64,000 bases of DNA from Ulota crispa (lineage: Eukaryota > Streptophyta > Bryopsida > Orthotrichales > Orthotrichaceae): assembly GCA_963920765.1 (NCBI GenBank), contig OY987250.1:1736001-1800000 (forward strand), in the 5' to 3' direction. Of the stretch, positions 1 through 64,000 are shown piece by piece. Each line of letters begins with the position of its first letter. Positions within the stretch are counted from its first letter, which is position 1. Both the position numbers and the translations under genes were made by a program. A model generated the notes under the pieces. It was given only the letters and a program-made list of their open reading frames with translations, had not been told where the DNA came from and made no database searches.

Positions 1-488
1 CAAGAATGGCTTAAATTGCAACCATTTGAGCTTCTCCAATGGCCTGCTCAATCTCCAAACTTGAATCCCATGGAGCATTTTTGGGCTCTTTTGAAACGGC
101 AATTGAATGAGTTTTCTACGCTTCCAAGAGGAATTGAAGAATTGTGGGAGCGTGTGTATACAATTTGCCTAGGTTTTAGTTAGGAGGATTGCTTGACATT
201 GTATGAAAGCATACCGCAAAGAATTGTTGTTGTATTAGTTGCTAAAGGTTATTGAATGGATTATTGAAGTTCAAGAAGTAAGTTGAACAATACTGAGTAC
301 TTGTATATGGTTGTAGATTGTAAGTTGTAAGAAATTATATATTTTTTAATTTGATTTATGGTTTTGCATACATGTTCACAACTCTATTTGCTTATGATTA
401 CAATTTATAGCTCTAAAAAATATTAATTTGTAATTGTATTTTGAAGTTCACTTCTTCAAAATAGTACTCGATTTTGTTCGTCACTGTA
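1..488 (+). mobile_element. Tc1-like DNA transposon, 3' part (decayed)
   Basis: The reading frame from base 1 encodes the C-terminal part of a Tc1-type DDE transposase: a WPAQSPNLNPMEHFW stretch (the E is the third catalytic acid), then LLKRQL and a tail resembling the SMPRRIQAVIKAKGG end of Tc1 transposases (here SIPQRIVVVLVAKGY). One in-frame stop at 181-183 interrupts this tail, which otherwise reads on to a stop at 253-255, so the copy is a pseudogene at least at that point. About 230 bp downstream the sequence ends CACTG at 482-486 followed by TA at 487-488. Read outward in reverse this is TA-CAGTGACGAACAAAA, the usual form of a Tc1 terminal inverted repeat with its TA target duplication. 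The 5' half lies outside the window. Tc1-type (as opposed to plant mariner) elements are unusual in land plants to my knowledge. Confidence 0.85.
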
Positions 489-1105
489 TAAACTTTAAAT
501 AAAAAATAGACATAATCAAACAATACCATAACGTCAATTTCAAATAAATATACAAATACCTTTATTTTTTTGCCTCGCCTCTCCACACAAAAACCAGTAG
601 TTCCGTCACAACTCCAAAATCTTGCACTTCGGCAAGTCCATTGTCAATTGGAGAACAAATTATTACAAAAATTTGAAAAAACACTGACAATTTTACATTT
701 TACAAACTTTGAAAAGGAAAGACTTCAAGTACAATGGAATATTTTTTTATTTTTTTATTTTTTTTATTCTTTTCAACTTAAAAAAAATTGCGATTTGATC
801 TACAATATCTTTCAACATTCGTTTGGATTAAAATTACATTAAACTACTAAACAATGCATGCATGTGAAGCTCAAATGGTAATTGAACAATTCTCATTGCG
901 TCCATTCCCAACTCTTGCTAACAGCTTTGCGTAACCTCAAATGTAGAAGTGTACAAATGAAGTTGGGATTGATAGCGGTTCTAATCCATTCTACCAGCAA
1001 TAAATTAATTGTAAATAACAGAACTCTAAAAACCCAGGAATGCGTAGAGTATCTCAAGTCCCATCAAAGTAAAAACATAATTTATTTGACAAAGTAAGTG
1101 CCTAA
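489..1105. other. AT-rich spacer, nothing recognised
   Basis: The stretch between the Tc1-like remnant and the Harbinger-like MITE is AT-rich. It contains short open frames without any family resemblance and long T runs near 740-770. I see no gene in it. Confidence 0.5.
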
Positions 1106-1234
1106 GGGTATGTTCACACTTGGTGTTAGGATAGGTACTACTGAAGGAAAAGGAAAATTAGATGCATATGAACACACCTTTAGATTACATTCATATTGCT
1201 AATACCCCTCCTAACATCAAGTGTGAACATACCC
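1106..1234. mobile_element. 129-bp MITE, PIF/Harbinger (Tourist)-like
   Basis: The ends are long near-perfect terminal inverted repeats starting GGGTATGTTCACACTTG. They are flanked by TAA on both sides (1103-1105 and 1235-1237), the 3-bp target duplication typical of PIF/Harbinger. The element has no coding capacity. The superfamily call rests on the TSD length and sequence and the GG-starting repeat. Confidence 0.8.
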
Positions 1235-1531
1235 TAACTCCCAGATCTTAGTTTGCGTCATTAGAGTGACTGCACAGAAAATCGATTCAACCTAACATTG
1301 AATTATCACTCATTACAAGGAGACTTTTAATTGTTCCCACACGGGGAACGGCGAAATCTTCTAGAAAGTACACATGTAAAGACCTTGACACATTACGAGT
1401 TAATCTGAGGAATTGTCAAAATCATAACGATTTCCTGCTATGTAGGAACGGTCCAAAAGCCGGTTCCCAATAACCGGTGAAGAAATAAGGATTTTGATAA
1501 GCTGATGCAAAACAAAAAAGGACAAACATTC
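1235..1531. other. 3' flank of the kelch-like gene
   Basis: This stretch lies immediately 3' of the minus-strand gene ending at 1532 and probably holds its 3' untranslated region and polyadenylation region. I saw no repeat or other gene. Confidence 0.4.
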
Positions 1532-3458
1532 CTATGGCTCAACTCTCGAACTGGGTGTCCACATACTTTTACTCAACGCATAATGTCCTGTGCCATTGGG
1601 ATCAGCAGGAAAGATGGACATGAACCACTTCTGTCTTCTCAAATCACAGACACCGATTGTTGACTGATTAGGAGGACCTACCAGAAAACAAATGTAGTCA
1701 CGGCCGGCTGCACAATCATACTCTTTCATCGACGTCTCACTTTCAAACAGGTTCACGAAGATGTCAGCCGGCATCTTGGTCACCGGATTGAACTCTCCCG
1801 TTGGAAAACCGTCTACAATGACAACCTCGTAGATCTCGATGGTTTTCGCTGCTTCCATTGCTCTTGTCACAGCATACCTGCACCATTGAGAATGGAAGAC
1901 ATATCTGGGTAAAGTACAATCTAAGCTGATGTAACCCTTGGCAATCATATAACGATTCTTATGAAACTCGCCACTTCGTTTGTCTCCCACGATTGGTCTC
2001 CCTTGCTCAAGGAAAAGTCTACAGGAACAGAGCAAAAGCACTTGACAATGCTGAAGATGAAAATTGAGAGACTTACACTGGACCTCCAGTTCGACACTGC
2101 ACAACGCGTGGGGCTTGAAGAGGCTCGGGGCGGGGCAGACCATCTTCACCGAGAATTTCAAAGTCGACTGAGTGCCATTTATAAGTTGACGCTTGAATGT
2201 AAAAGATTTTGTTCGTCCAAAGAGGACAACTCCGGCCCCGGCCTGCAGCAGCAGCAGCAGTAGCAGCAGCTTGGTATTGCCCACGAGCACTTATTCGCTT
2301 GTTTCCATTCGTCCGATTCCTGTCCCTCTTCACAATTGTCGATTCTTCACTCTCCTCTTGACCCCCAAGGTAGAATCCTTCTTCCTGTCTAGCAATACCT
2401 GTCTTTGCAAAAGCTGGAATCCGAGATCTCCCTACAGCCATGCCCGATACCCATGTATCCGAGCGTGAATCATATGTCATGAGAACGAGCTCGTCACTTG
2501 CTGGACCACGCAGACTCGCGCGCTCGTGATGGCCGCCCACCACATGAACTCTGTATCTCAATCTGCTCTTTGAAGCCTGCTTCTCGTTGCGATGACTGGG
2601 ACCACTGCCCTTGAGGATCTGCAAGCATGCAATTTTGTCGTCCAGCTTTTTATTCGTGTGACGGGGTAAAAATTTGAGCTCTTCAGTAAGCGGGTTGCAC
2701 ACAACCAGGATCGATTGCTGGGGATAAAGCATATGATTGTAATCCTCGGCATGTGGTATGGGCGGTGTTTGAAGATTCCTTTTTCGAGGCTGACTTCCTC
2801 CATTGACGCAAAGAAGTCCTCCGTCTCCAGCTATGATGTCCACTACATCATTGGGCAGAAAACCGATCCCAGGAATTGCAAGCCATTCTGAATGCTGGGC
2901 ATGGGATTCGTGCTCTTGCCAGCTCAGTTTGTTGCTGTCGAATGCAAAGAGCTTCCCATTCTTCACGTTAACTACGACCGGGAAGTATGGACCAGAGGAC
3001 CCATGGGCTGCAACGTCGATATTGGAGAGAAGATGGTCATCCCATCGAACGATGTCAGCTGCACTTCTCGACGCAGAAAGAAGACACGAATCGGATTCTG
3101 CTTTAAACTCCAGAAGATCTTTATGGAGCTCACCTTGTGAACCATCCGATGCGTCGGCTATGATTAGAGTATCAACTGCGTTGGTTCCTGACGAGCCCTG
3201 ACGTTTCCAAACAATCTCAGTATTGCTAACCTGGTTTTTGGTTGAAAACCGTTTCTGCACCCTTTGTGGTAATTCTTCGTCAGGAATATCAACTTGAGCA
3301 GCAACACTAACAAGATTGACGGAAACAGTCGTTGCAGAACCTTGACTGACGACCAGGGGATGCAATGATCGTCCTGCTCCAAGGATAGTGATCTGTGACT
3401 CGTTGACCGCTTCATGATTGATTACGTCCACTGCTGCCTTGGACCAGCAGCAGGACAT
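1532..3458 (-). CDS. F-box/kelch-like protein (no clear F-box in this model)
   Basis: Two exons are read on the minus strand: 2077-3458 and 1532-1877, with an intron at 1878-2076 (donor GTAAGT, acceptor TGCAG). The phase-2 junction joins exactly and gives 575 residues. The central and C-terminal parts resemble plant kelch/F-box-associated proteins: a VKNGKLFAF strand, FLPNDVVDIIAGDGGLLCV near residues 200-218, VVCNPLTEELKFLP near 253-265, then YDSRSDTWVSG and FYIQASTYKWHSVD. These align with the divergent neighbour that starts at 4802, so the two are paralogues. The first 100 or so residues show no convincing F-box; an upstream exon in another frame (3480-3780, containing VPDHVLVRLLEIL) might supply one. 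Residues 397-405 are an alanine tract encoded by a GCT repeat. If an F-box is present the protein would be an SCF ubiquitin-ligase substrate receptor; that is inferred from the family only. Confidence 0.7.
2238..2273 (-). repeat. In-frame GCT/GCA microsatellite (poly-alanine)
   Basis: A run of GCT/GCA codons interrupted once by ACT sits inside exon 1 of the minus-strand kelch-like gene. It encodes eight alanines and one threonine in nine residues, and it is likely length-polymorphic. Confidence 0.8.
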
Positions 3459-4801
3459 TGGCAGAGGTGGTCCTCTTCAATAATGCCACTATTGGGATCA
3501 TCCACCCTGGTGCTAGTTGCCCATTGCGGCTCAACTGCAAAGTGTTCAGCAACCTCACACCTAAATTGTTCGCCCAGCTGCTTGTTACAAAGCATACATC
3601 CATACTCCAACAATACGATTCCTAAAATCTCCAAGAGTCGTACGAGTACATGATCAGGTACACACCATCTCTGGAGTTGGAAAACCCCCGTGATGAACCT
3701 ACTGTGTTCCAAAAAACGAGAATACTCCTTTAGCGCTCTCTGCATCAAAAGAATGAAGAAGATTAGATGCAGAAGCAACACGACGCTTTAAAACGTGGCA
3801 TTACAAGATATGCCACAAATAAGCCAACATCCAATAGTTTATACACCTCCGTGCAAAACACTGCAAATCATTGTGCAAAACTTTACATATATACCAGATT
3901 CAAATACCCCAAATAGTGATACATCCTGATAAGAGAATTACGTCATCTAAGATGTGCAGAGGCAGTTAAGCTGTACACTGCCACCCCTTCGTGTACCGAG
4001 GTAGATGGGCAACAACGTGAGTTTCAGTAGGATATTTTTTCCAACACCCCTTTCCATTCAATGATTTGACCTTTGGGGTCCGTCGACTTCGTATCCTAAG
4101 CGCATGCGAACTAGTGACCCATTCGTATAACAAATCACGAAAACACTACAGTAGTCTCCCGCGCGTGCATAACGAAGGCAATTATACAATAGCCTTATCA
4201 TATTTGCACCCGCCCTAAAACTACATCGCCAATCACCAATTTGACTAATCACTACGACAGTAAGTTCGAAAGGTTCCTTGAAACTCGTCGAGAAAATTGA
4301 GCTTCGTGACGTAGCTACTGAGTTCACGAAAAAAACCTGATACGAAGAGACTCCCGGAGAAAGTGAGCTGATTTGTATGAATCCACATGTATCTCACCAA
4401 AAGGATTTACATTATATTAGCCTCGGCATCTACAGTTACAGAAATTTCAAAGGGAGAAGGAAGCCATCTCTAGATGAGTACTCAAAAACATTAAATTTAT
4501 TTTGATAAACTTTCTCAAGAGCAATGCGGTCACAAGACATGGTACAAGATTCGTATCAACGTTTCTCTCGCCCCACAAAACAATGAATTACGCTGCTTCA
4601 AGGGGTGCTACTTCCTGAAACACAGGGTTCTGACGCCCGGAAATTCGGTGACAAGGCCTACGCCAATGGGGTCAGAATCTGAACGCGAAGTCAGGGCGAC
4701 ATCGGCTGGATATGCTACATTATACCATTGTCAGAAATCTGAAGAACAGTAAAGAGCTGAAAAAGTTTAAATGAAGGTTCTCAGATCTCACCGCATTGCA
4801 G
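3459..4801. promoter_or_regulatory. Divergent 5' region between two kelch-like genes
   Basis: The two paralogous kelch-like genes start about 1.3 kb apart and point away from each other, so this interval should hold both promoters and 5' leaders. 3480-3780 reads as an open frame on the minus strand with weak F-box-like character and could be an upstream exon of the minus-strand gene. The rest shows no repeat family or gene that I recognise. Confidence 0.45.
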
Positions 4802-6145
4802 ATGTTCACGGTTCCTGCAGAAGTTGATTTCTTCGTATCTTTCACGCGTACCTTTAAGAAAAGATACCGCACGTTGAGCAGCATGAGTTGGTGCGGATAC
4901 CAGAATAAGCGAGACGATTACGTGAAGGAAACATGCTATCCAGGGCTACTGGACCCATTTATCTGGCAGGAGCTTCCTCCTCTTCTCATAGCCCTTGTAA
5001 TTTCCAAACTCCCAATTGTGAAGCTCATCAAAGTGGTACAACAATGTGGAAGGTTCATAAAACAGCAGGTGATGGATGATTCACCTGAACTCTTGCGGAT
5101 ACACCGGTCTGCTGAGTGCTTGTTTCCAATCTTCAATGTGCCTGGTAGTACCTGGATGTCGACATTTGATGTGAAGTACCAAAACTGGTCACCAATGCCG
5201 GAGTTCAATTTCCTCCCCAGCAATGTCAAACACGTGCTTACTGGAGCAGGAGGATTGCTGTGTATTACCAGCAGCCAAGATCAGCAATACCGTCCGGAGA
5301 CCATGAAAGCGGAGGAATATATGCGCTTCCCGCCACGACCAATCATCGTCATTTGCAACCCTCTGACCAGGGAAACTAGAATCCTGCCTCCAATGCCAGG
5401 CGCCCTAAAGTTCTGCGTTGCACACATGAAGACGAGCGCATGTACCGGCAACTACGCACTGTATGTCGCCGGATGGAACGAAGAAGCCAATGAAATGGTG
5501 GTTGCGGTCTATGCTTCCAAAAGACAAGCGTGGATGGGTTGGAGGTCGCTTCCTATTGGCTTGCGACCTACCAAGACCACTTACCCGGGGGAAGCCTCCA
5601 GCGCTGTGATTGGTAATGAGATGTGGCTTGCTGGAGAGCTCCAGTGGGCAGGATTCTGGGAACCACGCATCCTCTGCTTCGACTTTGGCACTCAAACTTG
5701 GAAATCTGTTCTCCACTGGCTTCCGAACTGCGAACCACCCAGAGTTGTAGAAGCAGACGACTGCTTATATACAGTGACAAGGCTGTCGGAGAAGCCATAC
5801 AGCGTCCACATCTTTGAGCTCATTGGGACCTGCGAAAAAACATGTCCATATAGTAATTTCGAGGAAATAGCACAGATGCCACAGAGCGTATATTGCTGCT
5901 TCTTTGAACTGGACGCTAGACAGATCCATCTCAGGCTTGTCAAATGGGAGTGCCGGGCTGGCAAAGGTTTCATCTTTTTCCACAACCTTTTGTCTGGACG
6001 TATTGCCTGGTATCATGTTAGGGCAGCAATGAGAGGCACGGAGAAGTGCTGGGGAATGACATGCAACAGGGCACCCAAATTCGAATCCAATTACACATCA
6101 ATGGTCAACTGCATGTGGCAACCTTCATTCGCCACATCAGTTTGA
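4802..6145 (+). CDS. F-box/kelch-like protein
   Basis: A single exon of 447 codons begins at ATG 4802; the open frame extends slightly upstream without another ATG, and a second in-frame ATG is at residue 28. Residues 50-90 (LDPFIWQELPPLLIALVISKLP and following) have the spacing of a plant F-box, which binds the SKP1-like subunit of an SCF ubiquitin ligase. The rest resembles the beta-propeller of moss-type F-box/kelch proteins: FLPSNVKHVLTGAGGLLCI near 138, VICNPLTRETRILPP near 182, repeated VVAVYASKRQAWMGW and ILCFDFGTQTWKSV strands, and a C-terminal FFHNLLSGRIAWYHV. The same landmarks occur in the divergent neighbour. The substrate is unknown. The CAG at 4799-4801 could be a splice acceptor, in which case coding could begin in an upstream exon. 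Confidence 0.75.
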   Translation: MFTVPAEVDFFVSFTRTFKKRYRTLSSMSWCGYQNKRDDYVKETCYPGLLDPFIWQELPPLLIALVISKLPIVKLIKVVQQCGRFIKQQVMDDSPELLRIHRSAECLFPIFNVPGSTWMSTFDVKYQNWSPMPEFNFLPSNVKHVLTGAGGLLCITSSQDQQYRPETMKAEEYMRFPPRPIIVICNPLTRETRILPPMPGALKFCVAHMKTSACTGNYALYVAGWNEEANEMVVAVYASKRQAWMGWRSLPIGLRPTKTTYPGEASSAVIGNEMWLAGELQWAGFWEPRILCFDFGTQTWKSVLHWLPNCEPPRVVEADDCLYTVTRLSEKPYSVHIFELIGTCEKTCPYSNFEEIAQMPQSVYCCFFELDARQIHLRLVKWECRAGKGFIFFHNLLSGRIAWYHVRAAMRGTEKCWGMTCNRAPKFESNYTSMVNCMWQPSFATSV

Positions 6146-7275
6146 TTATCTTGCACTGAGTCTATTACGGTTAAGATTACCTGCGTCCCGAGTAGTACCC
6201 CTGAGGTCCCCTACTCTTTTGAATACCGCTCCGTAAAAACATCAGCGTATCTCTCAAACCGGATTCAAACAGGAATGAAACAGACGTCAAGTTATCCATA
6301 TCAGATTGCAAAAGAGTGAAGAAATACATGTCATTACTCCCGTGACCAAAACTACTTGCAGTGACCAGATGACTTCTCTTCGTCCGACTGCATACGTCAT
6401 CTCCTGACTCCCTTCCACATTCGAAAGGACGCACCATAAACCCCCGAAAAGCTGGCTAAGTAAATGTATATTCATGTTGGATATGAGACACAGCAACATC
6501 CAAAACAAAAAGATTTAAATTTCTTGGGGAGCAACTACATGATATTTAAAACCTGAACGAGCACACGCTCATCCTGCCACCTTCATAGCCCCAGTTATAC
6601 ACAATCCTCACTGAAAATTCTGTTGTTGCTCTCGGAAATCAATGCCAGCTGAGATGCACCGTCTTCCATGTGACCCGTCGGGTAAAAATATAGCCATTTT
6701 CTTTTTTTATATTTCCTCGCAGGCACAATTAGCCTACAAACACTAACACCTCGGGATGTTACATAGACCCGGGGTTTACAAGTGAGGAGCACGATAGCTT
6801 CTATAAGATACTTGGGACGAGTGCTGCTCAGGAGACACCTCCCCCTAAAATTGTACATCACTGGAGCAGTCTTCTTAGAAAACACACTCTGGGTGTCATT
6901 TGAGCAGCCATCAAACCAGATACCATAATTTCGTGAAAAAATTGTGGTAGATGTCAAAACTTGATCAAACCAAAGCCGGCATCATAGAAGATCTGGAGCT
7001 ACATCTCCCTATGAATGATGCCATCAATGTGGAGCCTGTCCATGCATACTTCAACACATCCTGAAAGCATGGATCTCGATAAATTCAGTTTTTTCCACGT
7101 TAAGCTCAATACGATGTCACCAACCCCATTAGAGAACTCCTTGACCTCGAAATTCAATACCAGTAATGCAGCGCAAAAAACTTGGAGGAACAATATTGAT
7201 AATCTGAGTAATTACCTTTCAGCTTTATCTCTGAACCCGAAAGTATATAAATATCCTGAAACAGAGGAACTCGAG
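6146..7275. other. Convergent intergenic region
   Basis: This interval separates the stop of the plus-strand F-box gene (6145) from the stop of minus-strand COM1 (7276), so both 3' untranslated regions should lie here. The short open frames in it have no recognisable family features. Confidence 0.5.
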
Positions 7276-8942
7276 TCAAAACTCCGAGTCGAAGCCAATA
7301 TTCCAGAACCCCTCGGGCGTTGCAGGAGGGAGGTCACGGAACCGATGACGGGATTTTTCAAGATGATTGCATCGAGATTCCACCATGCCTTCAGCGTTGC
7401 CCGCAATCACTGCATCATAAAACTTTTTGCAGAGTTTGCACTCTGTTCCTTGCAGGTTTTCTCTCTCAGCTTTCTTTCTAACAGGCTCCACAAATTTGAA
7501 TGCGGGCGTCCCCGAAGGCTCCAGAGGTCTCTTTCTATTCCCTGCAATTGCTGTAGGAGTTCCTGTAAAATTCACCCCGTCATCGAGTCAATCTGTAGTG
7601 CTTTAACACCAGAAAACCTTCCAAAAATTTAGGCAGACCTGAGAAAACAAATGAGACGTACTTCTATTTTCGATAGCAGTAATTGCACTAAATTAACTGC
7701 TCCCTACGGGAAAGAAAGCTTTTTTAAAACAGCGTCATCAAAAGCCAGATCTGGTTCACCCTCGAGCTTTGGATGCAGACCTAGAGCTGTTTTGTTCTTT
7801 ATTGTACGAAATGATATCATTCACACCGTCATTGATTCAGTCTTCAGCACTTGAAAACAGAAAATCGGGCAAGGCTTACAAAAAAATTACCTGGACCTAA
7901 AACACTATCAAGACGTGATTCAATTTCGACGACAGAAATTGGACTAAACGAACTGCTCGACAAAGAAAGAGCAATGTTGCATACCAGAGTTCTCAACAAC
8001 CTGGTCTGGTTTAACCTCATCCAGACCTCCAGCTGTGTTGTTCTTCATCAAAGTATCACGAATTAATGCTCTGGACGATTCCAGCTCAGTCTTGACTTTC
8101 GCTTGAGGATCACGAGAGCCAGACGCCGAAGCAACATGTCCTGTAACGACATCAACCATGGCCTGCCGTAGAATCGCAGGAGTCGAAGGAGCATTCTTGT
8201 CAAAAGAAATAGGACTAAGCGACCTAGCATCTTGCCCTTGTATCGTTGTCTGGCCAGGACTAAGTTGACGAATCCTCGGAGGCTTTTCCGAGATGTCTTC
8301 CAGAGCAGCTTGGACGTGGTCCGCATTCAGAATCAAGTGTCCAGCATCTCCTTTCGACACTAACCGCGTTTGCACATAATTATACTGGCTCTTCAAACCT
8401 TTGTAATCCTTTGACAGACGGTTTGCCTTCTGTCTCCAGTGCTCAATCTCTCGACGCAGACGTTGGATTTCGTCACCACTTTTCTGATCACTGTACACGT
8501 TCTCCTTCCCCAGTCCTACCTTCATGGACGGCGTTCGAGCCCTAACGGCTTCCGGCGTTATCGGCGCAAGGACTTGCCTACTCGCGTTAATCCACTTCGG
8601 CTCTGCCATCGCTTTCAAATCCATCTCTTCCGAACCAAGATCGACTTCACTAACCCGAGGCGAAATAGACACCGCTCGTGATTGCTCCAGGTCTGACCTC
8701 AACTTACGAAGCTCACTCTCCATAGACTCCCGCTCTCGCGTCCAAGCCACCTGCTGCTCCTCCATCCATTTGATCAACTCCATCTGACTCTGCAAGTCCC
8801 TCTGGTTCCCGTGAAAATCTCCCATGGACTTCAATTGCATCCGCTCCAAGCGCTCTCGTCCTTCAGCTAAGCGACGAGACATCACTGCTACTCTGTTTTC
8901 ACGGCTGTCATCGACACTAAGCAGCGCTTGCACCGCCTCCAT
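7276..8942 (-). CDS. COM1: COM1/GR1 (CtIP/Sae2 homologue), DNA-end resection factor
   Basis: Two exons on the minus strand, 7985-8942 and 7276-7562, join in phase 1 (donor GTATGC, acceptor TTTTACAG) to give 414 residues. ATG 8942 has a strong context (GCCATGG). The N-terminal 100 residues are charged and helical with coiled-coil character, as in the oligomerising end of CtIP family proteins; a second helical stretch lies near 160-200. The C-terminal domain is diagnostic: VRKKAER, then CKLC at 361-364, C384, the SRHRFR block at 390-395, then PPATPEGFWNIGF, ending five residues later. This domain stimulates MRE11-complex endonuclease to start resection of double-strand breaks and to remove SPO11 in meiosis; that function is inferred from the family. 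The protein is shorter than Arabidopsis COM1. The intron and the end of exon 1 lie in a 249-bp tandem duplication, so the intron border is the least certain part. Confidence 0.88.
7601..8098. repeat. 249-bp degenerate tandem duplication inside COM1
   Basis: Two units, about 7850-8098 and 7601-7849, align along their length. Landmarks read on the minus strand are AAGACTGA, AAGAACAA.ACAGCT..AGGTCTG, GAGCAGTT..TTTAGT.CAATT and CGAAAT.GAA..ACGTCT. The start of a third unit follows near 7575-7600. Unit 1 covers the 3' end of exon 1, the donor site and the first intron bases; unit 2 is wholly intronic and no longer open. The period is divisible by three. Confidence 0.7.
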
Positions 8943-9661
8943 GGCAGCTCTCAAAAGAGCTACAAAAAAAAGAAAAACCTCCTAAGAAAGAACTACACAA
9001 AGAATCTCAAATCTGACTAAACGAGCTCGCCAGTCGGCTATGGCGATGGCGGAGCAGGACATCTATCATAGCCAGCGCGCGAGGGAATCTGTGATGCATA
9101 CATTTTCAAATTCAGCATTAAAACTTCATCTTCACGACTGGCGCTCCCTCGAGCGAGCGGCGTCGCGGCGACGGTTTCCGGGTATCAGCCCAATTATCAT
9201 TCTATGCGGGTATCATCGGGTATAGATGCTCCATGTCATCAACAGGATATAGAAGATTCCAGGTATCAATCTCACTGGTCGTCTCCTTTGCAATAGAGGC
9301 TGGGCTTGCAGAAACTCGAAGCCACAAAGAGACGAGGCTTGCCTCCAGCATCTTCAAACTTTTTATACTCGAGGGCGGGCACGTGAAGGTTTAGGGTTAC
9401 AGCAAAGTTAAGGAGAACAAGCAGGTCGAGCGGAGCTTTAGGGTTAAGAGAAAGCCGTGAAAAACAAGCAAGTGCACTATGTCTTTGTAGCGACTCGCTT
9501 TTCGAGCAAGTGACCTAATTATCAACTTCTACTTCCTTCTTGCGATGCAAAAGCCTCCTCCCTTGCGGTGCAGAGCAAACGATTTACTGTACCGTGCGGA
9601 TGTTCTAATTGAATTCTTTGTAACTCCAAGTCATCTTGGAACTTAGAAATTGATGTGAGCG
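8943..9661. promoter_or_regulatory. Bidirectional promoter of COM1 and TFIIE alpha
   Basis: This 719-bp interval separates two divergent start codons (8942 minus, 9662 plus). It contains a CACGTG G-box core at 9380-9385 and two TTTAGGGTTA motifs at 9390-9399 and 9437-9446. The latter resemble the telo-box (AAACCCTAA) common in promoters of plant growth and housekeeping genes. That both genes use it is inferred from their arrangement. Confidence 0.6.
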
Positions 9662-12600
9662 ATGAGCATCGAACCTTTCCGGAGGTTAGTGAAGTTAGTG
9701 GCAAGGGCATTCTACGATGAGGAGATTCCTGCGAAAGGACCGAATCGAAGCAAATCGGATAAATCGGATAATAAGGGCATCGCTGTGGTTATTCTCGACG
9801 CGCTCACCAGGTCTGTGAGCTGGCACTTGAAACCCTAAGTTATGTGTAATTTGATTGACGCTTATGTTGCGAATCTGGTCGTAATTTTTTGTTGACGTAT
9901 TTTGGCAGACGGCAATGGGTGAAAGAAGAAGATTTGGCTAAAGTTCTACGGCTCCATCCTAAGCAGCTTAGACGCACTCTGCGAGTGCTTGAAGAGGAGA
10001 TGCTTGTCATTCGCGAGCACAGACGCGAGGTGCGAGCTAAATTTTTCTTTATATTGCTCCGATCTTAACATGAAAATTATATGTTGGCATTGGTGTGGAT
10101 GTAATATATGTTCTTCTATTATTGTTAAGACTTTTTAGCTCTTAGATGTGATCCTGATGCTTGATTTTTTTCGACTTCAGACAGTGAAAGGTGCCAAGGT
10201 GTACAATGCAGCTGTTGCGGCCGTCAGTGATGGTATGCCTGTCGAGAAAGAAGGCGAGGAGAAATTGAAAGTGCATACGCACTCGTATTGCTGTCTGGAT
10301 TATGCACAGGTTTGTTCTATTGTCTTGGTTTCTGCTGAATCATCAGAGGGCTTACAATTACATCTTCATTCTTTGATTCAAAGAATTATCAGCCATGCGT
10401 GCTATCATATGACTTTCTCTCGTAGAAGTGTCAGCTAGCACTGTGCAGGTTTCCCTCTCTACTGTAATGCATCACGTAAGGATCAAACATAGAGTCTGAG
10501 CTGGTTGGAGTAGAGCAGGTCTATGACATTGTCCGATACCGGATTCACCGAGCAAGGAAGAAAATAAAGGATGAGCTGGAGGACCGCAATGCCATTCAGG
10601 AATACATCTGCCCAAACCCTGCCTGTGGACGCAGGTCCTGTTAAAATAATCCCACACTTTCAAAGCGTGTAGTTTATCCTTTTGTTTTGCATGAAATTAG
10701 TTCTGTCTGACGCTAATCGTGAGTTATTTCTGAGCTGTGAAGCTTATTGAAATGGTTGTCGCATTTCTACTAGAAAGTTTCTTTTTTAGTAAAAATCAAG
10801 ACTCGAATCATCAATCTCTCCATTCGTTCGTATACGTAAATGGCCTGCCATCACGATTCTGATTCTTACGATGGTGTTCTTCTCAACTTTATAGCCGTTG
10901 ATTCACTGCTGTTACCTTTACGACCTATAGTTGTTTTTGAAGGCATTACAGCACTTTCACTCCTGCTGTCTCTGGAATCGAATTGCTCGTTGTTCATTAC
11001 TTGTTTGTTTGGATATATTGCAGATACTCAGCTCTTGATGCTACGCGTCTCATAAACCTTGTCACAGAGCTCTTTCACTGCGAAAATTGCGATTCAGAGC
11101 TTGTTGAGGAGAGCGACAAGTTTGCGGTCCCTGCTCCTGCAGACGTTGCAGACGGCGAGGATAATGCCCGTCGGCGGCGACGAGAGAAACTCAAAGATCT
11201 TCTGGAGAAATTGGATGTGAGATTTCAAACTCTTTTCTTTCTTGCGATGATTCATTTGAGGCTTCGCTTGTATAAGAAGTCGCGCTACCACATAATTTTG
11301 ATTTATTACTGAAGTGCGTAGCAAGCCAATCTGTTGTGGGCACATTTTGTAAAGTTGATTATCAATAATCAATGCTATATAATGAGAAATTGATCGCAGC
11401 TGTCTAAAATTCGGTTACAGATGTCTAGATTACTTTTGTGTCACGAGATAACTAAGGTGGGGAGATAAATAGAACTTGAAGCAAGACGAGACTGATGTAT
11501 TCATGGTTTTCTTTCTAACTTGAAAAGGATTCCATTGTTGTGTGTTTGTGCCGTAAAACTTAATTTTGGATTTTGGAGAGTTGATCAGAAGAGTGTCGCA
11601 GTGTCCGGATGTATTAATTTTTAAACAACATACCCAACCCTAGGGGCCTGGTGTTTGCAGAATCTTTCTTTGTTCAAGTGTACCACTTAGTTGTGATTGC
11701 CTAGGTAGGGATCCTGCAAGTCGATGCAATCCAAGTCAATGCAGGTCATTCATTGTACTTATTTGGAACATCAAATTCCTCCATGCTTGCTTGCCATGTG
11801 CACATAAGGGGTTTGAAGGATCGTTCGGTTCTTCCCAAGTCTACGATTAATTCCCTTTGTGGATTTTTCTTTATTGTGATTGGTCATGCATGCATGCTTG
11901 GCGTCTATGTTTGCTTCTTATACTTTGTGCAATTCTTAGGGCCGCCCACTGGGACCTAAAATGCTGTTTAAGGGTTAATCACCACAAGAGTAATTGTGTT
12001 TTTTTGTCACATTGTATGCTTTGGGGATTCCGTCAGCCCAGATGGCCAAGGTGGCCATACTATTGCGCATTTGTGCATGTTTCTCAGCTTTTTGAGGATT
12101 GGATTTTCTCTTCTGTGTTTTACATTTATGACAAAATGTTTTGGAACAGAAACAGCTGCAGCCTTTGCATGTACAGCTCCAACGTGTCAAAGACTTAACT
12201 CCACCAGATTTTGGGACACTTGTGCAATGGGAAAAGAGAGCAATTGGTTCGATCCGTGCTGGTGGCGAAAATAATGAAGATGCTGTCAAAGCTGCGCATG
12301 CTCAAGGCTTAACAGGAACTCCGATGCCATTCCTGGGAGAAACTAAGGTATTTCCAGCGTTCCAAGAGGTTGTATGTATGCTGTGACTGAACTGATCGGA
12401 GTCATTAAGATGTTAGGAATTTCTCCGGTAGTACGTTAAAATTCTACTGGCGTATGTCTTTCTTAGAAGTGATCTGTAGTTCAAGTTTCTACGGTTGCTC
12501 ATACTGACAATGCATATACAATCTGTTCTAATGTTGTTTGTGATTTGCTTGTAACAGGTGGAAGTTGCTTTAGCTGGCGATGTTAAAAAAGAAGAGAAGG

Positions 12601-13652
12601 ATGATACCATTGCAGGCCCAACAAAGGTACTTCCACCATGGATGATACGAGAGGGCATGCCCCTAAACTCTAAACAAAGAGGAGAAAGCATGGAAGAATA
12701 TAGGAATGGAGATACCAGTGGTTTTTCGAACTCGGATATCAAGCCTGCAGAAGAGGACAAAGAGGCCATGCAACGAAAACTCCAGGTTTCGAATCTGACT
12801 TTATACTATGCTCATCAGTACATCCTGATTATCTCCAACCCTCTAGGGTGAAAGATCAAATGCAAAAGGGAGTTTTTTTATCTCCCATTGGGTTGTAAAT
12901 TGAGTATCTAGGCTTCTCAGAGGGTATTCGTCAGTACACCGTTTATTTTACCTATTGCAATCATCCTGACACTGACGAACAACCCTTTTATGACACAGGA
13001 AGAATACCTTAGAGCATACTATGCAGCCATCCTTGAGTCTCAACAGAACGTTTCTCAAGCTGCTGCTGCAGCGGCAAGTATGGACCCAAGCATCGCAACA
13101 CAGAATCCAAGTGTTGTAGCAGTGGCGGAGAGCAGCGCAATGGCTGTTAAAAAGGAGGAGGGTGAAGAGGATGACGATGATGTGGAATGGGAAGATGCCC
13201 CTGCTGCAGGTATATATGCTGACATGCCTACTTCTGCTTTCTAGAAAACTAAATAACCTTGGATCTGCATGGTTGTGACGTAGCTCGTCCTAAGAATCTC
13301 CAAGCCCATCCAAAAGATGAATCTTCTGAACGTGCATTTCGTCCCGAGCCATTGAAAAGTTTGATAGTGTGTTGCGTTGGTTGGTCTTTTACGACCTGCA
13401 ACATGAGCGACAAATTACAATGTTCTTCGAGCATCTGAAAGTAGCTGACATATAGGTACAATAAAGTTCCTCACTCGTAGTAGAAATGAATGCAACTGAG
13501 CCTTTTTTACATGCTCTGATTTTGTCATTCTTGACGTCACAGATCTATCAAGGAACGAGAGTCTTGAAGGATCAGGAGCTTTGCCGATGGACGATCAAGG
13601 AGATGGTGCAGGTGAAGTGGATGATGACGATTTGGAATGGGAAGAAGGTTGA
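9662..13652 (+). CDS. TFIIEA: Transcription initiation factor TFIIE, alpha subunit
   Basis: Nine exons: 9662-9810, 9909-10029, 10181-10309, 10519-10634, 11024-11216, 12150-12347, 12558-12785, 12999-13209 and 13543-13652. All phases close, giving 484 residues. The start MSIEPFRRLVKLVARAFYD matches plant TFIIE alpha. Residues 1-130 form the winged-helix region, including RRQWVKEEDLAKVLRLHPKQLRRTLR and HTHSYCCLDYAQ. A zinc ribbon follows with C164, C169, C191 and C194; the first pair is spaced CPNPAC (four residues between) instead of the usual CxxC. DGEDNARRRRREKLKDLLEKLD is next, then TPMPFLGETKVEV and VLPPWMIREGM. The acidic tail carries two VEWED/LEWEE blocks and ends EEG. In the family, TFIIE joins the RNA polymerase II pre-initiation complex and recruits and regulates TFIIH. 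The gene is divergent from COM1 across a short shared promoter. Confidence 0.95.
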
Positions 13653-14735
13653 AGTGTTATTTGCCTGCGCCACTACAGTAATGCCAAACATCATGTTTTT
13701 GGCTTTCCTCCCTAAAATTGCTTTGTAAGACCAAACTTCCCAAGATTTGGAATTAAGCGTTACTGTAGTGTGGCAGCATGTGAATGGCAGTTTAGATACA
13801 TATGAATGTGTTGAAATTTTCTTCATTGGCTACAATACAAGTATTGGCAATGATGAAGCAACTGGCTGTCGCTCGTCAACAGTACAAAACATTGATTGGG
13901 AGGTTTTGTTGAGTTGAAATTTACGTAGTAGGTCAAGAGTTACTGTCTCATCAACATCCCTGCTTCGAACAGCTTTAAGCTTTTTTAGCTTTTATTGGTT
14001 TAATCGGTTTAGAAGTTTCTTAACCGTTGAGATTTCTGTCTTTGAAGGTATAAACGTGCAGCTGAACTTCCAATTGAATATAGAATCGAACCCGAGTGTA
14101 TGTGCAGGATATCTCTTATTTAGACTAACCTTCAAACCTTCTTTGTTTTTCTAAATGACCTAGCCAAATTTTTGTGGTCTTCCAAATATCAATTTTACTT
14201 CTGCAGTTAGGAAATTTAATAGGAAATTTATATAAAAGATAGCTCTATCTTGCACACATATATCATGTAATTTATAGCCAGCCTGTACAATGCCTGAAAT
14301 TATTTTTATAGTTACCCAAAATGACCATAGGGCATAGTATGTACGGCAACTGGCATTTGCTGCCAATAAGAAGTGTTAATTTGGATCTCAAGTAGCTCAC
14401 TAGAACCGCTTTGATCTATTCTCCAACTTCTTTGTTGATCTCAAATGTATATGTAGTAAAGGTGTGAATCTATTCTAAATACAAGAAAAATAACTCATAT
14501 TGTATTGGTTATAGCGGCACACTCAAACATTTAGGGATTAACTTGTGAAAGTGCCAACGTCCACTTATGTAGATGATGAATGCTTTCAAATGAAATGGAT
14601 GAAGTACATCCAAGCATCTATTTCTTCAACTATGTGATTGCTTTATGATTTACAACTCATGGCATGATCCAAAATGATTTTATTTTTCATGAACACGTAT
14701 AATATTACTTCAGTATTCATGTATTGAAGGAACCA
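13653..14735. other. 3' flank of TFIIE alpha, then AT-rich spacer
   Basis: The first few hundred bases are likely 3' untranslated region. After that the sequence becomes AT-rich with no coding signal or repeat family that I could assign. Confidence 0.5.
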
Positions 14736-14739
14736 TTAA

Positions 14740-15583
14740 CCCCCAAAGGACTTGATCCATTTTGAAATGGTCAAACTTCATGTCTAAGCTCAATTTTGTC
14801 TTATAAAGTGTGTTCAAACAACAATTTTATATTGCTTGAAACTATGAATGATATATCGTTGCAAGAAATTTCAATTTGTTTCATCAAAAATTGTAATTGT
14901 TATCATTTTTTTTTCAAAAAATGAACATAAATAAGTTAAAATAGCATAAAAAATCCAAAATTACTTGAATTTTTTTCAAGAGGTACAAGCAACATTAAAG
15001 ACTAGTGTGAAAAAATTTCAATTGGTTATTTTATTTTTTACACCCAAAATAGTCACAACAAAGAATTTAAAGTCAAATTTGACTATCAAACCAAGTTTAT
15101 CCTTATATTTAATTAATTTATAAAATTTTCATATTTTTGCTAGAATAAAAATTCATTTTCTAATTGCATATTTTTTTATTTTGATAAATTTGATGAAAAC
15201 TTTGAATTTTTGTAAATTTTTAAAACTAAATGTGGAAACAAAATAATACCAATTAGAATACATATTTTAAAAAATCTATTATTTTTACCATAAATGAGTG
15301 GTAGAAGGAGAAACATAGTTTTGTAGTTTAAGTTTAAAATGCATAGAAAATATGAATGAAAAACACACCATATTGTGTTATTTGGATTCTAACACTTGGA
15401 GCTCTCAATAGAAATAACTCTTTCAAATTTTGACATTTTTTGAAAAAGTTAAATGGAATAGGCAAAAACATGTCAAGCTTCATTTTATTAGTTTGAACCA
15501 CGTACCAAAAATAGATATTTAGAAAGTTACAATCAGGGTTGACCAAGGCGCATCCAAAAAGTGGATGCGCGGACCTTTAAGGG
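14740..15583. mobile_element. TTAA-flanked element P1 (piggyBac-like non-autonomous)
   Basis: The left end is TTAA then CCCCCAAAGGAC at 14736; the right end reads GTCC-type sequence into CCTTTAAGGG then TTAA at 15584-15587. TTAA duplications with CCC-starting inverted repeats are the piggyBac pattern. The interior of about 844 bp is AT-rich and non-coding. It abuts the next TTAA element (P2) almost directly. Confidence 0.5.
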
Positions 15584-15594
15584 TTAACCCTTAA

Positions 15595-16498
15595 CCCTTT
15601 AAGGACCATGCGACCATATTTTGGTTGCTTGGAGTGGTTTTTGGCATGTAGGTTGAAATCGCTCAATAATTTGGAATTTGGTCTTGAAGTACGCATGTGA
15701 TCACAAGAATTTTGTATCCATCTAAAAAGTTACAATGCAATTGGGTATGTGAGTTGACAAATAATGATGTTTATACGGCATGGCTTCAAAACACGTATCC
15801 AATTTTTGTCAAAGATGGATCAAAGCAACAACACCATACATTAAGTATGCAAGAAGAATGTCAAATTTCAATTGCACAATTCTAAAAAAATTCAAATTGC
15901 TTAAAAAATACACTTGTATTGTTTTCATATAAGGTAGTAGTATAATTGTAGTATTTGAAGATCTACTAAAGTATTGTTGTCATTTTGGCTTTAAAATTTG
16001 TCATCCTACATTTAAAGCTAATTCTTGATTGTTTTCACCTATTGGATTTTCCAAAATTATTATCCAATTTCTTGTAGAACCATTTTAGGGTAGCAAAGAA
16101 AATGGGTTTTTTGACCCTTTTTGTCCACTTAGCTACACCTTGTGATTGCTGTTTTTGTCTATTTTGTGTGAATCTAGTCTTATTGTAAAGGTGGGAAACC
16201 CTGCTTTCTAGAAATGTAAGGCTCTTTTCAATCAAAGCTTGCATGAAGAGTTAACATTCAAAACTACACAAGCATGAAACACTAAAGATTTTTTGCATAC
16301 AGCTCACTCAATCATTATAATGTTTCACCTCCAACGGTAATCTAGCTAAAATTTGGTGCTTCACAATAAACAAGGTTTATTTCCCATTTGTACAGTTGGA
16401 TTACTAAAAATGGGTCCATATTTGAGTCAATTCCAAATCTAAGCTTACAACCCCTGTTTTCAGTGGATTTTGTGAAAATGGGTGTGGTTGTTAAAGGG
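15595..16498. mobile_element. TTAA-flanked element P2 (piggyBac-like non-autonomous)
   Basis: It runs from TTAA at 15591 followed by CCCTTTAAGGACC to GTTAAAGGG followed by TTAA at 16499-16502. The inverted repeats match well only for the outer bases (CCCTTTAA). It is about 900 bp with no open frame of note. The neighbouring TTAACCC motifs of P1 and P2 are only 7 bp apart, so a nested or tandem insertion is possible. Confidence 0.45.
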
Positions 16499-16684
16499 TT
16501 AAGCATGGATGCAAACATTTTTTATTCAATGGATGACAAAAAATACACTTTGTACAATAAAAAAAAGCTGTTTTCCTTCTTCTTTTTAGAAAGGTGATCG
16601 TGGAGATATGGTTCATCATGGAAGGCAAAATACAATCTCATTGAATGCACTTATGTTTTTTAGTAGCCTAAGAGCATCCGCTGT

Positions 16685-16834
16685 CACTACAAGAAATTGT
16701 GTCCTAATTGACATGTCCAAATTGTTAAAACATGTCCAAAATGAGATTTTTTTGTCAAATTGGACAATTTCTGTAGATTTGGCCATATTGATTTGGACAT
16801 ATTTTTGTCATTTTGGACTTTTTGCCTTGTAGTG
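16685..16834. mobile_element. 150-bp CACTA-type MITE (CACTACAAG ends)
   Basis: It starts CACTACAAGAAATTG and ends CTTGTAGTG, flanked by TGT at 16682-16684 and 16835-16837. CACTA ends with a 3-bp duplication are diagnostic of the CACTA (CMC/EnSpm) superfamily. The interior repeats TGTCCAAATTG-like words. It has no coding capacity. Confidence 0.85.
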
Positions 16835-17318
16835 TGTGCACCCGGCATAAAAGCTGTCATCTAAATCCTGATCTATTAATAGCATATAGCTAATCACACA
16901 AAAATTATACAATTTGAAGAGCATGAAAATTTTCATTCTGAAAGTGCAATAAAATTTTGGTTTGGACATTGCATGATTTAGATATTTCACATCAAATGTT
17001 AGCTAACTTCCAAAAAACTTGGAGGCCCCTCCAAATCAAGCCTAAATAAGGAAATTTTAGTAAAGGGGTCGGCACATTTGTTGACCTCTTTACTAAAATT
17101 TCCTTATTTAGGCTTGATTTGGAGGGGCCTCCAAGTTTGTTGGAAGTTAGCTAACATTTGATGTGAAATATCTAAATCATGCAATGTCCAAACCAAAATT
17201 TTATTGCACTTTTAGAATGAAAATTTTCATGCTCTTCAAATTGTATAATTTTTGTGTGATTAGCTGTATGCTATTAATAAATCAGGATTTAGATGGCAGC
17301 TTTTATGCCAGGTGCACA

Positions 17319-17500
17319 CACTAGAAGAAAAACAAGGATAAACAACTCTACAAATCATAATGACTAGGTCACCAGAACTGCCTTGCAATTGCACAACAAC
17401 TGCACGACTAGATTGTAGTTGTGCAAATGATGTGGAGTTGTTGTGCAGTTGCAAGGTAGTTCTGGTGACCTAGTTGTTTATCTTTGTTTTTCTTCTAGTG
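17319..17500. mobile_element. 182-bp CACTA-type MITE (CACTAGAAG ends)
   Basis: The terminal inverted repeats start CACTAGAAGAAAAACAAGGA, and the 3-bp target duplication is ACA (17316-17318 and 17501-17503). Almost the whole element is a palindrome, including GTTGTGCAGTTGCAAGG words. A second copy is at 62054-62310. It is distinct in sequence from the MITE in the opposite arm of the host foldback. Confidence 0.85.
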
Positions 17501-17511
17501 ACAGCGGATGC

Positions 17512-18277
17512 CGTAACTATGAGATTAGCAAACATTGCGATAGGTCCCATGCTGTCTTTTTTGCAATTCTCATGAAGATAGCATGTAATAGTGACTTATG
17601 CAACTTTCAAAAATAGTATAAAATTGTGTGCACACTTGCCACTCCATTGTAACGCTACTAACTTGACATTTACAAGTTAATGTCCTCTTACATGGCATTT
17701 TCTATGCCTCTTAATTGAAAATAGCATAGCAATTTTTTTTATGTGTTATTAATAAAACATTAACAACTAATTCGACTCTTACATTTTAAAGTAATCTCTC
17801 AATGACTATGGTAATCTCCTAAGGCTCACTCTTGTACAAATCAACCCATAAACGCCCCATTTAGGCAATATCAAAAGACAAATCTTTGTTCAACATGTTC
17901 TAGAATTTACACTTGGACGAATTTCATCAATAAAAAAATTTAGGTGTTTGAAAAAAGTTGTTAATTCTCATATTATGTTGAAGCCGACAAAACTTTTATA
18001 TGATTTACATGGTACGTACACATTTGAATTTCTTTGTATGTATATATTAGATAGATTTTGCGAGTTGTATATGTTCTTAAACATGTTTGTGTTTGGATTC
18101 ATCTAGAAAAGATGTTTAGAGTTTGCAAATTTGTGAGCGTCATTGAATTAAAATCTACAAAACATACAATGAGTTTCAAACTATTTTAAAGATTTAATGT
18201 TAGTTAATATTGATCCACAAAGTCTGCTTTGCTTCAAACGTACAAATCCAGAAAGAACGGTTGCCTCCGTCCTTCAA
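17512..18277. other. AT-rich spacer, nothing recognised
   Basis: This stretch is AT-rich and non-coding, between the foldback and the next TTAA element. I found no open frame with family features and no clear inverted-repeat ends. Confidence 0.4.
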
Positions 18278-19198
18278 CCCCTAAATGTCCAAGGCACCAG
18301 ATTCTGGTGTCCAAAAAAAATCAGGCAATTTTGAAACTTTATTGAAGTTACATATTTTATTTTTTTGAGATTTGTTTTTTTGGAAATGTTGCGAGTTGAA
18401 GTTAGTTTCACCATTCAAATTCAACTTCCTCCATATCTTATTCCATTTGCTTTTAGTGGAAGGTTAACTACAAGCATACATTTTCTATTGTGAATAGTGT
18501 TGTGAATAGTGCCATGAATAGTGTAGTGAATAGCGTCACAGACCTATGAGAAGTTGCCACATTGAAAAAACAAGCATCAAGTTGAGCAAAAGGTGAAGAT
18601 TTTCCTTGGGCACTCCCTTGGGCAATAAGAGCCTTTTTATTGAAATTTTGACATCTAACAAAATCTTAAAGTGCTTTTGGACTAATTTCACTTGGAATGT
18701 CTTTGTTGTAGAAAATATAATCCTTTCACCATTGACTTTTCTTTCATTCATAATGATTTTTGGTCAATAATTGAAGTTGAATCTTTTTTTGTACTAGACG
18801 GTTGCATTTTGACAGTTGCGTTGCAAGCTCATTTGTGAAATTGTGATCATGGATTTAGAAGAGGGGCCATTGGTTTTGAAGTAACAACAATAAACACTAA
18901 AGCATCCTAAGTGGTTGTCTCCCAATTTTGTATCCAAAAGTTGCCAATTTTCATTAGAAGTTTTGGGCAGCTCAAAAAAGCAAAAAATTCCATACTCATC
19001 ATCATTCAATCACAAATATCTTGAAATTTGTGCGGCCATTTTGGATCCTTTTTGGGTAGTGCCATCTAGAAACCTTGAAGTTCAAGATTCAACGGTGACA
19101 ATTTTGTTTTGATGTTTAATAATGATTTTACAAGGACAATTTAAAAACTTCAAAACTACCTTCCAAAAACAAGAAAAACACCCTTGGGCATTTAGGGG
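18278..19198. mobile_element. TTAA-flanked element P3 (piggyBac-like non-autonomous)
   Basis: The left end is CCCCTAAATGTCCAAGG, preceded by TCAA (probably a mutated TTAA). The right end is CCTTGGGCATTTAGGGG followed by TTAA at 19199-19202. Sixteen of the first 17 bases of the inverted repeats match. The 921-bp interior is non-coding and includes a 12-bp tandem repeat at 18491-18538. Confidence 0.65.
18491..18538. repeat. 12-bp tandem repeat, four copies
   Basis: The unit GTGAATAGTGTT and close variants occur four times in a row inside TTAA element P3. Confidence 0.7.
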
Positions 19199-19247
19199 TT
19201 AAAGCTTTGAAATCCTTTTGTTGTCAAAGAAAAAAAAGTTACAAAAT

Positions 19248-19648
19248 TGACACCTTTAACTAGTTATGTACTATTCTAGGAGTTATGGACTTTTGTGCCC
19301 CTAACTTTGGAGATTTTCATTTAATATTTCACAAATTTTCCCCAAAATTATGCATTTTTTTAAATTTATACATTTTTTAATGATTTGTAAGTATCTCCCA
19401 TCGTTTGGCAAGTGTATCCCAATGCTTGGCAAGTATCTCCCATCGTTTAGCAAGTATCTCCCAACATTTGGCAAGTATCTCCCAATGCTTGGCAAATATC
19501 TCCTTATGTTTTGCAAGTATCTCCCAACATTTAGCAAGTATGTCTTAATAATTTGCACATACTTTCTAATATTTTGCATACTAAATTGAGTTATAGGTTT
19601 TTAGTTGTGGATTTTAATTAACTAGCATATAGTTAAATGTGGGATAAA
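19248..19648. mobile_element. MITE family G member carrying an expanded 21-bp repeat
   Basis: The ends resemble those of family G in the ABCG introns (CACCTTTAACTAGTTATG at the left; the complement of ATCCCACATTTAACTA at the right). The middle, 19385-19580, is a tandem array of a 21-bp unit near CAAGTATCTCCCAACATTTGG. Single related words (GCAAAACATTGGGAGATAT) are present in the other family members. Confidence 0.6.
19385..19580. repeat. 21-bp minisatellite, about nine copies
   Basis: The unit is close to CAAGTATCTCCCAACATTTGG, with substitutions that grow toward the right end. Because 21 is a multiple of three, both strands read open as short repetitive peptides; these are not genes. Confidence 0.8.
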
Positions 19649-20063
19649 TCTAACAAGGAAAAAAATAAAAATAAATTGGGGTAGTTCCATTGACTCCATG
19701 ACATACACAAATGTATGTTGGTTGTAAAGTTGACATAACCCTCGGTACCTTCACCGGCCACAATCTCTCAGCTTAGTCAAAGCAGGTGAAGCTCAGAGAG
19801 TCAGAACCCAAAAAAATCAAATACAATCAAAAACACCAAACTTCAAACCGGATAGAGTCGTTGTGAGTAATTGTGAAATCAGGAACGTGGCAACAACTTT
19901 GGTGCTAAGGTGGCCAATGTCAAAATGATGTAAAATAATGGCAAAAATAATTTCCAAATAAAAAAACACAGTTTGCACATAAATCCCCCAAAAATACGTG
20001 ATTATTATACTCTGCAAAATTACTGAGCATTAGTTCCTATCAGCAAAGTTTGAACATTTTTAA

Positions 20064-20998
20064 CCCCTAAAGGCCTAAGCTAAGTTTTTCATCAAAACTG
20101 CTCCAAAACTGTCATTTCTAGTACAAGTATCCAATTTTAGGAAAAAATCATTTTTGGATACATGTAACCATAAGATCTTGTAGTATAATTGTATCAAGAG
20201 TTGTGGAAAAAAATTCAGAAATTTATACCATGTAGGTTGTAAGATATTTGACTTTGAACTAACAAAAAGTCATTTTTTGTCTTTGCAAAAATCCAGGCAG
20301 CTGCACTTCTCAAGGTCATATTTGTATGAAAAAAGTTTCAACATGGTTGTAATTTTTTGGATTCATTCTTCAGGGTAAGTTAGGTATACACTTGAAAATT
20401 TTCAAATCATTTGGAATTGTACAACACATAGGAAAAAAATAGTAAGTAAAAAGAAGTAAAGAATGATTCAAAACCCTATATTGTTAAGAATTTAATTATG
20501 AAATTTTATATGTCAATCCCAATGGTTGTAATGTGGTAGTAAACAATCTACATCTTTTGGTTTTGTCTTTTTTCCAAACTATTAAAAATTGAATCAAACA
20601 TAGGGCTTAAAAGTTTTTTTTAGAGTAGGGAATCCATAACTACCCGCTAATAGAATCTCCTCATAACTTTCATCTCATTGATCAAAATGGAATGATTCAA
20701 CGCTTCCCAAGTATGTATAAATGTAAAGAATCAATTTCAAAAAATTAAAATTAAAAAAATGTAATTTTTGAAAAAGTTTTTTGAGCTACCTGGGCTGCCT
20801 TCCAACAAAGAAACAACACATCATGCAATAACTTTTGAACCATGTAGTCAAAAGTTATGAAAATTGTTGGGCCTTAAAGTTACTCCTTGGACACATCATA
20901 TGTGAAAATTTCAAAATAAAATAAAATGAAATCCCCATTGGTAGTGAGCTGCCCAAAATTGCTATGTTGCCAAATAAGGGTGTTTAGGCCTTTAGGGG
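20064..20998. mobile_element. TTAA-flanked element P4 (piggyBac-like non-autonomous)
   Basis: TTAA precedes CCCCTAAAGGCCTAAGC at the left; GGCCTTTAGGGG then TTAA (20999-21002) closes the right. The inverted repeats match over the first 15 bases. The element is 935 bp and non-coding. Its right 220 bp or so (from about 20790, including CAATAACTTTTGAACCATG and TTGGACACATCAT) is shared with element P5. Confidence 0.75.
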
Positions 20999-21002
20999 TT
21001 AA

Positions 21003-21870
21003 CCTCTCAATACAACAAGGGACAAAACTTCATCTTTATCTAATCCTAGGCGGGGCAATTAAAAGGCAGCTCATTTCTTTTTTAGCAATATATTGCCAGA
21101 CTAGCGACAGATTTGAAAAATTTGGACCAATGGTGGCCAATCCCTCCATTTATTACCCAATGCATTGTGGACACTAAAAATCTGACAAAAACCAGTGACA
21201 CCAAACAAAATGCCTAAATTAAAGGGTAAAATTACTATTTTAGATCAGCGATTATTTAGAAATTTATTTAAAACTCAATTTTTGCACTTTTTATGAAACT
21301 TTAGAAGTAATGCAAGAAAGCATGGTATCCAAAATCAATCAGTTTTGAGTTGTTTGTATAAATGAAATAAGAAAGCCAATTACAGGCATCTTCTTGTATG
21401 CCAGAAACCATTTTGAAGTGCTTGAATCTACATAGATAGAGTGAATTTTTTTTGCAACCACTTAGTTGGATCAATTATAGAAACTCAATCCATACTTCTT
21501 GGAAACAATCTATATTTCATCCCAATCCTTCTTGTACTACCACAAAGAATTAGGAATGATTCACACTGTTCCCCAAATCCCCATCTTTGCAAGTCCCTCC
21601 TCAACTTGACATCCTAGCCTATATTGGGTTATTAAGGGCAAAAGGAGTATTAGAAAAAGTCATGTGTATTTTGTGCAAAACTCATGGGGGACTCGAGCTA
21701 AAAGTTGGGTTTAGCACAAAAAAAAAGCCAATTCAAACCTTGAGTGAAGTCTCTTCTCCTTTGGTGCCAAATCTCCCAAATAGTATTGCCATGTAAACAA
21801 AATGCAATGAATTGAGACAATGTAGGACTTGAGACGTAATGTGAAAATACCAAATCCCAATTTTTGGCTT
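21003..21870. other. AT-rich spacer, nothing recognised
   Basis: This is non-coding sequence between element P4 and a family B MITE. I identified no repeat ends or gene. Confidence 0.4.
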
Positions 21871-22136
21871 GGAAAACACTATTTTATGAGTGTAAAATGG
21901 TGAGCATGTGAGCTTGTGAGCAGTGAGCCAAGATTTGTAAGCCGGAACCAATTTTGAGCTTAAAATCAATGAAAAACTTAAAATACAACAAGTTTTCTCA
22001 AGAGATTAGTGATGTTTATAATGCATAGCTATAAGGCCCTATGTACACATTTATAGGTGAAATTTAATATTTTGACAAAAAAATTACACTCACTGCTCAA
22101 GGCTCATGGATTCCTACTCACAATTTAACATTCCCC
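21871..22136. mobile_element. MITE family B, copy 1
   Basis: The terminal repeats are of the form GGGGAATRCTATAYYGTGAGC; inside each end lie GTGAGC-rich words and the conserved GGTGAAATTTAATATTTTGAC. Further copies are at 23043-23293, 34293-34544 and 39315-39558. The superfamily is not assigned because the target duplications are unclear. Confidence 0.65.
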
Positions 22137-23042
22137 ATTTTCGCTCTATACCAATCAAATTCTCAAATTCCAGTGGGACATGAAAAGCGGAATGTGGGAC
22201 ATGGAACTTGGGACCTAGGACCTATTCTTGGGACCTTGGATAAAGTATAGAGAGCCCCTCATTCACATTGAACCTTGCAAAGGTGCAGTTAGGCAAAGGT
22301 ACTTTTCATACCACCCTTAGCCCTTGAGCGCCTCAAAGACAATATATTGTCTCTGAAATTTTGAAAATAGATACCTAAGTCAGGCTAGTACGATGTACTA
22401 GAATAAGGGTAGGGTGGTACGAGGGTGACATGGAGTGGGGTACCAAGGTTTCTAGTGATTATGATTGGTTTCACATAAGTTATCTTAGTTTTGTAAAAAC
22501 CATAAACTTGTGAGTGTGAGTAGATTTGCCTAAACCAAATTTTGAGCTACGCGCTGAGGGATTAATGCTACTACTGTATTACATCACCAATATCCATTCC
22601 GTTTTTCCAAGAGAATCACAAAACCATTGAACCTCATCAACTGGCAAGGACATAAAAAAAGAGTCAAGCTTGAGATGGATTCACAGGCTTCTTCCCAAGT
22701 GGACTTCTGGCAACAAAAGTCTCAAATAAATTCAAACATCCTCATGGGCAAAAAATATGATAAAAACAAGGGACGTCCCTGGCCTGGACCAGAACTTTGT
22801 TGCTGTAACTTAGTGTACTTTGTGAGAAGCCCGAAAGGAAAGAGGAGAGAGGATGGTGATGTATGACCCACATGAAAATCACGGCTGCCATCTTGGCATG
22901 ACGGTTGTCTCAATCAAAGGAGGCAATTCACATTATGTCTTATGTTCCAAGTTCCATCAAATTCTTGAAAATATGAGTTGAAAATCATGACTTAGTCCTT
23001 TAAGTGTGTTGAATATCCGTGTTTGTAAAATAAAATATATGA
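22137..23042. other. Spacer between two family B MITEs
   Basis: It contains GGGACNTGG-type short repeats near 22170-22240 and a weak inverted repeat at about 22287-22449 around GGTGGTACGAGG/CATACCACCCTTA. No gene was seen. Confidence 0.4.
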
Positions 23043-23293
23043 GGGGAATGCTAAATTGTGAGCAGGTGTTGGTGAGCTGTGAGCCTATAATTTTTGTGAA
23101 AATATTAAATTTCACCTATAAATGTGTATATAGGGCATTATAATTGTACATTATAAACATTCATTTCTTGAAAAATTTGCTATTTTATTTTTAAAAAATT
23201 CATTGATTTTGAGCTCAAATTTGGTATTTGCTCACAAAATCCTAGCTCACCACTCATGGGCTCACCATTTTACGCTCACAATATAGTATTGTC
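23043..23293. mobile_element. MITE family B, copy 2
   Basis: It is an inverted copy relative to 21871-22136. It begins GGGGAATGCTAAATTGTGAG and ends CTCACAATATAGTATTGTCC, with the shared internal blocks in reverse order. It has no coding capacity. Confidence 0.65.
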
Positions 23294-24938
23294 CAAATCT
23301 AGGACACAAGTGTTTGAAAATCTAAGCTCTTGGCTTTATTGGGTCTCTTTTAGTTGTTGAAAGATTTATTTGTAGTTTTTAGCACAAAGTCTCTTGAATT
23401 CAAGTGATTCATCATTCACAAAAGAATATGATATTTTTTTCCACAAATCAATTATAAATGAAGGGATAGCTTTAGATTATTAAGGCAGTTTCATAAAACT
23501 ATCCTTTATTAGTTAAATTGGAATTTTGAAGGAATTGAACTTTTAAGATAGATACTCAATAAATTTTCTTTGAAAAAATACTAGAGTAGCATCTAAGCCA
23601 AATCTTTTCATACTTGTGGACTTTTGTAGAATCATCTATGATTTTTCAAAGGTTTTCAAACATGGGTGAAACTTAGGGTTATGGGAAGAGGCAAGAATCT
23701 CTCCTCTTTGGTTCTTTGATGAAATTTGAGGGACTCTAAACGTGTTGATAAAGCACCCATATGGTTTCATGACGCAATAATTTCATCAAATCCTTTCTCA
23801 CACATGTTTAAATCAAGTTATAAGCTATGGTTGAACAAACCTAATTAGCACTTAATTAGAAGGAGTTTGAAACAAGTACCATCCATCCTACTTCCACCCA
23901 TTGCTCATCTAAAACTGCCTGTGAAGGTACTCCCTTATACTTAAAGATGGGGTCATTTTTAACCACACTATACCTATTTAGAGATGTTTTGCAGAAAAAA
24001 TTCCAAAATAATCAAGTCAACATGTTTGACCTCCACAAAAGTTACCCTGCATGTAGGATTTTCAGCATTTAGATGTAACAAGACTATCATGTGGCAAATT
24101 CTAAAACCCATACATTCTTTAAAGCATAGAGGTTATGTTTAGATAAATAAGAATTTACAATTTGATGTTTTGAAATTGAGATTTTGAGCCTAAACTTGAC
24201 ATGGCATCTAATACTATAGCGGCTGTCTAAATGCAAGTGCAGCATCACTTAAAAAATGATGTATTTAATGAAAAATTCAATATAGCATAATTTTGGCTAC
24301 ATAAGGTACAAGGTGATTTAAAATTTAAAGCTACAAATAGATGGAATACACTCTTGCCATCAGAAGTGTTTGTGGAATACTCCGTATTTGTTTCAAATTA
24401 ATGATTAAAAAATGATTAACTTTGTCAATTCTAATTTAATGCTCAAGAATGAGTGGATGTAAATCTTGATTTTGCCCATCTTTTTGGTGCAAATCAAACT
24501 CACATGCATTGTTGCAAATTTTTTAGTCCTTTTAGCTATGAGTGTTGAATTTTCTCCATTCAACACAATAATAAAACCTATATCCTACATTACAACCACT
24601 ATAATTGATAAAGTTTCATTTTCTGTTGCCTTACTTCTTAGAAATTTATTTTTTGGATGAACTTGCTATTAGGCCACAATAGATCCCAAGTCCATGTTTG
24701 CTTAGAAACCCTTACATGGCATCATTTTTTTTTACAATTTTGGTGCAAACAGGACAAGACTTTTCTCCTAGAAAGAGCTCTAACAATAACTAAAACCCAA
24801 CTCAAGAGCCAAGTCATACCTGTTCCTATTTGTACACAAACATTTACATTTAAAAAAAAAAAAAAATCTTTGCATTTAAAAGAGCAATAACAAAGTTGAG
24901 ATATGACGCTTAATCTTGGAGGTGTAAAACTTAAAACC
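23294..24938. other. AT-rich spacer, nothing recognised
   Basis: This 1.6-kb AT-rich stretch has no supported gene. A 15-base A run sits near 24851. Open frames here lack family features. Confidence 0.4.
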
Positions 24939-25049
24939 CCATATTGGATCAATATGGAGTTATTAGCTATATATGGAGTGTATCTGGACCAACACAAGGT
25001 CCAAGTACACTCCATATATAGCTGACAACTCCATATTGATCCAATATGG
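24939..25049. repeat. 111-bp hairpin (small foldback)
   Basis: Arms CCATATTGGATCAATATGG and following bases (through ATATATGGAGTGTA) are repeated inverted around a short centre containing GGACCAACACAAGGTCC. It is probably a small MITE; weaker inverted similarity continues outside, so the true ends may lie further out. Confidence 0.6.
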
Positions 25050-25941
25050 CATTTTAAACTTAAGTCATACTAAAAACCGCCCTCCTTTAGTTCCTCATTT
25101 ATTAAAGGTGGTGACGGAGACACACCATGTTCCCACACAATTGTGCAAACATCGAGATCAAAATGATAACAACCCATTTAAATGTTTAGACAAGTCTCCA
25201 AATGGATGCATTGGAATTTGGTCATTAATGTGCATGCATCCTTATAACTAAACCAACCCATTTTAAATGCATATAAGATGGAAGCACCCATACCCAATAT
25301 CTTAAGAGATTTTGCAACAAACTACAAAGAGTTTGAGGCAACAAATATTTTTCCTGTGTAGGAAGTTAAGAAATACTGGGATTGCTAATTTTTCATAATT
25401 TTGTTTTGCAAAACTGAAATCACTATGAATTTTGGGAGTCAAAAATTGCTTTGAACTCATTGCCAACCTCTAGACTCATGTAATCCCAATAATAACCAAC
25501 TACTTTCCATTCATTACTAGCCTACTTTCTTGTTCACCACTTTGGAGCACAAGGCATAACTTAAGTGATCCCAACCTTGAAAAGACAGAAGAACACATTT
25601 CAAAGCTTGGTTGAAAACCCATCCTTGCTAAGATTGGAAACAGTGCCCTCTACAAGTTGGGTGTTGGACATTATTGGCACTGGATGCCTCCACCTTATAT
25701 GGAGTTTTGTAACAAAATTAAATTGTGGCGCTTCATAGTATGTCCCATGTCCCATTGCAATCATTTCATTAAGATATAGCCAAAAAAAATTGAGATTTGA
25801 CGTTGCACACTACATCCCCAAGTCTCATTTCCCTGCACTCTGCCTACATGGCCGGATAAAAATGTGTTGATATGGATTTTCTTTAAATACTCTAAACACC
25901 ATATATTACACTATAATCATAAAAGTATATATGGTGCATGC
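25050..25941. other. AT-rich spacer, nothing recognised
   Basis: This is non-coding sequence between the small hairpin and TTAA element P5. A segment near 25735-25830 shares words (CCATGTCCCATTG) with the inverted-repeat element in ABCG intron 17. Confidence 0.4.
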
Positions 25942-25945
25942 TTAA

Positions 25946-26666
25946 CCCCTAAAGGCCCAAGCACTGTTTTTTTGGTAAAATAGAGATTTTGGGTGGAATT
26001 TTTTATCTTCTTTTTTTGAAATTTTCACACATGATGTGCTCAAGGATTAGTTTAAAGGTCCAACAAATTTCATAACTTTTAACTTCATGATTCAAAAGTT
26101 ATTGCATGATATAATGTTTTTTTGAACTCTGAGCAGCCTGGGTAGCACATAAAACTTTTTTAAATATGACATTTTTTTGAATGTTTTTTTTTAGAATAGG
26201 TTCTTTAGACTTATCTAAATGTGGGAAGCTTTGAGACATTCAATTCTGTTCAACAAAATAAAAGTTATGAGAAGTTTTAGTTTGTGGGTAGATATGGAGT
26301 CTCTCAAAACCATACCTACCGGCAAACTAAAACTTCTTGTAACTTTTGTCTCATTTATTGGAATCAAATGATTCAAAGCTTCTCACGTACATGTAAGTCT
26401 AAAGAGCCTACTCCAAAAAAAATATTCAATTTTTTTTTATAGAGAAGTTTTTTGAGCTGCCTACGCTGCCTGAAGTTAAAAAAAACATCATATCATGCAA
26501 TAACTTTTTAACCATGAAGTCAAAAATTATGAAAATTGTTGGGCGTTCAAGCTATTCCTTGGACACATCATGTGTGAAAATTTCAAAGAAAAAAATAAAA
26601 ATTCCACTTGTAATGAGCTGCCCAAAATCCATTTTGTCCCCGAAGGGACAAGTGGGCTTTTAGGAG
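25946..26666. mobile_element. TTAA-flanked foldback element P5 (piggyBac-like)
   Basis: TTAA then CCCCTAAAGGCCCAAGC at the left; TGGGCTTTTAGGAG then TTAA (26667-26670) at the right. The whole 721 bp is a near-complete palindrome with its centre near 26310. Its right arm matches the right end of P4. Confidence 0.75.
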
Positions 26667-26670
26667 TTAA

Positions 26671-28239
26671 GGACATGCTTAAGGACAAAGTGACAAACAA
26701 ATATACCCGATTTTAGTAGGTCAAGCTCAAAAATCTCCCCAACTGATGCTGGTTCAAAGTATAGATTAGTCTCGTGCACTTTAAATATGGGTCTCATATT
26801 TCTCAACATAAATGCCCAAGTTATGGCATTAAAAAAATCACCCTTCATATAGCCTAGCCAAGGGACCAACAAAATAGCAAAAAGGTCCAAATAGCAAAAA
26901 TACAAAATAGCAATTAATTTTCTATAATAACCCAATAACAACATTTTTTTATGATATGTTTTTTTGTGACTTTCATGACATCGTTTTCAGTTTGAGTAAT
27001 AGGACTTAAATGATTTATGTAGCCATCGTGACGTTTGTATGCCATTATACTGTACAATTTAAAGTACAGAGGTTGAGTTAGTAACATCTATTTTAGTAAC
27101 TCACCACTCACCAGCAGCCTTTGTCATGTTATGCTTCTTGTATTGACTTTGACAAGGGAGGGGGAGCGTTCGTACCACGTTCCAAAATGTTTGTGTAGTA
27201 AAGGATAAAAAGAAATATTAACCCTTACAGTGTCCATTGGACATTTTTGAAAGTAGCTAAAAAAATTCTTTGGGTTTGTGTCCATATTGAGAAGTGAGAT
27301 GAACTGTACTATTGTTGATATTTTCATTCAAGATTATTTTTGGATGTGCGAAACAAACAAATTCAAGTCCACATGAGAGCTTCTCAAGAGATAAATCATC
27401 ATACTACTGAAATCACAAGGACCTCTGTAATATTGCATCCTGACCATTGTAATATCCCATTTTCAGTGATATCATGCTACTAAAATCTCAAGGGTCTCTA
27501 TAATATTACATCTCCACTCCTTGTGGTATTATCACATAGATATCATTTGAAAACTTATTAAAATTTTTTATTTTGCATTCTACCTAACATATGAGAATCC
27601 TATTAAAGTTCTAATGGTGGATGCTTAGCATAGCAAGCGCCAACCACTAGTATTAATTAAAATTCTAAATGGTTGGGGGTTGTTCTTTGTGCATCTAGAA
27701 GGAAATTGTGTAATGTACTTAGGGGAAATGGTAGCTAGACATTTAGCCTCCTACTTTAATGTGCCCTTGACAAGATCATTTGTTTAGAATTGACCAAGTG
27801 AGTTTGTATACCAATTTCTTGTATTTTGGGCCCATCACGCATATAGGGATTTCTTTTGCTTGTATATCAATATCCAAAAAAATGTACAAGGATTATTGCT
27901 TTGTGCCATGGTTACCTAGTTGCTACAATAAGCAGTTTTTATTAACTAGTGTTTTTGAACCTTGCAAGCAAACCCTTATACTTAGACAATCATGAAGCAA
28001 AAATGAAAACGTTTTGGTGACCATTTAGGAGTTTGAAAGGATTTGCATAGTTTGTTTCAATTTTTTTTTGTTAGAACCTAACTTCCAAGTTGGATTTCTT
28101 ATTTAATTGCACTTAATTCTTGGAAAGAAGTCAAATTTTCTTAACTTGTGTGAATTTGGATTTCAATAAAATGAACTAAATCACTAAAATAAAATCTAGT
28201 ATTAAGATTTTGAGAAAAAATAAGTCCATATTATGTAAA
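26671..28239. other. AT-rich spacer with one small tandem duplication
   Basis: There is no gene here. Around 27400-27530 a block of about 75 bp (TACTGAAATCACAAGGACC and following) is repeated once in degenerate form. A lone TTAACCCTTACAGTG at 27218 has no partner end. Confidence 0.4.
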
Positions 28240-28444
28240 TCTATATCTATAAAAGAATCCCATGGGTTGTTTTGGATGAAAAGTAAAGAGTTTGAGTGCA
28301 ACTATGAGTTGCATTTCATGCATGTAAGTTGCGCTTTTTACATTTTCTTTATTTAACAAGTTGCATGTTTTACATTTTCTATTGTTGCACCTTTTACATT
28401 TTCTATAACAATCAACCCATTGGTACAACGGGTAAGTAAACTAG
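28240..28444 (+). mobile_element. Non-autonomous Helitron, 205 bp
   Basis: It starts TCTATATCTATAAAAG after a host A and ends CTAG before a host T, the Helitron insertion signature. Just before the 3' end, ACCCATTG-GTA-CAACGGGT forms an 8-bp stem with one mismatch at a CpG-decay position and a 3-base loop, followed by AAGTAAACTAG. The 5' TCTATAT start and this 3' hairpin resemble the short rolling-circle elements of other plants. The interior has three TTTTACATTTTCT words and no coding capacity. Confidence 0.85.
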
Positions 28445-29493
28445 TATTATATCATACCTTCCTTATAGATAATATAGAGAATTGAGAAAACATGTCACAC
28501 TTGCCAGAAGAGAATGAATTTGTTTTCTAAACCAAATTTTGTTGGCTCCATTATTCATGGATTTTTCATTTTTTATCAAATTTCATGCTTAGAAGTTTCA
28601 ATTTTCAACTTATATCTGTAAAGAGAATTTGGTACAATCCTATCATCCAAGTATTGCAAGTGGCAAACCCTTTGCATATAAGGATATGGAATGGTGCTCT
28701 GACCAAATAAATAAAAAGCAAAAGAACCCAAATCCAAACTCAAATACATAGACCGACCTTATAGGGTATCACACCCGTGAATGCAAGTCTCAGAGACATC
28801 ACTGAAGGACCGTGACAGGGCAAAAAAGTAGGTAGCAAAAGAAATCCAAAAGTAGGCCTTGTACAAGTAAAGCTCAGCTAACCCTGTTAATACACCACCT
28901 ACTCATCACACAAAATTCTCAGAATTTTCACTGTTGGTCAAAAAGGACATGACCAACTCAAGAGAGAGAGCAGACAAAAACCCCAATATTGCACATCAAC
29001 TACTTTGGATGACCAAAGTTAAGGTAAGGTGGCCATTGTATCAAATTCCCTTTTTTTCCTTTTTTCTTGTTCAAACTAGAACCAATGAAACCTTACGTGT
29101 TGCAAACTCTCAGAGAATCTTCACACACAACGGTAGTTTCAGTATCCGGGGAGATTTTGAGCTCAATCTGACAATTCTCATTTTCAACCTGTTTTTTGAG
29201 AGCGTGCACTGGATATTGCATACATATCTATACTATAATTATAAAATGGAAAAATCTAGTCCTTTTTATCCTATAACTTCAAATTTTAGCCGGTAATTTT
29301 GTTATCTGGTTTGGTTGACTTTCTCCTGTGTTTCATTGGGTAGGTTCAGTGACCAGTTTAGATTTCATTAAGTTGGATCCCGTGGTTGATGCTGCAAATC
29401 CCTTCTATTAGTGACATCAAGGGTCACCCACAACAATGGTCAACCTCCCACTTTCCATCCCATGCGTCACCACACAATTTTTTTAGTGTACCA
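28445..29493. other. Spacer, nothing recognised
   Basis: The region is AT-rich and non-coding. A Helitron-like 5' word (TCTATACTATAATTATAAAA) occurs near 29226 but without a matching 3' end. Confidence 0.4.
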
Positions 29494-29842
29494 AATGGTT
29501 GTCACATTGGATTGCTAGTCTGTTTGCTTGCGTGTCCACGCGAGTGCTCGTTTGAGCTCATCTTTATCCAATGTAGTCAACGATAAATGATAAAGAAAAT
29601 TTACTTTATACATGCCAATGACACTCACTATTGTCAACATGAAATCAAAGCATGGATTTAAAACCATATCACATAGTGAAAATGAAAAATAGAAATTTGA
29701 TTCTAAATTATTTTTTATGTCAAAAACTCTAAAAATATCCTAAAAAACAAGAGTGAACAAATACATCCATTTGTGCTATTTGTTTTGTGCGTTTGCCTAT
29801 GCTATAGAACAATCAAAATCTTGCCCAAAATAACAATCATGG
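29494..29842. mobile_element. MITE family H, copy 1
   Basis: This block of about 350 bp starts near ATGGTTGTCA and ends ACAATCATGG, and it is shared along its length with 52777-53133. Shared words include GAGCTC followed by TCCAATGTA and the CCCAAAATAACAA end. Both copies are followed closely by a family A MITE. Confidence 0.6.
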
Positions 29843-29917
29843 TGTACCATGTCAAAAACTTTATTGTTACCATGTTATATTTTCTATAAATTAGTTGATA
29901 AATCAATTGATAAATCA

Positions 29918-30176
29918 AAATACCATATTAGATAAATTGGGAAAATCAAGAGTCCCATTTTGTACTCCACCTTAAACTCAAAAAGTTACCTTAAACCACA
30001 TTCGAAAGTATCAAATTCAATTTGAGCCACTAATATTTTTTCCCTCCCAAATTCCTCCTCTCAGGTGAGGGCACATGTACCAAAAAAAAAAGCTGGAACT
30101 CGGATTAAGATGATCACCTTACTCTTCAAAAGTCCCAAAATGTACTGTCTTTCCCAATTTTATTAACATGGTGTTT
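29918..30176. mobile_element. MITE family A, copy 1
   Basis: The terminal repeats are of the form AACACCATATTMRTTAAATTGGGAAAA; the internal blocks CACCTTAAACNCAAAAAGTT, CCTCTCAGGTGAGG and AAAGTCCCAAAATGTA are shared with the copies at 33766, 47354 and 53156. It has no coding capacity. Confidence 0.7.
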
Positions 30177-31621
30177 CAAGCAATAAGAAGCGGATAAAAA
30201 CATTATAGTTCATGGTCCCGAGTGGAGATGCTAAAAACATACACACGTTGTTACACTGCCTGACTTATCATTTCTTCAATAAAAAGCCAGGGACTCTCTC
30301 AAGTCTCACTGACAAGTACCCTCCTAATGAAGCGAGCTCTTTCTAACTCAGCCATTGAGCGTGCATTGTAAGCAGTGTCAGCAGCAACGACAATGGCATG
30401 GTATCCCCTCCTCCCCTCCCTCCACTCACTCTCACACATTTCTCTAGTCATTGCTTCTAGTCATGTCATTACGGCGTCTTGATGGCGATGGCGACGCATC
30501 TCAGCCAGTACACTCGTTGGCTATTTCCTGACCATTGAAACCTTAATCAGCACGCTGCCACAATCACAACATCCCCATCCTTTAACCCAAAAAACATTAG
30601 CACTAAACTATCCCGCTTCTGTTTTTCATACATGCAGGTAATGTCACTTCTTTTCGAAGTGACAGCCGTCTTTAAGCTACTGATCCTGACTTTCCAGAGG
30701 CAAAAGGTGCCATCTTTGGGGTTACAGTTCACGACTAGCTAGCTCTTTGACCATGTGCAATGATTAGCCTACAAATCCTGCATAATTCTGAAGCAAAGTT
30801 CCCACAGGTCGGTTGCAGGTTTTCAGTGTAATCGATGGGAGTCAAGCTATGGTTTCAGAAGTCCAGGATCCACCACCACCGTTGCGGCGTGATCAGTTCT
30901 CTGTAGTTGTTGAGGAAGAGTTGACCAGTTGAATGCCGACCATGATTAGGTCCTCACTCGAAGAGACAGATTTGCTAATTGCGTTCATAATTTTAAGTTG
31001 ATCATTTGTGTATATCGTTATGGGTCCACACTCCAAAGTATCGTTGACAATTGTAGCGGTACTAAAGATGTTGAAAGGATTTTGCAAGTCGTGCTTAAGC
31101 TTTTTCTTTATGTCGATCGATGTGGACTAGCAATAACCCAACGATAATCTTTAGTTTTAGAGATGCTACAGTTGCACGTGCATCGATTACATGTATTTAA
31201 TGCATTTTTGTGTGTCGATCAGTCTCGAAGGTATAGTGGTAATTCAATTTGATAGTCCTGATCCTTTTCAGAGGTTGTTGTTACGACGTTGTCGGTGGGT
31301 CCACGGGTGTACAATTCCTTTGACTGGACAGGGCGAACAGTCCACTTGCTCCCATGGCGGTGTTTTTCCAATCGGTGTGGTTGTTGTTGTTGTTGTGGTT
31401 GGAAAGGTTGACGCGGCGGCAACCACTCGTGCACAACACAACTCTATAATAATAAATACTGGGCAACTCCTCCTTCTCGTCTCAAGTTCGACCTCAGAAG
31501 GAGTACAACTACAACTACAAGGTTACATTCAAAAACAGAAAGATCAGGTAATGGTCTGAGCAAGGCCTTAGCAAACTTTATTTTTTGGATTTCCCCACAA
31601 ATCAGTGGTTTTCCCTGCTTT
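30177..31621. other. Upstream spacer of the ABCG gene
   Basis: Base composition is more balanced than in the desert and includes a CT-rich tract near 30405-30440 and a GTT microsatellite near 31377-31400. Short open frames exist on both strands, but none shows family resemblance; I do not call a gene. Confidence 0.4.
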
Positions 31622-33080
31622 CTAGGTTCTACTGTTCACGTCGAAGGAATTGTTAAATATTTCTGTCTAATTCTTCTATGTTTTTTCCCTCGCTTTCATA
31701 TTTCCTTGTTAAAACATATTTTCCCTATAATATTGCTCTGTTCTTCTGTTCACGTCAAAGGAATTGTTAAAGAATTGTTAAACATTTCTGTCTATTTCTT
31801 CTATGATTTTTTCCTTTGTCACATTTCCCCTGTTACAACATAATTCCCCTACGTTTCTACAATACTGCTTAATGCACAAGAAATTCATATGCAAATCCCT
31901 ATATGGAAATTGTAAAGAGTTTGTTGTAGGCAGTGTTCCGAGGTAATCTTATCGATCACTTTCAAAGTTGTAGAGGCTCGGAGAAACTCATTCAAGAGAC
32001 TGACAGAGTTGTCATAGTTACTCGTGATAGAAGTAGTGAGTCAGTGTACGACGCTGATCGGGACGCTGATGTTCGTTGCTTGCAGAAACTGTAATGCAGA
32101 TTGAAGCAAGCAGCTTATTGATATCAATACAGTCGCACTCCTGTTTTGAGAGGCTAGCTAGCGCTATCCATCTATGAGCACGGGTAAGCAACATCCATCA
32201 CGAAGCTTGAATGCACACAGTTGCAGCATTTACGGGAGCATTTACTTGCATCGAACGTACCGTCCGCCGATCTCACGCAGGCTAAATTTGCAGGGTGGAA
32301 CTCACGGTCTTTCACTCACACTTCTATTACCTTTACAAGTACTCTTTACTCCGTCATCCTTCCTTCATGTATTTCTGAATGGCAAAAATCGTCACTAGCA
32401 CTCATATACCTCGCGTGTTGCTCTGTACCTCACATGGCTTTCATCACTGAAAGTCAATCGCTACTTGCACTGACACCTCAGAGTTAAAATTAGTTGTCAA
32501 CCTCTCGGCAACTATAACACGTAATTTTGACGCCTCTGTGTCCCCAATCTTAAGATCTCAAAAAGTGTGTAGGAACATACGAAACAGCTACGGTTTGGCA
32601 TGAAAGAGTGCGTTGCAGAGAATCAGGAAGAAACCAGTTTCAGAAAGTCTAGATAGTACACTCAGTTGACTGTAAGAATATTTGCAGAGATGTGCGGAGC
32701 GTGGTAGTGTTGTGTACGTACACCAAGCCATTTCTGTAGCAGAGGAAACTAAGTAGCACATCAATATTTTGTTAATTTCCCTCTGTCAGTTTCAGGAATT
32801 CTTCACATTTTCCTTGTAAGAATTCACAAATTTGTGGGTTTCCTTGCATTCTACTGTTCACGTCAAAGGAGTTGTTAAACATTTCTATCTAGTATTTCTT
32901 CTATGATTCTTTTCCTCTCTCTCTGACATTTCCCCTGTTACAACATTTTTTCCCTACGGTTTGTATGTTACTGCTTAATACACAAGGAATTCATATGCAA
33001 ATCCATACACAAGGAGTTCATATGCAAATCCCTACAGGGGGAAATCAAGAAGAGTTTGTTGTGTAAGAAAGGTTTCGGGG
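31598..33080. repeat. Repeated upstream module of the ABCG gene
   Basis: A block with TCTACTGTTCACGTCAAAGG, GTTAAACATTTCTNTCTA, TTCCCCTGTTACAACAT, a CACAAG.AATTCATATGCAAAT segment and AAGAGTTTGTTGT occurs at about 31739-31960 and again at 32845-33075; a shorter first copy is at 31622-31740. The octamer ATGCAAAT is present once in the upstream long copy and twice in the copy next to the gene. This looks like a duplicated promoter-proximal segment. Confidence 0.65.
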
Positions 33081-33300
33081 AAGCTGTGTAACAGCGGTGT
33101 TGGAAGTAAGTAAGTACTTAAGGGGAGCTTGATGATGACTGAGATGCTTTTTGAACTCACTGATTCGAGAGTGCGGCGTTGCAGGAGTACGTGAGCCGTG
33201 GCAGTGAGAGTGTCGGTGATTTTGAAAGGGCGGAGATTCCAAGGTGGTGGTAGAAGAGGCTTGTGCCCAGGATTGTGCCAGGGAGTGTGATTTCTGAGCG
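33081..33300 (+). promoter_or_regulatory. Proximal promoter / 5' leader of the ABCG gene
   Basis: This short interval lies between the repeated upstream module and ATG 33301. No unambiguous TATA box was picked out. Its role is inferred from position only. Confidence 0.4.
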
Positions 33301-36300
33301 ATGGGGACGATGGGAGAAAGGATGGAAGTAGGGAGACCAGTAGTGGATCTAGCAAACTGGGGGAGTCGAAGGGTGATGACGAGGAGCGGGAGCCTGCGCA
33401 ACCTGTCGACGTGGAGCGTGGGGGGGTCGGAGCAGCACAACGTGTTCGGGTCGGCTCGCATGTCGGAGAGAGGCGACGAGATGGACGACGAGGAGGCGCT
33501 CACGTGGGCCGCCATGGAGCGGTTGCCGACCGTAAGAAGGATGCGCACCGCCATGATGGGGAATGTGAAGGGAGAGCAGGGGCTGCTGGTGGATGTGGCG
33601 AAGATCGGGCCTCTGGAGCGGCAGCTGCTCATCGACAATTTGCTCAAAGTCATCGAAGAAGACAACGAGATCTTCCTCCTCAAGCTCCGCAAACGCATCG
33701 ACACGTACGTTATGCTCTTTCTCTCTCTCATCTCGCACATCCCCTTCTTTCTCTCCTCCTCATCCCAATACCATATTCGTTAATTTGGGAAAAACAGGTG
33801 TCCCACTTTTGTACTACACCTTAAACCCAAAAAGTTACCTTAAACTAGATTCAAAGGTATCAAATTCAGTATGAGTCACTAAGATTGTTTCCCTTGCAAA
33901 TTTCTCCTCTCAGGTGAGGACACGTGTACAAAAAAACTTTGTGAGCTAGGTTTTAGGAGACTTCCTAAAACTTTCACCTCAAAATTTGAAAGTCCCAAAA
34001 TGTATGGTTATTCCCAAATTAATGAATATGGTGTTTTTCCTTTCTTAGGCATGGTTTTTTTAGACTTGGTTGTTGTTACTTTGAGCAAGTTTAGGTCAAA
34101 GGATCATGGTTGTTACTTTGAGCGAGTTTGGGTCAAAGGTCAAGATAGGCAGACGGGCAATATAGATTGGACAAAGTGGCTGTCCTTGCTAGAATCATGG
34201 TGTGGATATCAAGAAGGCAATAAATCCTTCTCTCCTCATCCCTCTTAGACATGGTTGTTACTCTAAGCAAGTTCAAGCTACATGTCAAGACAGAAAACGC
34301 TATTTTTTGAGGGTAAAAACAGTGAGATGTGAACACTGCTGCAAGATTTTGTGAGCGGGAACCAATTCTAAGCTCAAAATTAGTGGAAAGATTAAAAGAA
34401 CAAGTTTTTCTTAGAGATGAGAATTTAAAATGCACAATTATATGGTCTTATGTATATGATTATAGGTGAAATTTAATATTTTGACAAAAATCCAAGCTCA
34501 CAATTCACAACCCACACATCCCCGCTCATGGTATAGTATTCCCCAAGTCAGGACAGATAGTCCAGACAAGACAATGTGGCTCTACATGTTGAAATCAAGA
34601 TGTGGACATTAGGGTGCAAATGCAAGGTTGCATTTGTGTCTTGCCTTAAGAAAAAAATAAAATAAAAACCGCCTAAATTTGTGCCTTAACCATTTACATA
34701 AAGACAGACAAACAATCTAGGATTGGTCCAATGTAATAACCATCATCAAAGATGAAACTTCTCATGGAAGATGGAAAAATCCCCAACCCACCTCATTAAA
34801 GATTCTATCTTCTAATTATTCCAAAAAAAACCAAGGGGGAGGAGCTGAACTTTGAAAATCTTCCTGATTTTTGGAATTTCTTTTGTTGAATCTCAGTCTC
34901 CTCCTTATCGTTGAAAAAATGTCAAACTTGCATGTAACTATGACAAAATAGGGCCTAGCTTAGCACGTCACTACTAGTTAACAATAACCCCTGTTATGAG
35001 GAACAAGCACACGTGACTACTGATCAGTGATCCAATACGTGATGTCGTAACAATCTCAAGTTACCGACAAAACTACCAGTTCTGCAAAAGTCCAAAATCA
35101 ACCCTGTGATATTCTCATGTAAAGTAGTTATAAAGCAAAACCGGAAGAAGTTTTAAATGAAGGGAAAATTTCATGGATACCCCTGAAATTTGTAATATTA
35201 TCATAGATACTCTGCTTTTTCAGAAATATCACAAATACCCTTGGATCAAAGAATTTAGGCATTTGTTTTTGTTGTGCAAGTCACTTTCCTTTTTCCTTTG
35301 TGCACATACATAACAAGATTGAAGTAGTTTGCGCACAAAGGGAGAGGGAAATGACATGCATGACAAAACAAATGCCTAAATTTTTTGAATTAAAGGTATG
35401 TGTGATATTACTAAAATAGCAGGGTATCTATGATAACATTGCAAACTTCAGGGGTATCCATGAAATTGTCTCTTGAATAAAATACCCTCTGATACCGACC
35501 AAAGAATCAAACCGAGCAACAATGACAGAGCAAAGATTTGCGGTAGAAAACATCGATTTCCTTCTGTAATAACTCTCTGCTGCTACAGCTATGGTGACGA
35601 GCACTGTGCACATAATCAAGGCTCCTTTGGCTGGACATTAAGATTTCTAAGTAGAACCTAGATCTCTCTTTGCCAATCGTAACTTACCACAATGAAGAAT
35701 TCATCGAGTCTGTGTTGGGAGTACATATGGCAAAGTGTAGCAGTCCATCTACCAAAAGAGTTAACTTTCCACTTGCAACAAAACTTGAAGAGTATCAATT
35801 CTGATTCTGAGGGGTCGGCGTGTTAGGGCAAACATACAAAAGAGTAGAGAGACAATTCTACAATGTAGTAGTAACTGTACTAATGCATTTGTTGCCATAA
35901 TTGGTAAGTTGCAAAGAGCAGGTTTCATTCAAAACAGCTCCCGAAGTTATTATTATGGGAATTGATATGTGTACCACACCCTTTCAATTACTGTACCACA
36001 CCCTAGAGTAAAATTTAGATTTCTACCATCAAAAAGCTAAATTTGAGAATTTGGAAGTCAAATTTGGACTTAGAGACCATGATTTAGTCTAGAACCATCA
36101 AAAAAAAGTTGCAATTCAACAACACCTAATAAAAAAGTTTAGTTAGGAAGAAAAGTGTTACTTTTACTTTTGTTTGTAAAAAAGATAAGCTTTTTCATTG
36201 GGTGCTGTTGATTTGCAACTTTTTTGTGATTTCAGACTAAATCATGGTCTCTAAGTCCAAATCTGAATTTCAAATTCTTAGATTCAGCTTTTTGATGGTA

Positions 36301-39300
36301 AAAATCTAAAATTTACTTTGGGGTGTGGTACAGTAATTGAAAGGGTGTGGTACACATATCAATTCCCTTTTATTATAGTAGTAACTGTGGGCAGTGTAGC
36401 TTATTATCCTTTTGGTTCTACACATACCCTCAATGGTAGAGTCCTATTCAATTATGCTCAATTAAAAAGGTTTAACCGAAGGTGCAAGAGAGAGAGAGAC
36501 ATAGAGAGTTTCTTTGAGTAGGTTCTGATTTTTTGCTTTTACGAGAAAGAATGCCATGGAAGGTATTATTGAAGGTCTGAGAGAGAAGAGAGAGAGAAAA
36601 TTTTCAGGTGCTTCCGGATTTTGTTCTTGCTTTTGTGAGAAAGAATGCAAAAAAGGTTTGACTGAATGTCTGGGAGAGAGAGAGAGTAAGAGAGAGAGAG
36701 AGAACTTTTTTGAATAGGTTCGGAGTTTTGCCTTCATGAGAAAGAATGTAACGAAGGATTGATTGAATGTGCGAGTGAGAGCCAGATTTTCTTTAATACG
36801 TGAGTTCTGATCTTTTGCTTCTATGAGAAAAAATGCAATAGAAGGTTTGATTGAAGGTCTAAGAGAGACTTGAGAGAAAAAAACACAGGCCTTTGTTGGG
36901 AAGGTTTGAATTTTTGCTTTTCTGAGAAAGAATGCAACGAAGGATTGATTGATTGAAGGTGCGAGAGAGAGAGACAGAAAGAAACAGAGAGAGTTTCTGT
37001 ACGTGAGTTCTGATTTTCTTGCTTTTATGAGAAAGAATGCCATAGAAGGTTTGATTAAATATCTGAGAAAGAGAGAGGGAGAGAAAAAGACAGAACTTTG
37101 ATGAGAAGATTTGAATTCTTGCTTTTCTGAGAAAGAATGGAACGAAGGTTTGATTGATTGAATGTGCAAGAGAGTGAGAGAGAGAGAGATGTGCACCGAG
37201 ATTGGGAGGCAGCATCATCATGTATGCACTGATAGCATTGGCGTGGTTTTGCGGACGCAGCGTGGGCATCGAGCTCCCCACCATCGAAGTCCGGTACCAG
37301 AATCTCAGCGTCGACGCCGATTGCTACGTCGGCAGCCGCGCTTTGCCTTCGCTCTGGAATGCCTCCCGCAACTTTGTCGAGGTACAAACAAAACAAAACA
37401 AAACCTTTCACCTTTTCCATCCACATTCTTCGACGGAGTTCTCCATGTCTCTCACCCATTCCTTCAATTCCCTCCACTCCTCTCTATTTCAGTATTTTAT
37501 ATACATTTTTTTGTTCTTTTCCTTTCCTGCTTATGTGGACTCAGAGTTCATCAGCCCTTTGATGCACTAAATCTGCAATACACAGTGGGTGCTCGGATAA
37601 GGTCAACCTATGTAAGAGAAGCGTGTAGATAGTGTCAAGGTTTCCACTTCTTTTTGTGTGTTCTAGGTTAGTTGAATGGAGCGTTTCTTTAAAGTCAATG
37701 CTTGGATATGATTTTTCCTCTCCCAAAGCATTGACCTTATCCAAGCACCACTGTATTCTACCCTTGTGAATTTTGCCCTTGATCTGAAAAACATGACAAA
37801 GACAAGGAAGGATTCTCAGACTCTCAGTTCCTTGAAGTTTTAGCATATATACCCTACTTATATCTAATGAAAGTAACCTTTGAAACATGTTCAAAAATTT
37901 AGGGCATGTGTGTGCACTTAGAGTTCATATACCCTCCGCACTAAATCTGCATATATTCTTCTTTATGAATTTTATTCTTGATCTGAAAAACATGACAAAG
38001 ACGAGGAAGGATTTCAAACTCTCAGTTTCTGAATTTTTTACAAACACCCTACTTATAGCTAATGAAAGTAACCTAAAAAACATGTTAAAAAAATTAAGGG
38101 TATGTGTTCTCGCTTTCTACTGGTCCATTCTGATGCTTTTCTTAAGACTTTCTCCACGATTCTTAAAGAAAGTCTTGTGAGTACTGTTGACAGTGTATGC
38201 AATTATGGTTTAAGAGGTAAGCTAAACCTTTCTCTCAAGTGCAGTATGTATTGCAACAGTGCATGGGTGTAGCCGAGCTTTACATGTAAACTCAAGCTAC
38301 AGGAAACATGTATCAAGAGCTCAGATATGAGCATCTCCTTGTTATTTTCCTCTGATTTTGCAGCAATGCCTCAACACGATCAGGATATCAACAACGAAGA
38401 AAACAGTGCTCAACATTCTTCACAACGTGAATGGAATAATCAAGCCTCAGAGGTAAAGATTTGTACAAGCGACAGTGTATTGAGAAAACATGGGGTTAAG
38501 TTTAATATGCTTGCAGCTTAGATTCAACATTGAACTAAACATGGACTACTCATGTAATCATGGACTTTCTATGACCTTAAATATTGTAGATTTCCCAACC
38601 TTTTACATGTATTTTGTCCAAAAGTTTTGCAAGTCATCTGGTTTGGACATATATTTTGATATTTTGCAAACAAACTTTGGATAGTCCATCTTTATAGTTA
38701 AATGTGGCCATTTAGGACGTAGTTCTGAGAGGGGTGCTCTTTGCAGGATGACCCTCTTGCTGGGTCCGCCAGGGTCAGGAAAGACAACCTTGTTGCTGGC
38801 ACTTGCAGGCAAGCTTGACAAAGATTTGCAGGTGAGAAAACAATGCAAACCCTACTAACATTAAATGTTTTTCAACAATACTTGCATCCCTTTATTTTTT
38901 GTTTTTGTGAAGGATTTGTTCACTTACCAAAACCCTAATTAGGGTTTGTGTGTTTTTCTGTTTGGATCTTTAATTAGGTGAAAGGTACTGTGACATACAA
39001 TGGACATAGCCTGGATGAGTTCGTTCCACAGAAGACTGCAGTGTACATTAGTCAGACTGATTTACATGTTGCACAAATGACTGTGCGTGAGACTCTGGAC
39101 TTCTCAGCTCGGTGCCAAGGCACCGGCACTCGTTACGGTAAAACAGCAAATACACCCCACCAAAATACTGAAAATTCTGATACTTAACCTGCCACATATT
39201 AACTAAATTTAAACTATCTAAAGTTCATAAATAACAGTCTACAAAAATGCTTTTGATTTGCACAACATTGTAAGATACTTGCAAAACATCAACAAACATC

Positions 39301-42300
39301 AAGAGATATGTCAAGGAATGCTATACCGTGAGTGGGGATCCGTGAGCAGTGTGCTTAGATTTTTTAACAAAATACTAAATTTACTTGTAAACGTGTACAC
39401 ATGGCCCTATAATTGTGCATTTTAAATTTTCATCTCTTCAAAAACTGGCCATTTCTTTGTTTTTTTCCAGTGATTTTGAGCTCAAAATTGGTTCCCACTC
39501 GTAGAATCTTGGCTCACTGCTTATGGCTTACCATTTTACGCTCACAAAATCAAAATAGCTGCATCTAAGATATGTCCAAATTATGCTCAACTTTAAGAAA
39601 ACTTGAGCGAAATATTGGAAAAATCTCCAATGTCCAAGGACGTAGAAAAGTTTGTATTTATATAAACAGTTCAGAAGTAGTTGAATGTGTTGTTTGAATG
39701 CTCCTGAGGTCATCTTTCGAGGATGGTGTGTTTTTGTTGCGATTGTTTTTGCAGAGCTGCTTTCAGAGCTTGCAAGACGAGAAAAGCAAGCTGGAATATT
39801 CCCCGAGGCAGATGTGGATCTCTTTATGAAGGTAGAATTCCATCAAAGTGTACAGCTTCGTAAGCAATGTATGAGCAGTTGTTTTCGTATTTGGTTACCT
39901 CTAATTTTTGTACTTATGCTTTGTCAGAATGTTGCCATTCATATAGAAATGTGTATTTTCTAATGCAGGCGACAGCTTTGTCAGGAGTAGAGAGCAGCCT
40001 TGCTACTGATTACACTCTTAAGGTTAGCGGTTCTCTCTTTTTTACAGTGATTTTTGGAAGAAATCTAACTCTTTGGAGAAGTTAACTTCGAACATTTTTG
40101 CTAAATCTGCTTATGTAAAATACATGAGAAGCTGTAATCTGTAAACTACTGTTGAATAGAGAATAGACTACCCATGATTTCTACTCAAATATGTGTACAT
40201 TTAGTCAAGTCTTTGCTTATACCAGTGGTTGTTAATTGAAGCCATACCAAGAGTACTAAAACAGAATTATTTCACATAGAGCGAGGGTCAGCTCTAGTAT
40301 AGTTTTATTATCCTTTATTTATTTTGAATCTTATAAAACTTGTAGAGCCATTGAATTGCTAGAGAGATACTAAAATGGTTCATTTTTCTTTGGGGTGTTT
40401 GATGCAGATATTAGGTCTTGACGTTTGTGCAGATACCTTGGTTGGCGATGACATGCGCAGGGGTATCTCTGGCGGTCAGAAGAAACGAGTCACCACAGGT
40501 ACAAAATGAGAAACAATATTTTCAATGCGACATTTTACTAAATATGGACTATCCTAAGTCCATAAGTAATAACCCAAAAACCGCTATGGTTTGCAAAACA
40601 CTAGTGATACTAACAAAACATTGGGAGATATGTCCAAATTAGAAAACATGCAAAACTTTGGGAAAATCATATGCAAAACACCAGGAAATCTTCAATGTTT
40701 GAGGACAAAGAAAGTTCTTGATTACATGAATAGTTCATAACTAGTTAAATGTGGCATTTCACCCTCTCTTACTTTCTTTATTTCCTCCAAGAAATGCTCT
40801 TATTTTGAAGATTCAAAGGAGTGTCCTGTAGGGTAGTAGATTAAATTCTCTATGGTTGTGTAAGAAGGACTGATATATGAAAACAATATGTTTTGAGAAC
40901 TTTATATAAGTGAAAAGTTCACAACTAGGTGCAGTTCTTTGTAAATTGAAAAAATACATAAGTACATGAATTCATGTAGATAGAGAGACCCAATCGCCGA
41001 ACCCACCAGACAATAATTTTTGCCTCTCAATCCAAACTTTGTGAACAAAAACTGTATTTCAATCCCAAAGTCTTCTTACACTACTTTGGAGAATTGCCCC
41101 TCTATGAACTCAATTTCTTCATCAAATTTAGCATGGAAGTTGCACAATATGAGATTCAAGCTGCTTTTTTGTTTTTAGTTTTTTTGTAGTGAGACTTGCA
41201 TTCTGGAGTAGCTTTGTGGTAACTTTGAATGAGAGATGTGTTGTTGCAGGAGAGATGATTGTTGGACCAACTCGAGCCCTGTTCATGGATGAGATTTCAA
41301 CAGGGCTGGACAGTTCAACCACGTTTCAAATCGTGAAGAGCTTGCGGCAATTTGCACATGTGATGTCCAGCACGGTGCTAATGTCTCTCCTGCAACCAGC
41401 TCCGGAGACCTTTGAGCTTTTTGATGATATCATTCTCCTCTCCGAAGGCCAGATTGTGTACCACGGCCCCCGGGAGCATGTCTTGGAGTTTTTTGAAGAC
41501 TGTGGGTTTAAGTGTCCAGATCGCAAGGGTGTAGCTGATTTCTTACAAGAGGTACACTTTTAAACCTCTTTATTAATGACCTTCTCTAAACTCGATATTC
41601 TCCAAAATGTTTTTCACATTTGTTTCTACATTCAAACCTCTTTTAAATTACCTTCTCTAAACTTGATATTTTAGAAAATATTTTGCACATTTGTTCTTCT
41701 ATTTAAACCTCTTTAACTTGATCTTCTCTAAACTTAACATTCTAGAAAATATTTTGCATACTTTGTCCTACATTCAAACCTGTTTATTATGACCTTCTCT
41801 TCCTGACATTCTATGATAGTTTCCATATTTGACCCACATTAAAAGTATGTTGTGGATTATCATGAAGGAGGTAAGATTAAAGAGATTTGAGTGTACCGTA
41901 TTGAAAAAGGCAGATTTCGCACTTAGGTGACTCAAATAGCCTTATTTTGGGGTTTCCTCGATTCCGTTGGTTTCTGAACTGTTGAATTACTTGTATGAAA
42001 GTTGTTACAATGTCTGATTTATACGATTCTTTTAAGGATTTTTTTCTTAGTTTTTCATGTTTTTCAAGACCAAAGTTTCAGGAGGCTTTTCGGAAAATGT
42101 GAATCCAATTCCTCGAATTCTAGATGAACTCCGACGTTTATTTTAATTATTTACGAAATGTGCACTAACAGAATGATATTATCAACCTTTCAAAAGCCAG
42201 AAATAATAAATGATTAAGAAGTTAACTGATGCTTTCTTGAGAAAGCAAATGATAAGCTTTCAGAGGAGTGTCGATGAATGTTAAGATGTAAAGTACACCA

Positions 42301-45300
42301 TTAGTTGTTAAAATCCTTCAGCTACACTACTCACACTTCCATTAACAGCGTTTAGATTTAGAAGTTGTCTTCATTGGCATTGTGATTGGTAGGGTTTAAC
42401 GTAGCTAGAGTTTTCAGAATAGTATGGAGAGAGGTGATTTTATGTTAAGGAAATGGAGCTTGCACCCCGATTGAACTTATTTTATTTCTGTGTAAATTTT
42501 TTGGTGATTAGGTTACCTCAAAAAAGGATCAGGAGCAATACTGGATGCACAAAAGGCACCCATACCGCTTTGTATCGGTCACCGACTTTGAAGAAAAGTT
42601 CAAAAGGTTCCATGTTGGAGTATCACAGAAGGTGGAGCTGGCACATCCTTACCCCAAGCACAGAAGCCACAGAGCAGCCTTAACCCATGATAAGTACACT
42701 GTCACCAAGAAAGAGATTTTCAAGGCCACGTTTGCAAAGGAGGTGCTCTTGATGAAGCGAGATGCATTTGTCTACATCTTTAAAACCTCACAGGTACTAG
42801 CAAAAGCCTCATTTCATACAAAATACACACTTTTTTCTGCTTCCTTTTCCCATTCCACCAATATTACCTTCAACAGCAACATCGGTATTCGCAAACTTCT
42901 AGCAAATTCAGTGTATAACTTTGAGGGAGGAGTTTTTGAAAAATGCTCTGGAGTTGTAGAGCTTAACAGCTTCTATTAATTTGCAGCTTGCAATAACGCT
43001 TCAATTTTCTCTATCTCTAGCAACTGCCTCAATTCATAAAGAATGCACTTATCCAGTGCACATTTTTCTGCTTTCGTTTCCCATTTCACCAACACTACCT
43101 TCAACTGTTCAACATCAACCCAAATATTCGGGAATTTCTAGCAAATTCAGTGTAAATATTCGGGAATTTCTAGCAAATTCAGTGTATAAATTTGTTTATG
43201 AAATTTTTTAAAGTTGCTCTAGAGTTGTGGAGTTTAATATCTTTTTCTTATTACTTGCAGCTTGCAATCATGGCAGCTGTGAGCATGACTGTTTTTTTCC
43301 GCACAAAACTACACCAAGACACAGTAGCAGATGGGACCATATACTTGGGATCTCTCTTCTTCACAGTTGTGTGCATCATGTTCAATGGATTTGGAGAGCT
43401 TTCTATAACAATCTTCCGATTACCAGTATTTTTCAAGCAACGGGACCTCCTGTTTTACCCCGCCTGGGCATTTTCACTCCCCAGTTTTGTGCTGAGTATC
43501 CCCATGTCGGCGCTTGAGTCTACCATTTGGACCTGCATGACTTACTACGTCACCGGATTCGCTCCTGAAGCCTCAAGGTTACTAATTCTCCAGAGATTGT
43601 CCAGTTGCCGGGGTTGCTCATTTTGTCAAAGAACAGGCTTAATTTTTGCTACGTAACACCAAACCTGGTTGCTTTTTACTTTCTGTACAAAGACAAATAT
43701 ATCCTCAATGCTGTTAGTTGCATATGTGTTCAAGGGGAGATGACATAAGGTAAGAGCACCCAATACCAACAGTGTACCTAATGGCGTCACTCTCATTTAG
43801 AACCCAAATCTAAGTATACCGTAGATAGCTTATCATTTTGGTCAACAGCAGTAAGCTATCTATGATATACTTCGATTTAAGTTTAAATCTGACCACCTTG
43901 TGTAGAGAGTGATTGCTATTAGGTACACTGGCATTAGGTGCTTCTACCTTACTACTAGTTTTCAGTTTCTTTTTTTTTGGTTACTTTATTGCCTGCTGAT
44001 CTTTAAGAGATGACAGTAAACATGTAATTGGGCATAATTTTATTTGTTTCTTTTTTGGTTGTGATTTCAGGTTTTTCAAGCAATTGTTGTTACTATTCGC
44101 AGTGCATCAAATGTCCTCTGGGCTGTTCCGGCTCATTGGAGCGGTGTGCAAGACCATCATCATGGCATACACTGGTGGATCCTTTCTGCTGCTCATCGTC
44201 TTCATGCTGGGAGGGTTTATCATTCCCAGACCGGACATCAAGAGCTGGTGGATCTGGGGCTACTGGATCTCCCCACTGGCTTATGCTGAGAATGCTATTA
44301 GCATCAATGAGATGCTTGCACCTCGGTGGAGCAAGGTGCATTTATCACTCAAACCTCACTTAAGCCCTAAAAAACCTCTCGACTAATCGAGTAGGGTTTA
44401 AGCCTTTAAGGTCATATTAAAACTGGCAAATTTTTTCAATACAAAATTATCTTAACTGTTGCTACAATTGGCAGCCTTTTTTTATAACTACTGTGGGGGG
44501 GGGGGGGGGGGGGGTTTCTACGTGCCATAAATTGGAAATTCTCTTCTTTTAACAACCCTGAGTTTTAGATGCGAGATAATGCTGTGTTGATTGTTCTAAA
44601 AAATGCAAATGATAACAAAAGAAGGAGCTTAGGATTTACTGCTTTGGTTTTTGCTTATTGATTTTTGTGCAGTTTGATGAGAGCACGAATCATACTTTAG
44701 GAGAGCTGGTGTTAATCAACCGGGGTATTTTCACGGAGAGCTACTGGTACTGGATAAGTGTTGGAGCTTTGTTTGGATTTGCCATCATCTTCAACATTGG
44801 ATTTACCATCGCTCTGGATTGGATGAGACGTAAGTTTTGCTTGTAAATCTCAGTAAGGTCTTATTATCATGTGCTTAGAAACTGTTCTTTTATTAGCTTT
44901 TATTTTTAGGGGAAATTACAAAAAGGGGCATGAAAACTAAAAAATTTACAAATAGGGGCACAGTTTCAAAATAATAAAAAATAGGGGCACAATTTCAAAA
45001 ATGAATTGTAAATTTTTGTAAATTTTTTTGGTTTGGACATTGCTTGATTTAGGTACTATCACATTACATGTTACCTAGCTTCCAAAAAATTTGAAAACCT
45101 CTCCAAAAATTGCCATCCTCTTTACTAAAATTTCTTTATTTAGGCTTGATTTGGAGAGACCTTTATTAAGTTTTTTAGAAATCAGTTAACATTTAATGTG
45201 ATATATCGAAATCAAGGAACCAACCAATGTCCAAACCAAAAAAAAGTTATTAAAACTTACAATTTTTTTTGAAAGTGTGGCCCTATTTGTAATTATTTTG

Positions 45301-48300
45301 AAATTGTGTAGTATTTTTTGTTTTCATGCCGGCCCCTATTTGTAATTTCCTCTTTTTATTTTATTTTATGTCTTTCTTTGCATTATTACAGTTTGTATTT
45401 ATTACATAAATATATGTCCTCTGAGTAAATTCTTTTGATCTACTTCTGCAGCTGTGGGAAAGCCCCAAGCAGTCATTTCTGAAGAAGCATTGGCAGAGAG
45501 GATTGAAAAACTGAAGAGATCAGGGGATGTACCGTCAGTGGAAGCCTTGCCGTCTAACAACAACCCCTACTCAGGAGTATACAAACCTCGTGTGGAACTA
45601 GCTAAAGCCGACCTTGGTAAGTCTTACCAGCCCTCTTAAAAATTTCAACCTTTCTCAAAATTCCTGTTTTGTATCACCTTTAGTTAATGGTGGACTATCC
45701 AAATTTCATAAAACACCATATTAGGTAAATTGGGAAAAAACAGAGGGACCATTTTGTATTCCACCTTAATCCCACATCAGTAAATGTAGGCATAGCTGTT
45801 GCTCAGAAGTTGTAATTATCAAAGTTCTTGGAAGCAATCACTAAGACTTCACTATTGTACAAAAAAAATGCACGCTTGTTTTTTTGTGATATGCTAATAT
45901 ATACATAATGGCAGAAATATTGAAAGTCCCAGAATGTATTGTTTTTCCCCATTTACCTAATATGGTGTTAATTAACTAAGAGTTCAAAAACAGCTCTAGT
46001 TTGCAAAGCATTGGGAGGTATCTGCAGAATATTCAAAGATACTTGCAAGTGTTTTCATGCTAGAATTGAACAAGAACGTAAACACAGTTGAGTGACACAC
46101 CATAACCAAAAACAAGTATTCTTTTGGATTATTAGACCAGCAATAGAACGTTAACTAAAACAGTAGGATTTTTTTTTAAGCAGGTGCACGAAATTCATTC
46201 AATCAACGCTTGCGCAACATTTCGAACCAACGCTCTGGAAGCAACAATGCTTTGTCGAAGTCCATGGAAATGAAGAACTTGGATCATTTCATGGCGCTTG
46301 ATGAGGCAGAGGTTGCTCTTGGCACTCCCTTGGAAACTACGCTTGAGTCTGCAGAGATGGAGATGGAGATGGAGATGCAGATAGAACACAAGCGTGGCAT
46401 GATTTTGCCTTTCCAGCCGTTGTCGATTTCTTTTGACGACCTTAAGTACTCCGTCGACATGCCAGCTGTACGTTTTTTTCTCTTTAAATCTCCGACCTTG
46501 CTAACCCCTGCCAATTGTAACATCATTTTAGAATGTAAAAATTTCCAACTTTGACAGTTGCCATGCACCTAAATTATGTAGAACATCTTTATGGATTGAT
46601 TTTTCTACTACACAAGTCATTTCAATTAGTGAAAAACTTTGAATGATGTAAAGACCGCCTTCACACTAATGTGGGTGAAATTTTGCCTAATTAGTATGAA
46701 GATGTGGCATGCCTCTCACCCTTGTTCTCCACATAGAGTTTTGACCATGACCATTCATTGTCTGTCAAGGAGTCTTCGTAATGTGGCATCCTTCACACAC
46801 ATTCTCTAGTTGAGCTAGTACGTGCTTGTAACATGTCCTTTGAATTTTCGTCACTAAATTCACACTACTCAAAACAATACTTAAATATTGTGACCCACAT
46901 AGTTAACATTGTAAACTACTATATTACTACGCCTCGCAACCTATTTCTTGAAATAAAATTAGTGCAAGTTACCATTATGAGCACAGAAATTGAAATAACT
47001 TGTGTAGCGAGTATCTAAGCCTATGCTCGGAGGTTTGCACTAGAGAGATGTACTCTACTTGCTAAATTCTAAGATTGTTTAATCCTTGTTATCAGTGGTC
47101 CTAAACCTGATTAATCCAACACACTTATAAACAACCTTAATTTGAATATTGGATGTCACAGAATAGGAAGCATGAATTATTTTAACTGATAAATGGTAAG
47201 CAACATTTGTGATACGTCTCTTGCTACACTGAATATTATGTTTAGGTTGCCCCATACTAATTTCTTGAGATTTTACACCATATAAATTCTTACTAATTCT
47301 ACATTCTTACTGACTCTACAGTAATCTTCATCAATGATTACTGCAATGAACGCGTTATTCGTTAAATTGGGAAAAACAGTTTATTTTGGGACTTTCAAGA
47401 ATTCAGGTGATCACCTAAATTTGAGCTCACAGCGTTTTTTTTTGTACACGTGCCCTCACCTGAGAGGAGGAATTTGCGAGGGAAAAAATCTTAGTGGCTC
47501 AGACTGAATTTGATACCTTTGAATCTGGTTTAAGGTAACTTTTTGGGTTTCAGGTGAAATACAAAATGGTACCTACGTTTTTCCCAATTTAACGAATAAC
47601 ACTTTAATGAACAATTTAAAAAAAAGCTTGGTAACAATAAAGCTGCAGAAAAACAAACTAGTGGCATCCAAGTCATAAACCATTTGAATTCCTAGTATAT
47701 GGAGAGTTTCATGAGGGCTCCAAGTGACCAAACAGTGAGTCGTGAGATTACGTTACAGGGTAAGTGAAGGCAACCTAATTGTGAAGGGAACCTAAATGCA
47801 GTATTTAGTGCACTGATTAGTGAATGTTGCATGACTGGCTGAGCAGGAAATGAAGAAACAAGGAGTGCCGGAGGACAAGCTGCAGCTTCTACGTGGCGTG
47901 ACAGGGGCGTTTCGACCGGGAGTGCTGACAGCCCTGGTGGGAGTGAGTGGAGCTGGCAAGACCACCCTCATGGACGTGCTTGCAGGGCGCAAGACCGGGG
48001 GCTACATCGACGGTGACATCCGAATCAACGGCTATCCGAAGAAACAAGCGACCTTTGCCAGAATTGCTGGGTATTGTGAGCAAGTGGACATCCACTCTCC
48101 TCAGGTCACCGTCCGGGAGTCGCTCATCTACTCTGCTTGGCTGCGGCTCTCTCAAGACTGCACTCCTGCCATGAAAATGGTATGTAAACCAACACCCTCC
48201 CCCATCTCCATTCTTTGCTGTAGACAAATATATACTGTGCATTTAATATTATCATACTACATGTAGTTAGTATTGAGCCACTAAAAGAAAGAGTGAAGAT

Positions 48301-51300
48301 GATACCTCAAGCATGCCTAGCAATAAACAAAGTTAGTAGCAAAAGGTTATTAATCTTTTTAGGTAAATTGGGAAAAAAGAGTACATTCTGGGACTTTCAC
48401 TATTTCTGCCATTATGTATATATTAGTATATCACAAAAAAACAAGTGTGCAGTTTCTTGTACAATAGTGAAGTCTCAGTGATTGCCTCCAAGAACATTGA
48501 TAATTACAACTTTTGAGCAATAGCTAATATACCTACATTTACTGATGTGGGATTAAGGTGGAGTACAAAATGGTCCCTCCGTTTTTCCCAATTTACCTAA
48601 TATGGTGTTGTTAGTACTTAGCAGTTGCAAAGAGACTTAATGGTTGGGAGCTTTTTTACCTTTTTTTTAGGCAACATAGACACTAGAGAATCAGATTTGG
48701 GGTGATAATCTTATAATTGCAAAGTAGCAAATGTTAAACTCTCTTCTACGCTTCCTTTTGTGAGACCCCCCTTTCTATGACCATCTACAAAGACAGTACG
48801 TGTGCCCTCGCCCAGGTGTGCAAATTGATCAAAGCTTTAGTAGTATAAACCGCAAAACGTAGGAATTAGACAAGAGTGCTTCGTTCAAGAATACCTTTAG
48901 TGATGCTAGCAACTACTACTGGTTCACGTCCTAACGCGACACACAACCTTCCCAAATACTTTAGATGTACTAACATCATGTTCAACGAAGACTAGAACAA
49001 TCAAACTCACATTTTGGGATTATTGCCAATGCAAATCATTCTATGAATTCTAAGGTGTAGCAGTATCCATGATTTCTTACAAGTATGTGAATTTGTAGAA
49101 TAAGGTTTTTCTTTTTTTAGAATAATACAAACAATGATAGTAGGGGAACTTGACATTAAATAGCAGTAGAGGACATTTAATGCAGAACTTTACGTCATTT
49201 TTTTAGTTTGGCATAATAAAGTAAGGAGCGTCACTCGTGGTGCATGTTATTGTATACCTGGCTTGATACTTCAGCCATTTGATTCCATAATAATTCTCAT
49301 TGGCACAAACCTTGGTATTGCTTTTTCTTGGCATGATGAGAAATATGCTATAATGTTGCTGACACGGACTCTAAATCCAGATAAAGTAACTTTTTTTATA
49401 CGTGGATGGGTAACTGTCAAAGAATTGAAAGGAACTCGGGAACCAAACTTGCATAATTGCATATATCCTCAGTTCCTCACTACATCGATAATGATATTTA
49501 ATGTTATGATAGTTAAAGTGTTATTTATTTTATCATTTGACGCAGTCTAATTCTCATTTAATCAACAATTAATTTCCATGTTGACAATCAGTGTTAACGC
49601 TGGATACTACTTTAGTGCAAGCTAAACTATTATGATACTAATCCAGATTTTTTGGTGTGAATTTAGTTGGTAAATAGTATTCATGTTGAAATTTAGTGTT
49701 TGATAACACTCGTAGTGGTTGTTGGCATTTAGCGTTGTAGTTTGTAATTAGTGTTGCCAATACTAAATAGCATTATCAGTATAATGTTGGTAGTTTTCAT
49801 TTCCATCATCAAAGCTAAATGAGCTATAGATACCGTAAGAATTGAACCACAAACCTCACGGACTCCAAAAGCAAGTCCAACAAGCCCATCCACCTTGAAT
49901 GTCAATTTAAGGAGATTACAGGCAAGAATAACTAAATTTTCATGTGGATTTTTGGTGGTGCAGAAATTTGTGGAGGAAGTGATGGAGTTGGTGGAGTTGA
50001 GACCGTTGCAAGATGCGCTGGTGGGGTTGCCAGGTGTCACAGGTCTGTCCACGGAGCAGAGAAAAAGGCTGACGATTGCAGTGGAACTGGTAGCCAATCC
50101 GTCCATAATTTTCATGGATGAGCCCACTAGTGGGTTGGACGCCCGGGCAGCGGCCATTGTGATGCGCACGGTGCGCAACACGGTGGACACAGGCCGGACT
50201 GTGGTGTGCACCATTCATCAACCCAGCATTGACATCTTTGAAGCTTTTGATGAGGTAATTGCAACTAATAACCCCCTTTTTACAAATTGTTAATATAGCC
50301 ATTATTTCAGTACGAAACATTCATTCCAAGTTTATAATTAGCTCAAGTGCTTACAAACGTTGCTAAAGTTGCTAAAACCTTCAAATTCAATACTACTATG
50401 CTTGCACTTTGGTATAAAGTTTGTTAAGTTTAGCCACATTTGTGAACACTAGTAGTTTGTTTGGAATATACTACTTTGATATTGTCATTAACACCAACTT
50501 TGTGTACAAAAGCTTGAAGGGCAGTTCACAATGTGTTCCATGTCCCATTGAAATCTTAGAATCCAATTGGTTGAGTTAAAAAGTTGGGACTTGGCAATTT
50601 GAACTACGTCCCAAGTTCCAAATTTTGGTTCATTGCGTTTCCTTACCTGATAGCATTTTTTGGAGGTTTTGGTACCAAGAAGATGAGACTTTTCTCTAAG
50701 TCTGGGTTGACTATTTCACCAAACCTAGCTCGTAGACGAAGTCCTACCTATATTTTTGCATAAAATATTCGTTGCTTTCTTTAGTACTCCTTTTTTTCCT
50801 TGATAACCCAACAAAACTTGGATTTTACATTGAGGTGGGACTTGTAGGATGGGACGTAGTTTGAACCAGCCCTAACAATACATGTGCACTTTTTTGTTTT
50901 CCTCCTTTATATCTCATTCCACATACACAACCTTCAATATTAAAATTCTACATTCTGACGTGGTACCATATGGCCTGAGAGGGATAGGCAGCCATCCAAT
51001 TCCTTTTCCCAACAGTTTTTTTTTTAATATTTGTTCAAAAATAGCTTGATAAAAAGTTTACACGTAATGTGCATTTTACCTCTTAGCAAAACTCACCTGC
51101 AAAGATAACAAATTCGGTGTTGGACTTGCTGGTGAATGTTTGCAGTTGTTGTTATTGAAACGAGGTGGGCAGGTGATTTACATGGGGCCTTTGGGACCTC
51201 GCTCACACAAGCTGGTAGAGTATTTTGAGGTAATTTTCTCAAACTCTGTATGTGTTTTTCTATTCTAAAATGCTGACATTTTGAGAACTTTAAGATTTTC

Positions 51301-54300
51301 AAGTTTTGAGGATTTTGAGAGTAATGAAAATCAAGCATCTGACTTGAAAAAGGGTCCTTGTACTCCTGTAGGCTGTTCCTGGCATCCCCAAGATCAAAGA
51401 AGGCTACAATCCAGCCACGTGGATGCTCGAAGTCACTGCAGTATCCATGGAAACCAATTTGGAGGTCGACTTTGCAGAGATTTATCAAACATCAGAGCTC
51501 TACATGTGAGTATACAGAACATACTTGAACTTGAGTAACAAAAAACTTGCATACAAAAAGGGCATTGTCCATTACAATTTGGCGATTTTCAGATCAAATG
51601 ACAAAAGTTTTGCAAAATTGCTATAAATCTTTAACCAGTGGAAAACCTGCATATGCATTTCGGTTTTGGATAGTAGAAAAAACTTGCCAATTTAATTGAC
51701 AGTAGGGGGTGTCAAAGTTATGGTGAAAAAAAATTGGGTATTAGGCAAATTTTATTAGGTAAAGCCTACTTTAAGTGAAAAAATAGCTTGATAACTCTTG
51801 ATTTTATTGTCTATTTTCTCTCACGTCAGTTGAGAGAAATTGTTCAACAAAAATAGCAGGCATGTCGCTACAAGCAAGATCTCTGAGAATGATGAATCCT
51901 AAATATACATGTTAATAATGACTTAGCAAATTATTGCCCCCAATGTCCAAAGCATTGACTCTACTATGCATTTTTGACTTCCACAAAAAAGGTTTGTTTT
52001 ATCATGATAAAATCAATACCAGATCTTGCAAAAAAAATATTGTGATTAAAAATTCAACGTTCAAACCTCTAATATAGCTTAATACACGTGGCATGAGGAG
52101 ACATGATAAGGTCGAACTTGCTAAATTGAGGCAGGGATTAGTTGCATCTTTTCATGTATAGGACTACAGCAGGAGGGGAAGTTGGGAATCAAAGTTGTTT
52201 GCACAAAATCCTGCAGCTTTGCACTTCTTCTTTTTTTTTCTCACTTTGAAAAGTTTGCAATTATTCCTTCATTTGTAATTGATTTGTGGACACTAGTGTC
52301 ATATTCTTTTGAGAATTACGAAACTCAAAGAAGTTTTGCAGTAAAGTTACAAATAAATACTCCAATAGATGAAGAAGATCTAACGAAGCCTAAAGCTTAG
52401 ATATTCAAAGGATTTATCGTATACACAGGTGTCCATAGAATAGTACCATTTTTACAAAGGAAATATTAAATTTTAACAAGGATTTCTAAGAGGTCTGTTG
52501 TCTGTTTTGCAGGAAGAACAAGGCACTAGTGAACCAACTGAGATCTCCAATTCCTGGAACCAGAGACCTCCACTTCCCTACAAAGTATTCACAGCCTTTC
52601 TTTGCCCAGCTCACTTCCTGTTTGTGGAAACAGAAGCTGACGTACTGGCGTACCCCAGACTACAATTGTGTGCGCTTCTGTTTCTCCGCTGTGGCTGCCA
52701 TTCTCTTCGGCAGCATTTTTTGGAACCTCGGCCAGAAAACGTACGCAAATTTCTTACCTTTGCTAATCTGTGAAACCATGGTTGTCACAGCACTCAAATT
52801 TTCCATTCGCCTGCCCGTCTGCCCAAAACGCTCAATTGAGCTCTTGTCCGTCCAATGTAATCCAACTCATAGTTGGTTTTAACAAATGATAAAAAAAAAA
52901 AAAAACTTACCTCATATACTGGTTACACACATTGTTGCCAACATGAAGTTAAAATGCAGATTTAAAATCATATCATATAGTAAAGATTAAAAAAATGGTA
53001 ATTTGATTTTTCCATTTTTAAGTCAAAAACCCTAAAAACTTGAAATTGGATGGACACATCCACCTGTGCTATCCAAACAGCCAATCCGTTTGTCTCATCC
53101 ATTGGCCAGATCTAACCCAAAATAACAACCATGTGTAAAACACTTTCTTATTCTTAACACCATATTCATTAAATTTGGGAATTTGCAATTCCCAAACTGA
53201 ACTTCACCTTAAACCCAAAAGGTTAACTTAAACCAAATTCAAAGGTATCAGATTCGGTTTGACCCACTAAGATTTTTTCCCTCGCAAATTCCTCCTCTCA
53301 AGTGAGGCCACGTGTACCCAAAAAAACGCTGCAAACACGGTTTGAGGGGATCAACTAAAACCTTCAAAAGTCCCAAATTGTCCAAAAATTCCCAATTTAA
53401 TGAATATGGTGTTTCTTGTTCTATATCTACAAGGGAACTATGTCAATTTGGACATTTTTGGTCAATTTGGAGGTTTTTTTTGTCAATTTGGAGGTTTTTT
53501 TTGTCAATTTGAACACATTTTGTCAATTTTGACGTGTCAATGCAGAGAGACAGTTTTTCTTGTAGTATATGGGTGACCAAAAAGCTTGATTTAAAGGTTA
53601 AAAGACTTGGTTGCATGATGATGATGCAGGGTCTTATCCCAAGACCTGTTCACAGTAATGGGAGCCATGTACGGAGCAGTACTCTTCCTGGGCATCAACA
53701 ATTGTGGAACAGTGCAGCCCATGGTGGGCATTGAGCGAACAGTGTTCTACAGAGAGAAAGCAGCAGGGATGTACTCCGCCATCCCTTACGCACTGGCTCA
53801 AGTCATGATCGAGGTGCCGTATGTGTTGGTGCAAACTCTGGTGTACGCGTTAATCACGTACTCCATGATCAACTTCCACTGGACTGCTCTGAAGTTCCTG
53901 TGGTACTGCTACTACATGTTCTTCATGTTCATTTCCTTCACGTACTACGGCATGATGATGGTGGCTCTTACTCCTAATACCGAGATTGCTACCATTGTGG
54001 CGTCTTTCTTCTACTCCTTCTTCAACCTCTTCTCTGGATTCCTCATCCCTAAACCTGTACGTGCTCCTCCACTCTCCTTGTATCAACTCTTTTTGTCTTT
54101 TTCTATGTGTCTTTTCATCGAAGATTGCTATTTTTCATGCAAAGTATAATGCCTGATATGCAAATCAGGAGAATGATAAGCTTTCAATATAGCTATACTC
54201 CGAACATCAATTCATATTGTTTCTTTTTTTGTTTTCAACGAAGACTGCTGTTTTTCAAGCAACCTATGATATAACTATACTCCTAATATCAGCTATTTTT

Positions 54301-55137
54301 GTCTTTCGTTTTTATGTGTTTCCAATGAATAGATAAGGAGATTTCTGTTTTTCATGCAATTTTGAATGCCTAGTATGCAAAATAAGTGAACCATAAACTT
54401 TCAATGTAGTTTTGTATTTTCATAATGTTCACTTGCTAATTTTACTAGTAGAAAACCTATATCCGTTGTACCCGTTCTAAGAGAGGTTTCTGTTGAATAT
54501 ATAATTAGTATGATGTGTAGATTCAACTAGCGTGGTTTAATATGGTAGAAAGTGTTATACATGGTGTTTTAAGGTGGAAGGGTTTAACCCCTCGTCGCTG
54601 AAGCGGACGATTTTGTCCGCATTTCCCGTGTATATAGTAAACCGCCGGCGAGGAGGGGTTAACTTACATAAACTTAGTTAAGGTTTTTCTGTAGGTGTTT
54701 TTGCATCGCTAGGGTCTTCTTGTAAGGTTTTAGTGCAGCAAAAAGTTTTCAGTTTTTCTAAAGGGTTTTGCAAGGTTGTGTGTTTATGTAGTATGTTTTT
54801 TAACAAATACTGCTATGCTATTTGAGTTCCATGAATTTATGGTGTTCCGTGTGGGGTGCAGAAAATTCCAATCTGGTGGGCGTGGTACTACTGGGCATGT
54901 CCTGTGGCTTGGACAATCTATGGCTTAATTACCTCCCAATTTGGGGACTTGGAGACCTCTATAAAAGTGCTGGGGGACGAAAACAACACACAATCAGTCA
55001 AGCAATTCATCAAATCTTACTTTGGGTTTGAGCATGACTTTTTGCCAGTTGTGGCCCTCATGATGCCTCTCTTTGCAATCCTATTTGCAGCAGTCTTTGT
55101 TTTTGGCATTAAATTTTTGAACTTCCAACATAGGTAG
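33301..55137 (+). CDS. PDR: Full-size ABCG (PDR-type) ABC transporter
   Basis: Twenty-two exons: 33301-33704, 37261-37381, 38364-38452, 38747-38831, 38978-39137, 39755-39831, 39969-40022, 40408-40498, 41250-41551, 42512-42793, 43261-43577, 44071-44335, 44673-44829, 45452-45616, 46184-46467, 47847-48179, 49964-50254, 51146-51229, 51372-51505, 52513-52740, 53630-54056, 54862-55137. Every phase closes, giving 1541 residues. The order is NBD1-TMD1-NBD2-TMD2, as in plant PDR pumps. NBD1 has Walker [10 protein letters not shown] (211-219), signature SGGQ (351-354) and Walker B ending FMDE (372-375). TMD1 contains [19 protein letters not shown] and the [17 protein letters not shown] block. NBD2 has Walker [10 protein letters not shown] (983-991), the degenerate signature LSTEQ (1090-1094) and [13 protein letters not shown]2 contains [20 protein letters not shown]; the end is IKFLNFQHR. 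Family members export terpenoids, phenolics or hormones at the plasma membrane; the substrate is unknown. Introns total about 17 kb, full of MITEs. Confidence 0.96.
33766..34036. mobile_element. MITE family A, copy 2 (ABCG intron 1)
   Basis: It begins about 60 bp after the exon 1 donor with CCATATTCGTTAATTTGGG and ends CCCAAATTAATGAATATGG. The internal blocks match the copies at 29918, 47354 and 53156. Confidence 0.7.
34037..34620. repeat. Degenerate tandem repeats split by a family B MITE
   Basis: The word CATGGTTGTTACTTTGAGC with flanking GTCAAAGG recurs near 34047, 34106 and 34250, and a longer block (GACAGAC...ACAATGTGGCT) recurs on both sides of the MITE at 34293-34544. Confidence 0.5.
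34293..34544. mobile_element. MITE family B, copy 3 (ABCG intron 1)
   Basis: The right end is GGGGAATACTATACCATGAG in reverse complement. The interior shares GAACCAATT, GGTGAAATTTAATATTTTGAC and the other blocks of family B. Confidence 0.65.
35160..35474. mobile_element. Foldback MITE, about 315 bp (ABCG intron 1)
   Basis: Long inverted arms read AATTTCATGGATACCCCTGAA from each end and continue through ATTATCATAGATAC and ACAAATGCCTAAATT toward a centre near 35310. No coding capacity and no clear target duplication were seen. Confidence 0.7.
35957..36367. mobile_element. Long-TIR MITE, Mutator-like (ABCG intron 1)
   Basis: Inverted arms of about 150-200 bp begin GGGAATTGATATGTGTACCA and contain the doubled ACCACACCC motif. 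The flanking 9-mers TATTATTAT and TTTTATTAT match at eight of nine positions, as expected for a Mutator-like 9-bp target duplication. It is non-coding. Confidence 0.7.
36460..37190. repeat. Minisatellite of about 98 bp, seven copies (ABCG intron 1)
   Basis: The anchor word GAGAAAGAATG recurs at 36543, 36637, 36738, 36825 (one change), 36924, 37029 and 37129. Each copy holds TTTTGCTTTT, the anchor, GAAGGTTTGATTGA and an (AG)n tract of variable length. The array ends about 70 bp before the exon 2 acceptor. The minus strand is open through much of it because it is CT-rich; this is not a gene. Confidence 0.85.
37536..38108. repeat. Tandem duplication in ABCG intron 2
   Basis: Copy 1 (about 37536-37908) and copy 2 (37909-38108) share GAGTTCAT, GCACTAAATCTGCA, CTTGATCTGAAAAACATGAC, AGGAAGGATT and TAATGAAAGTAACCT. 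Copy 1 is longer only because a MITE (37581-37753) is inserted in it. Confidence 0.75.
37581..37753. mobile_element. 173-bp Tc1/mariner-like MITE
   Basis: The inverted repeats are CAGTGGGTGCTCGGATAAGG and its partner ending CCTTATCCAAGCACCACTG, flanked by TA on both sides (the left end has two extra bases). The unoccupied copy of the surrounding duplication (near 37950) reads CTGCATATATTC and shows the state before insertion. Confidence 0.75.
38520..38713. mobile_element. MITE family G, copy 2 (ABCG intron 3)
   Basis: It aligns in inverted orientation with 40524-40758 over nearly its whole length (shared words CATGTAATCA, GACTTTCT, AAGTTTTGCA, TTGGACATAT, GGATAGTCCAT). Its right end (TTAAATGTGGCCA) lies about 33 bp before the exon 4 border. 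Confidence 0.65.
39189..39695. mobile_element. MITE family G, copy 3, split by a family B MITE
   Basis: The left part (from TGCCACATATTAACTAAAT) and the right part (AGATATGTCCAAATTATG through AAACAGTTCAGAAGTAGTTG) together match family G. Between them, at 39315-39558, lies a family B MITE, so B inserted after G. Confidence 0.65.
39315..39558. mobile_element. MITE family B, copy 4 (nested in family G)
   Basis: The left end is GGAATGCTATACCGTGAG, with the family B interior (GAGCTCAAAATTGGTTCCCA, ACCATTTTACGCTCACAAA). It sits within a family G element in ABCG intron 5. Confidence 0.65.
40524..40758. mobile_element. MITE family G, copy 4 (ABCG intron 8)
   Basis: The inverted ends are AATGCGACATTTTACTA and AATGCCACATTTAACTA, with TTCA on both sides as a possible target duplication. 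The interior carries GCAAAACATTGGGAGATATG, the word expanded as a 21-bp array in the copy at 19248-19648. Confidence 0.7.
41561..41835. repeat. Minisatellite of about 72 bp, four copies (ABCG intron 9)
   Basis: The unit AAACCTCTTT...CCTTCTCTAAACTTGATATTC...CACATTTGTT starts at about 41562, 41634, 41705 and 41776. The array begins ten bases into the intron, right after the exon 9 donor. Confidence 0.75.
42818..43275. repeat. Duplicated intron 10 / exon 11 junction of ABCG
   Basis: Two copies, about 42818-42998 and 43055-43275, share CCACCAA.ATTACCTTCAAC, TTCTAGCAAATTCAGTGT, CTCT.GAGTTGT.GAG and the acceptor TTGCAGCTTGCAAT. The second copy contains the real exon 11 start (43261). The first carries a pseudo-acceptor at 42986 followed by 76 or so open codons. 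A 32-bp block within copy 2 is itself doubled. Confidence 0.75.
43749..43948. mobile_element. 200-bp inverted-repeat MITE (ABCG intron 11)
   Basis: The ends are GGTAAGAGCACCCAATACCA and, in reverse complement, GGTAGAAGCACCTAATGCCA. Inverted similarity continues through CAGTGTACCTAATRGC and ATCACTCTC. The target duplication is unclear, so the superfamily is open. Confidence 0.7.
44495..44514 (+). repeat. G20 homopolymer in ABCG intron 12
   Basis: Twenty consecutive G lie about 160 bp after the exon 12 donor on the coding strand. Exact length is uncertain because such runs are hard to sequence. Confidence 0.85.
44909..45352. mobile_element. 444-bp foldback element (ABCG intron 13)
   Basis: The outer inverted repeats are GGGGAAATTACAAAAAGGGGC and, reversed, GAGGAAATTACAAATAGGGG. 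The inner palindrome from TTTTTTGGTTTGGACATTGC to its mirror at 45245 matches the core arms of the foldback at 16838-17316. It is non-coding. Confidence 0.75.
45679..46060. mobile_element. MITE family G, copy 5, split by a family A MITE
   Basis: The left fragment (TTTAGTTAATGGTGGACTAT) and the right fragment (TAACTAAGAGTTC, TTTGCAAAGCATTGGGAGGT) match family G. They are separated by the family A element at 45712-45969. The right boundary is uncertain. Confidence 0.55.
45712..45969. mobile_element. MITE family A (subfamily 2), copy 3 (ABCG intron 14)
   Basis: The terminal repeats are AACACCATATTAGGTAAATT at the left and its reverse complement at the right. The interior matches 48352-48609 in reverse orientation (TTACTGATGTGGGATTAAGG, AGTGAAGTCT). 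Confidence 0.75.
47354..47602. mobile_element. MITE family A, copy 4 (ABCG intron 15)
   Basis: The ends are GTTATTCGTTAAATTGGG and its inverse. It is inverted relative to copies 1, 2 and 6 and shares CCTCACCTGAGAGGAGG and the AAGGTAACTTTTTGGG block. Confidence 0.7.
48352..48609. mobile_element. MITE family A (subfamily 2), copy 5 (ABCG intron 16)
   Basis: The right end is CCCAATTTACCTAATATGG with GTGTT; the left terminal bases have decayed, but AGGTAAATTGGGAAAAAA is kept. The interior matches the copy at 45712 in reverse. Confidence 0.7.
50518..50873. mobile_element. Possible MITE in ABCG intron 17
   Basis: Inverted ends AGGGCAGTTCACAATGTG and AGGGCTGGTTCAAACTACG, with GTCCC-containing words in both arms, suggest a non-autonomous element of about 356 bp. 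Words of its left end recur near 25740. Confidence 0.45.
52777..53133. mobile_element. MITE family H, copy 2 (ABCG intron 20)
   Basis: It starts CATGGTTGTCACAG 37 bp after the exon 20 donor and ends ACAACCATG, a short terminal inverted repeat. It matches 29494-29842 and is followed 22 bp later by a family A MITE. Confidence 0.6.
53156..53413. mobile_element. MITE family A, copy 6 (ABCG intron 20)
   Basis: The ends are AACACCATATTCATTAAATT and its inverse, with possible TCTT on both sides. The interior shares the CACCTTAAACCCAAAAGGTT and CCTCTCAAGTGAGG blocks with the other copies. Confidence 0.7.
53425..53567. mobile_element. 143-bp decayed CACTA-type MITE (ABCG intron 20)
   Basis: The ends ATCTACAAGG and CTTGTAGTA resemble CACTACAAG repeats. 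TAT flanks both sides (53422-53424 and 53568-53570) as a 3-bp duplication. The interior repeats GTCAATTTGGAGGTTTTTTT, related to the MITE at 16685. Confidence 0.6.
54588..54658. mobile_element. 71-bp TTAA-flanked micro-MITE P6 (piggyBac-like)
   Basis: TTAA at 54584-54587 and 54659-54662 flanks inverted ends CCCCTCGTCGCTG and CCCCTCCTCGCCG. The interior holds GCGGACGATTTTGTCCGC, a palindrome. GC-rich ends with CGGCG and a TTAA duplication closely resemble piggyBac MITEs of animals. It lies in ABCG intron 21. Confidence 0.7.
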
Positions 55138-57720
55138 CCCTTACAAATAGTTTTCAGTTGTATTATATTAATACAGAAAATGTATGTAAAATATCGTTGA
55201 TGTAATTTACTCAGGCCCTGTTGAAGCCTTTTTTTCATGCTAGTTATGTAGTGATTGAGTGATTGAGTCGCTGTAGGATAAAGAAACAGATTGGTCACTG
55301 TTTCTTTTACACTCGTGTGCCATTTTAAACCCTCTAATGCAAAACTGATTTTTTTTATTAAATCTTCCATTTTGGTTTTGGGTAAGTCTGGAAAGCAATA
55401 ATTGTTGGATTTTGGAATGTGCAATTTGGACTAGAAATGTATTTAGCTTCAAAACCTAAGAAGTTTATAGCAATCTTTGATGTGGCTTATAAAGTTATGT
55501 TTCCTCAAGTTATTTCTTTTGTGCTGAAAGCAAGATGGAGATTTGAGTATTGGAGTTAAAAAAATTATATAATTATCCCAATATTGTGTGGTATAGGGAA
55601 GGTCAAGAAGGTAATATTCCAACCAAGTGGATGAACACTACGATATATACACCACAAAGCCTAGCCTATGAATGATGCAGAATTTGGACCACCTTCTTCA
55701 AATGATAAATGTTTATTATATTAGTTCTATCAAATGGGTTCACATGTTTTTGCACATGTTCTCTACACACTCATGATGCATAATTCCAAGAGTTACAAAC
55801 CCACTAAGTATAATCATTTAGATTCACAAGTCACCGTGTTTAAATTTTCTCCTCAAGATAGCACCCAAGTTTAAAGGTCCAATTAAAGTGTTACATCTTC
55901 AATGCTTTGGATTTTGGGTTTGAAATTTTTTGTGACAATACAAAATTAGACTTTGAGATTGCAAGGTGAAACCTATAAAAAGTCTCCCAAAAATTCACTA
56001 ATGCCACATTCAAGTAAATCTAGATTATTTTAAAAAATTGGGGCCAAGCACAACATAGCAAGCTCTTTCAATGCTAAGATTTCTGATAGGCCAAAACATA
56101 AGACCCACAGAGGAAGATTAGCGCTTGAGACATTCCACATCAAAGGAGCTGATTTAAAGAAATTCACTACGCCACAAGCCCCAATTCTCTCAACTACAGA
56201 AGAAGAATTACACTCATACAATCTTCACATTCCGTGTGTCAATAGGAGTAGTCACACCTCCTTCACTCCCTTCTCAATCTTCAAAGAATGGAGACATAGC
56301 AATCTCTCCTTGGTTTGCAGAGGCCCTATTCTTTGCAAATTGAGAAGTTTTTTCTTCACCTCTAAAGGAGAAGAATGCGTCTATAGAAGATTTAGCACAT
56401 GAAATGTTTATCAATGCATGTTTCTTTTTCATCTTGCTCTTCTTTCTTTCATCCTCCTCATAGTTGAAAACTTGAACTGAGTGTGTAAATGCAACTTGCT
56501 TTCTTACCGCTTCACCATTTTCTAAGTAAACTCATTCTCCATTCTTCACAACCCACAAAAGGGAAGTCACACCTTCTTCATAGAAAAGTGCTCCTATTTA
56601 CTCCTATTTCCACTCTAGAACATCTAATTCTTAGAAGTTTCATTCTTAGAGAAGGTGTGACTATTTCTAATAGTCCTAACAACAGTAGCTTATGTTTTCA
56701 CATATGTAGCAAATTGTTGAGTCTACGTGGCAAAATACAACAAACCGTTTTCAACAAGATGGCCAAACACGCAAGACGTGGCCCTCACGAGGAAATTATG
56801 GAATTAATCAATAGCAGTCAAAGTTTAAGATTTTCAGAAATTTCCACAACCTGACACTGCATTTTCAATATGAAATTAACTCTATTACATTATCACAAAA
56901 GGAATCTCACTGGAATCTCAACGGTAGCAAGTAACTGCTTCAAAACATAGGTAATTTCTTATCTAGAATCAGCTAAGTTCAGGTTACTATAAAACTTCAA
57001 ACTGTGTCAGATGATCACTTTAGTTAAAAGAAAAGCAGTCATGGACACAACAAAATCTCAATTACTCAAAAATTATTAGTTGGACTATAACTTTTGCATT
57101 CTAGATCTAAATGACTCAAAATTCATAGAAAAGGTACTTGTGACTATTATACACCTTGACTATTTTTTTACAGTTTTAAAAAAATGTTTTACTATTTAAG
57201 AATAGACCTCATTTTTATGTCACAAATTCCAATTTAAGGTTTTTTTAATACTATGTAGTACCCAAGAAGATGAATTTTGAGCTGAAATTTGGAAAAGATG
57301 GTCATTTAGTAGACTTGTAGCTAACATTTGAAGGAATTCTAAAAAAAATTGATTATGTGGTGTAGATGTCCACAAAGAGAGCTTCTTTCTAATTGCATTT
57401 TGAAACCTATAAAAAATATTTGGCGGTTTTTTGGTAAGTGACCATCTCCTTAGAGTTGCTACAAATGGCCAAATTTTACTTTTTTTTATTTACCTTTTTT
57501 CGTATTTTTTAATCATTAAAACATTGAATATCTATTTTCTTGGGTTTTGGCACTTTTCTAGTTCTTCTACTTAGAGATATTTTTTATGAAATTCCTTAGG
57601 AGGTTATCTTCATCTTAAAGGTACATACATTTCCTATATTTTTTAGTTTTTTTTTAAATTGATTTCCTAATTTTAAAGTACTCCAGAAAAAATCATGAGA
57701 AAAAACCAAAATGCAACTAA
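55138..57720. other. 3' flank of ABCG and AT-rich spacer
   Basis: The first few hundred bases are probably 3' untranslated region. Beyond that the sequence is AT-rich with no supported gene or repeat end. Confidence 0.45.
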
Positions 57721-59150
57721 TAGTACAAGTATTTCTTGCAATCAACGAGGGGTGGAGCTCCTACTAATAAGTTTGTGTTTTACCACATCCTTCACTTGCA
57801 CATTTGCATTGTTGGAACTTGTCTTTGCGTTGCTCTTCAATTAAAGCGTAAATGGTTTGTCAATTAACAGCTGCAACCTTCTTGCTAAAGGTTAGAGATT
57901 TTTTTAGTGTGTGTAATTCTAGTGACCTGTAGTCATTGCGCAATTGCATCAATGTGAGTAGTCTTTGCTAGCATGGCTTCAATAAATAATGCAGGTTGGC
58001 CAAAATGACGCACCTTGTGACTACAGAGACAACAAAATTGGATCCAAACTCTAGCTTTGAATCAGTCAAATTGCTTAGTAATGAGATTGTAGCCGCTACT
58101 CCTTTTCAAAATTGACGGAGGACTTTTCTCTCATGAACATATGGCAATAGCCTTCAATTGTGCAATACTCCCACACTCTATAAGCCAAGAGTTGATCAAG
58201 GGATGTCCCTTCCTTGTGAGCAACAACCTTTCATAAACAACTGGCTCTGTTTTTGCTAAAACCGCTAGCCTCCACGCTTGTAGGCTTTAGTGGCAAGCCT
58301 TCAAAAGTGATGCATTGTTTCCGTTGGACGACCTTGTTGGCACCTATCCAACATTGAAGAAGGAAAATTGACATCCCTTGAAGCTCATTCAAGACAAGCA
58401 TATGACTATTGACACACTCCATATGTACCAGCAAGTGTATGGTTACTCGTAGCCACACAACGGGGAGTTTGGCACCTCCTTCATCTGCAGTCTTGTTCTA
58501 TTCTAAATGAAACAAAAATGTCAATTGGTCAGAGAAAGTTGCTCAGCTTGCTGCAAATCGATCTTATAGCACTCATAGAAGAAAATTACTCCACCTTCCA
58601 TCTAGGAGCAAATCTAAGCAATGATAAACTTGTTTTCTCACTACCTTAAGAATGCCCATAGGCGTACACAATGCACTTGCAAGGAAGAATGCAAGACACC
58701 TCCTTTGTCAATAGCTCCAAAACACGGAGAAGTTGGCTGTAGCACAAGCAATCCTATAATCCAATGTTTTGAGAGAATGTTCCTGCTGTAAAGCCTTCCC
58801 CTTGCATTATATGTCAAATATTGCACACTACCAGACAAGCCCAAATTGAACGCAAGGTTGCAAAGGTGCTTTTGGCAAAGAATAGATTAATCCAACTGCA
58901 ACAAAAAGAGGAGTTGGAGATATTATGGATTGAGCAACAACTATTATTGTACCAAGATTGAACTATCACAAAACAAAAGTAAGAAGACCAACAAATGGAA
59001 TTGAGTCAGCTTGCAAAAGCAATTGAAGTGGAAGAAGTAAAGCACAAAATAGATGATGCTTCAACCTTTGCTTCCTTTGCTCATATGAAACAACAATGTG
59101 TCAATATCCCTATAGTCACAGAATCTATAGGGAAGAAATGAACAATGGTT
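57721..59150. other. Possible degraded coding remnants, unidentified
   Basis: Base composition rises slightly. Short frames at 58231-58458 on the minus strand and around 58860-59140 on the plus strand (glutamine- and glutamate-rich, helical) look protein-like, but I cannot assign a family. This could be a decayed gene or transposon. Confidence 0.3.
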
Positions 59151-60577
59151 AAATTTTGTCAATTTTCTAATTTTCCATGGTACTATTGTATATGAGTTGT
59201 TAATATTCAATGGTTACCAATTAGAAAGAACTTTACTATAGAACTTTATCAGTAGATGGATGGAAGTAGATGAATGGGGTGCAAAATTGTTGTGACACTT
59301 ATTAACTAATCATTTGAAGAGGTTGAAAAGAAAATTGTGAATGTTGATTGGATCTCAGGCTAGAAGGTAAGGCTAGCACTTGTGAGTGGCAATGAGGCTG
59401 CAGTAGACTGAGTGGAAAGCAAGAACAATTGCAATTTTGTGGTGCAATCAAAGTAGATGTTGGGTAGAAATTCTGTTTGTGTGTGATTGGTGTTTTGTAG
59501 TATGTGTTATGTATGTATGCTAGAAACTATGATGAATAAATTGTGTATATTACTTTCTCTACTGAGTGTTGAATCTATAAATTAATTGTTGTAAGAAAAT
59601 ATCTATTGTTGTGATTGAGCGTTAATGCTTAATTGTGTTTGGGTTTTAATTGTGTTAATCAATTGTGAATGAACTGAGGGCATGAGATGTATCAATGTAT
59701 TATGGAGATAATGTTTTAATGTATTTTATTCTTTGAATTGGAAGTTAATCTATAAAGATAGTTGGTGGACAAATATTCCTACTTGCCTTGGATTGTTGAG
59801 CTTTGAGTTGGTTGAGATGAATGGGACCTATTGGAGAGAATCAATAGTTATTGTAGAGGAATATCTTGAGAATGGAGGATTACCATAGCAAAAGAATCAA
59901 TTGGAGATGCTGGATAATTGAATGAGCAAATCAATAGAAGATTGTACCTATACAATTGAAGAGGTTGGTGAGGTTGATATGAAAGTTAGGAAATAAAGCT
60001 AAAGCCAAGGAAGCAATCACCAATTGATGGGATAAGTTACCAACCTCGGTTTAAATTGTAAAAAAGAGAGTTTTATCTACTGTAAGTGTCTAAGTTGGCA
60101 ATTTTCTTCTTACCTCAATTGTGCATACACTTGGGAATTGATTTAACTCACTACCTTTTAAGAATTACCTAAGTGTATCTATACCTCCCCATGACCAAAC
60201 TTATCTATAGGAATTTATCAAGGGTTCACCTATTGTAAATTCTAGCCTACAATTCCCTCATATGGATTATAAGGTGTAATTGGGAAGATCAAAGCAATTA
60301 AAGAAATGAAGTAGCATGCAATGTTGGAGTTGCCATAGCACATTCTAAATGCAACTCAGTGGCCATCCGATATCTCAAAGAATAATCTTGTTACTTCTAG
60401 CTTTATTGTAGCAAACTTTGCATTTTTTTATTACTCATATAGAGTGTTTGTAAAAGAGGAATTTAGATGGTACCTTGCTACAACAGGATATTATTCTAAA
60501 TGGCTCTACAGACATAGATGTATGTCTCTTAGGTCTTGGGCTTTTGAGCAATAATGCTTGGTAGTAAACTCTTAGAA
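59151..60577. other. AT-rich spacer, nothing recognised
   Basis: I see no supported gene, inverted-repeat element or tandem array in this stretch. Confidence 0.4.
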
Positions 60578-60902
60578 CATTACAAGGGATTTGGACCCCC
60601 AAAGGGGCTGTGAGTTTTTTTGTTCCCGATGTTGGGAACCAGCCCCTGCTGGTCATCAGAAAAATTAATTAAAAAAATAAAAAACCAAAAAAAAAGGTCT
60701 TAGAAAAAAATAAGAAATTTTTTTGAATTTTTTTTTTGAATTTTTTTTTTCAAAAAATAACAAATAATAAAATTATAGAGGCTAACATGGTCGACGTAGT
60801 GTCAGCCTGGCCTACAGCACACTGCCCAAGTGGAAGGTGTTCCCAAAGCTCCCATGGATTTGGAGGAAGCAGCCTCTTTGGGGGTCCAAATCCCTTGTAA
60901 TG
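60578..60902. mobile_element. 325-bp MITE with CATTACAAGGG ends
   Basis: Near-perfect terminal inverted repeats of about 30 bp read CATTACAAGGGATTTGGACC and on through CCCAAAGNGGCTG. The interior contains an A/T-rich centre and a GC-richer right half. The TA within each end may be the target duplication (Tc1/mariner-like), but the superfamily is uncertain. Confidence 0.75.
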
Positions 60903-62053
60903 CTAGCTACTTTTTTGTCATGGGCTTTCACCATTTTTGTAAAGATATTTGCATTGGTCCTCTATTTTGTAAACATATTCTTGTTTAATCTAGTTTTTTG
61001 CAAGATGCCAATTGCCCAAATGTCTAATTGTAGAAATTCAATGTTGTGTTGCAAGCACCTCAATGGAGCACATATTTCATGAACAATTGAACATACAATC
61101 AAATTTTTGGCTTCCAAAAGCAATGCTTGCAATGAAAGAGTGAAGAAAAACAGATTGGGTTAGACTAAACATTCCACTAAAAATCAAATCACTAAATTAA
61201 TGCTAATTTGTTGAAAAGACATAATGTTCACAAAAATTAATTTGCTGGGAATTCTTTAGGATTACCAAACTTAATGAACACGGCAAAATATTTAGACGTC
61301 TATGATGTTTGCCTAAACTAAGCTTCGGCAAGACATTGACGGCCTACTAGAGCATATTACAAAAACAAAATCCAATTATGATCTACATAAATATGATTAA
61401 TAAAAATAGGCTAAAATGGGATTTGAGTAAAAGACATGTGGACCAATGTTGGCCAACACTTGTCATATTAGTAGTAAATTGAATCCTAGACAAACCCTAT
61501 CCTAAATTTGTAAATATTTGGAGTAACATTGTATAAATTCTATTGCACTGGGAAGTTCAAACTATAGCAATTATGCAATGGTCATTTCCATCCATCTAAA
61601 TGGTAAACAATCTATCTTAAGTCAATCATGCAATTGTCATTTTTTTCCATCTAAACTTTGCAAAACTTTTGTGTTGGAAAAAGTCTTAATTGGGTGTCAA
61701 GATTTAAGACCCTTTCATCAATATATTGGAGTTTAAATATTAGTTTAAACTAGTTTAAACTAAGCATATTGTAGCATGAACACAATTTAGGAAAATTATA
61801 TAGGCTTTGTGGTAATATAACATTGCTATAGCAAGGATGGAGTTTCAGAGCATTGTATGAAGTAAAAACATTCAATGAAGTACATACACTATTATTTCAA
61901 AATTTGCCATTAAAGAATAAGGACAGTCCAAGAATCCCTTATGTAGTACCTCCATGCTAGCTAGTTGTTGATAACCTAAACCTCAAAAGCTAATATTGCC
62001 AAGCTACCATAAACTCAAAGAAGCTAATACCGCAGCAATATTAAGTTACCATT
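60903..62053. other. AT-rich spacer, nothing recognised
   Basis: This is non-coding. A small AGTTTAAACT repeat is present near 61740-61766. No gene was seen. Confidence 0.4.
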
Positions 62054-62310
62054 CACTAGAAGAAAAACAAGGATAAACAACTGCCAAAAACCACAATGAC
62101 TAGGTCACCAGAATTGCCTTGCAACTACAAAATAATTACAAAACAACTACACAACAACTACACAACAACTGCACAACAACTGCATGACTAGATTGTAGTC
62201 ATGCAGTTGTTGTGCAATTGTTGTGTAGTTGTTTTGTAGTTGCAAGGCGGTTATGGTGACCTAGTCGTTGTGGTTTTTGGCAGTTGTTTATACTTATTTT
62301 TCTTCTAGTA
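62054..62310. mobile_element. 257-bp CACTA-type MITE, second copy
   Basis: The ends are CACTAGAAGAAAAACAAGGA and its inverse ending CTTCTAGTA (last base changed), flanked by ATT at 62051-62053 and 62311-62313. It is a long palindrome of the same family as 17319-17500, longer because of repeated ACAACTACACAACAACTGC words. Confidence 0.85.
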
Positions 62311-62313
62311 ATT

Positions 62314-63045
62314 GACCCATTATTTTAAGATGGAGATATCATGGCAACATTAAGCCAAGACCATCTTGAATCTTCCTCTTGCCAACAACACATCACCTAT
62401 CTTTGTACTTTACTGTAGCTGCACATTCATTTGCGGTCGCATGCACAAATTAGTACCATGTTAGAGGTGTTCCAAAAATCAAAATGTTCCAACAGCATGA
62501 TTCAAATGCTAAAAAAAAACAATGCATGCTACAGTTTACCTTCAAATTGCTGAATTTGAGACATTCCACTACAAGGTTATAGTAATCTGGGATGCTTTCA
62601 TAAGGCAACAAAATGGCAATTTCTTCTTTGATGTAAGACATTGACCACATATGCCCAACCTCAAACTGTGGCAAAACTTTGCCCCTCAAAACAGTAGTAA
62701 TGTGAATCATGTTTGGGATTACATTTTATTCAATGGCACCTAAATTGGCCCTTCACATCTATATTGCATGTACTAGAAATAGCAATATAGCACTTGACAA
62801 GCAATGTGCTAACGGAAAACCACTCTCCCTCTGCTAACAACACATTTTATAAAATCTTGCCCAACTAGGCACTTTTCATCCCTTCCAATGTCTATCAAGC
62901 TGCAAAATAATCCTTTCAAGGGTGCCTTGAACATGTTCATGGTTGCTGTGCAATACATATTGTCAAATACAACAAACATGTGCATGGGCATGAACCACTT
63001 CACATGAGCAATTTTGCTTCTGATATTGCCCTTTATTGTAGAAGA
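62314..63045. other. Spacer, nothing recognised
   Basis: This is non-coding sequence between the CACTA MITE and the short repeats. Minus-strand frames here have no family features. Confidence 0.4.
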
Positions 63046-63160
63046 AATGTCTAGTGCAAGCTTCAAGCAAAAAGCCTTGGACATGTACATGTCTGGTACA
63101 AAGCCTTGGACATGCAAAGCCTTTGGGATGTGTACAAAGCCTTGGACACGTGCATATTCT
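63046..63160. repeat. Short imperfect tandem repeat
   Basis: The word ACAAAGCCTTGGACATG and close variants occur four times within about 100 bp. Confidence 0.6.
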
Positions 63161-63474
63161 ATAATAGAGCTTCAAAAAAATTCTTAAACTTAATAAACTT
63201 GTTCTATTTTACTTTAAAATATAAATATGAATTTTAAATGAAGTACAAGTTTTAAAAATCCTATTAAAATTGTTGTATATAGAGAATTTAGTTGAAATTA
63301 GTTTGGAATTTTAATTACATTTGAACTTGATCATAAGTATTTCTTTGAAACAAATTCAAATTAAATTTTGGAACTAATTGGAATTCAAGAAAAATCCAAA
63401 ATCTAACTAAAACTTGATTCAAATAATTCAATCACAATTCAACTTCTATATTCAAACTTCAAAGAAATTTCTAG

Positions 63475-63835
63475 AAGATTCTAAAGATTTCAAAGATTTC
63501 AATAAGATTCCAAATATTCTTGCACGGTCCTAAAGACAAACAAAAATTTCAAAGATTTTAAAGCTCTATACAAGATTCCATAAGATTTCAAGAGATTCCA
63601 AACAATTCTAAAAAATTCCAAAAGTTCCAAATATTGTAAAATTCTCAAGATTCTCAATATTCTAAAAAGATTTCAAAAAATTAAAATATTCTAAAGATTC
63701 CAAGGATTCCAAGGATTCCATGGATTCCAAAGATTCTAAAGATTCCAAGGATTGCAAGGATCCCATGGATTCCAAAGATTCTAAAGATTCCAAAGATTTC
63801 AAGGATTCCAAGGATTCCAAGGATTCCAAAAGATA
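63475..63835. repeat. AT-rich minisatellite of GATTCCAAR units
   Basis: Units of 9-10 bp close to AAGGATTCC or AAAGATTCC are repeated through some 360 bp. They are least regular at the left and almost perfect near 63690-63835, which suggests expansion from the right. Confidence 0.8.
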
Positions 63836-64000
63836 GTTGTCTCTATATTAGGATTCAACTAGAGTTTAAACATCAGCCTTGATATTAGAATTCAAATAGC
63901 CGCCTTCATATTAGGGTTTTTAAAAGGTCTTTAAAGGAATTTCTACCTGTATAATAATCCTTTTTTTGGACATTTTGGTTATTTGCAAGTTTATTGAGCT

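Follow-up and report, generated by a model that had tools for sequence, protein, structure and literature searches.

A palindromic foldback MITE in the genome of Ulota crispa carries two CACTA-type MITEs of different families, one in each arm, and the 2 inserts (hereafter M1 and M2) occupy the identical base of the arm sequence, 13 bp from each tip. The element lies in a stretch of 64,000 nucleotides (the window; positions 1736001-1800000 of its contig) and was compared with the complete assembly GCA_963920765.1 (274.8 Mb, 157 contigs). The coincidence itself is real and improbable, and one locus cannot separate mechanism from luck. With a probability of roughly 0.6, we attribute it to 2 independent, ordinary CACTA insertions at a single site that the element presents twice.

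Anatomy of the foldback and its inserts

The foldback MITE spans window positions 16672-17513 and is bordered by TAA on both sides (Table 1); the initial annotation had recognized the right element, with both ends set 2 bp short (16674..17511). Its arms are 96% complementary across 250 bp, with 12 bp between them, and the length without the inserts is 504 bp. When the inserts are removed, 237 of 244 aligned arm bases are identical (arm identity 0.971; the single gap in the 244-base alignment is a product of the left-flank joining), which agrees with the divergence of a few percent that had been annotated. Read on the minus strand from the tip inward, the right arm runs from CGGCATCCGCTGT through M2 into TGTGCACC, and the sequence confirms the annotated mirror-image placement of 2 different MITEs.

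CACTA...TAGTG termini and a 3-bp duplication (TSD), the features used to assign a MITE to the CACTA (En/Spm) type, were found on both M1 and M2, and each duplication is the insert's own (TGT at M1 and ACA at M2), as had been proposed. The 2 inserts have 11 of their first 12 bases in common and no long internal similarity, and the near-identity of these 12-bp ends suggests that one transposase may have been common to both families. The foldback shows a TWA duplication and a GRGCATC-type TIR, which we take to belong to the Tourist/PIF-Harbinger family, and on these sequence features we describe it as a Tourist/PIF-Harbinger-like MITE. The presumed resemblance to that group comprises the 3-bp TAA/TTA TSD, the GRGCATCC tips, and the high copy number; unlike Tourist/PIF-Harbinger MITEs, the window foldback is inverted repeat over nearly its whole length. 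Two further readings of the anatomy were rejected: a single composite CACTA element extending from M1 to M2, for which the outer flanks (TGT and ACA) form no direct duplication, and a single MITE duplicated together with the palindrome, for which M1 and M2 are internally unrelated.

Table 1. Window coordinates of the foldback MITE and of the elements inserted in its arms.
Feature	Position	Strand	Remark
Left foldback TSD (TAA)	16669..16671	.	TAA/TTA also flanks many of the 41 other copies
Left foldback TIR tip, GAGCATCCGCTGT	16672..16684	+	Last 3 bases are the left M1 TSD copy (TGT)
M1, 150-bp CACTA-type MITE, CACTACAAG...CTTGTAGTG	16685..16834	+	Best 40 copies scored of 888 first-look candidates
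Right M1 TSD copy (TGT)	16835..16837	+	GCACC comes next
Remainder of left foldback arm	16838..17070	+	96% complementary inverted repeat
12-bp centre, between arms	17071..17082	.	
Right foldback arm, part inward of M2	17083..17315	-	
Left M2 TSD copy (ACA)	17316..17318	+	
M2, 182-bp CACTA-type MITE, CACTAGAAG...CTTCTAGTG	17319..17500	+	Best 40 copies scored of 435 first-look candidates
Right foldback TIR tip	17501..17513	-	First 3 bases are the right M2 TSD copy (ACA)
Right foldback TSD (TAA)	17514..17516	.	

Target sites of the 2 families and of other foldback copies

First-look searches with 2 queries per insert returned 888 and 1222 candidates for M1 and 435 and 433 for M2, and the best 40 were scored in each search. 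Flanks were read for 103 other copies (56 M1-type and 47 M2-type), which represent the best-scoring copies and not a random sample; 98 of the 103 sites were nonredundant, and 20 further places lay outside the sample. The sampled copies of both families occupy scattered, mostly AT-rich sites. A 3-bp TSD was kept in 68 of the 103 copies, with scattered sequences, and none of the 63 nonredundant TSDs was TGT or ACA. The target profile, based on 41 sites, is nearly flat (≤0.08 bit per position) and contains no motif. By this weak profile, the window site is acceptable and not special, scoring 0.55 and 0.68 (0.44 for the average real site) and ranking in the top 15% (left) and top 11% (right) of positions across the foldback and its adjoining flanks. 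Its GC content over 23 bp is 0.70, compared with a mean of 0.34 (98 sites) and a maximum of 0.61 (100 sites) elsewhere. Because background DNA reaches a GC content of 0.65 at 2-4% of positions, the finding that 0 of 100 sites was as GC-rich hints at avoidance weakly at best; it gives no sign of preference.

In the genome search for the foldback, the best 40 of 3238 first-look candidates were scored, and 41 other copies, some of them side by side within one locus, were read. The typical tip in these copies is GRGCATCC adjoining TAA or TTA, and arm-to-arm identity ranges from 0.856 to 0.996. The initial annotation had proposed that CACTA MITEs might favor this site across foldback copies; the tips of these 41 copies yielded none, at least 3 arm ends lying beyond the stretches read, and partial M1 matches in 2 of the loci (L095 and L098) fall outside the arms. 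The tip sequence GCATCCGCTGTGCACC is rare, with 3 exact and 6 one-mismatch places genome-wide and 0 for the reversed control. Six of these 9 places are palindrome tips in which the site is empty (L068, L003, both ends of L149, L145, and L146), one is ambiguous (L144), and 2 are without a palindrome (L147 and L148). The uninterrupted sequence GAGCATCCGCTGTGCACC is present in L068 and L149. Since natural empty sites exist, both M1 and M2 look like additions without loss of target sequence.

Nine near-exact sites are unfilled, as opposed to 2 filled ones, both in the window element. A sequence hot spot acting as a strong general preference, one of the explanations entertained at the outset, was accordingly abandoned in view of the flat profile, the lack of TGT or ACA among the TSDs, the outlying GC content, and the unfilled TIR copies elsewhere. 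Inheritance of the pair from a source copy at another locus is not supported either: the exact filled junction occurs at 2 places genome-wide, both at the window locus. With up to 2 mismatches, 47 places were recovered (31 for the reversed control). Of these, 30 were read, 2 of them being the window locus itself; in the 28 others, out of 45 junction-like places elsewhere, no CACTA MITE was found at the junction, either by visual inspection or by a stringent scan that required intact ends and a TSD.

Proposed independent insertion and competing explanations

According to the reading we prefer, a Tourist/PIF-Harbinger-like foldback MITE would have inserted at TAA, and 2 CACTA MITEs of different families would later have entered by ordinary cut-and-paste, one per arm, each producing its 3-bp duplication. 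The same base would have been struck through the presentation of one sequence twice by the arms, plus luck, perhaps aided by a local feature of the tip that the general target profile of the families does not resolve. The perfect CACTA ends and 3-bp TSDs of M1 and M2 argue for independent insertions, as do their membership in dispersed families, the uninterrupted versions of the site in other copies, the profile score slightly above that of the average real site, the similar order of the MITE and arm divergences, and the carrot precedent discussed below; the small chance term, the atypical GC content, and the 0 of 63 TSDs with TGT or ACA argue against. We infer both the independence of the 2 events and their order.

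Given 2 insertions in the 504-bp element, a mirror match has a probability of approximately 1/500 under uniform insertion and approximately 1/420 when weighted by the GC profile of the families (the mirror index in this calculation is off by one base, which leaves the order of size unaffected), in agreement with the annotated improbability of the coincidence. The GC-weighted figure for this very site, 0.00036, rests on a GC class without an observed insertion. A strict scan detected 1 intact CACTA MITE with a TSD in 147,298 sampled bases outside the element, and, of 29 other M1 copies for which long flanks were read, 3 sit in palindromes. From a density of 1 to 5 per 147 kb, this palindrome fraction, and the candidate counts, roughly 0.001-0.005 mirror coincidences would be expected genome-wide for the 2 families. 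Despite such small odds, the case alone is no compelling reason to invoke a mechanism, because it was singled out by a reader seeking oddities among many possible ones.

The initial annotation had also dated the events as recent, and the divergence data fit this roughly. Near-private differences, found in at most 1 other copy of the family, amount to 5/150 in M1 and 3/182 in M2, and the arms have diverged by 7/488 per arm; the 3 values are all of one order. M1 departs from its family majority at 16/150 positions, exceeding each of the 56 other copies, and 9 of the 16 differences are common to at least 2 of 30 copies. Homogenization of the arms is not claimed from the age of the MITE: the first figure of 16/150 fell to 5/150 when variants shared with other copies were excluded.

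Insertion guided by the palindrome or its tip, also suggested in the initial annotation, is a rather unlikely alternative. A cruciform, a four-way junction 13 bp away, or a TIR-bound protein would here attract the CACTA transposase, and both arms would be struck symmetrically. Such guidance would account for the low probability as well as for the atypical base composition, the window site ranking within the top 4 of 481 positions for GC content, in an element whose overall GC is 35%, and being disfavored by the AT-rich habit of the families, although the general target profile already places it in the top 11-15%. One M1 copy (L044, ~1479-1500) lies 13 bp inside the motif GAGCACCC, matching the window offset, close to the border of a different, unrelated palindromic element, but the motif cannot clearly be identified as the terminus of that element; one M2 copy (L130) lies 15 bp inside GGGCATCC, both motifs being of the form GRGCAYC. 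The resulting preference for a 13-bp TIR offset is borderline: 69 sites gave 2 motifs where 0.37 were expected (P 0.055), and 98 sites gave 2 where 0.53 were expected; motif matches near the insertion sites of L067 and L132 were left out of the count, their offset not being inward. Two of the 3 palindrome-nested M1 copies mentioned above are located 21-27 bp from the edge, yet none of the 3 has a mirror insertion, and the failure to find CACTA MITEs at the tips of the remaining 41 foldbacks also speaks against guidance. In a coupled version, which we consider improbable, an extruded palindrome or protein-bound tips would guide the CACTA transposase such that the symmetric bases are filled together, for example, by one insertion per cruciform stem, after which the loops would be repaired independently and M1 and M2 would remain in opposite arms.

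A single unusual insertion would likewise explain the shared base and TSD if it had been copied from arm to arm, with its TSD, by gene conversion and if one copy had then been excised and the element of the other family captured in the same gap. The near-private fraction of M1 (5/150), somewhat above the arm divergence (7/488), would fit a later homogenization of the arms, but this age signal is weak, as 3 of the 56 other M1 copies have an equally high fraction. The scenario requires 3 steps plus a footprint-free capture, and a trace of a second MITE copy is absent from both arms; the only case recovered of one and the same M2-type MITE in either arm of an inverted pair, at C1:1608473-1611168, has the appearance of a simple inverted duplication. 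We hold this sequence of events to be distinctly doubtful. Palindromes are hard to assemble, and 2 haplotypes or copies could have been joined artificially; with 7 differences between the arms, intact matching TSDs on both MITEs, and a locus of approximately 0.85 kb inside a 19-Mb contig, an assembly artefact appears highly improbable.

Known systems and neighboring elements

Alternative insertion of MITEs at one position has a precedent at the carrot locus BS2.2, where, in the available part of PMC3695323, the Stowaway MITEs DcSto3 and DcSto4 occupy exactly the same position and further one-location insertion cases are cited. Both there and here, 2 MITE families have entered the exact same base of a target that exists in more than 1 copy. 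The carrot target copies, however, are found in different plants, and the elements are Stowaways with the TSD TA (PMC3695323), whereas the window case involves the 2 arms of one palindrome and CACTA-type elements with little sequence preference. In our view, the window case is a variation on the theme of MITEs that share one insertion position; its anatomy is striking and its mechanism unproven. AT-rich TSDs of 3 bp are a familiar feature of CACTA elements, as PMC4938662 illustrates: pvCACTA1 resembles M1 and M2 in its CACTA...TAGTG ends, 3-bp TSD, small non-autonomous form, and mostly AT-rich targets, and differs from them in its TIRs of 145-158 bp and typically WWW TSDs, M1 and M2 belonging to other families and the window site having the TSD TGT in GC-rich DNA.

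For plant LTR retrotransposons, the consulted sections of PMC6911290 describe a palindrome preference within 20 bp that is slight overall and lacks significance for the subset of nested elements (p 0.50). This suggests that local DNA structure can influence insertion; the elements there are retrotransposons, and mirror positions are not addressed in those sections. The portions available of PMC3544897 (Hsmar1) and PMC12477314 do not support the idea that cruciforms guide CACTA elements, and no report of a palindrome with 2 different MITEs at its mirror positions was found among the papers listed in searches of the open PMC literature. If recurrent, mirror-paired insertions would constitute a natural record of palindromes extruded in vivo and would also show a eukaryotic transposase reading DNA structure; as a single case, the window element offers a sharply defined, testable coincidence of the same base, the same TSD, 2 families, and an unusual base composition.

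Insertions of another kind also occur in the foldback family. In at least 4 foldback copies, one arm is broken by a CCCCT-ended element at TTAA (L003, L070/L149, L072, and L092), and the mirror arm is filled in 0 of these four, a weak control given that the copies were selected by retrieval. The L003 locus (contig C4, ~5652893-5654770) comprises 2 adjacent foldback copies, the second with an insert of ~0.9 kb in its right arm. Apparent copies of CCCCT...AGGGG elements, usually at TTAA, are present in the window at 18273-19203, ~20060-21002, and 25942-26628, the extents of the latter 2 being inferred from partial matches; the copy at 18273-19203 matches the L003 arm insert at 88% identity across 933 bp and has TCAA as its left flank. 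Related elements interrupt one arm in L149, L072, and L092, with a duplication of TTA or TTAA.

In the inverted pair on C1 (L184-L187), the same M2-family MITE is present in both arms and the 301-bp flanks that were read are identical (301/301, twice), which points either to a recent duplication in inverted orientation or to an artefact of assembly. In L096 and L101 (also L007), the palindrome extends past the usual tip, with a TTGGGAAATAAT... stretch on both sides, and the arms of L096 and L101 are 99.6% and 99.0% identical, respectively, far above most foldback copies.
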